A stretch of DNA of 39,186 bases from an uncultured bacterium (GCA_903921365.1 CAIXPS010000321.1:1-39186), one strand, 5' to 3'; shown: positions 1-39,186, counted from the stretch's first letter. Numbers and translations: made by a program. The notes: a model not told the origin generated them from the letters alone.

Positions 1-750
1 CTGACCGCATGTGAAGGGTACGAAGAATTTACACAATCCGAAGGCGAGCATCTGTCGCGCCGCCTGCGCGAGGCCTTTGCGTTTGCAAACGTCGCCCCAG
101 GCATGAACGTCCTCGACCTGGGTTGCGGGCGCGGCGAAATCGTGCGACATGTGGCGCGACTGGGCGCAAAGTCATACGGTCTGGATTATGCCGACGCCGC
201 CGTGCGCCTGTCAAAGCGCACCTTGCGCGACGAACCAGGAGAGCATGGCGTGATGCGCGGCGACGCCAAGATGCTGCCATACAGCTCCGGCGCCTTCGAC
301 CGCGTGCTGATGTTCGATGTGGTCGAGCATCTGCACCCGTGGGAACTGGACGCCTGCCTGTCCGAGGTCAAGCGCGTGCTCAAGCCGGAGGGACAGATCA
401 TCATCCATACCGCGCCCAACCGCTGGTACGACGCCTATGCCTATCCTGTAGTGCGCCAGGTGCGCCGGTTGATGGGACAGGGCGCGCGTTACCCGGCAAA
501 CCCGCGCGCGCTGAATGTCGCGATCAATACCGAAGTGCACGTGAACGAGCAGGACATCCTGCGCATGCGCCGCGTGTTGACGCGCGCGGGATTCCGCAAC
601 GTGAAGGTGTGGCTGGACACGCCTCCACAGCACCGCAGCGAAAACACTCTACTGTCGGCGTTGCGCTACATCGCCTTTAACTGGATTCCGTTCGCATGGT
701 TCTTCGAGCGCGAAGTTTTCGGGGTGGGAACAAAATCTGATCTAAAATAG
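1..750 (+). CDS. SAM-dependent class I methyltransferase (5'-truncated by window edge)
   Basis: The frame is open from the first base, so the gene begins outside the window; the ATG at 103 is internal, because motif I follows immediately and at least 34 in-frame codons precede it. Motif I reads LDLGCGRGE (about 109-135), followed by an acidic post-I strand (GLDYA) and a motif-IV-like stretch FDRVLMFDVVEHLHP, typical of the Methyltransf_11/25 group. These enzymes transfer a methyl group from S-adenosylmethionine to a small molecule or lipid; the substrate cannot be read from sequence. The C-terminus is aromatic and hydrophobic (WIPFAWFFE), possibly membrane-associating. It lies 7 bases before the next gene on the same strand, so the first three genes are probably co-transcribed. 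Confidence 0.9.
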   Translation: MTACEGYEEFTQSEGEHLSRRLREAFAFANVAPGMNVLDLGCGRGEIVRHVARLGAKSYGLDYADAAVRLSKRTLRDEPGEHGVMRGDAKMLPYSSGAFDRVLMFDVVEHLHPWELDACLSEVKRVLKPEGQIIIHTAPNRWYDAYAYPVVRQVRRLMGQGARYPANPRALNVAINTEVHVNEQDILRMRRVLTRAGFRNVKVWLDTPPQHRSENTLLSALRYIAFNWIPFAWFFEREVFGVGTKSDLK

Positions 751-757
751 GGGCACA

Positions 758-1006
758 ATGTCAAAGAGATCACGTAGACAACGCCGGCCGAATCTGCCGC
801 CCGAGGCGTTTAATTCACCTGCGGCCAGCGCCGCACCCCAACTTGTTTCCGCGAGTGGCGGCGCCGCTGTCGCGCCTGTGCGCCGCATCACCGAGATTAA
901 CTGGCAGGCAGAGTACAGCGAAGTGCTGGGCGACTTGAAACGCACGGCGATATTGGCCACGATCATGATCGTCGTCATGGTCGCGCTGTCATTCGTCATC
1001 CGCTAA
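758..1006 (+). CDS. Small single-span membrane protein, unknown function
   Basis: An 82-aa protein. It starts with a basic RSRRQRR cluster and has a Pro/Ala-rich, probably disordered middle. It ends in one hydrophobic segment (about residues 62-81, AILATIMIVVMVALSFVI), so it looks like a tail-anchored protein with a cytoplasmic N-terminus. The ATG at 758 is preceded by GGGG at 5-base spacing and follows the methyltransferase stop by 7 bases. I do not recognise a family. The topology recalls small division- or translocon-associated tail-anchored proteins, but nothing in the sequence proves such a role. Confidence 0.75.
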   Translation: MSKRSRRQRRPNLPPEAFNSPAASAAPQLVSASGGAAVAPVRRITEINWQAEYSEVLGDLKRTAILATIMIVVMVALSFVIR

Positions 1007-1012
1007 AATCCT

Positions 1013-1357
1013 TTGCCTTTCCGTTGGAAGGCGTTTGAAGACAGTCTGACGCTGGGCCGGCCCGGTTCAGAGGGTGGTCGCATCGTGCGCGACGATGACT
1101 ACGCCGATGCCGCGCGGATTACACTCGAACGCGACTGCCCGGCAGCGCCATTCGCCATCACCTGTGCTATCTATGGCTGGATGATGCACACGCGCTTCTT
1201 CTCTGATCCGGATATTGCCGAGGCGGAGCACGAGGACATGAAGGCGGGGCTGGCTGCCATCATCGGGATGATCCCCAACGTCAACGATCCCGACGTGGAG
1301 GCCCGCCTGCGCGATGTGTCGGTCGCGATTGCTGCGTTTGTGAGGAAGTTCCAGTGA
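1013..1357 (+). CDS. Hypothetical protein, helical, TTG start
   Basis: A 114-aa protein of unknown family. The only plausible initiator near the preceding gene is TTG at 1013, 6 bases after that gene's stop; the next in-frame candidate is a GTG near 1085. Translation gives an acidic, mostly helical protein with an aromatic patch (IYGWMMHTRFF) and a C-terminal helix ending FVRKFQ. No signal peptide or membrane span is seen. It converges on the PIG-L gene with a 5-base gap. Same-strand packing with the two preceding genes supports a real gene, but no function can be assigned. Confidence 0.65.
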   Translation: MPFRWKAFEDSLTLGRPGSEGGRIVRDDDYADAARITLERDCPAAPFAITCAIYGWMMHTRFFSDPDIAEAEHEDMKAGLAAIIGMIPNVNDPDVEARLRDVSVAIAAFVRKFQ

Positions 1358-1362
1358 CGGCG

Positions 1363-2055
1363 CTACAGCGTGACCCGCCGGAACGCTTCCGCAAACCACA
1401 CCGTGCCGTCTGCTTTCATGCGGAGCGCGCCCTGGCGCATGCGCATTTCGAACTTCTCCGGATCAGGGTCCTTCACCTGCGACTTGTGCTCGCACACCGC
1501 GCGCGCTTTCATGCCCAGGTAGTCGCCCACATCCACCCATGTGTTCGGCGCAACCGGCCCGGCGAAGTACACTTCCTTCGGCGCATGCATTTCGAACCCC
1601 TCGGCCAGTAGCTCCGGGAAGTACATCCGATTGTTCGACGCCGGGAAGATGGCATCGCACACCGCCAGCCCCATGACGCGGTGATCGTTGTGGTTGATCC
1701 CGCGTGAGCCGCTGTGGATGGTCTGGTGATCGGTCGTGACGATGATGTCGGCTTTGGCGCGCCGTATCTCGCGCGCGATGTCGCGTTGCAGTTCGAGCGT
1801 GTTGCTCAACTCGCCATCCACGTAATGCAGGAAACGCAGGTTAAAAATACCGAGCGCAGCCGCTGCCTTTGCCTGTTCGCCTTCGCGCAGTTCAGCAAGT
1901 TGGTGCGGCGTTATATCGGTGCGGTCAGTGCCCTTCTGCCCGCCTGTGATCAGCACATACGAGACGTTGTGCCCTTCGGCGACCCAGCGCGCCAGCGTGG
2001 CGCCCGCGAAAAATTCCGGATCATCCGGATGTGCGACGACGCAAAGGATGTTCAT
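1363..2055 (-). CDS. PIG-L/LmbE family N-deacetylase
   Basis: A 230-aa zinc hydrolase of the PIG-L (LmbE-like) family. The N-terminal signature AHPDDPE (residues 8-14) supplies the His, Asp and catalytic Asp of the zinc site. A distal HNDHR motif in the second half supplies a further His. Members deacetylate N-acetylglucosaminyl groups, as in mycothiol, bacillithiol and GPI precursors, or related small molecules; the exact substrate is not visible here. The length is normal for the family and the protein is cytosolic with no signal peptide. Its ATG overlaps the upstream ricT stop in an ATGA tetranucleotide (2052-2055), implying translational coupling at the end of the mrp-ricT run. Confidence 0.93.
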   Translation of the reverse strand: MNILCVVAHPDDPEFFAGATLARWVAEGHNVSYVLITGGQKGTDRTDITPHQLAELREGEQAKAAAALGIFNLRFLHYVDGELSNTLELQRDIAREIRRAKADIIVTTDHQTIHSGSRGINHNDHRVMGLAVCDAIFPASNNRMYFPELLAEGFEMHAPKEVYFAGPVAPNTWVDVGDYLGMKARAVCEHKSQVKDPDPEKFEMRMRQGALRMKADGTVWFAEAFRRVTL

Positions 2056-3800
2056 GATATGCCACTTTCCTGGGACGGCTGGTCGGTGCTGCCCGGTTGC
2101 GCTGATTTGCGCTGCAGCGGGCGGCGCAACGGACGGCGCTGCTGCCGGTTCTGGCGATCCGCCTCGTCGCTGGCCGGATTCTGTGATTCCGGCGTGTTCT
2201 CTGCGGGAGTGAACTCTGTGGAGGAAGCCGGCGCTGACATATCAGATACAGGCTGTGCCTGCGCGCGCAGATCCTGCTCAAGCGACTCCAGCGCAGTCTT
2301 CTCCATAGGCGCAGGATGCACTGGCGCAGACTGACCTTCACGCGGCGGACGGTCGGCGCCGTCGTGCAGACGCTTTGGCCGAATCAGCGTATGGCGATTT
2401 TGATTAGGATCAGGTTGCTGGCCGGGTTTACTCACCCTTGGTTGTCCTTGTGGTTGACCGCGCGCATCGCGCTCTCGCTCTCGCTCTGCGCGTGCCGGGC
2501 GATTCGGGCGCCCCTGCCCCTGGCCTTGAGTCGCCGGGCGTGCTTCCTGTCCGCCGCCTGCAGGCGCAGGCGCAGAAGCGGGCGCATTGCCCTTCTTCTT
2601 GTGCTTCGTGTTGCGCGAACCAGCCGCCGCTTGCGTCTGATTGACCGGCGCCACTGCCGGCATGGCCTCGCTTGTGCCGATTTCAACCGTCGTTGCGACG
2701 CCTGCGTCGGCGCGCCCGGCTTCTACGGATGCCGTTGCGCCCTTCGCCTCAGTCTTGCCTTTGCCGCAATCGCAGTTGCCGCCCTCGTGTTTGTCGCATG
2801 TCCCGCTGGCAGCTTTGTCCTGCAATCGCTTTAACTCTTCCAGTGGGACGATATCCTGGCGATGCACCACAATACCCTTGGCCGTCTCGCCTTCGCCGAT
2901 CAACACCAGGACGGAATCGCGCAACGGCAACAGATCAAGCACCTTGCCCTGCCCGGATGGCGTCCCGACGATTGCATTCTTCTTCGGCAACAGGCGGCGC
3001 GCCTCAACATACTGCTCATACTCGTAGATGAGGCAGCAGCGCAAACGCCCGCACATGCCGGTGATGTCGTGCGGGTTCAGGCTCAGCCCCTGCTCCTTGG
3101 CGTGTTTGATCGAGATCGGGCTGAAGTCGGTAAGGAAACGCGAGCAACAGCGCTGCTCGATGCCACACGCGCCCATGCCGCCAATGACCTTCGCCACTTC
3201 GCGCGGGCTGATCTGGCGCAGTTCGACGCGCGCGCGATACAGCCGGCTCATCACCTGGCGCAGGTCATTCGTCTCGACACGCTCTTCCTGGTCGGATGCA
3301 AACAGGAACGTCAGGCTCTGCCCGTCGAAACTGTACTCAGCCTTGACGATCTTGATCGGCATGTCGAGTGTTTTCGACTCGGCCCGGCAGGCGATCATCG
3401 CCTCCAGTTCCTTGTTCTCGTAGTAATGGCGCAGCGCCATGTCGCGCCCGCTCGCCATCCGTTCGATCCGCTTATAGGCGCCGTTGTCGCCGGCATTGCG
3501 CGGCCGCTTGACCGTGGCCACTTGCCCCATCTGTTTGCCGCGCACCGTATCGACAATCACCCAATCGCCCACCTTGATCTGCGGGAAGCCATCGGCAATG
3601 TAGGTATACAACTTACCGACCTGCTGAAAACGCACCCCGGCGTACTTCGGCGCAGGCGGAGGGACAGGATCTGCGCCGCTCGTCCACTCGATCGTGTCAA
3701 ACATCGAGGGCTCTTTCGCAGGCATGCCTGCGGGCGCTACGGCTTCGGCCGCGACCGCGGCGCGCTCCGGTGCAGTGCTGACAGGCGTCACATTCGTCAT
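2052..3800 (-). CDS. ricT: PSP1-domain protein, RicT/YaaT family, with long disordered C-terminal tail
   Basis: A 582-aa protein. A low-complexity N-terminus (1-50) leads into a PSP1/RicT core (about 53-320) with the family's cysteines: C212, C218-C219, C250 and C255-C256, in the contexts GGMGACGIEQRCCS and GMCGRLRCCLIYE. In Bacillus subtilis, RicT joins RicA and RicF in an Fe-S-cluster complex that directs RNase Y processing and affects development. Residues about 320-582 form an Ala/Pro/Gln/Arg-rich, probably unstructured tail, roughly doubling the usual length. It includes an extra Cys/His patch, CDKHEGGNCDCG (335-346). The ATG at 3800 is 3 bases after the mrp stop, without a clear Shine-Dalgarno, so coupling is likely. 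Family assignment is strong; the tail's role is unknown. Confidence 0.92.
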   Translation of the reverse strand: MTNVTPVSTAPERAAVAAEAVAPAGMPAKEPSMFDTIEWTSGADPVPPPAPKYAGVRFQQVGKLYTYIADGFPQIKVGDWVIVDTVRGKQMGQVATVKRPRNAGDNGAYKRIERMASGRDMALRHYYENKELEAMIACRAESKTLDMPIKIVKAEYSFDGQSLTFLFASDQEERVETNDLRQVMSRLYRARVELRQISPREVAKVIGGMGACGIEQRCCSRFLTDFSPISIKHAKEQGLSLNPHDITGMCGRLRCCLIYEYEQYVEARRLLPKKNAIVGTPSGQGKVLDLLPLRDSVLVLIGEGETAKGIVVHRQDIVPLEELKRLQDKAASGTCDKHEGGNCDCGKGKTEAKGATASVEAGRADAGVATTVEIGTSEAMPAVAPVNQTQAAAGSRNTKHKKKGNAPASAPAPAGGGQEARPATQGQGQGRPNRPARAERERERDARGQPQGQPRVSKPGQQPDPNQNRHTLIRPKRLHDGADRPPREGQSAPVHPAPMEKTALESLEQDLRAQAQPVSDMSAPASSTEFTPAENTPESQNPASDEADRQNRQQRRPLRRPLQRKSAQPGSTDQPSQESGIS

Positions 3801-3803
3801 GTT

Positions 3804-4931
3804 TTAACCAATTATTGAAATCGGAATAATATTGCTATTGCTGTTCTGGAAGTTTACTACGCTTACACGCGCCGCAACCTGCTGCGCAAGCTCCATGAAG
3901 CGCAGCGATGACGCCGACCTGGGATCGGCGATCAGCGCGGGCTTGCCGCTATCGCCGCCGACGCGGATCATCGGGTCGAGCGGGATGCTACCGAGGTAAG
4001 GGACCTTCTTCATGCTCGCCAGGCGCTCGCCGCCGCCTTCGCCAAAGAGCGCGACCTTCACGCCGGTGGCGGGATCGATGTACGGCCCCATGTTCTCAAT
4101 CACACCCAGCACAGGCACCTTCAATTGCTCAAACGCCGCCAGCCCCTTGAGCGCGTCGCTCATCGACACCAGTTGCGGTGTTGTGACGATGAGTCCCATC
4201 ACACCCGCGGCAACCTGCGCCAGCGAAAGCTGTGAGTCGCCGGTGCCGGGGGGCATATCGATGATCAGATAATCCAACTCGCCCCATTCCACATCCTGCA
4301 GGAACTGCCGGATGGCGCTGTGCAACATCGGGCCGCGCCACACCAGCGGAGACTCGGGCGGATAGATAAACCCGATGCTGAACACCTTGATGCCATACAC
4401 CTCGATCGGGATCAACTTGCCATCGCGTTGATCGACGGCCGGCAATGTGTGCTTGCCATCGGGCGTAAGTTCGGCGGTGGGCAGACCGAGCATGATCGGC
4501 ACGTTTGGCCCATACACGTCGTTGTCCAGCAGACCGACGCGAGCGCCGCTCTTGCCCAACGCGAGCGCCAGGTTGACTGCGACGGTCGACTTGCCGACGC
4601 CACCCTTGCCCGAGGCGACCGCGATGATGTTGCGCACCGGGATATTCAGCGCGCCGCGCACGCGGGCGTTCGCGGTGACGTTGCTCGTAAAGCCGATCTC
4701 CACCTTGCCGATGCCGAGAAGCTTGTTTAGTTCGACGCGCGCCGCCCGATCCATCACGTCTTTAAGCGGACAGGCCGGGGTGGTCAGTTCGATCTTGAAC
4801 GCGACATCGTTTTTGTTGATCTTCAAGTCCTTGATCATGTTCAGCGTGACCAGGTCCTGGTGCAATTCGGGTTCAATGACGCGCGAAAGCGCGTCTAGTA
4901 CTTGTTTTTCTGTTAGTGCCATTGCTTGCAT
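3804..4931 (-). CDS. mrp: Mrp/NBP35/ApbC-family Fe-S carrier ATPase
   Basis: A 375-aa P-loop NTPase (counted from ATG 4931). An N-terminal MIP18/DUF59 domain (about 5-90, with TTPACPLKD) precedes a deviant Walker A, GKGGVGKST (near 108-116), a switch-I-like DNDVYGPN and a Walker B LIIDMPPGTGD. The family carries [4Fe-4S] clusters to apo-proteins. The usual CxxC after ENM is absent: ENMGPYIDPATGVKVALFG has no Cys. ATG 4931 is preferred because AAGG lies 10 bases upstream; a TTG at 4940 and an ATG at 4922 are alternatives. It is the first gene of a minus-strand run with ricT and the deacetylase. The C-terminus is Asn/Ser/Ile-rich and divergent. Confidence 0.93.
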   Translation of the reverse strand: MQAMALTEKQVLDALSRVIEPELHQDLVTLNMIKDLKINKNDVAFKIELTTPACPLKDVMDRAARVELNKLLGIGKVEIGFTSNVTANARVRGALNIPVRNIIAVASGKGGVGKSTVAVNLALALGKSGARVGLLDNDVYGPNVPIMLGLPTAELTPDGKHTLPAVDQRDGKLIPIEVYGIKVFSIGFIYPPESPLVWRGPMLHSAIRQFLQDVEWGELDYLIIDMPPGTGDSQLSLAQVAAGVMGLIVTTPQLVSMSDALKGLAAFEQLKVPVLGVIENMGPYIDPATGVKVALFGEGGGERLASMKKVPYLGSIPLDPMIRVGGDSGKPALIADPRSASSLRFMELAQQVAARVSVVNFQNSNSNIIPISIIG

Positions 4932-5091
4932 TTGTTTCAAACCTTGGGGCTGATTGTCTCATTAATTTCGATGATGTCCATCTGACTATCCAGCATGGGC
5001 TCAATCTCTATACAAACGCAAGCACCGGCAGGGGCGCACATCAGATCGCGCGCGATGTGCGCCCCTGCCAGCAATCAGTCAAGGGTTGGTT
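4932..5091. other. Intergenic region between the baeRF gene and mrp
   Basis: This 160-base gap between two minus-strand genes contains the long hairpin at 5027-5069 and the mrp ribosome binding site near its left edge. No other open frame is convincing. An mrp promoter would have to lie between 4932 and about 5020; I could not pick a clear -35/-10 pair. Confidence 0.5.
5027..5069. repeat. Perfect 16-bp inverted repeat (terminator or dispersed palindrome)
   Basis: Arm GGCAGGGGCGCACATC (5027-5042) is exactly complementary to 5054-5069, with an 11-base loop that is itself alternating CG. It lies 23 bases beyond the stop of the minus-strand gene at 5092, where a terminator would be expected. On that strand the hairpin is followed by only a weak T-rich stretch. 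The GC-rich GGGGCGCAC arm resembles the dispersed palindromes common in large environmental genomes. Either reading is possible. Confidence 0.75.
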
Positions 5092-6240
5092 CTAATAACG
5101 GAATATGGCCGCAACGGATGACCCGTTGGGCATCATCTGGCGATCCAGGGCGTACACTGTGCCGCCATGCAACAGGGTATGCGCGGCGGCGAAGTCGAGC
5201 ATGTCCTCGCTGCCGGGCTGCGGGGAATCGTACTCGTGCACAGCGCCGACCTCCGGCGCGTAACTGCCCCACGATTGCGCATCGCTTTGCACAAACAGCA
5301 ATTCCACGCGTCCCTGGAATGCGGCGGGCGCCACCTGACCGATCCGGTGCGATGCGCGCGGTGTATTGGCGATCTGCTGATAGTAGTCGGCGGCATCCAG
5401 GCGCGCCTTCTCGAAGACCGGTTGCGCAATGCTCCAGGCGTGTTTGTAAAGTTCTTCGATTGCCAGCTCGTCCGGATTACCGCTGATCTGGGTTTCCATC
5501 AGCGGTTTATAGGTGTTCACTTCCTTATACATCGGGAACAGAAAGTCCACGCCGGCAAATACGAGCGGTGCAGGCGCCTTCAAATATTTGATAACGCCGT
5601 CGTTCACCTGGTGAAGGTAGCGGTGGATGTGCTCCTTGTTCAGGTCTGATTGCGCTCCCAGGCCATAGAATACAGCATCGCCCTTGCCAGGTCGGGTGTT
5701 GGTCAAGGTGCGGAACTGGACTTGCCGGGCCTGTGTGTCGATATTGAGCGCCTCATCGAGTCCCTTTGGCATGTCCTTCAGTTCGATTTCACGCGCGCCG
5801 CTTTGAGTTGCCTCTAACAGGCGCACCTTGTTCTGGCTGAGCGCCAGAATATAGCAGCGGCGGTCGCTGGTCAACAGTTGCAGAATCGGCTTGATGTGGA
5901 AACGCTCACCCACAATCACAAGTTCGTCAGACTTCGCGGGCATCTTGTAATACCTGAACAGGCGCGGGGAGATAAATACCGTGAGGCTTTCATCCTGGTG
6001 CTGCCAGAACAAGCTGTCCTCGAGCAATTTTCGGGCAGGTTCCAGAAGTTGCTGCGTATCCGCTTGTCGCATACCGCTGTTGATGAGACGCTCTTCAGCG
6101 TCGCGGAGCAGCTTCTTAAACCGAATCGGATTTTGACGCGTGTCAACGCCATTACGCAGTGTGGGCAGCGTCAGAGTTACAAACGGACCTGTCTTCGCCT
6201 CTACCAGATTTTTCAGTTCGTCGACGGTCATCTTGTTCAT
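5092..6240 (-). CDS. Bacterial eRF1-like (baeRF family) protein
   Basis: A 382-aa cytosolic protein that resembles the bacterial archaeo-eukaryotic release-factor homologues (baeRF). It starts with a MTVDELKNL helix and a 'VTLTLPT' strand. A middle domain has the LTVFISPRLFRYYKMP and FHIKPILQLL patterns, and the C-terminal third carries an L7Ae-like region (GRVELLFVQSD ... TLLHGGTVYALD). By comparative genomics these proteins are proposed to act at stalled ribosomes or in stress response; experimental data are few. ATG 6240 is chosen over the longer frame to 6261 because AAGGAG sits 7 bases upstream. The gene is divergent from the exporter operon at 6481 and looks monocistronic. Subfamily was not determined. 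Confidence 0.78.
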   Translation of the reverse strand: MNKMTVDELKNLVEAKTGPFVTLTLPTLRNGVDTRQNPIRFKKLLRDAEERLINSGMRQADTQQLLEPARKLLEDSLFWQHQDESLTVFISPRLFRYYKMPAKSDELVIVGERFHIKPILQLLTSDRRCYILALSQNKVRLLEATQSGAREIELKDMPKGLDEALNIDTQARQVQFRTLTNTRPGKGDAVFYGLGAQSDLNKEHIHRYLHQVNDGVIKYLKAPAPLVFAGVDFLFPMYKEVNTYKPLMETQISGNPDELAIEELYKHAWSIAQPVFEKARLDAADYYQQIANTPRASHRIGQVAPAAFQGRVELLFVQSDAQSWGSYAPEVGAVHEYDSPQPGSEDMLDFAAAHTLLHGGTVYALDRQMMPNGSSVAAIFRY

Positions 6241-6480
6241 ACGTTCACTCCTTCGAGACAAGCTAACTTGTCATCAAAACACTTCTGACCGAGAAAAAGC
6301 GCGACCTTCCATGCAACTACAAACTAATTTACACCTCCCCTCTGGATATTGTAGGACTGTTTCGTTAACATACATCCATGGACGCCCCATGACCGCAGTC
6401 ACCACCTGAAGTGACCATGGCTACTGGCAAGCTCAGCCCGCACTCTTTACACTGACTTCCAGCAATAACAGAGGGTGAAC
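6241..6480. promoter_or_regulatory. Divergent intergenic region (baeRF gene / exporter operon)
   Basis: This 240-base region must hold the promoters for both divergent genes. Near its right end AGAGGG provides the ribosome binding site for ATG 6481, and near its left end AAGGAG on the minus strand serves ATG 6240. A short inverted pair GTCAC ... GTGAC (around 6400) is visible. I see no convincing consensus -35/-10 pair, so the promoter positions are not assigned. Confidence 0.4.
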
Positions 6481-8073
6481 ATGAAACAGAAAAGACTTCC
6501 AGTCATAGCCGTTGGACTACTCGCAAGCGCCGCGCTCATCGCCGGGTGCACAGCGCCAGGAGCGACAGGCACAACTAGCGCCGCGTCAAAGAGCGCTCAG
6601 AGCACCGGTCAACGCATTACTATTCAGACAGGCTCGATCAGTAACCATATCATCGGCACCGGGACAATCGTTTCGCGTGCGACCGCCCAACTGGCATTCT
6701 CGCACTCGGGCACCGTGAAAACGGTCAATGTAAAGATCGGTGATGCTGTCAAGGCTGGGCAAGTGCTGGCCACGATTGATACCACCGACCTCGAACTGTC
6801 GGCCAAGAGCCAGTATGCCAGCTATATTAACGCACTGGCCGCCTATAGCCAGACAGTGCAGGGACCCACAAATTCGGATTTACAGGCCGCGAAGTCCGGA
6901 GTCATTGCAGCGCAGGAAGCCTACAGCACGTCGCTGCAGGGCGCAACCTCGGCTGATTTGAACTCGGCCTATGTTGCATACCAAAGCGCCCAGGCGGCGC
7001 TCAACCAGTTGACTGTCCCGCCAACGCAGTATGATACGGCTTCCGCCGAGGCCGCCATGCTAAACGCCAAGGCCGCGCTCGACAGCGCACAGGCATCGTA
7101 TGACTCGGCGTATAAGCGCGATCCTGCCGGCATTGGCGGGTCAAGCGCCGGGCTAAACCTGCAACAGGCCACGAACAACTATGCTTCGGCCAAAGCGGCT
7201 TACGACAAGCTGTTCCAGCCGGCCACGGCGAACACCATTGCGTCTGCCAAGGCGCAGATCGCTTCGGCGCAATCCAACCTGTCCAACCTTCAGCCGACAG
7301 CGGAGAAGATTGCCTCGGCCAAACAGGCGCTTGACACTGCGCAATCCAAGCTCGACAGCCTGACGCCAACTGATGTCGTCATTTTGCAAGCCAAGGCCAA
7401 ACTCGATCAGGCCGCGATTGCATATCAACAGTCCGAGAAAGCCGTTACCGATGCAACGATCAAGTCGCCTTTCGACGGCATGATTGCGACGGTGAGCATC
7501 GATGTGGGCGATTCGACCGGCGCCGGCACGGCCATCGAAGTGGCCGATTTCACCGTCCCGCAGTTCCAGGTCAACGTAGATGAAGCCGACCTGGGCAACG
7601 TGAAAGTGGGCGCGGATGCGACTGTTCAACTTCAGACCTACCCGAATGTCGCGATCCCTGCCAAAGTGGAGACTGTGGATTCTACAGGCACAACATCCGG
7701 CAACATCGTGACCTTCAAGGTGTATCTGTCGATTGGCAAAGCCCAATTACCGGATGGAACAGTGCCGACAATTCTGCTCGGCATGAGCGGCACTTCCCAG
7801 ATCGTGACGCAGAAGGCCGACAATGCCACACTAGTGCCCAATAATGCGCTGATCGTGGATGCGCAGACCAAGGCATTCAGCGTGAACAAACTGAACGCAG
7901 ATGGAACTGTGACCGTCACGCCGATTACCGTGGGTTTCCGCGGCACGGATAGCGTGCAGGCGCTCACCGGCGTGAAGCCCGGCGATGTGCTGGTGCTCCC
8001 CGGCGCGGCGGGTGTCAACACGAATGGCGGTTTCGGCGGAGCCGGTGGTGGTCGCCCCGGAGGTGGAGGCTAA
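6481..8073 (+). CDS. Lipoprotein membrane-fusion (HlyD/MacA-like) subunit of an ABC exporter
   Basis: A 530-aa periplasmic-adaptor-type protein. It has a type II signal peptide with lipobox LIAGC (Cys 23), then a Thr/Ser linker. A biotinyl-lipoyl half-motif follows (FSHSGTVKTVNVKIGDAVKAGQVLATID, near 73-100), then an exceptionally long Ala/Gln/Ser-rich coiled-coil hairpin (about 105-325). The second lipoyl half (ATIKSPFDGMIATVSIDVGD) and beta-barrel domains come next. The tail is Gly-rich. ATG 6481 is preferred over GTG 6475 because GAGGG lies 5 bases upstream. The stop is one base from the ATPase gene. Role (family knowledge): couples MacB-type ABC transporters to substrate delivery outside the cytoplasmic membrane. 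The substrate is unknown. Confidence 0.93.
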   Translation: MKQKRLPVIAVGLLASAALIAGCTAPGATGTTSAASKSAQSTGQRITIQTGSISNHIIGTGTIVSRATAQLAFSHSGTVKTVNVKIGDAVKAGQVLATIDTTDLELSAKSQYASYINALAAYSQTVQGPTNSDLQAAKSGVIAAQEAYSTSLQGATSADLNSAYVAYQSAQAALNQLTVPPTQYDTASAEAAMLNAKAALDSAQASYDSAYKRDPAGIGGSSAGLNLQQATNNYASAKAAYDKLFQPATANTIASAKAQIASAQSNLSNLQPTAEKIASAKQALDTAQSKLDSLTPTDVVILQAKAKLDQAAIAYQQSEKAVTDATIKSPFDGMIATVSIDVGDSTGAGTAIEVADFTVPQFQVNVDEADLGNVKVGADATVQLQTYPNVAIPAKVETVDSTGTTSGNIVTFKVYLSIGKAQLPDGTVPTILLGMSGTSQIVTQKADNATLVPNNALIVDAQTKAFSVNKLNADGTVTVTPITVGFRGTDSVQALTGVKPGDVLVLPGAAGVNTNGGFGGAGGGRPGGGG

Positions 8074-8074
8074 T

Positions 8075-9547
8075 ATGATTGAGCTTAAGAATATCACCAA
8101 GCTTTATCAGATGGGTGATGAGATGGTGCATGCGCTACAGGATGTCAACTTAACGATCGAAGATGGCGAATATGTCGCCATCATCGGTCCCTCCGGCAGC
8201 GGTAAAAGCACACTGATGAACATCCTGGGATGTCTGGATATTCCCACGTCCGGCTCATATAACTTGAACGGCACCATGGTCAGCAAGATGCGCGAGAGTC
8301 AGTTGGCCACAGTGCGCAACAAGAACATCGGGCTGATCTTTCAGAATTTCAACCTGCTCGGCAAGGCAACCGCCATCCGCAATGTGGAGTTGCCGGCGCG
8401 CTATGGCGGTATCGGCCCGGCCGAACGGCACAAGCGCGCGGTAGCCGCCATGACATCCGTAGGTCTGGCGCACCGGTTGCACCATCGTCCAACTGAGCTT
8501 TCAGGCGGTCAGCAGCAGCGTGTGGCCATTGCGCGCGCGCTGGTGAACAACCCGCACATCCTCTTGGCGGACGAACCGACTGGCGCTCTCGACAGCAAGA
8601 CAGGCAAGGAAATCCTCGATCTGTTTGAGCAGTTGCAGCGTGAGAATGGCATCACAGTCATCGTCATCACGCACGACCCGAACGTGGCGCGGCGCGCCCA
8701 TCGCGTGATTACAATCCGCGACGGCCACATCGAGAGCGATATCGCCCGCCAGGTTGGCAAGGATGGCGTCGAGACGGTAATCGTGCATAAGCAGGCAGAA
8801 CCTGTCGGGATGGTAGAAGAAGCTCCGGTAGCAGCTTATACCGAAGAGACTGCTGCCGAGGCTGCCAAGAAAAAGGCGATGCTCAAGGAAGGGCCGATAC
8901 CCGTCAAGCGTCTAGCCATCCTCGGCGTGATCGGCGTCGTAATTGCGATTGTGGTGAACGCTATTCTCAGCCAGATCGCCTACTCGGTGCTCAACCTGCG
9001 CGCGCCGATGCTTCAGTTACAGCAGGTGGCGACCTTCACGGCGGTTGGCACTGTGCTTGCGGTGCTGGTCTATGCGTTGATCAACCGATTCGCCAAACGC
9101 CCGGTGTGGCTGTTCCGCATCATTGCTGCTGTCGCGTTGGTGCTGTCGATCGTCCCGGATGTCGGTCTTGCGACTGGATTGTTTAATCCATTTACACTGT
9201 TCGGCGGCGGCGGTCAACGCGGCGCTGGGGCTGGAGCAGCTGCAGCTGCCAATGGCGCAACGCCGGCGCCCGACGCCAGCGGCGCAACGCCGACTCCTGC
9301 GGCTGGTGGCGCGCAGCGCGCCGGCGGCGGTGCAGCAATTCGCGGCGGCGGTGGAATTGGCGGGTTGGCTTTCGGAGGTCGCGCAACTGGCGCCGGTGGG
9401 ACTCGCGGTCAGTCGCCGCTGGAATTGCCGGGCTCCCTGGCTGTGTTGCACATCGTTGCCTATGGCATCGTTGTTGGTGTGCTTACCCGACGGCCTCGGG
9501 TCAAGAAAGGGAAGGTTTCCGGCCGGGCTGTGGGTGTGGCGAAGTAA
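8075..9547 (+). CDS. MacB-type ABC ATPase fused to a C-terminal membrane domain
   Basis: A 490-aa protein starting at ATG 8075, with GGAGG upstream inside the previous gene's end; the longer frame from 7985 only overlaps that gene. Residues 1-225 are a complete LolD/MacB-like ATPase: Walker A GPSGSGKST (38-46), signature LSGGQQQR (142-149), Walker B ILLADEPT (162-169) and switch His200. An acidic Ala-rich linker (about 240-270) then leads to a second domain with four predicted spans (about 280-303, 317-337, 346-366 and 453-471). The layout is reminiscent of DUF6069-like four-helix domains. A 75-residue Gly/Ala/Pro-rich loop separates spans 3 and 4. Stand-alone family members end at about 230 residues, so this fusion is unusual. 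Downstream is the FtsX-type permease. Confidence 0.93.
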   Translation: MIELKNITKLYQMGDEMVHALQDVNLTIEDGEYVAIIGPSGSGKSTLMNILGCLDIPTSGSYNLNGTMVSKMRESQLATVRNKNIGLIFQNFNLLGKATAIRNVELPARYGGIGPAERHKRAVAAMTSVGLAHRLHHRPTELSGGQQQRVAIARALVNNPHILLADEPTGALDSKTGKEILDLFEQLQRENGITVIVITHDPNVARRAHRVITIRDGHIESDIARQVGKDGVETVIVHKQAEPVGMVEEAPVAAYTEETAAEAAKKKAMLKEGPIPVKRLAILGVIGVVIAIVVNAILSQIAYSVLNLRAPMLQLQQVATFTAVGTVLAVLVYALINRFAKRPVWLFRIIAAVALVLSIVPDVGLATGLFNPFTLFGGGGQRGAGAGAAAAANGATPAPDASGATPTPAAGGAQRAGGGAAIRGGGGIGGLAFGGRATGAGGTRGQSPLELPGSLAVLHIVAYGIVVGVLTRRPRVKKGKVSGRAVGVAK

Positions 9548-9575
9548 GCCAGCTACCCACGAATAGGAGAATGCT

Positions 9576-10787
9576 ATGAGTTTATTAGAGTTATTACAGA
9601 CCGCGCTGGAAAGCCTGACGTCGAACAAGCTGCGCACGTTCCTGACGATGCTCGGCGTGATTATCGGCGTGGCGGCGGTCGTCACCCTGCTTTCCATTGG
9701 CGCAGGCGTGCAGGCGTCCATCGACAGTCAGATTACGTCGATGGGTTCGAACCAGTTGAACATTTCGCCCAACCGTCAGGTTACAGGCGCGCGTTTGACC
9801 GTGGATGATGCCACCGCGATCGCCGACAAGCTCAACGTGCCTGATGCGTTGCGCGTCGTGTCGGTGGTACAGGGCGGCGCTTCCGTGACAGCCGGCATCA
9901 ACAAGGATTCGCCGGAGATTATGGGCACGACGCCCGAATACTTCGCGATGAAGAACGTCAACATCGCGCAGGGCGCCTCATTCACGCAGGCCGACGTGGA
10001 TCAGCGCCTGCGCGTTGCGGTGGTAGGCCCTACGCTGGCTACCAACCTTTTCCCCGGCCAGGCCGCGCTGGGTCAGACCTTCCTGATCGGCAGCGTGCCC
10101 TTCCGCATTGTGGGCATTCTGGAGACGAAGGGCGGCACCGGCTTCGGCGGCACTGACGATAGCGCGTTTGTCCCGTTGACAGTTGCGGCGGAAAAGCTGT
10201 TCGTCAACCGCAACGGTGGGTTGAAGTCAGTGAACAGCATCACGGTCGAAGCAGTGTCGGCAGAACGCAGCGCTGACGCGCTGACTGAAATAGCCGCTAT
10301 ATTGCGCAGCCGCCACAACATCCTGATCGGGGCCCCGGATGACTTCCGCATCTTCGACCAGGCCTCACTCGTCGCGACACTGAACACCGTCGTCGGAACA
10401 CTGACCGCATTCCTCGGCGCCATCGGCGCGATCTCGCTGCTGGTCGGCGGCATCGGCATCATGAACATCATGCTCGTCAGCGTAACCGAACGCACCCGCG
10501 AGATCGGCGTGCGCAAGGCCATCGGCGCGCAGCCGTTCGCCATCCAGCTTCAGTTCCTGATTGAGGCGCTGACGGTGACGATCGTCGCTGGCGTGATCGG
10601 CATCCTCTTATCGGTGGGACTCGTCACTGTAATCAATTCGGTGCAGACCAGCGTCACACCGGTTATCCAGAGCAATTCCGTGATCATCGCGTTTACTGTG
10701 TCGGTCCTGATTGGCGTCCTCTTCGGATTCTACCCGGCATGGCGCGCCAGCCGGCTCGAGCCAGTTGAAGCATTGCGCTATGAGTAG
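9576..10787 (+). CDS. FtsX/MacB-type ABC transporter permease
   Basis: A 403-aa permease with the MacB layout. It has an N-terminal transmembrane helix after SNKLRTFLTMLGVIIGVAAVV, a large extracytoplasmic MacB_PCD domain (about 45-265), then three C-terminal spans starting with FLGAIGAISLLVGGIGIMNIM. The conserved ERTREIGVRKAIGA coupling motif that contacts the ATPase follows, and the gene ends in RASRLEPVEALRYE, the classic C-terminal signature. AGGAG lies 6 bases before ATG 9576. With the adaptor and ATPase genes it makes a tripartite mechanotransmission-type exporter, commonly used for peptides, lipids or antimicrobials. The substrate is not readable. Confidence 0.95.
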   Translation: MSLLELLQTALESLTSNKLRTFLTMLGVIIGVAAVVTLLSIGAGVQASIDSQITSMGSNQLNISPNRQVTGARLTVDDATAIADKLNVPDALRVVSVVQGGASVTAGINKDSPEIMGTTPEYFAMKNVNIAQGASFTQADVDQRLRVAVVGPTLATNLFPGQAALGQTFLIGSVPFRIVGILETKGGTGFGGTDDSAFVPLTVAAEKLFVNRNGGLKSVNSITVEAVSAERSADALTEIAAILRSRHNILIGAPDDFRIFDQASLVATLNTVVGTLTAFLGAIGAISLLVGGIGIMNIMLVSVTERTREIGVRKAIGAQPFAIQLQFLIEALTVTIVAGVIGILLSVGLVTVINSVQTSVTPVIQSNSVIIAFTVSVLIGVLFGFYPAWRASRLEPVEALRYE

Positions 10788-10796
10788 CGCATAAAC

Positions 10797-10840
10797 GGTG
10801 GTATATACCACCAGGTGACCACACATGGTTGCTGTACAAT
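10797..10840 (+). promoter_or_regulatory. Candidate operator (16-bp palindrome) and -10 element before the sensor kinase
   Basis: GGTGGTATATACCACC at 10797-10812 is a perfect 16-bp palindrome in the gap after the permease stop. A good -10 hexamer TACAAT lies at 10835-10840; the matching -35 position falls on or next to the palindrome and is poor by consensus. A promoter blocked or activated by a dimeric protein at the palindrome would fit. The regulator is unknown and none is encoded adjacent. Confidence 0.5.
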
Positions 10841-10856
10841 TGCCAGGTAAGGTCAA

Positions 10857-10886
10857 GGCGCAGGGTGATACAAATCACCCTGCGCC
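10857..10886 (+). terminator. Strong hairpin (13-bp stem, 4-base loop) between permease and kinase genes
   Basis: GGCGCAGGGTGAT (10857-10869) pairs exactly with 10874-10886 around the loop ACAA. There is no T-tract after it, so it is not a textbook intrinsic terminator. It could end the exporter transcript, cap a leader RNA for the kinase operon, or attenuate readthrough. If the kinase began at ATG 10825 this hairpin would lie inside the coding sequence, which is one reason to prefer ATG 10927. Confidence 0.6.
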
Positions 10887-10926
10887 ATTAGTCTCAGGCG
10901 CTCAAGGCGCCATACAGTTCACCGGT

Positions 10927-12210
10927 ATGAAGCAGGTCATCAGTCTCATCCGCCTGACATTGTTATTGCGCATCGCGACATCGATCGTGGGTGTGCTGGT
11001 GGTGCTTACTTTTCTGCCCACCACTGCCCCGGTCTATATCGAGTTGGCTGCCGTAGTGCCCTCGCTGCTGTTGCTGGTGGTGGTGTTCATTGCGCCACTG
11101 CGAGGCTGGGAGACGCCACGCTTTGTCAAAGGGTTGCTGGTAGCGGCGATTGTGGCCGAGGCGCTTGAGGCAGTCATCAGCCGATTGGGGCTGCAACTGG
11201 TTGCGGCGGCGAGTGGAATGGATGTGGGTGAGTTCTACCGTCGCAACGTTGGATTTCCGGTGGAGTGGTCTCTCATGCGGTTACCCTTAAACGGGCCGCT
11301 GCTTTTCATCACTATTCCGGCGGTGCTGGGCGGGTGGATCGACGGCAAAAAGGGTTCCCTGCGCTGGGCGGCCTTTACGGTGCTGATGACCCTGCTGTCC
11401 ACGATTGCAACCACGTCGCCCGAGTTCACGCAATGGCGTCTGAACATCGGCGTGTTTGGCGCGCAGGCGATTGTCGTGTTTATCACCACCTTCTTTGTGG
11501 CAACTCTGGCCGACCAGCAAAGAGCCGAGCAAACCGAGATCGAAACCGCCAACCGCAAGCTGGCCGAACAGGCGCTGGTGCGCGAGCAACTGGCGACTTC
11601 GCGCGAACGCGTGCGACTGGCGCGCGATCTGCACGACACACTGGCGCACACGCTGGCAGGCCTGGTGGTGCAGGCAAACGTGGTGGATACACTATTCGGG
11701 AAAGACCCGGTAGCAGCCCGGCGCGAACTCGCTCGCGTGCAGAGCGTGGCCAGACAGGGGCTGTTGGATGCGCGCGCAGCCATCAGCGATCTGCGCGCCA
11801 ACATCGTCGAGGATCTTGGACTGGCCAGCGCGTTACAACGCCAGCTTGAGATGATGGGGCAGCGCGCCGGCCTGCAAGTGGACTTTGAGCGCAGCGGCGA
11901 CGAACCCCAACTGGATAAAGCCCACGCCGAGGCGCTCTTCCGCATCGTGCAGGAGGCGTTGAATAACGTGGAACGTCACGCCAATGCATCGCATGTGAGC
12001 GTATGTATGGAGCAGAATCCGTTGCCCGACCGAATCCTGACCGTGCGCATCAAGGACGACGGGATCGGGTTTGAGGAGACGGCGCTGGATGATGAGCGTT
12101 TCGGTCTGCGCGGGATGCGCGAGCGCGCCGAACTGATCGGCGCACACCTGCGCATCGACAGCATCGTCGGCGCCGGCACCACTGTCAGCATCACCTATCG
12201 ACAGGAGTAG
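10927..12210 (+). CDS. NarL-type membrane sensor histidine kinase (HisKA_3)
   Basis: A 427-aa protein from ATG 10927. The first 200 residues contain five or six hydrophobic spans and form a membrane sensor without a large periplasmic domain. A short coiled-coil (ADQQRAEQTEIETANRKL) leads to the HisKA_3 dimerisation helix with phospho-acceptor His236 in LARDLHDTLAH. The HATPase domain has the N-box EALNNVERHA, G1 DDGIGF and G2 GLRGMRERAE. An upstream ATG at 10825 has a reasonable AGGTG at 7-base spacing and would add 34 residues, but that stretch is not hydrophobic and spans a perfect hairpin. The response regulator lies three genes downstream (14236). The stimulus is unknown; the neighbouring exporter suggests an envelope signal. 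Confidence 0.92.
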   Translation: MKQVISLIRLTLLLRIATSIVGVLVVLTFLPTTAPVYIELAAVVPSLLLLVVVFIAPLRGWETPRFVKGLLVAAIVAEALEAVISRLGLQLVAAASGMDVGEFYRRNVGFPVEWSLMRLPLNGPLLFITIPAVLGGWIDGKKGSLRWAAFTVLMTLLSTIATTSPEFTQWRLNIGVFGAQAIVVFITTFFVATLADQQRAEQTEIETANRKLAEQALVREQLATSRERVRLARDLHDTLAHTLAGLVVQANVVDTLFGKDPVAARRELARVQSVARQGLLDARAAISDLRANIVEDLGLASALQRQLEMMGQRAGLQVDFERSGDEPQLDKAHAEALFRIVQEALNNVERHANASHVSVCMEQNPLPDRILTVRIKDDGIGFEETALDDERFGLRGMRERAELIGAHLRIDSIVGAGTTVSITYRQE

Positions 12211-12221
12211 AACCCCCTAAA

Positions 12222-13214
12222 TTGAAATCCGTGCGTTGGAAAACCCTGCTGACATGGGGAGTTGCATTGGCGCTTGTGGTGTTTCTACTGGCGCAGATAT
12301 CGTTGCAGACGCTGGTCGATCTATTTACTCATGTGAACATCCTCGGGGTTGCACTGGGTGCAGGCGTCTATATGCTTACGAATGTCATCCGGGCGTGGCG
12401 CGTGGTGCAGATTTGCGACCGCCCACTGGCGGACACCTGGCCGCTGCTGACGCCCACGCTGGCCTCCAGTTTTGGCAACAACGTGCTGCCTGCGCGCGCT
12501 GGCGAACCGATCTTTGTCTGGGCGGCGCATGAGCGGCTGGGCTTAAGCTGGGGCGCCAGTTCAGCAGTCATGATCATCATGCGCGTGTTCGACACGATGA
12601 TGGTGGCCGTCATATTCGTGTTTGCGGCAGTAGTCACAGGCGCGGCGGCATCTTCACTCATTCTGTGGGTCATTTCGGTGGCACTGGGCGGCGCGGTCAT
12701 CGTCACGGCGCTATTGCCATGGTTCGGCGGTTACCTGGTCAATCTGTTTGTCGCGGCAGTGCGGCTCACTCGCCGGGCAAAGCTCGTTGCGTTTCTTGAG
12801 CACGAAGGCGCCCGCGCCGCAGACGCGTTCAAGCAGTTGCGCGCGCCGCGCATCTACGCTGGCGTCGTCCTGTCGTCGCTCGCGATCTGGCTGATGATTT
12901 TTGGCTGGATATTTATGTTGATGCGCAGCATCGGGATTGAGGTCAGGCTTGATCAATCGATCCTGGGTTCTACCTTCGGCATTCTGTCGAAGGCCGTCCC
13001 GTTCTCATCCATCGGCGGTTGGGGCGCGCACGAGGTCGGCTGGACAGCCGGTTTTATGCTGATCGGTTTCCCCAGTTCGCTCGCGATCAGCAGCGGGTTT
13101 GCGGTGAATACGCTGATCATCCTCACTTCCGCCGTATGCGGGCTGCCGGCGTGGCTATCGCTGTCGAGCGATCAGGCGAAGGGAAAGCGCGCCAGGGATG
13201 GGGATTCGAGATAG
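12222..13214 (+). CDS. Lysylphosphatidylglycerol synthase/UPF0104-type flippase-like membrane protein
   Basis: A 330-aa protein with about eight hydrophobic segments and the hallmarks of the UPF0104 / LPG_synthase_TM family: NVIRAWRVVQI, then SSFGNNVLPARAGEP early on, and late SSIGGWGAHEVGW. Family members include the membrane half of MprF and AglD-associated proteins; many sit beside GT2 glycosyltransferases and are thought to move or act on polyprenyl- or lipid-linked substrates. Here the next gene is such a GT2 enzyme. The likely start is TTG 12222, with AGGAG about 14 bases upstream; GTG 12231 is an alternative. It is 11 bases after the kinase stop, hence same operon. Confidence 0.88.
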   Translation: MKSVRWKTLLTWGVALALVVFLLAQISLQTLVDLFTHVNILGVALGAGVYMLTNVIRAWRVVQICDRPLADTWPLLTPTLASSFGNNVLPARAGEPIFVWAAHERLGLSWGASSAVMIIMRVFDTMMVAVIFVFAAVVTGAAASSLILWVISVALGGAVIVTALLPWFGGYLVNLFVAAVRLTRRAKLVAFLEHEGARAADAFKQLRAPRIYAGVVLSSLAIWLMIFGWIFMLMRSIGIEVRLDQSILGSTFGILSKAVPFSSIGGWGAHEVGWTAGFMLIGFPSSLAISSGFAVNTLIILTSAVCGLPAWLSLSSDQAKGKRARDGDSR

Positions 13215-13237
13215 CCAGGAAATTATGAGTTAATTAA

Positions 13238-14239
13238 ATGGTGAGCCGCCCCTTGAATTTATTTGTGCAGATTTGCGCGTTGAATGAAGAGGATACCATT
13301 GGCAAGGTGATCCGCGATATCCCGCGCCAGGTGGATGGCGTCGCGTCGGTGCATGTCGTCGTCGTCAACGACGGCTCAACCGACAACACCGTGCAAACGG
13401 CGACGGAGGCGGGCGCCGACATTGTCGTCAGTCACCACGCCAACAAAGGATTGGCGCGCGCTTTCCAGACCGGCATCGACACCTGCCTGGGATATGGCGC
13501 CGACATCATTGTGAACATTGACGCCGATGGGCAGTATGAGGCCGCCGATATCGGCAAGTTAATCGCGCCGATCATCTTGCAGCAAGCCGATATGGTTATC
13601 GGAGATCGCCAGGTGCAGGGCATGACGCATTTTTCGCCCGTCAAACGTCTCTTTCAGTGGCTGGGCAGCCAGATCGTGCAGTTGGCGTCCGGCATACGCA
13701 TCCCCGATGCGGTATCGGGATTTCGCGCCTATTCTCGTGAGACGGCCCTGCGCATGTACGTCACATCAAATTTCTCCTACACCGTGCAGACGTTGATCCA
13801 GGCAGGCAAACTCGGCCTGGCCGTGCGCAGCGTGCCAATCCGCGCGCGCGCAACGACTCGCCCGTCACGCTTGCATCGCGGCACGCTGCATTTCATGAGC
13901 CAGCAGGCGGCGATACTCGTGCGCACCTATGTGACCTACGAACCGCTGAAGACATTCCTCACACTTTCCGCCCCATTCCTGTTGATTGGCGCGGTGCTCA
14001 TCATGCGCTTGATCATTCTCGCCGCCGAACAGGGCGGCCAGTTTGTCGGGCGATTGCAGTCGCTGGTTGCCGGCATGGTGAGCCTTGTGATTGGATTACT
14101 GCTCGTCATCACGGGTATCATCGCGGATCGCGTCCGCGAGAATCGCCGCTTGCTGGAGGAACTCATGTATCGCGTCCGCGAGCAGGACACGCACCGCTAT
14201 GTGTTACCCGACGACAGCAACAGGAGCGCTAAACAATGA
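13238..14239 (+). CDS. GT2 family polyprenyl-phosphate glycosyltransferase (DPM1/GtrB-like)
   Basis: A 333-aa protein. The N-terminal GT-A domain starts with LFVQICALNEEDTIGKVI, the nucleotide-binding VVVNDGSTDNT (41-51) and the metal-binding DADGQ (95-99). The later VSGFRAYSR and a basic R-rich stretch match dolichol-phosphate mannose synthase relatives. Two hydrophobic C-terminal segments (about 243-265 and 280-300) anchor it in the membrane, and a short cytoplasmic tail follows. Expected role from the family: transfer of a sugar from a nucleotide donor to a polyprenyl phosphate. The previous gene encodes a flippase-like protein and the stop overlaps the response-regulator ATG as ATGA (14236-14239), so translation is coupled. 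Confidence 0.92.
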   Translation: MVSRPLNLFVQICALNEEDTIGKVIRDIPRQVDGVASVHVVVVNDGSTDNTVQTATEAGADIVVSHHANKGLARAFQTGIDTCLGYGADIIVNIDADGQYEAADIGKLIAPIILQQADMVIGDRQVQGMTHFSPVKRLFQWLGSQIVQLASGIRIPDAVSGFRAYSRETALRMYVTSNFSYTVQTLIQAGKLGLAVRSVPIRARATTRPSRLHRGTLHFMSQQAAILVRTYVTYEPLKTFLTLSAPFLLIGAVLIMRLIILAAEQGGQFVGRLQSLVAGMVSLVIGLLLVITGIIADRVRENRRLLEELMYRVREQDTHRYVLPDDSNRSAKQ

Positions 14240-14916
14240 GCAAAATAAGAGTGTTGATCGCTGACGACCAGGAGATCATTCGTCAGGGGCTGGCGGTAAT
14301 CATGGATAACCAGGACAACATCATCACGGTTGGACAGGCCAGCGATGGCGTGGAGGCTGTGCGGATGGCGCGGGAACTGCGCCCCGATGTGGTGCTGATG
14401 GATGTCAAGATGCCGCACATGAATGGTATTCAGGCCACGCGCGCGATCACCAGCGAACTCCCGCAGACCCAGGTCATCATCCTCACAACCTACGACATCG
14501 ACGACTGGGTGTTTGAGGGCATTCGCGCTGGCGCGCAGGCGTACCTGCTCAAAGACGCCGGCACCGAAGATCTGGCGAACGCCATTCGCGGTGTGCATCG
14601 CGGTGAATCGCAACTCGACCCCGCCATTGCGCGCAAGGTCATGGCCGAGTTCCGCCGGATGAGTGGCCCAGCGCAGATACAGCAGAGGACGCCGCAACCC
14701 GCCGAGGAGCTTGTAATGGAGGCGCTCACGGAGCGCGAGACGGAAGTCCTCGGGCTGATCGCGCAGGGGCTAGGCAACAAGGACATTGCGTTGAAGCTGT
14801 TCCTCAGCGAAGGCACGGTGAAGAACTATGTCAGCAGCATCATGGAGAAGTTGCACGCCAATGACCGCACCCAGGTGGTGATCAAGGCCGTGCGCCACGG
14901 CATGGTTAAGCTGTAA
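14236..14916 (+). CDS. NarL/LuxR-family response regulator
   Basis: A 226-aa two-domain regulator. The receiver domain has the acidic pair D10-D11, phospho-acceptor Asp56 in VVLMDVKMPHMNG, the switch Thr in VIILTTYD and the conserved Lys in YLLKDAG. A linker rich in Gln/Pro (about 140-160) leads to a GerE/LuxR helix-turn-helix (LTERETEVLGLIAQGLGNKDIA ... EGTVKNYVSSIMEKL). It is the obvious partner of the HisKA_3 kinase at 10927, although the flippase-like and glycosyltransferase genes separate them. A T-rich stretch (CCCTTTTACTCCTTTTTTAC) lies just beyond the stop but no stem precedes it. Likely targets, by proximity, are the exporter operon, its own operon and the secreted protein downstream. 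Confidence 0.95.
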   Translation: MSKIRVLIADDQEIIRQGLAVIMDNQDNIITVGQASDGVEAVRMARELRPDVVLMDVKMPHMNGIQATRAITSELPQTQVIILTTYDIDDWVFEGIRAGAQAYLLKDAGTEDLANAIRGVHRGESQLDPAIARKVMAEFRRMSGPAQIQQRTPQPAEELVMEALTERETEVLGLIAQGLGNKDIALKLFLSEGTVKNYVSSIMEKLHANDRTQVVIKAVRHGMVKL

Positions 14917-15058
14917 TCGCCCCTTTTACTCCTTTTTTACATCTGCCCCATACCGCCATTACAACTCTGGCGCATGATCATTCTTGTCAGAAGCGACAAC
15001 ATCATGGCCTTGCATCCATAAGGAAGGCTGACAGGAAAACGCTAAAGGAGAAAATGAA

Positions 15059-15601
15059 ATGGCAATCAAAAATCTGTTCAAGAAAGTCGTTGCGAGTGGG
15101 GTAATCGTGTCTGCATTGATCGGGGGCGCATCCTTGGCGCCGTCGCTTGCGGCGCGCGCAGAGCAGGCGAATCCGCCGGTCGTGACGGCTCAAGCCGCCC
15201 GACCAATCGTCGAAAAGGGTTTGGCGCGCGCCTTGAAGGTCGAGTTGCGAATCCAGGATCGGCAGAGCAAACGTCTGGATGGCGCGAGCAAAGTCGTGAC
15301 AAAGGTGCAGGAGATCATCGATAAAGCAACAGCGGCAGGGAAGGATGTCAGCGCGCTCAACACAGCGCTCGACGCGTACAAGGATGCCGTGAGCAAGGCG
15401 AAAGGTATCCACGAGGCCGCTGGCGACATCCTCAAAGAGCACACCGGATTTGCTGACGGTAAAGTAACGGACAAGGTTGCAGCAAAGACAACGGTCACGA
15501 CTGCCGGAGCAAAGCAGAAGGAGTTTGCTGAGACGTTTAAACAGGCCCACACCTCCCTCAAGGATGCTCTCAAAACGTGGAAGCAGGCGAACACAAAGTA
15601 G
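15059..15601 (+). CDS. Secreted all-helical protein, unknown function
   Basis: A 180-aa protein with a clear signal peptide: basic MAIKNLFKK, hydrophobic VVASGVIVSALIGGASLA and a likely cleavage after AARA near residue 34. The mature part is Lys/Ala/Thr-rich and helical with heptad-like spacing (ASKVVTKVQEIIDKATAAGKDVSALNTALDAYKDAV), so a small helical bundle outside the membrane is likely. AAAGGAG lies 8 bases before ATG 15059; an overlapping ATG at 15054 is out of frame. It follows the response-regulator gene by 142 bases, so it may have its own promoter or belong to that regulon. I do not recognise a named family; short helical envelope-stress proteins are one analogy. Confidence 0.8.
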   Translation: MAIKNLFKKVVASGVIVSALIGGASLAPSLAARAEQANPPVVTAQAARPIVEKGLARALKVELRIQDRQSKRLDGASKVVTKVQEIIDKATAAGKDVSALNTALDAYKDAVSKAKGIHEAAGDILKEHTGFADGKVTDKVAAKTTVTTAGAKQKEFAETFKQAHTSLKDALKTWKQANTK

Positions 15602-15609
15602 CCGACAAG

Positions 15610-17679
15610 TTACCTCGGAACAATCGTCAACAGCCTGTCGATAACCACGATAGGCTGTTCCGGCCTGGCAGGGTCGAAATACACTGCATTAATCTTCTGA
15701 TTGGGGTCGAACAAGCTGAGCTTGAGATGGTAGTCTCCAGTTGCATCAGCCGGGATGTTCAAACGAACCGTGCTGATGATGTAGCTGCCCGGTTGCCAGT
15801 TCCATCCGATGATGGCCGGGGCATTGTCAATACTGACGACCTTGGCGCCGTCAGGCCGCGCGAGATCGATAAAGGGTGCGAAGTACCAGAACCAATGCGA
15901 CTCAGTGGGCAGCGAGTCGATCCGCCAGACATGCGTCACCGTGATCATCTCGCCCGGTCTTGCTGTGGCCGGCGTCTCCAGGTCGACTAATGACCAACCC
16001 AGGTTAACCGTGAGCGGGGTAAACCCCTTGCGCAGGAACAGCTCGATGGGTTTGGATCGATAGCTGACCACGTCCGTATCCGGCGCGACTTGCAGCGGAT
16101 ACGCTTCCGCATTCTGCGGTATCGGTTGGCCAGGCAGACGCACCACGCAGTCGCCGCCTTGCGGACTCACCCGCCAGACATCAGACTGGTTTCGCGCGTC
16201 GCTGGTGCCATTGCCGACCCGGTCGCTAGCCTCGAATAGGCTGACGTTTGCCCAATATAACTCTTCGGAGCTATCGACTCTGTCACAGTGGGCGCGCAAT
16301 AGATCTCCCAGTTGAAGCTGCCAGTGCAAGGGCAACCGCCCGATGTCAGGGCCGTAGTCCAATGGCGCCTTCATCAGGGTATCGGCCAAAGCGGCCAGAT
16401 TCGTAACCGGAACGATCATCGCTGCGCCGAGTGCAACTGACAGGACGCCATTGGCAACCAGATTCAGAACGCGCGTGGGCGCCGCGCACTTACGCGCCGC
16501 GCACTTATGCGCCCTGACCCGCCACACCTGCGCGAGTAGCCCGAACGGGATACCTGCGAGCAGGTATCCCGCCGGCGCGGTGATCAGCATATATTGGTAA
16601 GCCGGATACACGTTCGGGCGAAGCATGAGCAGGATCGTCAGCAACACAGCCGGCACGCCAAACCATGTCAGGGTGAGACGATAGCCCAGATTCGCGCGCA
16701 GGCGTATTACGGCAATGATGACGCCGATCCAGATCGCCCATCCCACGACAGCGGCTCGGATGTCGCTGAGTGTATTGCGCAGCGCAAAATCCGTTGCGTT
16801 CGGGTTAGTCCATTCATTCTCGAAGTCGAGACCCGTCACGATGCGTAGCCCGTGGTTAAAGCCCGCCAGGTCAATATGCAGCCCAAACGGGTTAGGCAAC
16901 GAAGGAGGCGTTGTCGCCACATTTTTCAGACCCGACTGCAGTTGGGTGATTGGATTCAGGTCATTCACCAGCAGTAATACCACGAAGACCAACCCACTCA
17001 ATACGCACACCGCAAAGCCCAGCACTGCCGGCTTGGATAGCTTGCGGTCAACGCCCCATGCATACAACACAAGGAAGAAAACCTGGACGGCCAGCAGCAT
17101 CGCCATGAGATAGGTCTGCATGAGCACGGCCGCGACCACGAAGCCCACGAACAAACGGCGCCTGTTTCGTTGTTGGATGGACACAAAGATCAACCATGCG
17201 CAGGCGACCGCGGATATCTCCAACAGGCCTTGCACGCTGACACCCGTGGCCGTGATGATGGCCCAGGGGCTGCTGGCAGCCAACGCGGCGGAAACGAGAC
17301 CAGCGGTCTTGCCGAAGAAGCGCCTGCCCAGGTCATAAACCATGGCGACCCCTAACACATTCAGCATGGCGAATAGGGCTACCGAACAGAAGGGATTGCG
17401 TTCGAAAAACGAAAGTAAGGCCAGGAAGTAGCTTGTGCCGACTGGGTTGACCAGGTTGATATTCGACAACTGGCCGAGTAGAGGCAGGTCATGGAATCTA
17501 CCCGCCGCGATCGCGTCGAGGATCACAATACCCCCGGCATGCACCCGCACGTTTGGATGATCGAAACGAATCGTATCCAGCCAGAAGAAGCGAGCGGCAA
17601 ACGCGAATACCAGCAACAATAACGGAGCCCACAGGCGCTTAAATTGCATGATCAATGGCGAAAATTGACGTGAGTGCAT
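15610..17679 (-). CDS. Large polytopic membrane protein, PMT/ArnT-like glycosyltransferase (GT-C fold)
   Basis: A 689-aa protein. The first 440 residues contain about a dozen hydrophobic spans with the GT-C pattern: an early acidic loop after span 1 (FWLDTIRFDHPNVRVHAGG) and a second charged loop (NLVNPVGTSYF). Such enzymes transfer a sugar from a polyprenyl-phosphate donor on the outer face of the membrane. Residues about 450-689 form a soluble beta-rich domain (TVNLGWSLVDLETPATARPGEMITVTHVWRI ...), presumably extracytoplasmic. ATG 17679 has AAGG five bases upstream. The gene is 6 bases downstream of the PhyH gene in a URO-D/PhyH/GT run. A 15-bp tandem duplication and a 12-bp hairpin lie in its coding sequence. 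The exact family remains inferred. Confidence 0.8.
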   Translation of the reverse strand: MHSRQFSPLIMQFKRLWAPLLLLVFAFAARFFWLDTIRFDHPNVRVHAGGIVILDAIAAGRFHDLPLLGQLSNINLVNPVGTSYFLALLSFFERNPFCSVALFAMLNVLGVAMVYDLGRRFFGKTAGLVSAALAASSPWAIITATGVSVQGLLEISAVACAWLIFVSIQQRNRRRLFVGFVVAAVLMQTYLMAMLLAVQVFFLVLYAWGVDRKLSKPAVLGFAVCVLSGLVFVVLLLVNDLNPITQLQSGLKNVATTPPSLPNPFGLHIDLAGFNHGLRIVTGLDFENEWTNPNATDFALRNTLSDIRAAVVGWAIWIGVIIAVIRLRANLGYRLTLTWFGVPAVLLTILLMLRPNVYPAYQYMLITAPAGYLLAGIPFGLLAQVWRVRAHKCAARKCAAPTRVLNLVANGVLSVALGAAMIVPVTNLAALADTLMKAPLDYGPDIGRLPLHWQLQLGDLLRAHCDRVDSSEELYWANVSLFEASDRVGNGTSDARNQSDVWRVSPQGGDCVVRLPGQPIPQNAEAYPLQVAPDTDVVSYRSKPIELFLRKGFTPLTVNLGWSLVDLETPATARPGEMITVTHVWRIDSLPTESHWFWYFAPFIDLARPDGAKVVSIDNAPAIIGWNWQPGSYIISTVRLNIPADATGDYHLKLSLFDPNQKINAVYFDPARPEQPIVVIDRLLTIVPR
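15629..15659. terminator. Possible shared hairpin between converging genes
   Basis: AACAGCCTGTCG (15629-15640) is complementary to 15648-15659 at 11 of 12 positions around a 7-base loop. It lies within the last codons of the minus-strand gene that ends at 15610 and 28 bases after the plus-strand stop at 15601. A bidirectional terminator would fit the convergent arrangement, but flanking T/A tracts are weak. Confidence 0.3.
16479..16508. repeat. 15-bp tandem duplication inside the membrane glycosyltransferase gene
   Basis: GCGCCGCGCACTTAC at 16479-16493 is followed directly by a copy with one change (16494-16508). On the minus strand it encodes a repeated K-C-A-A-R/P pentapeptide in a cytoplasmic-loop-like stretch between hydrophobic segments. 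The reading frame is kept. Confidence 0.8.
16546..16571. repeat. 12-bp perfect inverted repeat within coding sequence
   Basis: CGGGATACCTGC (16546-16557) pairs with 16560-16571 across a 2-base centre, near-palindromic over 26 bases. It lies 37 bases from the tandem duplication at 16479-16508, within the same gene. It may be a chance feature of coding sequence or a pause/recombination site. Confidence 0.7.
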
Positions 17680-17685
17680 TATTCC

Positions 17686-18489
17686 TTATCCATACGGCCC
17701 ATGCTCCAGGAACCCCAGCAGGCGCCGCAGGCGCGCACTTGCGCCCTTGTGCACGTGCTCCGGCATGACGTAATTCATAAACGGGTAATACATCGAGTTA
17801 ATCATACGCCGGCCATAGGTGACCTGCGTGATGTAGCGCACGCGGTCGCTCTGGTTTGGCCCGCCGCGATGCCACACCTGGTTGTTGAACATCACCACGC
17901 TGCCTGCCTTGCCCAGACAGGGCACGGCCATGTCCGCATAGCGCGTCTCATCCAGATTCTTTGGGGGTGGCGCGCCAAACAGGTGCGATCCGGGGATCAC
18001 TTCCGTCCCACCGTGTTTGCGCTCAGTCACGTCGGTGAGGTAGTAGTTGGCCGTGAAGAACAGCACCGGCAGGCGCACGTTGGTGGGGCGCTCGCCATGC
18101 GTCACCAGATAATGCGACGGGTCGTCCTGATGCCATGTGCTGATGCCGGCGCCGTGCCCCGTAGTGAACGAATTATTGTGCACCACGTGGCAATCCGGCG
18201 CGATCAGTGCTTCGGCAAATTTTGCGATTGGGTCCATGTCGAACAGGCTGAGGTTGGCGCGGCTGTTCTCGAATAACCGCACACGCAGCCGCAGCGAAGC
18301 ATTCGCGTCATCGGCGCCCGTGTGACCGCGCTCAAGGCTGGCCAGTTCCTTGTCGAGGTCCGTCCTCAACTCTGCGCAGAGCGCTTCCGTCAGGCATTCG
18401 GGCAAAAACAGATAGCCATCGCGGTGGAACTGCTCGACCCACTCTTTGATTGTGTCATCCGATACATGCTCGTAGTTGTTCAACATCAT
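17686..18489 (-). CDS. Phytanoyl-CoA dioxygenase (PhyH) family protein
   Basis: A 267-aa Fe(II)/2-oxoglutarate-dependent oxygenase. The metal triad is visible: H120-x-D122 in TWHQDD and distal H207 in VWHRGG, followed by the RVRYITQ region where an Arg binds 2-oxoglutarate. The EVIPGSHLFG segment is typical. The family hydroxylates diverse small molecules; this substrate is unknown. ATG 18489 (or 18486) is preferred over TTG 18498, with GAGGG about 11 bases upstream. It sits between a URO-D-like gene and a membrane glycosyltransferase gene on the same strand with gaps of 42 and 6 bases. A second, truncated PhyH gene is at 36962. Confidence 0.93.
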   Translation of the reverse strand: MMLNNYEHVSDDTIKEWVEQFHRDGYLFLPECLTEALCAELRTDLDKELASLERGHTGADDANASLRLRVRLFENSRANLSLFDMDPIAKFAEALIAPDCHVVHNNSFTTGHGAGISTWHQDDPSHYLVTHGERPTNVRLPVLFFTANYYLTDVTERKHGGTEVIPGSHLFGAPPPKNLDETRYADMAVPCLGKAGSVVMFNNQVWHRGGPNQSDRVRYITQVTYGRRMINSMYYPFMNYVMPEHVHKGASARLRRLLGFLEHGPYG

Positions 18490-18531
18490 TACGCTCAATA
18501 CCCTCTCGACCTATACCGATTTGTCCCCCGT

Positions 18532-19473
18532 TTATACCTTGATTTCACACGCTGCGCGTCGGGCTGCGGCCTGCAACCGATACGGCGTGTCTGGCGGGAC
18601 GGTGCAACCCGGCCCGATCAACAGCTTGCGCGTGCCGGCCTCGCTCGCGGCGGCGGCGATGTCTGCGCTGATCTCGGCGACGGATTGTTTTGCGATGGCG
18701 CCTTCATTGATCCCGCCAATCAGCGCCGCCTGCGTCAGTGCGCGCGCCTCGGCTAGCGAAGGGGCGGTCTGGTGATGCGACCAACTGAACGCCTCCACGG
18801 GGTAATCGATCGTTCGCCCGAATTCGAGATTTAAGCCGTGCACGTGGGCGATGCGCACCATCCCCGCGGCGGCCTGCAGGATGCGCAGGTCGTAGGGCTT
18901 GACGAACTCGTCGAACTGCGCGGCGGTCAGCCCGCCCGCGTCTGCCCGGCTTGCGCCGTTGATCGAGTAGAACACCCCAGTGATACCAAGCGCTTTGCAT
19001 GAAGTCACGTAATCGCACAACGTCTGTGTGACCGCATCCAGCATGGCGTGCCCGGCCTGCGGATAATCGAATACTACCTGCGTCGCACTCGCTCCGGCGG
19101 CGCGCACCAGCGTCTGGAGCGGGTTGAACAGCGTTTCCACGATGGGCACATCCGGCCCCAGTTCAGCGCTCAGGATGCGCAGACACGCCAGCTGGTTTGC
19201 GAATGAGGCTTTGTTCATCGGCAAGGGTTTGAAGGCCAGCAAGTCAGCCTCGCTGGTCACATTCTGCCCCGATGGTAGCGGATAGCGATAGTCGTTCATC
19301 GCTTTCAAATAGTCCCAGTCGTACGCGGCCATATAGCGCAGATGCGCGCGCGCCGTGTCCTCACTCGATAAATGCTCCGTTGCAAAGTGCAGCCACATGC
19401 TCACTGGCAGGCGGTCGACTGCTTCGCCGTTGATCGCAGCCATGAAGCGCTGCATTTTGGTCATGCTTGTCAT
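18532..19473 (-). CDS. Uroporphyrinogen decarboxylase-like (URO-D superfamily) protein
   Basis: A 313-aa TIM-barrel protein of the URO-D/MtaA/CmuA superfamily. It opens with the family pattern KMQRFMAAINGEAVDRLPVSMWLHF and has a barrel core ending in AALIGGINEGAIAKQS and LLIGPGCTVPPDTPYRL, matching the C-terminal signature around GPGCTVPPD. Classical HemE has an N-terminal R-x-P-x-W-x-M-R-Q-A-G substrate motif; here it reads DRLPVSMWLHF, so haem synthesis is unlikely. A methyl-transfer or other decarboxylase-like role is more plausible. AGGAG sits 6 bases before ATG 19473. It is the first gene of the URO-D/PhyH/GT run. Substrate unknown. Confidence 0.87.
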   Translation of the reverse strand: MTSMTKMQRFMAAINGEAVDRLPVSMWLHFATEHLSSEDTARAHLRYMAAYDWDYLKAMNDYRYPLPSGQNVTSEADLLAFKPLPMNKASFANQLACLRILSAELGPDVPIVETLFNPLQTLVRAAGASATQVVFDYPQAGHAMLDAVTQTLCDYVTSCKALGITGVFYSINGASRADAGGLTAAQFDEFVKPYDLRILQAAAGMVRIAHVHGLNLEFGRTIDYPVEAFSWSHHQTAPSLAEARALTQAALIGGINEGAIAKQSVAEISADIAAAASEAGTRKLLIGPGCTVPPDTPYRLQAAARRAACEIKV

Positions 19474-19524
19474 TTGTCTCCTGTGTTAGTCAGGTCTATA
19501 GATACCCATCATATTATGCCCTTT

Positions 19525-19668
19525 ACGAAGGTTGCGCATCCCCCTGCGAAGGTTGCCCGCATAAGGTTTAATCTACCACAGCCCCTTCGCAGGGTTGGCG
19601 CCATACAAGGCAACCCTGCGAAGGAGTTTTGATTGGTGACGACCCGCGCAAGCCCAACCTTCGCAGGG
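19525..19668. repeat. Cluster of nested palindromic repeats (core CCTGCGAAGG)
   Basis: The core CCTGCGAAGG occurs four times in alternating orientation: 19542-19555 (CCCTGCGAAGGTTG), 19584-19597 (CCTTCGCAGGGTTG), 19611-19624 and 19655-19668. The inner pair forms a perfect 14-bp stem with a 13-base loop, and the outer pair forms another perfect 14-bp stem. A fifth, degenerate copy (ACGAAGGTTGCG) is at 19525-19536. The cluster fills the divergent gap between the URO-D and CBS genes and looks like a REP/BIME-style element; it may fold as a cruciform or act as a terminator. Confidence 0.85.
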
Positions 19669-19684
19669 AACTGTGCACACCCAT

Positions 19685-19712
19685 TTGACACTGCGGGTTG
19701 TGCGGCTAATAT
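19685..19712 (+). promoter_or_regulatory. Sigma-70-type promoter for the CBS-domain gene
   Basis: TTGACA (19685-19690) is a perfect -35 hexamer; after a 16-base spacer comes TAATAT (19707-19712) as -10, with AATATT at 17-base spacing as an alternative register. The predicted start is near 19719, giving a leader of about 75 bases before ATG 19793, which has GGAGG 7 bases upstream. Confidence 0.55.
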
Positions 19713-19792
19713 TAAGGGTGCCGGGATATTCCAGTCCGAATGACCGGTCGCATTCCGAAGTTCCTTGACGCACTGCCAATGGAGGCATTTGA

Positions 19793-20218
19793 ATGAAGAA
19801 GAATATGATAAGCGATTGGATGACCGCAAACCCAATCACGATTGGCCCGAAGACAAACCTGCACGACGCGCATAAGCTGATGCAGGAACGCCGGGTGCGG
19901 CGCCTGATTGTGCTTGAGGACGGCAAGTTGGCCGGCATCATCGCGCTCAGCGATGTGCTCACCGCTGAACCATCCAGCGCCACATCGCTCAGTGTGTTCG
20001 AGTTGAACTATCTCCTTGCCAAACTCACCATCGACGAGATCATGACGCGCGAGGTCATCACCGTCCCCGCAACGGCGACCGTGCGTGATGCAGCCAGGCT
20101 GATGCTCGATAACAAAATCGGCGGCCTGCCCGTGATGGATGGCGACAAACTCGTCGGAATCATCACCGAGTCTGACATCTTCCGACTGCTTGTGCAATCG
20201 CCCGATCTCATCGACTAA
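19793..20218 (+). CDS. Two-CBS-domain protein
   Basis: A 141-aa protein made of a CBS pair: CBS1 (about 5-60, ISDWMTANPITIGPKTNL ... GIIALSDVL) and CBS2 (about 78-135, IDEIMTREVITVPATATVRD ... GIITESDIFRLL). CBS pairs bind adenine nucleotides or related ligands and act as stand-alone energy or stress sensors or as partners of other proteins; no catalytic domain is attached here. GGAGG lies 7 bases before ATG 19793. It ends three bases before the tandem hydrolase gene, so the two are probably one transcript. The ligand cannot be inferred. Confidence 0.95.
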   Translation: MKKNMISDWMTANPITIGPKTNLHDAHKLMQERRVRRLIVLEDGKLAGIIALSDVLTAEPSSATSLSVFELNYLLAKLTIDEIMTREVITVPATATVRDAARLMLDNKIGGLPVMDGDKLVGIITESDIFRLLVQSPDLID

Positions 20219-20221
20219 ACT

Positions 20222-22423
20222 ATGAATCCCCGCGCCACTCTCGATCAACTGCGTCGCGTGCTGCCAGACTGCCCATCATGGGATGCGTGGCTGGCACAGA
20301 GCGGCGAACTCCCACCCGACTTCGATCAGTTGCCCTCGCGCGCGCGGCTGCCGGACCTGCTGACCGGCGACGACGGCGCGACGATCACGACCCCGGCAGC
20401 CTGGCAGGCGCAACGCGAGGGCATTCGCGAGCGTTTGAAGCACTGGGTTGTGGGGCAGTTCCCACCCGCGCCCGACAACTTGCGCGCGGAGGTATTGAGC
20501 GAGCATGTGGACGAAGGCGGAACCGCACAACGCGAGGTGCGTTTGACCTTTGGCCCGGAAGGGCGCGCCACACTGCGCCTGTGGCTGTTTATCCCACCGG
20601 CGCGCGCGGGTGACGCAATTGAGCGGGCTCCCGTCTTCCTCACGCAGGTCACACATCGCGACTGGGCGTTGATCGCTGTCCGGCGCGGCTACCTTGCCTG
20701 CGTCTATGCCGCCGCCGACTCCGCGGATGACACCGACACGTTCGCAGCCGCTTACCCCGGCTACGACTGGACGCGCCTGATGCGGCGCGCGTGGGCCGCC
20801 AGCCGCTGCATCGATTACCTCGAAACCGTGCCGCAGGCGGCCATGAGCCAGATCGCTATCACAGGCCATTCGCGCAACGGCAAGCAGTCGTTGATGGCGA
20901 CCGCGTTCGACGAACGCATCAGCCTGGTGATCTCAAGCAGTTCCGGCGCCGGCGGCGTGCTCTCTGCGCGCGACTTCTCCGAGCAGCAGTTCGGCGAGGG
21001 CATCGAATTGATCACGCGCCGCTTCCCGGAGTGGTTTCATCCGCGCCTGCGGTTCTTCGTCGGTCGCGAGGACAAGCTGCCAGTGGATATGCACGATATG
21101 GTGGCGCTGGCCGCGCCGCGCCCGTGCCTGCTCAGCATCGCGTTGAACGACGCCGTGGAGAGCTCATGGGCGATACAGCAGACCTATCTTGCCGCGCAAA
21201 AAGTGTATGACCTGTGCGGCGTCCCGGACCGCTTGCGCATCCTGTGGCGCCCCGGCAGCCACGAAACCTGGACGACGATCATCGAGCGTTACCTTGACTG
21301 GTGCGACACTCATTTTGGCCGCGCGTCGTATCGCTTTCCCGAACGCCTGTTGCACCCGCATGACTGGGAAGGTTGGCGCGCCTCCTCACGTACGCAGGTC
21401 AGCGTCGGTGAATTCCCAACCCGCGCGCTCTCGTCCCGCACAGGCGTCGCGACGGTCGCAGATTGGGAGCGGGAGCGCGTTGCTCTGCACACTCAGGTAG
21501 CCTGGATGCTTGGCGACGCCCCGCCCCATCTGACCTCGGCTGGCGGCGACTATGGCGAAGAGCCGCCGCACATCGCAGCAACGATCGGGCGCGGCGAAGC
21601 CTCTGTGCCTGCTGGCATCGAGAAGCAACAGGTGGTTTTCGGCGAGTATGTGTGCGGCGATATCTACACGCCAGCGGGTGCGCGACAGGCCGGACGCCCG
21701 CTTCCCGCGGTGCTATGGCTGCACCCGTGGTCACCAGCCAACGGGTACGCCGCCCTGTATCGGCGCGGCGAGCAGGCACAACACATCCTGGCGCGCGCCG
21801 GCTTTGCCGTGTTCTGCTTCGATCAGATCGGTTTTGGCCGCCGCATCGAGGAGGCCGAGTACTTCTATCAACGTCACCCGCGCTGGTCTCTGCTGGGCAA
21901 GTGTGTGCGCGATGCGGGTGCCGCGCTCGATATCATGGCGCGCCTTCCGTATATCGACTCAGCGCGGATCGTCGGCCTCGGCTACGGCCTGGGCAGCCTC
22001 GTTGGTCTGCACCTCGGCGCGCTGGAAATGACCCAGGGGCGCCTCGCCGGCTTCGCATCCGTGTGCGGCCCGGCTGCCTTTCGGCTTGACACCGATGCCA
22101 CGCGCACCGGCGGGATGCAACGCTGGTCGCGCGACACGCTGTTGCTGCCGAAGCTTGGGTTCTTTGACGCACAGCCCGACAGCATCCCGTACGATGTCAG
22201 CGACCTGCTGGCGTGCTTTGCGCCACGCCCGGTGCTGGTCGTCAGCCCGCAAATGGATCGTGAGGCGCCTCCTGATCTGGTGACGCCGGCGGTCGATGCG
22301 GCGCGCAACGTGTATGCCCTGCACGGCGTCGCGGATCGGTTGACGCACCTGATTCCTGAGGACTACAACCACTTCGGGCCGTCACAGCAGGCGCTCGTAT
22401 TGGAGTGGCTCAAGCAGTTATAA
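20222..22423 (+). CDS. Tandem alpha/beta-hydrolase protein: CE15-like esterase plus second domain lacking the nucleophile
   Basis: A 733-aa cytosolic-looking protein with no signal peptide. The first hydrolase domain (about 90-380) has the CE15/acetyl-xylan-esterase-like nucleophile motif GHSRNGK (Ser217), followed by AFDERISLVISSSSGAGG and a catalytic-type His347 in PGSHETW. This resembles glucuronoyl esterases. The second domain (about 460-733) has the oxyanion-type LWLHPWSP and a nucleophile elbow reading VGLGYGLGS, where the expected Ser is Gly587. The acid Asp679 and His717 (EDYNHFG) positions appear kept. The second domain is therefore probably not a serine hydrolase and may serve for binding or dimerisation. 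The gene follows the CBS gene by 3 bases. Confidence 0.85.
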   Translation: MNPRATLDQLRRVLPDCPSWDAWLAQSGELPPDFDQLPSRARLPDLLTGDDGATITTPAAWQAQREGIRERLKHWVVGQFPPAPDNLRAEVLSEHVDEGGTAQREVRLTFGPEGRATLRLWLFIPPARAGDAIERAPVFLTQVTHRDWALIAVRRGYLACVYAAADSADDTDTFAAAYPGYDWTRLMRRAWAASRCIDYLETVPQAAMSQIAITGHSRNGKQSLMATAFDERISLVISSSSGAGGVLSARDFSEQQFGEGIELITRRFPEWFHPRLRFFVGREDKLPVDMHDMVALAAPRPCLLSIALNDAVESSWAIQQTYLAAQKVYDLCGVPDRLRILWRPGSHETWTTIIERYLDWCDTHFGRASYRFPERLLHPHDWEGWRASSRTQVSVGEFPTRALSSRTGVATVADWERERVALHTQVAWMLGDAPPHLTSAGGDYGEEPPHIAATIGRGEASVPAGIEKQQVVFGEYVCGDIYTPAGARQAGRPLPAVLWLHPWSPANGYAALYRRGEQAQHILARAGFAVFCFDQIGFGRRIEEAEYFYQRHPRWSLLGKCVRDAGAALDIMARLPYIDSARIVGLGYGLGSLVGLHLGALEMTQGRLAGFASVCGPAAFRLDTDATRTGGMQRWSRDTLLLPKLGFFDAQPDSIPYDVSDLLACFAPRPVLVVSPQMDREAPPDLVTPAVDAARNVYALHGVADRLTHLIPEDYNHFGPSQQALVLEWLKQL

Positions 22424-22438
22424 CCACAGGTATTTGAT

Positions 22439-23149
22439 ATGACAAACGAAATCCCTGGCCCCGCCTATTGCATCCACACACCGCGCCTGGTCGTGCGCTG
22501 CTGGAATCCTGCCGACGCCCCGCTGTTAAAGGCCGCCATCGACGCCAGCGTTGATCACCTGCTTCCCTACCTGCTCTGGGCTGTTGGCGAGCCACAGCCG
22601 CTGCAAACCAAGATTGACCTGCTTCGAAAATTCCGCGCCGACTTCGACAGCAATCGCACGTATGTTTACGGCATTTTCAACAAGGACGAAACCAGCGTCG
22701 TTGGTGGCACCGGGCTCAGCACCGAGGCGGGTGAAAAGGCGCGCGAGATCGGTTACTGGATACACAAGGATCACGTGGGGCAGGGTTACGCGACTGAAAT
22801 ATCGGCTGCGCTGACCCGCGTCGCGTTCCTGGTGGATCATGTCGAGCGCGTGGATATTCGTTGCGATGTGGACAATCTGAAAAGCGCTGCCGTCCCGCGC
22901 AAACTGGGTTATACCCTCGATGCCCGTCTGCGCCGCCGGGGGCATGCACTCGACGGCACATTGCGCGATGACTTGCTCTTCTCGATATTTGCCAGCGAAT
23001 TTGAGGCCAGTCCGGCAGCACAACTGTCTGCGCACATTACTGCGTTCGACGCAATGGGGAGACAGATCATCAACAACCTGCCGGCGACCCTCCCCTTCTC
23101 CTCTTCTCTCCTCACCTCTTCTCCTCCGCTCCCCGCCTCCTCCGCCTGA
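22439..23149 (+). CDS. GNAT-family N-acetyltransferase (RimJ/RimL-like)
   Basis: A 236-aa protein. The RimJ/RimL-type N-terminus is IHTPRLVVRCWNPADAPLL. The acetyl-CoA binding motif is seen in EIGYWIHKDHVGQGYATE (about 104-121), and the AAVPRKLGYTLDARLR segment is typical of motif B. Targets could be protein N-termini or small molecules. The catalytic domain should end around residue 195; the remaining 40 residues are low-complexity (LPFSSSLLTSSPPLPASSA), come from a pyrimidine-rich DNA tract and overlap the end of the opposing MFS gene by 38 bases. The C-terminus may therefore be an extension acquired after loss of the original stop. Confidence 0.9.
   Translation: MTNEIPGPAYCIHTPRLVVRCWNPADAPLLKAAIDASVDHLLPYLLWAVGEPQPLQTKIDLLRKFRADFDSNRTYVYGIFNKDETSVVGGTGLSTEAGEKAREIGYWIHKDHVGQGYATEISAALTRVAFLVDHVERVDIRCDVDNLKSAAVPRKLGYTLDARLRRRGHALDGTLRDDLLFSIFASEFEASPAAQLSAHITAFDAMGRQIINNLPATLPFSSSLLTSSPPLPASSA
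23088..23147. repeat. Polypyrimidine/polypurine tract at convergent gene ends
   Basis: About 60 bases are almost purely C/T on the plus strand (CTCCCCTTCTCCTCTTCTCT and onward), with only isolated purines. The tract encodes the Ser/Pro/Leu tail of the GNAT protein and, on the other strand, the terminal Arg/Glu/Lys residues of the MFS protein. Such tracts can form triplex DNA and slow transcription. Confidence 0.7.
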
Positions 23150-24311
23150 ACGAGTAGATCACCAGCGCCGCACCTGTGAATACCGGGATGACGCCGGCCA
23201 AGGTAAACACCTGCGCGACGGTCAACCCAGCGCCCAACATGCGGTTGTGCACAAAGCCCACGCCAAACAGCGCTACCGACAGCAGGATGCTGGTAATCGC
23301 AAATGCGGAATCGCGCATCGACGGGTCGACCGACGCGTTCACCGCAGAGGCGCTCGATCCCCACACCGTGCCCTGGATCAGGAAATACACCAGAAAGATG
23401 CCGACGAGAGAATTGACGTCCCCGGCCAGCCCCATCCCGACGACACATAAGCCGACAAGAGCGACGCCGGCGCCGTAAGCGCGCAGGGCATTCACGCGGT
23501 CGATGACGGCGGAAAGGATGAACAGCGAGATCAACGCGGGCAGCCGGCCGAGCGCGATGAAGGTGCTGATGTCGCTGTCGAGCGCGTGATGTGCGTCGCG
23601 GGCGAGGTTTGGCAGGAGCTGATTGACCGTGAGGTAGTTGAATGGCTCCAGGCATAGCCCGATGCACAGGACAACAAAACTCCCCGTTGCCAGCTTGCCC
23701 ACCGAGGCGCGAGTGCGAAGGACTCGCAACAGGCTCACCACTTCCGTTTGATTCCCGGCGAAGTTGCGCGAGACAATGTGAAACAGCACGGCGCACACAA
23801 CGCACATCACGCCGATGGCGATGAACGCATCCTGATAGCTGGCGTTCGCGATGATCTGGCCGCCGGCAACCAGTGTTACGGCGCTGACCCCCGCGTTTGC
23901 CAACTGGTTGATGACGAGCGCGCGCCCCGGCTTGTCACGACCAAGTTCGGCGATCAACGGTTGCCACGTGACCAGCCCGACGGCCTGGGTGAACCCCGCC
24001 AACGCCATCAGCGCACGGATGACCAGCCCATCGGTCGTCAGCGCCATCCCGAAGTAAAACGCTGCCCCGGCGATCAACGAGATCGTGACCGTGTTGCGGC
24101 GTCCCAGCCGCGCGGCAATGTCGGTGCAGACCAGTTGCCACGCCACCATGCTGCCGATGAACCACAACGTCACCTCTGTCCATTGCTCGTTGCTATAGCC
24201 CAGCCCTTTGACCAGGAAACCGTTGACGAAGGTATAAAGCCCGAACCATGTTGCGATGCCGACGAATGATACCGGCAGCGATGCGGAGATGAGTGTAGTG
24301 AGTCGTTTCAA
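23112..24311 (-). CDS. Major facilitator superfamily transporter
   Basis: A 399-aa protein with about twelve hydrophobic spans in two six-helix halves split by a charged loop (RNFAGNQTEVVSLLRVLRTRASVG, near 185-208). The MFS motif-A-like loop DIAARLGRRNTVT lies between spans 2 and 3, and AVIDRVNALRAYG is the second-half counterpart. Substrate and direction are unknown. The start is TTG 24311 with GAGG 7 bases upstream; no ATG or GTG is better placed. The C-terminal tail is Arg-rich (RRRRRGAEEKR), overlaps the GNAT gene end and is probably cytoplasmic. Transcribed alone on the minus strand, divergent from the nucleotidyltransferase-like gene. Confidence 0.92.
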   Translation of the reverse strand: MKRLTTLISASLPVSFVGIATWFGLYTFVNGFLVKGLGYSNEQWTEVTLWFIGSMVAWQLVCTDIAARLGRRNTVTISLIAGAAFYFGMALTTDGLVIRALMALAGFTQAVGLVTWQPLIAELGRDKPGRALVINQLANAGVSAVTLVAGGQIIANASYQDAFIAIGVMCVVCAVLFHIVSRNFAGNQTEVVSLLRVLRTRASVGKLATGSFVVLCIGLCLEPFNYLTVNQLLPNLARDAHHALDSDISTFIALGRLPALISLFILSAVIDRVNALRAYGAGVALVGLCVVGMGLAGDVNSLVGIFLVYFLIQGTVWGSSASAVNASVDPSMRDSAFAITSILLSVALFGVGFVHNRMLGAGLTVAQVFTLAGVIPVFTGAALVIYSFRRRRRGAEEKR

Positions 24312-24394
24312 TGGTTATCCTCGGCTGCACCGATAATACACCACGCTTCTCAATCTCCAATCACTAATCTCCTGTCTTCCTGTCTTCCGCTGGG

Positions 24395-24424
24395 TTGCAT
24401 TCGCGCCACTGAAAGGCGTAGAAT
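24395..24424 (+). promoter_or_regulatory. Candidate promoter for the nucleotidyltransferase/methyltransferase cluster
   Basis: TTGCAT (24395-24400) and TAGAAT (24419-24424) are separated by 18 bases, a plausible sigma-70-type pair, in the gap upstream of the gene starting at 24473. The predicted start near 24431 gives a leader of about 40 bases that includes the strong AAGGAG ribosome binding site. Matches are four to five of six per hexamer. Confidence 0.4.
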
Positions 24425-24472
24425 ACAAACTCGGCATGCTTGATTGGGCTTAATAGATAGAAGGAGATCTGG

Positions 24473-25267
24473 ATGGATTTTTCGAAGGTTGTAAACAGTG
24501 TCATTCAACAAATCAAAGATGAAACGGCTGTCGAGGGAGTGTTTCTCTTCGGCTCGGCGGCTGCCAACAAACAAGATGACTACTCGGATCTCGCTATTGG
24601 CATTGCCACGCGGGACAATGTCAAGGACTATCGCAAGGCCTATGGCCTGAGCGAGGATATCTTTAACGCCATCGGTAAGCGCATTGGCTTGCAGGAGCAG
24701 GATCAGGAGCACACTCATACAGCGAATGCGCTCTTTGGCAAGACGGCATACCCGCCGTTGGGCTTGAAGGTTGATCTACTGTTCAGTCAATTGAAACACC
24801 TGGCTGATAAAATGCCGCAGTCCAGCGAATTGATCGCGTTCGATCGTAACGCAGGGCTGGCTTCACTGCTCGACAAACACGCCAAAAGCAAATCGAAGGA
24901 TGACATCGCGGCGAAGCTGAAAGAGAACCTGAACGAATTCCCGTTTTATCTGTACGACGCCGTGCGCGCCTTCGGGCGCAAGGATCACGCGCGCGTGCAA
25001 TCGTCCGCCGAGGAGATGCGCAAGGCGATCTATCATGTCGCGGCGGTGCGCGCAGGTCGCAGCGGCCACGGCAGCAGCGGCCAGGGGCTCGCAAATCTCG
25101 CGCCCGGTGAGAAGTGGGTTGTGGAGCATTCATATCAGACGTGCACCCGCAAAACGGTGCAAAAACTCACCGAGTTGTATGTCGCCTGCTTTGCTGACAT
25201 CCAGACCATTTACCACATCGAGCCGGAAGTCGCTGTTTTGCAACAGTCGTTGACCGATCTTATATAG
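24473..25267 (+). CDS. Nucleotidyltransferase-fold protein with an altered metal site
   Basis: A 264-aa protein. The N-terminus has the pol-beta-like nucleotidyltransferase signature: VEGVFLFGSAA (G27-S28), then SDLAIGI where the canonical pattern is S-D-x-D, so the second carboxylate is Ala41. A third carboxylate is present in LKVDLLF (Asp101). The rest is helical (about 120-264), similar in layout to aminoglycoside or minimal nucleotidyltransferases with a C-terminal helical domain. Without Asp41 full two-metal catalysis is doubtful. AAGGAG lies 7 bases before ATG 24473. The gene is the first of three on this strand and precedes a methyltransferase by 13 bases. The target is unknown. Confidence 0.75.
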   Translation: MDFSKVVNSVIQQIKDETAVEGVFLFGSAAANKQDDYSDLAIGIATRDNVKDYRKAYGLSEDIFNAIGKRIGLQEQDQEHTHTANALFGKTAYPPLGLKVDLLFSQLKHLADKMPQSSELIAFDRNAGLASLLDKHAKSKSKDDIAAKLKENLNEFPFYLYDAVRAFGRKDHARVQSSAEEMRKAIYHVAAVRAGRSGHGSSGQGLANLAPGEKWVVEHSYQTCTRKTVQKLTELYVACFADIQTIYHIEPEVAVLQQSLTDLI

Positions 25268-25280
25268 CGTAGAGGGAAAA

Positions 25281-26051
25281 CTGGACGCAAAAGAGTATTC
25301 TGACGCATTCGCGCCCATCTACAACCAGAAATGGGGCAGTTGGGCCATTCAGCTTGCGCCGCGCATCCACCGTTTTCTTGATGCGTTCTCGGAGGGCGGC
25401 CTGCCAAAGTCGCTGCTCGATGTCTGTTGCGGCAGCGGCCAGCTTGCGGCGCACTTTCTGCAGCGCGGCTATCGCGTGATCGGGCTTGATTTGTCCGAGG
25501 CGATGCTGCGCGAGGCCGCCGCAAACACCAGCCAGTATCTCCAGACGGGGCAGGCGCGCTTCATCCAGGGCGATGCGGCGCACTTCACCCTCGGTGAGAC
25601 CGTCGGCATGGCGGTCTCGACCTACAATTCACTCAACCAGCTCGCGGACATCGCCGCGTTGGAGGGGTGTTTTCGCAGCGTCTGGAATGCGCTCGTTGCT
25701 GGCGGCGTGTTCCTGTTCGACATTCATACGCGCACCGGCTTACAGAGCTGGAACAGCACTGCCATCGAGGATTCACCGGAGCTGATGCTTGTCAGCCATG
25801 GCAAGTTCGATCCGGCGGCCGGGCAAGCCTTCCTCCATGTGACCGGTTTCGCGCGCACCGAGAACGGGCTATATGAGCGCATCGAGCAAATCGCCCACAA
25901 CACGCTGTTTGATCTCGAAGAGATTCGCGCGCTATTACTGGCTCTCGGCTGGCGCGATGTTTATCTGGCCAGCGGCGCCGATCTGTCGCGGCCCGTGGCA
26001 GACCCCGAAAACGAACGGCGCGTCTTCTTCATTGCCCGCAAGCCCGGATAA
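25281..26051 (+). CDS. SAM-dependent class I methyltransferase, probable CTG start
   Basis: The frame is open from a stop at 25251. The characteristic N-terminus (DAKEYSDAFAPIYNQKWGSW) and motif I (LLDVCCGSGQLA, about 45-56) lie upstream of the first ATG/GTG/TTG in frame, GTG 25476, which would remove motif I. The only initiator-like codon is CTG 25281, preceded by GAGGG at 4-base spacing and 13 bases after the previous stop. From there the protein is 256 aa, a normal size. Acidic post-I is GLDLSEAML; motif IV-like VSTYNSLNQL follows. It resembles small Methyltransf_25-type enzymes; the substrate is unknown. It sits between a nucleotidyltransferase-like gene and another methyltransferase gene. 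Confidence 0.88.
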   Translation: MDAKEYSDAFAPIYNQKWGSWAIQLAPRIHRFLDAFSEGGLPKSLLDVCCGSGQLAAHFLQRGYRVIGLDLSEAMLREAAANTSQYLQTGQARFIQGDAAHFTLGETVGMAVSTYNSLNQLADIAALEGCFRSVWNALVAGGVFLFDIHTRTGLQSWNSTAIEDSPELMLVSHGKFDPAAGQAFLHVTGFARTENGLYERIEQIAHNTLFDLEEIRALLLALGWRDVYLASGADLSRPVADPENERRVFFIARKPG

Positions 26052-26069
26052 ATCTTATGGAGTTGATGA

Positions 26070-27656
26070 ATGCGAACTGATTACGACGAGACCCCGTACC
26101 CGAGCCTGTCTTATGGACAAACGCACCCCGACCGCATGGCGACAATCGCCACGTTGCTGGGATTGCATCCAGTCCCCGTGACCCATTGCCGGGTGTTGGA
26201 GCTGGGCTCGGCGGCAGGTGGGAATATCTACCCGCTGGCCTATGCCTTGCCCGATAGTCAGTTCGTCGGCGTTGATATCTCACAGGCGCAGGTGGATGAA
26301 GGCCATAGGCTCATTTCCCGCCTGGGACTGCAAAACATCGCGCTCCACAAGATGGACATCATGGACATCACGCCGGAGTTCGGGCAGTTCGATTACATCA
26401 TTGCCCACGGTGTGTACTCGTGGGTTCCCGCGCCCGTGCGCGAAAAGCTGATGCAGGTCTGCAAACAGAACCTGTCGCCCAATGGCGTCGCGTTCGTCAG
26501 CTACAACTCCTACCCTGGCTGGCACATGATGGGCGCCATCCGCGCAGCGATGTTATATCGCACGCGCAACACCCAGGACCCAATGGAACGTGTGACGCAG
26601 GCGCGCGCCCTACTCGACTTTATGGCCGAGGGTATCCCGGCGGAAAACAGCGTGTTCGGCGCATTCCTGCAATCCTACATGCGCTTCTTACAGGGTGAAT
26701 TGAAGGGCGCCAACGCATTGGGCAACGCCTTCCTGCTGCATGACGAACTGGAAGAGGTGAACGACCCGGTCTACTTCTCACAGTTCATAGCGCATGCGAC
26801 GACCCATGGTCTGCAGTATGTGGCGGAGGCCGACTTCGCCGATGTGTTTCCAAAGGGTTTCTCAGAGCAAACCATGGCAACGCTGCAAACACTCGCTCAC
26901 GACATCGTTGAAATGGAGCAATATCTCGACTTCCTGCGCAGCAAGATGTTCCGCCAGACGCTGCTGTGTCACGCCGAAAACACAGTGCAACGCACGCTTT
27001 CGTTGAACCGCGCGATCGGTCTATATGCCTCGTCGCGCCTCAGGCCGGAAAGCCAGACGCCCAGCATCGAGACGGTGTCTGTGGAGAAGTTTCTCTCTGG
27101 CAGCGATGAGGTCACGCTATCGACCGATCACCCGGTGAGTAAGGCGGCGCTGATCTACCTGGCTGAAGTATGGCCGCGCGCGATCCGGATCAGCGATCTG
27201 CTGAACATCGCGCGCGAAAAGGTGAATGCGCCGCCCGAACGGATCGAGGAGGACGCGCAGGATCTGCTGGCCAACATGCTCAAGGCGTATACCTATAGCT
27301 CGCAACTGGTGGAGTTGCATGCGTTCCAACCGCGCGTTGTCACCGAACCCGGCGAACGACCGCTGGCCAGCCCGGTCGCGCGTCTCGGCGCCGAGGGCGG
27401 CTTGATCGCGACGAATATGTGGCATGAACGCGCTCACCTCACGCCGTTCCTTCGTCAGTTGCTACAGTTGCTGGATGGCGCGCGCGACCGCGCAGCGCTG
27501 CTGGATAAGCTGACTGAACTGGCTATTGCTGAAGTGCTTCACCTGAAGTTGGATGGAGAACCCGTCACTGACCCCGCGGTGATTCGACCCTTGCTGGAAC
27601 GCGAACTGGAGCCGAACCTGCAGTGGCTGGGGCGCGCCGGGACGCTCGTGGGTTAA
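26070..27656 (+). CDS. Methyltransferase with regulatory domain (PKMT/MethyTransf_Reg type)
   Basis: A 528-aa protein. Residues 1-230 are a class I methyltransferase: start motif YDETPYPSLSYGQTHPDRMA, motif I VLELGSAAGGN (42-52), then VGVDISQAQVDEG and FDYIIAHGVYSWVP. A central region (about 240-330) matches the predicted methyltransferase regulatory domain, and a winged-helix-like C-terminal part (about 345-528, ALIYLAEVWPRAIRISDLLNIA) resembles the tail of rickettsial outer-membrane-protein lysine methyltransferases. Family knowledge suggests a protein or lysine methyltransferase; the target is not known here. It starts 18 bases after the previous gene and ends one base before the converging DUF6265-like gene. 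Confidence 0.9.
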   Translation: MRTDYDETPYPSLSYGQTHPDRMATIATLLGLHPVPVTHCRVLELGSAAGGNIYPLAYALPDSQFVGVDISQAQVDEGHRLISRLGLQNIALHKMDIMDITPEFGQFDYIIAHGVYSWVPAPVREKLMQVCKQNLSPNGVAFVSYNSYPGWHMMGAIRAAMLYRTRNTQDPMERVTQARALLDFMAEGIPAENSVFGAFLQSYMRFLQGELKGANALGNAFLLHDELEEVNDPVYFSQFIAHATTHGLQYVAEADFADVFPKGFSEQTMATLQTLAHDIVEMEQYLDFLRSKMFRQTLLCHAENTVQRTLSLNRAIGLYASSRLRPESQTPSIETVSVEKFLSGSDEVTLSTDHPVSKAALIYLAEVWPRAIRISDLLNIAREKVNAPPERIEEDAQDLLANMLKAYTYSSQLVELHAFQPRVVTEPGERPLASPVARLGAEGGLIATNMWHERAHLTPFLRQLLQLLDGARDRAALLDKLTELAIAEVLHLKLDGEPVTDPAVIRPLLERELEPNLQWLGRAGTLVG

Positions 27657-28091
27657 TCAGGCGCGCTTATAGCGAAACTCGCTGGTCACGATGTCATCCC
27701 CTTTTCGGTCATGCGTCGCGACCAGCAATTCGCTTGCGCTGATGCGCTGGTAGACAAAGCGCGTTGAGCGGAAGCTGCCGCCGCGCTCGAAGGCGGCCTC
27801 GCCGTCGCTGGCATGCACCAGAGGATAGGCAACTGCCATACCCTTCTCCTCCCAGCCGTTCAACCCGCTATCGAAGTGTTTTAACCGCAACACCAGCCCG
27901 TCGGGTGCGGGTTCGATCACCAGCAACTCGTAGTAGTACACCCGACCATTCTTCAGCCAGCGGAACATGCCCATCATCATCCCGCCGGCGGGCGCGCTCC
28001 AATGCTCGTCGATCTGGTCGCCGTCCACCAGCCCTGACCAGCTTCCTGTCATCCATGCCAGAATGTCAATATCGGAAATAATTGTTTTCAT
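27657..28091 (-). CDS. DUF6265-like lipocalin-fold protein
   Basis: A 144-aa cytosolic protein resembling DUF6265: DILAWMTGSWSGLVDGDQIDEHWSAPAGGMMMGMFRWLKNGRVYYYELLVI, then strands that fit a small beta barrel. The GSW...EHW...GGMMMGMF pattern is the family signature. Function unknown; the barrel suggests small-ligand binding. ATG 28091 (MKTIISD) is chosen; GTG 28109 would add six residues, and neither has a strong ribosome binding site. It ends flush against the converging methyltransferase gene with no intergenic base. Confidence 0.85.
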   Translation of the reverse strand: MKTIISDIDILAWMTGSWSGLVDGDQIDEHWSAPAGGMMMGMFRWLKNGRVYYYELLVIEPAPDGLVLRLKHFDSGLNGWEEKGMAVAYPLVHASDGEAAFERGGSFRSTRFVYQRISASELLVATHDRKGDDIVTSEFRYKRA

Positions 28092-28281
28092 GATGTGTGC
28101 CCGCACCAAGGTGCGCTACTCTTAGCATAATATATCACTCCCCCTTTGGTAAGTTTTCTGGCAAGAAATGTCCACTTTTCGTTTGTGAAAGATTGTACAA
28201 ATAACCCATCTGGCTAAGCGCTCATCTTGATGGGCAAGCAACGTAGTGGTTGGAAGTGCCAGAGTAAAGGAGTAAATCGAG

Positions 28282-28494
28282 ATGTTTATCAATTATGATT
28301 TGATTCGGCAGCAAGCGCAGGGGTACAACGTGAATCTGGAGGCGCTTTACGTGCCATTGCAGCGGGTAGCGGAGCAGAGCATTGGACAGCGGTTATTAAT
28401 CAGTCTTCGCAGCGTGGTGGGCGGCGGCAATCTAAACGCCCGTCGCGCCAAGGCCAAGCCCGCGTTTACGAGTCACGGGGTAGTTGCAAAGTAG
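28282..28494 (+). CDS. Small basic hypothetical protein
   Basis: A 70-aa protein with a strong AAAGGAG 9 bases before ATG 28282. The N-terminus (MFINYDLIRQQAQGYNVNLEALYVPLQRVAEQ) looks helical, and the C-terminus is Gly/Lys/Arg/Ala-rich and disordered. No signal peptide or membrane span is clear. Its last 29 bases overlap the 3' end of the 933-aa regulator on the other strand. It stands alone between a DUF6265-like gene and the regulator, in a 356-base plus-strand space with its own upstream region (28110-28281) that could hold a promoter. No family recognised. Confidence 0.6.
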   Translation: MFINYDLIRQQAQGYNVNLEALYVPLQRVAEQSIGQRLLISLRSVVGGGNLNARRAKAKPAFTSHGVVAK

Positions 28495-31267
28495 CGTCAC
28501 GCGCGTACTCAGCCGCCTGACTCAGTGACATTCCCTCGCCCTCGGCCAGTGCAGATGCAAACAACTTGTCGCCAAGCATGCTGCGCCCGAGGGCAATTTC
28601 ATGATCGTAGATCACCCGGCTGGCCGGGCTGATCAACCACATCAGTAAAGTGTCTCGCGGCGCCATTGCGGCGCCCAGAATCCGCGCAGCACGATCCGTG
28701 TGTCCCTGTGAAACGGCCAGCGAGGCCAACGCCGCCAGCGCCAGCATGATGCCTGCCGGTTGCCCGGCTTCCTGGTACTGCGTCAATCCCCGGTTGATAC
28801 TAGCCAGTGCGCCCGCCAGGTTGCCTTTGGTGATATGCGTCAACCCGATCAACACGTGCAGACGCGCCACGCGTTCCACGTCGCCCACGCGGCGATACAA
28901 CTCGAGGCTTTGTTCGTGCCATGATCGCGCCGACCCGGCGTCGCCAATCAACCACGCCACCATTCCCAGGTCGAGCATGGTGCGAGCCACCCCATTACCC
29001 ACATTCCACTGCACGCCCAGGCTGCGCCACAACGTCAGGCATTCCAGCAGTACCAATTCCGCCTGAGGAAAGTCGCCCCCGATCAAGAGCAAGTCTGCGT
29101 ACAGTTGCAGTGTGATTGCCAGGTCTTCCGGGCGTGACAGGGCTCGTTGTCCTGCCACCTCGGTCTCGCACGCTGCCAGCGCCGCAGCCAAGTCGATAGA
29201 AACGAGGCTATTGATGACCGAACACACATCGAACTGGCTCGCGTCGCCGCGCGAGGCATCCCCGCGGCGCGCGCCTTCCTGCGCAATAGCCAGCGCCTGC
29301 CGGATCAGCGCACCTGCGCCTTCCACTTCGCCGTGCTTCAATCGCACCCAGCCCAGCCCGCATGTCGATACGGCCATGCCGTGTGTAAATTGCACCGACT
29401 GCGCCCGCGCCAGCCCGCGTTCAAACACCGCCTGCGCAACGGCATAGTCCTGGCGGTGCATGGCCGCATAACCTGCCCAATAGAGAGCTTCGATATGCTC
29501 GATTGGGTCCTCGATGTGGTGGGCGAGGCGCACAACTTCGTTGGCATAATCGCTCCACTGGCTGAGGTTATACCCGCGAAATGCCTGCAGTCTCAGCAGG
29601 CCGTTGATAGCCTCGACGCGCAATGCGGTGGGGGCGACGGTCTGCCGCGCCAGCGCCTCTTCCAACCATGCGGCCGCCTCGGCCAGATAGCCGCGCGACA
29701 CCCATAACGCCGAGAGCGCTGTGGCAATATGCAACCCCAGCACCTCGCTGCCCGGCCGGGCGCGCGCCCAGGCCATCAGCCCGCGCACGTTGCCCAGCTC
29801 GGCTTCAAGCCGGTTGAGGAAGTCAGTTGCGGGAGGGCCGTCTGCGCCGTTTGCCCGCACCACTGCCAGCGAGATGATGTGCTCGGCCAGACGGCTGTAG
29901 ATTGCATCTCCTTCGCCCGCCTCGCGCAGTTTCTCGGCGGCGTACTGGCGAATAGTATCCAGCAGGCGGTAACGAGTCTGCCCGTCGGGCGCAGGGTAGG
30001 CGGCGTGTGTGTCCATCGCGACCAGCGACTTCATCACCAGTTGCAGCAGCAACGGCAGTGTGTCGGGCGTGTCGGCGCACACGGCCTGCACGGTATCTGC
30101 GGTGAATCCGTCGGCAAAGACGGACAGCCGCGCCAGCAGGATGCGCTCTTCCGCATCAAGCAGGTTGTAGCTCCACTCAAGCATGGCGCGCAGCGTCTGG
30201 TGGCGGGGCAGCGCCGTGCGTCTGCCACTGGTGAGCAATGCGAAGCGGTCGTCGAGTCGCGCCGCGATCTCCTGCGGCGCCATGACCGCGACCTGTGCGG
30301 CCGCCATTTCAATCGCCAGCGGGATGCCGTCCAGGCGGTGGCAGATTTGCGCAAGGATTGGCGCAAGCTCGGGCGTGAACTCGAATCCGGCGCGCGACGA
30401 CTGGGCGTGTTCGATGAACAATTGAATGGCTTCGTAGCTCTTGATCTCGTCAAACGGCGGCGGATTCGCCGGATCGGGCGTGGTGAGCGGCGGCACCAGC
30501 CAGTTGATTTCGCCCGGGATGCGCAACGCCTCACGACTGGTGGCCAGCACGCGCAAATCGGGGCAGGCAATCAACAGGCGTTCAGCCATGTCGGCGACTG
30601 CCGCAACAATGTGTTCGCAGTTATCGAGGATCAACAGCAATTGCTTGTATTTGAGAAAATCGACCAGCAGCTCGATGGGAGTGCAGCAGGGTTCGTCAGC
30701 TACTTTGAACTCGTCGGATATGGCGCGCACCAGCGAGGCCGCGTCTGCGAGGGGCGCAAGCTCAACCAGCCAGACGCCGTCCGCAAAATCCCCGACGGTT
30801 GCGGCAGCGTTCGCGATTTGCAGCGCCAGCCTCGTCTTGCCCATGCCGCCGGCGCCGGTGAGCGTCACCAGCCGGTTGGAAGTGAGCAACTCTGTGACCT
30901 CGCCGATGTCGCGCTCGCGCCCGATGAACCGCGTCAGTTGTGCCGGCAGGTTGTTGTGGCGCTTGTTCGATGAACCGGATGACGCAATCACCGCTGGCTC
31001 GTCCGTCGATTTGCCGCGCGCCTTCTCCGCCAGTTGCATCAGCCGCTCTGCCAGTTCCGGCTCGTTTTCGATGTGGATCGCCGCGACGATTTGCGCGCGC
31101 ACAGCGGCGATATCGGGCAATCGCTGGCCGCCCTCAAGGCGCGCAATTTGAGCCTCTGAGTAACCCACGGCGGTTCCAAGTTCACGCTGGGTCATACGAG
31201 CGCGGCGTCGCAGATACTTCAGAAGCTCTCCGAATGTGGTGAGCGAATCAATGGTTGCGCCTGGCAT
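28466..31267 (-). CDS. XRE-HTH / NB-ARC ATPase / TPR transcriptional regulator
   Basis: A 933-aa signal-transduction ATPase. An N-terminal XRE helix-turn-helix (about 12-62, LKYLRRRARMTQRELGTAVGYSEAQIARLEGG) would bind DNA. After a linker comes an NB-ARC STAND module: RFIGRERDI, Walker A TGAGGMGKTRLA (about 137-148), Walker B LLLILDNCEH (210-219) and a winged-helix-like part (GLP-type motif DGIPLAIEMAAA, then ILLARLSVFADGFT). The C-terminal 450 residues are TPR-like helices (ALYWAGYAAMHRQDYAVAQAVFERGL). The architecture is common in Chloroflexota and Actinomycetota: ligand or partner sensing by TPR with ATP-dependent switching. ATG 31267 lies 33 bases after a vapC remnant. Targets unknown. 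Confidence 0.95.
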   Translation of the reverse strand: MPGATIDSLTTFGELLKYLRRRARMTQRELGTAVGYSEAQIARLEGGQRLPDIAAVRAQIVAAIHIENEPELAERLMQLAEKARGKSTDEPAVIASSGSSNKRHNNLPAQLTRFIGRERDIGEVTELLTSNRLVTLTGAGGMGKTRLALQIANAAATVGDFADGVWLVELAPLADAASLVRAISDEFKVADEPCCTPIELLVDFLKYKQLLLILDNCEHIVAAVADMAERLLIACPDLRVLATSREALRIPGEINWLVPPLTTPDPANPPPFDEIKSYEAIQLFIEHAQSSRAGFEFTPELAPILAQICHRLDGIPLAIEMAAAQVAVMAPQEIAARLDDRFALLTSGRRTALPRHQTLRAMLEWSYNLLDAEERILLARLSVFADGFTADTVQAVCADTPDTLPLLLQLVMKSLVAMDTHAAYPAPDGQTRYRLLDTIRQYAAEKLREAGEGDAIYSRLAEHIISLAVVRANGADGPPATDFLNRLEAELGNVRGLMAWARARPGSEVLGLHIATALSALWVSRGYLAEAAAWLEEALARQTVAPTALRVEAINGLLRLQAFRGYNLSQWSDYANEVVRLAHHIEDPIEHIEALYWAGYAAMHRQDYAVAQAVFERGLARAQSVQFTHGMAVSTCGLGWVRLKHGEVEGAGALIRQALAIAQEGARRGDASRGDASQFDVCSVINSLVSIDLAAALAACETEVAGQRALSRPEDLAITLQLYADLLLIGGDFPQAELVLLECLTLWRSLGVQWNVGNGVARTMLDLGMVAWLIGDAGSARSWHEQSLELYRRVGDVERVARLHVLIGLTHITKGNLAGALASINRGLTQYQEAGQPAGIMLALAALASLAVSQGHTDRAARILGAAMAPRDTLLMWLISPASRVIYDHEIALGRSMLGDKLFASALAEGEGMSLSQAAEYARDATLQLPRDS

Positions 31268-31300
31268 GCTATTTCATATGTCTGGTGAGCGAAACCGACT

Positions 31301-31375
31301 TTAAGATGAACAGAGGTTCATCGGCGCGATCAGGGCTGATGTGTCGATGACGTAAGTTGTTGATTCAGTGCTCAT
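31301..31375 (-). pseudogene. Remnant of a VapC/PIN-domain toxin gene
   Basis: ATG 31375 overlaps the antitoxin stop in an ATGA arrangement typical of vapBC. Translation gives YVIDTSALIA, the first strand of a PIN nuclease with its catalytic Asp, after a 7-residue lead. The frame then hits TAA at 31301-31303, leaving about 24 codons out of the usual 125-140. The downstream sequence goes directly into the upstream region of the next regulator gene. No other frame continues a PIN domain convincingly. This looks like a deletion that removed most of the toxin. Confidence 0.7.
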
Positions 31376-31638
31376 TGAGTGTCTTTGTCTCTTTCACGCT
31401 CTCTCGCGCGTTCGCGCATCAATGCAGTATAAAGCCCTGTATGTTTAGGCCCGGAAAACAACTGCTTGAGTGCTTCCAGTTGCTCAGGAGTGCGGACTGA
31501 CCTTGACTCACGATCTGCCCGTGACTTTACAAAGAGGGCAAAATCAATGACTTCGGCAAGACGTTCCGATGGAAGTTCATTTGCCAGACGGATCAACGTC
31601 TGTTCCAACTCAGTCTTCGTGATATCTGGTGTCAGCAT
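31372..31638 (-). CDS. VapB/DUF2281-like antitoxin
   Basis: An 88-aa protein with the pattern ELEQTLIRLANELPSERLAEVIDFALFVKSR, the helical 'L-P-x-E-x-x-x-E-V-x-D-F-x-x-F-x-K' core of DUF2281-type antitoxins, and a highly charged C-terminus (MRERARERERDKDTQ) that would bind the toxin. GAGG lies about 9 bases before ATG 31638. The partner gene begins in the overlapping ATGA, but only its first 24 codons remain, so this is an orphan antitoxin at this locus. Antitoxins of this class normally repress their own operon; no operator was identified in the 131-base upstream gap. Confidence 0.8.
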   Translation of the reverse strand: MLTPDITKTELEQTLIRLANELPSERLAEVIDFALFVKSRADRESRSVRTPEQLEALKQLFSGPKHTGLYTALMRERARERERDKDTQ

Positions 31639-31769
31639 AACTTGCTACCTCATGTGTTCAAACTGGAATGTACCACATCTTCTTATGCTGACTCTGCCGG
31701 CAGCGTGCTCAGAAACCAATTGTTCGCAGTAAAACAATCTATGCCCGTTTGTCATGAAGAAAGGCACCC

Positions 31770-32597
31770 TTACGCTCCTCCCTTGCCAGTTGACGACTCG
31801 CCAAACACCATGCGGCGCAGGTCTGCTTCGGCTTTGCCGATCTTGCTCTGGTACAGATGAAGTTGTGCCTGGAATGACGATGTCAGATGGCTGGCCTTGT
31901 AGCCCGCGATCATCTGCGCCAGCCAGTCGTCCAGCACACCTGGCGCAGGTTCGCGGTAACCAGTCGCGCCATCGAAGCTGACTGTCTCCATCGGCAAGCG
32001 CGGGGGCATCGGTGGGTATGCGCCCGCGGCGTAACCAAACACGATGGTCATCAGCGGAAACACGCCCGGCGGCAAATGCAGCTTCGCGCACAGGTATTCG
32101 GCGTCGAGCAAGCCACTCTGGCCGGTTTCCGACAACATCACGGACGATACGCCGAGCGCCTCGGCAGTGAGATTCATCGCCATCGTCGCGAGCGATGCGT
32201 TCATGACAGCGATGGTGTACTCGACCAACGGGCTGTGCGCGATGGTCTCCTCCCCCAGCGCCAGCCGATCCCTGTGGGTGTCACCCAGGATGATCACCGC
32301 GCGCGGCGCCTTGAACGGGATGGGGTGGTCGAAGGTTGCGCGCCACGATGCCGCCGTGAACACCGCGAACGACCATGATTGCAAGTTAACCGTCGATGGC
32401 GCCACCCGCCCGGCTTCGAGGATGGCGCAGAAGACATCCTCAGGGATATCGTCGCTGCGGTAAGTGCGCACGCTGCGACGACGCATAATCACGTTCAGCA
32501 GTGCGTTGTCCTTGAGGGATGGCGGCACCTGCGGCTTGCGCGTGATGATACGCCATAGGCTGCGGATGAAGAGGAGTGGATCAGGGGTATGTGCCAT
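31770..32597 (-). CDS. Nitroreductase-family flavoprotein
   Basis: A 275-aa FMN-dependent oxidoreductase. The family opening RRRSVRTYRSDDIPEDVFCAILEAGRVAPSTVNLQSW (about 39-75) contains the FMN-contacting basic patch and the 'APSTxNxQ' motif; later LGVSSVMLSE and LMTIVFGYA are the second FMN region. The enzymes reduce nitro compounds, quinones or enones with NAD(P)H; here the exact reaction is unknown. An N-terminal extension and a charged C-terminal tail (KASHLTSSFQAQLHLYQSKI) make it longer than the usual ~200 aa. It starts at ATG 32597, 104 bases after the radical SAM stop, past a good hairpin, so it is likely a separate transcript. Confidence 0.93.
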   Translation of the reverse strand: MAHTPDPLLFIRSLWRIITRKPQVPPSLKDNALLNVIMRRRSVRTYRSDDIPEDVFCAILEAGRVAPSTVNLQSWSFAVFTAASWRATFDHPIPFKAPRAVIILGDTHRDRLALGEETIAHSPLVEYTIAVMNASLATMAMNLTAEALGVSSVMLSETGQSGLLDAEYLCAKLHLPPGVFPLMTIVFGYAAGAYPPMPPRLPMETVSFDGATGYREPAPGVLDDWLAQMIAGYKASHLTSSFQAQLHLYQSKIGKAEADLRRMVFGESSTGKGGA

Positions 32598-32614
32598 GTG
32601 GAATTGTAAAGAAG

Positions 32615-32639
32615 CGTCCGGCAGTGCAACTGCCGGACG
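32615..32639 (-). terminator. Intrinsic-terminator-like hairpin after the radical SAM gene
   Basis: CGTCCGGCAGT (32615-32625) pairs exactly with 32629-32639 over a 3-base loop. On the minus strand it lies 62 bases past the radical SAM stop (32701) and is followed by CTTCTTTACAA, a moderately T-rich run. It separates that gene from the nitroreductase gene, whose ATG is at 32597. Confidence 0.75.
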
Positions 32640-32700
32640 AACGCCAAATCACTCTTTGTGCCGGCAGCAGTTGCGCTATGCATCTGCATGCCGTGGCCAG

Positions 32701-33948
32701 CTAGTTGCGCGATATCTCGGGCGTGATAGCCGGTTCGGGCGCGCTGATCTTGTCCTTGTCAACGACGGTCAGGAAGCCGCCGAACAGTCGGTACTCATCC
32801 ATGCGGCACGAGTTGATCAACTTGCCATCGAAGTAGGTCATGTCCGGGCAACTGTCGCACATATCGGCCTGACCGTTGGGCTGCACATCGGGCGCCTGGA
32901 TGATGCCGATGCTCTGCACGTAGACGCTGTCGAAGAAACGGCCAGGGTGGCGCGCCATATCGCCCATGTAATTGGCGTAGGCCTTGCCAACCGACTTGTC
33001 AACTGCCGCAAGCGAGAATACCGCCCGCCCGATCTTTGCCTGTGAGAGATAGGCCAGGTACGTGCCAGTGAACAAGTGATGGCCGGTCTGCGCCAGTTCC
33101 ATTGTGCGCTTGCCCACTGAGCCATATACCTTATGCTTATTGCCAATCACAGCGCCCGCAGTCCACTTGAACGAGTCGTGCTTTTGTGTCCCGCCCAGGT
33201 AGGCGGATGCCTCGAACTCCGGGCAATGCTCCTGGATGATCTGCACAACTTCCGGCCCGGTGACGAATTTCTCGTCGAAGTGATCGGTGGTGTAACTCAG
33301 CCTGCTGAGATCCACGGCCTGCTTGGTGTTATCCAGCGCAACGGCAGTGTCAGTCGTCGCAGTGCGGTAAGTGATGAACACCAACCCTTGCACCTTATCG
33401 ATATTGGCTTGGCCCCACTTAAGGATATCGGGAATCTCATGATAGGAAGAAGGGTACACCGTGGCATTGAAAATAACGTACAGACCCTTCTCGCGCGCGA
33501 TCATATCGGCGCAGTGCTGGCGCAGTTCGTTGTGTTCCTTCTCTGTCTTACCTCGCCATTGCGGACGCCCCTGGTGGCTGTCGATGTGGATCGTAAAGCC
33601 GCTCAGTCCGGCCTTCTTCAGTTCCTTCAGTATTTCGGGCGTGAGCGCCATCGCGTTGGTCAGCACAACTGGCTTGATCTTCTGCTCTTTGATGAACGCC
33701 ACAAGATCGATGATGTGCGGGTAAATCAGCGGTTCGCCGCCGGCGATCGAGATGTTGTCCGGGTTGCGCCAGCGCTTATAGAACAGCACTTCCTCTTTCA
33801 CCTCTTCGAGCGTCTTATGGCCGCTGATACGCTGTCGATAGCAGCCCTCGCAGGCCAGGTTGCAGATGTCAGAGACTTCCAGCCAGGCGATGGCATTGTC
33901 GTTCATCGACCACGGCAACCGATACATATCGCGTTTGTCTACAGTCAC
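32701..33948 (-). CDS. Radical SAM protein with C-terminal cysteine cluster
   Basis: A 415-aa radical SAM enzyme. CxxxCxxC is seen as CNLACEGC (Cys29, 33, 36), with GGEPLIYP as the SAM-binding GGE motif and VVLTNAMAL following. The C-terminal part has further cysteines (MCDSCPDM ... LINSCRMDE, about 363-388) that could hold a SPASM-like or auxiliary Fe-S cluster. The class generates a 5'-deoxyadenosyl radical for peptide, sugar, lipid or cofactor modification; the substrate is unknown. No precursor-peptide ORF was identified beside it. The start is GTG 33948, with GGGAG 8 bases upstream; it is read alone on the minus strand, and a pair of palindromes lies in its upstream region. Confidence 0.92.
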   Translation of the reverse strand: MTVDKRDMYRLPWSMNDNAIAWLEVSDICNLACEGCYRQRISGHKTLEEVKEEVLFYKRWRNPDNISIAGGEPLIYPHIIDLVAFIKEQKIKPVVLTNAMALTPEILKELKKAGLSGFTIHIDSHQGRPQWRGKTEKEHNELRQHCADMIAREKGLYVIFNATVYPSSYHEIPDILKWGQANIDKVQGLVFITYRTATTDTAVALDNTKQAVDLSRLSYTTDHFDEKFVTGPEVVQIIQEHCPEFEASAYLGGTQKHDSFKWTAGAVIGNKHKVYGSVGKRTMELAQTGHHLFTGTYLAYLSQAKIGRAVFSLAAVDKSVGKAYANYMGDMARHPGRFFDSVYVQSIGIIQAPDVQPNGQADMCDSCPDMTYFDGKLINSCRMDEYRLFGGFLTVVDKDKISAPEPAITPEISRN

Positions 33949-34224
33949 GTCGTTTTCTCCCTTGGTTAACTTTGATTGTTCACATCAATCCAATCATTCA
34001 TTGAATGATCACATTGAACATGCCTATTGACCGAACTCATGGAGCAGGCGCGCGCGCATCGCGGCCTCTTTCAAGGTAAACCCGACTTCGACCCCAGTAC
34101 AACATACGCCGCTACTTCAACCAGCGCTAAATATCGAGCGGCATAATAAGTCGTTATTCTAGCCGAAATAAATAAATAGAGCATTAAGAAAATCCCACAG
34201 CGATGATAATAACGGGACACGACC
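33949..34224. promoter_or_regulatory. Divergent regulatory gap with two palindromes
   Basis: This 276-base gap separates the minus-strand radical SAM gene from the plus-strand enolase-superfamily gene. GATTG (33974-33978) is mirrored by CAATC (33986-33990), and ATCATTCA (33993-34000) is mirrored by TGAATGAT (34002-34009), the latter an 8-bp perfect inverted repeat with a 1-base centre. Their spacing just upstream of the GTG start is right for operators. From about 34120 the sequence is AT-rich, up to the start at 34225. Confidence 0.45.
34039..34146 (+). other. Short ORF, possible gene remnant (35 codons)
   Basis: From ATG 34039 (or TTG 34027) an open frame reads MEQARAHRGLFQGKPDFDPS and ends at TAA 34144-34146. 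Codon use at the start resembles the surrounding genes. There is no clear ribosome binding site and no recognised family. It may be a leftover of a deleted gene or chance; listed only for completeness. Confidence 0.25.
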
Positions 34225-35430
34225 ATGAAAATCACCAAGATCGAATCAGTCAGTTTTGCCAAACTCCCGCGCTTACTCTTCGTGCGCGTCCACACCGATG
34301 CAGGCATCATCGGTCTCGGCGAGACGTACGACAAGACGCCCGGCTCGCGCGGCGCGCTGCACGGCACGCTAGCGCCTATCCTGCTCGGCAACGACCCGCG
34401 CGACATCGAGCGGTTGTGGCGTTTTTGTTTCGACACCATTCTGTATCACGGTTTTGCGGGCGCGGAGTTGCGCGCTCTCTCTGCCGTCGAGATGGCGTTG
34501 TGGGACATCCTCGGCAAGAGCCTGAACGCCCCGGTCTATCAACTGCTGGGCGGCGCCGTGCGGCCGGCTGTCAGCACATATAACACCTGCATCGGGCATG
34601 GCGCGGTGGATGACTACGCGCGCTGGCATACCGACGCCGGGGCATTGGCGACTGAATTGCAGGCCGAAGGCATCCAGGGCGTGAAGATATGGCCGTTCGA
34701 CCGCTTCACCGAGCGTTCCTTCGGACAGAACCTGCGCAGCGAAGAGATCGACGCCGGGCTGGAGCCCGTTCGCAGCATTCGCCGCGCGGTCGGCCGCGAC
34801 TTCCGCATCGGCATCGAGTGTCACTTCCGCTTTACGCGCGCCGCCGCCGAACAACTCTGCTACGCGCTTGAACCCCACAACATCTACTTCGTGGAGGACC
34901 CGCTGCCGGCCGTGGATACCGCCGAGATCAAGCGCCTCAGCCAGGTTTCGCGCATCCCGATTGTCGGCAGCGAGACGCTGCTCAGCCGCTGGCAGATGCG
35001 CGACTGGATTGCGAATGGCGTAACACAGATCATCATGACCGATGTCGCCTGGACGGGCGGCATCGCCGAGTCGAAGCGGATCGCCAATATGGCTGAAGCC
35101 TATGGCTTGCCGATTGTGTTCCACAACGCTGGCGGCCCCATTGCGCATATGGCGTCGCTACACCTGGCTGCGCATGTGCCAAACTTGTTCGAGTTGGAGA
35201 TGGTGCGCGCCTTTTACAACACCTACTTTCGCGAATTGACTGACGTCGATGTAACCATACGTGATGGTCATGTCGCCATCCCCTCAGATCGTCCAGGGCT
35301 GGGCGTCGAGTTCCTGCCGGCAGTCTGGGAGCGCTCGGACCTTCAAGTGCAGACGAGCGAAGGCGCGGGCAAGGCGCAGGGAGTTCGCGCGATGGGCGAC
35401 TCATGGAGCAAGCCCGATATTCGGCTATAG
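34225..35430 (+). CDS. Mandelate racemase/muconate-lactonizing enzyme (enolase superfamily)
   Basis: A 401-aa enolase-superfamily enzyme. The N-terminal capping domain (about 1-125) starts MKITKIESVSFAKLPRLLFVRVHT. In the barrel the three metal-ligand carboxylates appear as E198 (GIECHF), E224 (FVEDP) and E250 (GSETL), with Lys154 (GVKIWPFD) as a candidate base on one side and His300 (VFHNAGGP) on the other. His200 adds a possible third base. The class abstracts the alpha proton of carboxylates, and many members dehydrate sugar acids; the particular acid is unknown. A start at ATG 34225 is supported only by a weak GGGAC upstream. It heads a plus-strand run with the exonuclease-like gene and the luciferase-like gene. 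Confidence 0.92.
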   Translation: MKITKIESVSFAKLPRLLFVRVHTDAGIIGLGETYDKTPGSRGALHGTLAPILLGNDPRDIERLWRFCFDTILYHGFAGAELRALSAVEMALWDILGKSLNAPVYQLLGGAVRPAVSTYNTCIGHGAVDDYARWHTDAGALATELQAEGIQGVKIWPFDRFTERSFGQNLRSEEIDAGLEPVRSIRRAVGRDFRIGIECHFRFTRAAAEQLCYALEPHNIYFVEDPLPAVDTAEIKRLSQVSRIPIVGSETLLSRWQMRDWIANGVTQIIMTDVAWTGGIAESKRIANMAEAYGLPIVFHNAGGPIAHMASLHLAAHVPNLFELEMVRAFYNTYFRELTDVDVTIRDGHVAIPSDRPGLGVEFLPAVWERSDLQVQTSEGAGKAQGVRAMGDSWSKPDIRL

Positions 35431-35433
35431 CCT

Positions 35434-36120
35434 ATGACCGGCGCACAACCTGACGACATCTTTATCGACAGCGAAACACTCGACTCGCTGCACGACCCGC
35501 ACATTACGCGCCTGCCGCCCGGCGAGCGCATCGGCGCGCTGCGCTTTGGCCTGGCTGTGACCTATGATGGGACATTTGGCTGGCGCTCGTGGACATCGTC
35601 GCTGGTCAACCTGCTTTGGAATCACCTGACGATGCCGGGGTTGCGCATCGTCGGCTGGGACGTCCTGGAGTATGACTTGCCGGTGATCTGTCACGCCATG
35701 CAATGCAGTTGCCCGAACCCGATCCTGGATATGTCGGCGGAGATACAGGACGCCATCGGCAGGCATTACAAGCTGGACAGCATCGCGCGCGCCAACCTGG
35801 GACGCGGAAAGCTTATGGACACGTATCTGGTAATCGAGTGGCTGCGCAAAGGCGACAGCGTCTCGATGACCAGAGCGACCGAACACTGCCACAACAACGT
35901 TCAGCTGGTCAGAGACCTGCTGGCGTTTGTGCGGCGCGGGGCGCCATTGGTGCTGCCCGGTCGCGAGAAATCACGCGATTATGCGCAACCCGCTGCGAAC
36001 GAAGAAACATTGCGCCTTTATTTCAACCCGGACGGCGCATGGGTGCGCTGCGAGACCACCCATGGCGCCGTCATCAACCAACGCACCGTGCCGGCGCGGC
36101 CCGCCGTGAGCCAGCATTGA
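35434..36120 (+). CDS. DEDD-type RNase H-like exonuclease homologue with a substituted Asp
   Basis: A 228-aa protein with an RNase H/DnaQ-like fold resembling YprB-type domains. The DxE motif is D12-x-E14 in IFIDSETLDS; the second Asp is D81 in IVGWDVLEYDLPVI; the last motif, usually an aromatic/Cys residue followed by D-V, reads HCHNNVQLVRDLLAF with Asn155 where the final metal-binding Asp is expected. So three of four carboxylates are kept. Similar domains act as 3'-5' exonucleases or helicase-associated nucleases; activity here is uncertain. The start is 3 bases after the previous stop, so it is likely co-translated with the enolase-superfamily gene, an odd pairing. Confidence 0.72.
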   Translation: MTGAQPDDIFIDSETLDSLHDPHITRLPPGERIGALRFGLAVTYDGTFGWRSWTSSLVNLLWNHLTMPGLRIVGWDVLEYDLPVICHAMQCSCPNPILDMSAEIQDAIGRHYKLDSIARANLGRGKLMDTYLVIEWLRKGDSVSMTRATEHCHNNVQLVRDLLAFVRRGAPLVLPGREKSRDYAQPAANEETLRLYFNPDGAWVRCETTHGAVINQRTVPARPAVSQH

Positions 36121-36187
36121 CAGAATCAGACATCCAGCCAAAATCAACCTGGCACGATGACAGATCACTTATTTGGAGAAAATAACC

Positions 36188-36958
36188 ATGTCGAAGATAC
36201 GCGTCGGAGTTCAGCTCCCCCCGCAACATACAACCTACGCCTCCTATGCCCAGGCGGTTCGCGATGTCGAATCACTTGGGGTGGATACGATTTTTAACTG
36301 GGATCACTTCTTCCCGCTGTCGGGCGACCCGCAGGGCAACCACTTCGAAGCCATGACGCTGCTCACAGCCATCGCCACATTGACCACTCGCGCCGAGATC
36401 GGCACACTCGTGACGTGCAATTCCTACCGCAATCCGGCGCTGCTGTCGAATATGGCGAAGACCATTGATCACATCAGCGGCGGGCGCCTGATCCTGGGCA
36501 TCGGCGCGGGTTGGTGTGAGCGCGACTATGCCGAGTTCGGCTACACCTTTGGCGCGGCGCCAGACCGGCTGCGCGCGCTGGGACAGGCGCTGCCGATCAT
36601 CACACAGCGCTGGCAGGTGGATGTGCCCGCCCCTGTGCGCAACCCGATTCCGATCATGATCGGCGGCGGCGGCGAACAGGTGACGCTCAAACTGACGGCG
36701 AAATACGCCAGCATCTGGAATTTCTTTGACCGGGATGGTCAATACAAGCACAAGAACCAGGTGCTGAACGAATGGTGCGAAAAGGTGGGACGCAATCCTG
36801 CCGAGATTGAGCGATCAATGACCGTGTTCAACTCGAAAGATCTCGATAAATGCGTCGAGGCCGGCGCCACGCACATCATCATGGGCTCAGGTGAGCCGTG
36901 GAACATGGACGCCGTTGAAGAGCTGGTGGAGTGGCGCGACAAGCAGAATCGAGATTAG
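36188..36958 (+). CDS. Luciferase-like (LLM class) F420/FMN-dependent oxidoreductase
   Basis: A 256-aa TIM-barrel protein. The family pattern is clear: VRDVESLGVDTIFNWDHFFPL, then IATLTTRAEIGTLVTCNSYRNPALLSNMAKTIDHISGGRLILGIGAGW, the classic LLM core, and PIMIGGGGEQVTLKLTAKYA. Members oxidise or reduce a range of small molecules using reduced F420 or FMN; cofactor and substrate are not decided by sequence here. ATG 36188 is preferred over TTG 36173 because GGAG lies 9 bases upstream. The protein is shorter than many LLM enzymes (about 300-340 aa). Its end is only 3 bases from the converging truncated PhyH gene. Confidence 0.93.
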   Translation: MSKIRVGVQLPPQHTTYASYAQAVRDVESLGVDTIFNWDHFFPLSGDPQGNHFEAMTLLTAIATLTTRAEIGTLVTCNSYRNPALLSNMAKTIDHISGGRLILGIGAGWCERDYAEFGYTFGAAPDRLRALGQALPIITQRWQVDVPAPVRNPIPIMIGGGGEQVTLKLTAKYASIWNFFDRDGQYKHKNQVLNEWCEKVGRNPAEIERSMTVFNSKDLDKCVEAGATHIIMGSGEPWNMDAVEELVEWRDKQNRD

Positions 36959-36961
36959 AGA

Positions 36962-37435
36962 TTAGAGATCCCACGTCCCAGCGACGGTGACGCCGTACTC
37001 GCGCAAACCGCCGCTGGCCTGTCGGACGGTCAGATAGGGACGCGTGTCGCGGTCAGCGTGTATCAATTTGCTCTGTGCATAGTCGGCGCGCAGGAAGTGC
37101 ATCGCCATCCCGGCGCGCTCGTGATCGGTGCTGTTCGCGCGCGTGCAATGCGGCACGCCATAGGCAAAGAACAGAGCGCCGCCAGTCGGCAACTCGACTG
37201 ACACAGCGCGTGATTCGTCGGGGTAGCAGCGAATGTGGTGATCGCTGTAAGGGTCGCGGTTGTGTTCCAGCGCCTCGTGCGCGCTGTCGGGGATGACATT
37301 CATCGTTCCGTTGGCGGTGGTCGCTGCATGCACTGCCGTCCACAAAGCGACGCCCTTCATCGGGTCGCTGATCTTGAAGTACGCGTTGTCCTGATGCCAC
37401 GAAATCAATGTGCCAAAACGAAATTCCGTGAACAT
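36962..37435 (-). pseudogene. N-terminally truncated PhyH-family dioxygenase
   Basis: A 157-aa ORF beginning MFTEFRFGTLISWHQDNAYF. The HxD motif sits at residues 14-16 instead of about 100-120 in full-length PhyH proteins (compare the copy at 17686), so roughly the first 100 residues are missing. A TGA lies two codons upstream of the ATG in the same frame. The distal His is present in GVPHCTRANST, and a late ERAGMAMHF strand is kept. The upstream block 37436-37630 is different in base composition. Whether a shortened protein is made is unknown; loss of the N-terminal helices would probably destroy the fold. Confidence 0.75.
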
Positions 37436-37630
37436 TGATCAATCGGTGACAGGCGCGATGCCCGTCGCGTCCATCCCAAGCGCAAAATCAAGGGTGAGCA
37501 TGATACTTACCCTTGATTGCATTTTCCACGAAAACAATTCCTCTGTCAGACACTCACCAGCTCTACGGTATTTCGGCGGATTTCGTGTCTTGGCAAATGA
37601 GGGAGGAATATTCTGGTCTGTCTAAACTCC
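37436..37630. other. AT-richer block with hairpin, no convincing gene
   Basis: This stretch is visibly less GC-rich than the flanking genes and joins the truncated PhyH gene at the missing N-terminus. It contains a 10-bp perfect inverted repeat AATCAAGGGT (37486-37495) / ACCCTTGATT (37509-37518) with a 13-base loop. A frame on the minus strand is open for about 60 codons up to the TGA before the PhyH ATG, and plus-strand frames also run through; none looks like a known protein. It may be foreign sequence inserted at a recombination breakpoint. Confidence 0.5.
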
Positions 37631-38335
37631 TCACACAATTCCCGCGATCAGGGATTCCAACGCCATGGTCTCCACGATGTAATCGTATCCGCACTCCAGG
37701 ATCTTTGCGATACGGTTAGATTCGAAGGCATTGTTCGTTGCGTCACCCACGCATAGCGTCTTATAACCGAGGCTCTTGGCAGTTTTCGAGGTCTTGCCAA
37801 GGCAGGCGCCTGTATGCCCGCCGATGAGAATCAGGTTCTTCACACCCAGGTTGCGAAGCATGAAGTGCAATGGCGTGCCGATAAAGGCATCCTGTGCCGT
37901 TTTCGCCAGCACATATTCGCCGGTTTGGACATTCAAGGCGGCAGCCGGGCGAACGTGGGAATTCGGCGTGTAGGCGTTGCGTTCGTTGCATGGACCGAAG
38001 TACAACTCTCCCCGCGATTCCGGATCAATGTCCATCAGATCTTGATAGCGGGATCCCCAATGGATAAAAATCATTGGCATTCCAAGCCTGCGGCACGCCG
38101 CTGTCACCCGCGCTGCGTTCGGCAGGCAATAGGTTACCACATACCGAATTGCGTCATTGACATCCTCGAAGCCGAATCCCATCTGTTTCCAGTGAGTGGG
38201 CATTTGCGTTTCGGTAATGTAATGTGGCTCGGTCTCCGCCACATCGCCGTTTTGCTGTAGATCGACACATACAAAGGCGCAATCATGAAAAAAGGAGGCG
38301 TCGGGAAGCGTGGTCAGATACGCTTTTAGCTGCAT
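37631..38335 (-). CDS. Isochorismatase-family cysteine hydrolase
   Basis: A 234-aa protein with the catalytic triad of the family: Asp25 (VCVDLQQNG), Lys145 (LAKTAQDAF) and Cys178 (GGHTGACLGKT). The fold covers isochorismatases, nicotinamidases and N-carbamoyl amide hydrolases. A long insertion between the Asp and Lys motifs (HYITETQMPTHWKQMGFGF ...) is distinctive. ATG 38335 is chosen over the frame to 38365 because AAGGAAG lies upstream at suitable spacing. Substrate unknown; a role in amide or ring-fission product breakdown would match the neighbouring oxidoreductases. It stands alone on the minus strand, next to the AT-richer block. Confidence 0.92.
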   Translation of the reverse strand: MQLKAYLTTLPDASFFHDCAFVCVDLQQNGDVAETEPHYITETQMPTHWKQMGFGFEDVNDAIRYVVTYCLPNAARVTAACRRLGMPMIFIHWGSRYQDLMDIDPESRGELYFGPCNERNAYTPNSHVRPAAALNVQTGEYVLAKTAQDAFIGTPLHFMLRNLGVKNLILIGGHTGACLGKTSKTAKSLGYKTLCVGDATNNAFESNRIAKILECGYDYIVETMALESLIAGIV

Positions 38336-38826
38336 AATCTTCTTCCTTGACTGGAAAACAACCATCTAAACAGGAAGCACTTTACCATAAGACGAAACAC
38401 CTCGCTATCGGACGCGTTGTTTTGGCTACAGTCATCATCCGAGATTGAAACGAGGGCTGTCATATGTCCCTCTGGCCATCAGTTTCTACCCAGAGGTATA
38501 CCCCACTTCTCGGATGCACCACTTAAGTGAAATGGTTGAAAGCAGGTATGTTGTACCCAGACTGATGCGCGAGGGGGCATGCATCAACCTACCGTTAGCT
38601 GAACAAACAAGTAACACATGATCGTGTAGAATCTTGCGAACAGGGGGGTTGATTCAGTCTCTCGGCGATGCGATCAACTCAGCGTAAGAACTTCAATCAT
38701 GATGGTCAGCAAGTGGTCGAGCCAGATGACCTTTCCCTTGCGCTTGGCGATGATTCGACGCCCGTCGCGTCCGCTTTTATCTGCCATATGCGCCTGGGAT
38801 ATCCTTGGTGTTTTTGGGTTTCAAAC
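38336..38826. other. Gene-poor, AT-richer region
   Basis: About 490 bases without a gene of known type. The left end holds the ribosome binding site of the isochorismatase-family gene (minus strand). CACTTAAGTG at 38520-38529 is a perfect 10-bp palindrome. The only item with a protein-like reading is a 37-codon minus-strand ORF at 38674-38787, listed separately. I see no tRNA, rRNA or transposon ends. Confidence 0.5.
38674..38787 (-). other. Short basic ORF, perhaps a decayed ribosomal-L34-like fragment
   Basis: Minus-strand ATG 38787 opens 37 codons beginning MADKSGRDGRRIIAKRKGK, which recalls the 'R-M-x-T-K-S-G-R-x-V-x-x-x-R-R-x-K-G-R' end of ribosomal protein L34; preceding codons read NPKTPRISQAH, also L34-like in spirit but without a start. 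The rest (VIWLDHLLTIMIEVLTLS) does not fit. The resemblance is weak and may be chance; a CAGG lies about 5 bases upstream. Confidence 0.2.
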
Positions 38827-39102
38827 TTAGTCCGCAACATAAGTCTTCTGATAAGCCTTAGTCAGTTCCTCCTGAAGTTTTTCTAGTTTCCCATCAAGTC
38901 CCACCGAAAGATTTATTGCGGCTTCGAAGTTCTTCATCTTATCCGCCGGCATGTTCTTCAATTCATCCAATCCACGGATTATTTCGAACGACCTATCATA
39001 GTATTCCCGCGGAAGTAATGCTCGCAGCCTGGCAGAAGACTCAAGTTTTACCAGTTCGCTAATCACATAAGGGTATTTTGATGTGAACTCTTCTGGCGGC
39101 AT
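38827..39102 (-). CDS. Hypothetical helical protein
   Basis: A 91-aa protein, charged and predicted helical throughout (SELVKLESSARLRALLPREYYDRSFEIIRGLDELKNMPADKMKNFEAAINL ... KLEKLQEELTKAYQKTYVAD). No signal peptide, membrane span or known motif. ATG 39102 is the first start after an in-frame TAA four codons upstream; no clear ribosome binding site is seen. Another minus-strand frame ends 12 bases before it, which would fit a short operon entering from the right. Lower GC and codon use unlike the rest of the window suggest acquired DNA. Function unknown. Confidence 0.5.
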   Translation of the reverse strand: MPPEEFTSKYPYVISELVKLESSARLRALLPREYYDRSFEIIRGLDELKNMPADKMKNFEAAINLSVGLDGKLEKLQEELTKAYQKTYVAD

Positions 39103-39114
39103 TTGTCCAAACTG

Positions 39115-39186
39115 TTATCGCGTACTCATCAACGATGCCCTTGTCAAAGCATTATGTAGAGGATTTATCCACTCCAGCGCGACAGC
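39115..39186 (-). CDS. Possible C-terminal end of a minus-strand gene running off the window
   Basis: The minus-strand frame is open from the right edge to TAA at 39115-39117, giving AVALEWINPLHNALTRASLM and three more residues. It ends 12 bases before the next ATG (39102), a typical operon spacing. Twenty-three open codons can arise by chance, so this is only a possibility; no family is recognised. Confidence 0.25.
   Translation of the reverse strand, partial: AVALEWINPLHNALTRASLMSTR

Follow-up and report, generated by a model that had tools for sequence, protein, structure and literature searches.

Why should two genes of a putative lipid-linked sugar pathway lie between a sensor histidine kinase and its response regulator, and is their position meaningful or accidental? 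We asked this of a 39,186-nucleotide stretch of DNA from an uncultured bacterium (the window), which is the whole of contig C321 in the 6.88 Mb draft genome G000. Our sample of the genus, whose members are uncultured Chloroflexota, consisted of five genomes: G000 and four other species, G001-G004. The block is truncated by contig ends, on the left for G001 and on the right for G003. An initial annotation had placed kinase, flippase-like, GT2 and NarL-type regulator genes in this order on one strand, spaced by 11, 23 and -4 bases, the last an ATGA overlap. These coordinates and gaps were confirmed, and Pfam matches bore out the families it had named (HisKA_3 kinase, UPF0104/LPG-synthase-type protein, GT2 and NarL regulator). 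The genes of the region are as follows.

5092-6261, minus strand: baeRF_family7 gene (ribosome-hibernation/release-factor-like), divergent from the exporter and sharing the operator-bearing intergenic region
6481-8073, plus strand: membrane fusion lipoprotein (HlyD/RND-MFP type), kept in the genus and in sister genera
8075-9547, plus strand: MacB/LolD-type ABC ATPase with a C-terminal DUF6069 membrane domain
9576-10787, plus strand: MacB-type permease (MacB_PCD + FtsX)
10927-12210, plus strand: sensor histidine kinase, HisKA_3 + HATPase_c, with at least four predicted transmembrane (TM) segments
12222-13214, plus strand: LPG_synthase_TM (UPF0104/MprF-flippase-domain) protein, presumed lipid-linked sugar flippase, TTG start
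13238-14239, plus strand: predicted GT2 polyprenyl-phosphate glycosyltransferase (DPMS/ArnC/GtrB type) with two C-terminal TM helices
14236-14239, plus strand: ATGA junction of GT2 and regulator, where relatives have a GT-C gene and the window has none
14236-14916, plus strand: NarL/MadR-like response regulator, Response_reg (REC) + GerE in Pfam
15059-15601, plus strand: secreted 180-aa protein, family unassigned, 3' of the regulator in G000, G001 and G004
15610-17679, minus strand: GT-C-like gene, flanked by the genes for the secreted protein and PhyH

A HisKA_3 kinase with an H-box and a REC-GerE regulator together identify a NarL-type two-component system. The kinase matched HisKA_3 at 58 bits, in addition to HATPase_c, and its H-box RDLHDTLAH is invariant. 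Its longest reading frame opens at 10825, and the start is most likely the methionine at 10927, which is conserved: four of the five genus members have 'MKQVI' there. The two genes are not neighbors, lying 2.0 kb apart in the window and approximately 4.1-4.4 kb apart in G001, G002 and G004.

The flippase-like protein scored 96.6 bits against PF03706 (cut-off 33.4) and 32.4 bits against NCBIfam TIGR00374, which is under the cut-off of 43.2. Its AlphaFold model (pLDDT 79, from a 7-row alignment) matched four solved MprF structures with a Foldseek probability of 1.00 and TMq of 0.53-0.58, at E-values of only 0.02-0.04. A profile score above the cut-off and a modeled MprF flippase-domain fold place the protein in the PF03706/MprF family, with translocation presumed. 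Its named relatives are Chloroflexota/Anaerolineae metagenome assemblies. The GT2 scored 79.6 bits against PF00535, and profile matches gave DPMS (5mlz, 5e-16), ArnC (9hwj, 1e-15) and GtrB (5ekp, 1e-9) as its nearest solved structures. These matches, along with the C-terminal TM helices, point to the polyprenyl-phosphate synthase type. Searches by sequence for solved structures of the flippase-like protein and the GT-C returned no matches. No GtrA/SMR-type flippase was found in the cluster, leaving the PF03706 gene, which carries no other Pfam family, as the sole candidate. In G003 the flippase and GT2 form a single 685-aa reading frame, flippase first, and this natural fusion argues for joint function. 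Archaeal UPF0104/pfam03706 proteins lie beside AglD-like glycosyltransferases and PMT-family enzymes, and a flippase function has been predicted for them (PMC5898192).

To what extent is this order maintained? MacB, kinase, flippase and GT2 come in one order in all five genus genomes, and the regulator comes after the glycan genes in all four whose contigs reach it. The genus order is the divergent baeRF gene, MFP, ABC, MacB, kinase, flippase, GT2 and regulator, then the 180-aa secreted protein (G001, G004). Identity of the genus relatives to the window proteins was 64-81% for the kinase, 74-86% for the flippase, 63-77% for the GT2 and 79-88% for the regulator. Relative to G001, the nearest relative, dN/dS (NG86) was 0.06-0.11 for all four genes with dS near saturation, which indicates that all four are under purifying selection. 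Given that the order is kept in four other species, at these identities and dN/dS values, the four-gene unit is real and maintained. Kinase identity falls to about 64% among species keeping the order, which indicates more than chance.

Outside the genus the picture was different. The expectation that kinase and regulator genes usually adjoin proved true of the kinase's own subfamily, wherein the two are adjacent in 18 of the 19 non-genus loci having both. In the kinase tree, the genus members formed a clade of their own (99/98), which lay inside a clade of the family (99/99). The closest kinase homologues, from sister genera and other Anaerolineae families, reside in MFP-ABC-MacB-kinase-regulator operons or bare kinase-regulator pairs, with no glycan genes. 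Among 28 genomes of the order, the flippase type was present in 5/5 from the genus versus 0/23 others. These comparisons imply that the association of kinase, regulator and exporter is ancient, with an ancestral order of MFP-ABC-MacB-HK-RR. Since the pair adjoins and glycan genes are missing outside the genus, while the intervening cassette is genus-wide, the parsimonious reading is that the ancestor of the genus gained a glycan cassette by insertion between the two signaling genes. The initial annotation had held that an adjacent pair in relatives would make the arrangement a local insertion. Checking the neighborhood upheld the insertion but not its being local, as G001-G004 have the same order as the window genome.

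Distant Anaerolineae orthologues occur in GT2-flippase-GT-C or flippase-GT-C clusters, mostly without kinase or regulator. Because the trio lacks a two-component system in most of these orthologues, it is a portable module. In G044 (L058 4631-11636), the GT2-flippase-GT-C trio comes immediately before a MacB-type ABC ATPase and an MFP, with no two-component system, and this represents a second association of the trio with a MacB-type exporter. The single non-adjacent locus outside the genus (G014, L100 2302-3029, minus strand) has a thioredoxin-like gene between kinase and regulator, inserted independently at this junction.

We next consider control of these genes, for which a check for regulator binding sites upstream of 6481, 10927 and 15059 had been proposed. 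A candidate operator was found before 6481; position 10927 is instead preceded by a TACAAT element and a hairpin, and 15059 by another conserved element, with no TGAC operator found upstream of it. The elements are as follows.

6390-6415, plus strand: double operator TGACCGCAGTCAC-N7-AGTGAC upstream of the exporter, an exact match to TGACYNNRGTCAYN7AGTGAC
6424-6453, plus strand: promoter-like -35 CTGGCA, 18-bp spacer and -10 TACACT, abutting the operator
10835-10886, plus strand: -10-like TACAAT(TG) and then a perfect hairpin with 13-bp arms (10857-10886), located between MacB and kinase, a leader or terminator
14936-14963, plus strand: promoter-like element before the 180-aa secreted protein gene, distinct from the TGAC operator

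The double operator (TGACYNNRGTCAC-N7-AGTGAC) has a single occurrence in the 6.88 Mb of G000. The block upstream of the exporter reads CATGACCGCAGTCACCACCTGAAGTGACCATGGCTACTGGCA at 6388-6429, followed by the 18-bp spacer and TACACT. This -35/-10 geometry is identical in the G004 exporter promoter and in both the exporter and glycan-unit promoters of G003. With at most one mismatch, TGACYNNRGTCAYN7AGTGAC matched once in G000, once in G004 (at the same place), twice in G003 and nowhere else in the five genomes, wherein a reversed control pattern had 0 matches. The second copy in G003 precedes YflT-PRC-[flippase::GT2]-GT-C. In G002 the operator is degenerate, and the G001 contig lacks its position. 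Of 18 non-genus operons, 9 have the core TGAC-N4-GTCA close to their start, versus 0-1 for nine control palindromes, although the computed probability (4e-15) is indicative only because the motif had already been noticed at some of these loci when the set of regions was tested. The double operator is probably bound by the NarL-type regulator, an assignment made by co-occurrence, with 9 of the 18 tested homologous operons lacking the core.

The hairpin at 10857-10886 has 13-bp arms that are 100% complementary and a fold z of -7.3. G003 and G004 have TACAAT and a hairpin sharing its outer stem, GGCGCAG/CTGCGCC, at the equivalent place. These elements between MacB and kinase suggest that the exporter and kinase units are perhaps partly separate transcripts. 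The block 6481-15601 had been proposed to form one system. This stands insofar as glycan genes, signaling pair and exporter are a maintained unit; however, the hairpin and -10-like element split exporter from kinase in three species, and 15059-15601 has its own upstream element, which matched once per genome in G000, G001 and G004, directly upstream of the orthologue. Likewise, the proposal that the glycan module and signaling pair are produced together gains from the operator shared by the exporter promoter and glycan unit of G003. The window has the operator before the exporter alone, and the kinase is preceded by the strong hairpin and -10-like element, which leaves co-induction of the glycan genes there a conjecture. 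A perfect 16-bp palindrome, GGTGGTATATACCACC, in the gap between MacB and kinase (10797-10812) was considered as an operator and set aside, as it is absent at the corresponding place in relatives.

Our preferred reading, with a rough probability of 0.68, is that an Anaerolineae operon of a MacAB-like exporter (MFP-ABC-MacB) and NarL-type two-component system captured an extracytoplasmic glycosylation cassette and serves an envelope-stress response. The membrane-embedded kinase would detect an envelope disturbance and phosphorylate the regulator, which would bind the double operator next to the exporter's -35 and increase exporter expression. Glycan genes would be raised too, by read-through or from a second operator copy. 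The GT2 would then put a sugar on polyprenyl phosphate, the MprF-flippase-like protein would turn the lipid-linked sugar to the outside, and a GT-C enzyme would transfer it to a surface acceptor. That the arrangement is kept in at least four species suggests surface glycosylation may be switched on together with export. More tentatively, and at odds we place slightly below even, an exporter-only two-component system has been rewired, through a cassette within the gene pair and spread of the operator, into a joint export and surface-glycosylation response that uses an MprF-type polyprenyl-phosphate-sugar flippase.

Chance alone could instead have placed the cassette between the two signaling genes, where it would be transcribed only at a basal level, with no link to signaling or export. 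We consider such passive insertion unlikely. It would accommodate the existence of the glycan trio elsewhere without a two-component system, the kinase-regulator-exporter operons of sister genera that do without the cassette, the hairpin and separate -10-like element before the kinase, and the failure to find an operator directly before the window's glycan genes. However, the cassette holds the same position in five species over deep divergence and under purifying selection, and the operator and promoter geometry before the glycan unit of G003 are hard to explain without selection for co-regulation.

The captured cassette was originally a flippase-GT2-GT-C trio. A complete PMT_2-like GT-C gene of 640-740 aa lies between GT2 and regulator in G001, G002 and G004, and the G003 contig ends within a GT-C gene after the GT2, the partial sequence being 80% identical to G004. 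In the window there is no GT-C at this place, and the GT2 abuts the regulator directly. Elsewhere in the window genome, contig C270 carries one further member of this subfamily, located behind the gene for a CCA-adding enzyme; this GT-C belongs within the operon GT-C clade (97/99). No GT-C lies behind the CCA locus in G001-G003, and the G004 contig ends there. Because the relatives' slot is filled, the window's is empty, and the CCA locus elsewhere lacks a GT-C, the comparison indicates loss of the GT-C from the slot in the window's lineage, with a divergent relative on C270. At only about 44% identity to the operon copies, the C270 gene may be an old paralogue and not a moved gene.

Under the captured-cassette reading, the GT-C step in the window genome would come from elsewhere. 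The C270 copy may be doing this work, or the GT-C-like gene at 15610-17679 may substitute functionally. The latter was also considered as the moved operon GT-C and rejected as an orthologue, having no tblastn match at the operon GT-C genes. It is absent at the equivalent place in G001, and its homologues within the genus are no more than weak, with identities of only 35% and 26%.

The empty slot would also suit a different product, in which the sugar-lipid made by GT2 and turned by the flippase is itself the end product and protects the membrane, the GT-C is unneeded and its loss is tolerated. This would be in keeping with a GT-C dispensable in the window's slot while GT2 and flippase remain under purifying selection, and there is precedent in HexSDF and GpgSDF, each of which has a glycosyltransferase coupled to an MprF-like flippase (PMC10128005, PMC12713373). 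Nevertheless, glycolipid modification is quite improbable, given a GT2 of polyprenyl-phosphate and not HexS or GpgS type, a GT-C that follows in all four genus relatives and most distant modules, and no deacetylase gene. Finally, the kinase might sense the glycan pathway itself, through the amount of either polyprenyl-linked sugar or free carrier lipid, with the regulator adjusting the pathway in a feedback loop. In favor of this are gene adjacency and the parallel between the window's missing GT-C and the envelope stress response triggered by trapped UndP-sugar without GT-C, to which Bacillus subtilis sigma-M responds (PMC11898649). Such a loop is very improbable, however, because no glycan-binding domain was found in the kinase with Pfam and the closest kinases, which align from end to end with the membrane region included, are found without glycan genes, so this glycan is not the ancestral signal.

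How does the captured cassette compare with known systems? Like the three-component GtrA-GtrB-GtrC and CsbB-GtcA-YfhO systems, the relatives encode a polyprenyl-phosphate GT2, flippase and GT-C together. Here, however, the flippase is LPG_synthase_TM/UPF0104 and not GtrA/SMR, the genes lie between a kinase and its regulator, and the GT-C is displaced in the window genome. Three-component systems with other flippase families are known (PMC11127046, PMC7389260). Archaeal AglD/UPF0104 neighborhoods share the same three protein families and a GT2-flippase fusion, but ours is bacterial, linked to a two-component system and exporter, and fused in G003 as flippase then GT2, the reverse of AglD (PMC5898192). 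HexRK-HexSDF of Clostridioides difficile likewise has a two-component system beside an MprF-like flippase and an envelope-altering glycosyltransferase, and HexRK controls both of these genes (PMC10128005). It differs in its adjacent kinase and regulator, MGDG-synthase-like HexS, deacetylase and lack of an exporter in the cluster (PMC10128005); our locus has a GT2 in place of the MGDG-synthase-like enzyme and no polysaccharide deacetylase within 5092-17679. LnrJK-LnrLMN of Bacillus subtilis is similar in clustering a two-component system with an ABC transporter, which LnrJK controls, whereas the exporter here is of MacB/MFP type and glycan genes separate kinase from regulator (PMC7472640). A literature search on the arrangement in Chloroflexi, or on a TGAC palindrome for NarL/DesR-type regulators, found nothing relevant. 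The arrangement is new, with parts of known kinds.

The captured-cassette reading would represent stepwise gain of a glycosylation output by an envelope-stress operon within one bacterial family: an ancestral operon, cassette insertion, gene fusion, an operator copied before the cassette and later displacement of one enzyme. It would also offer testable genomic evidence for UPF0104/MprF-domain proteins as bacterial polyprenyl-phosphate-sugar flippases, for which direct evidence is scarce, and a candidate operator for this regulator subfamily in Chloroflexota.

Several observations concern neighboring genes. The baeRF_family7 gene is present at the equivalent position in G002, G003 and G004. 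The DUF6069 domain of the ATPase comprises four TM segments after a Gly/Ala-rich linker, and alignment of the G002 orthologue is limited to the ATPase part. In G003 (L032 2692-3977, minus strand), two genes, one for a stress protein resembling YflT and the other for a PRC-barrel protein, lie between the kinase and the flippase::GT2 fusion, with the second double-operator copy upstream of them. A 227-aa secreted reading frame beside a paralogous pair on C320 was considered as a relative of the 180-aa protein and proved unrelated. In the same genome, a paralogous kinase/regulator pair (L120 2165-7888) adjoins genes similar to those of contractile tail sheaths/injection systems, and a TGAC-N4-GTCA palindrome lies upstream of its kinase.
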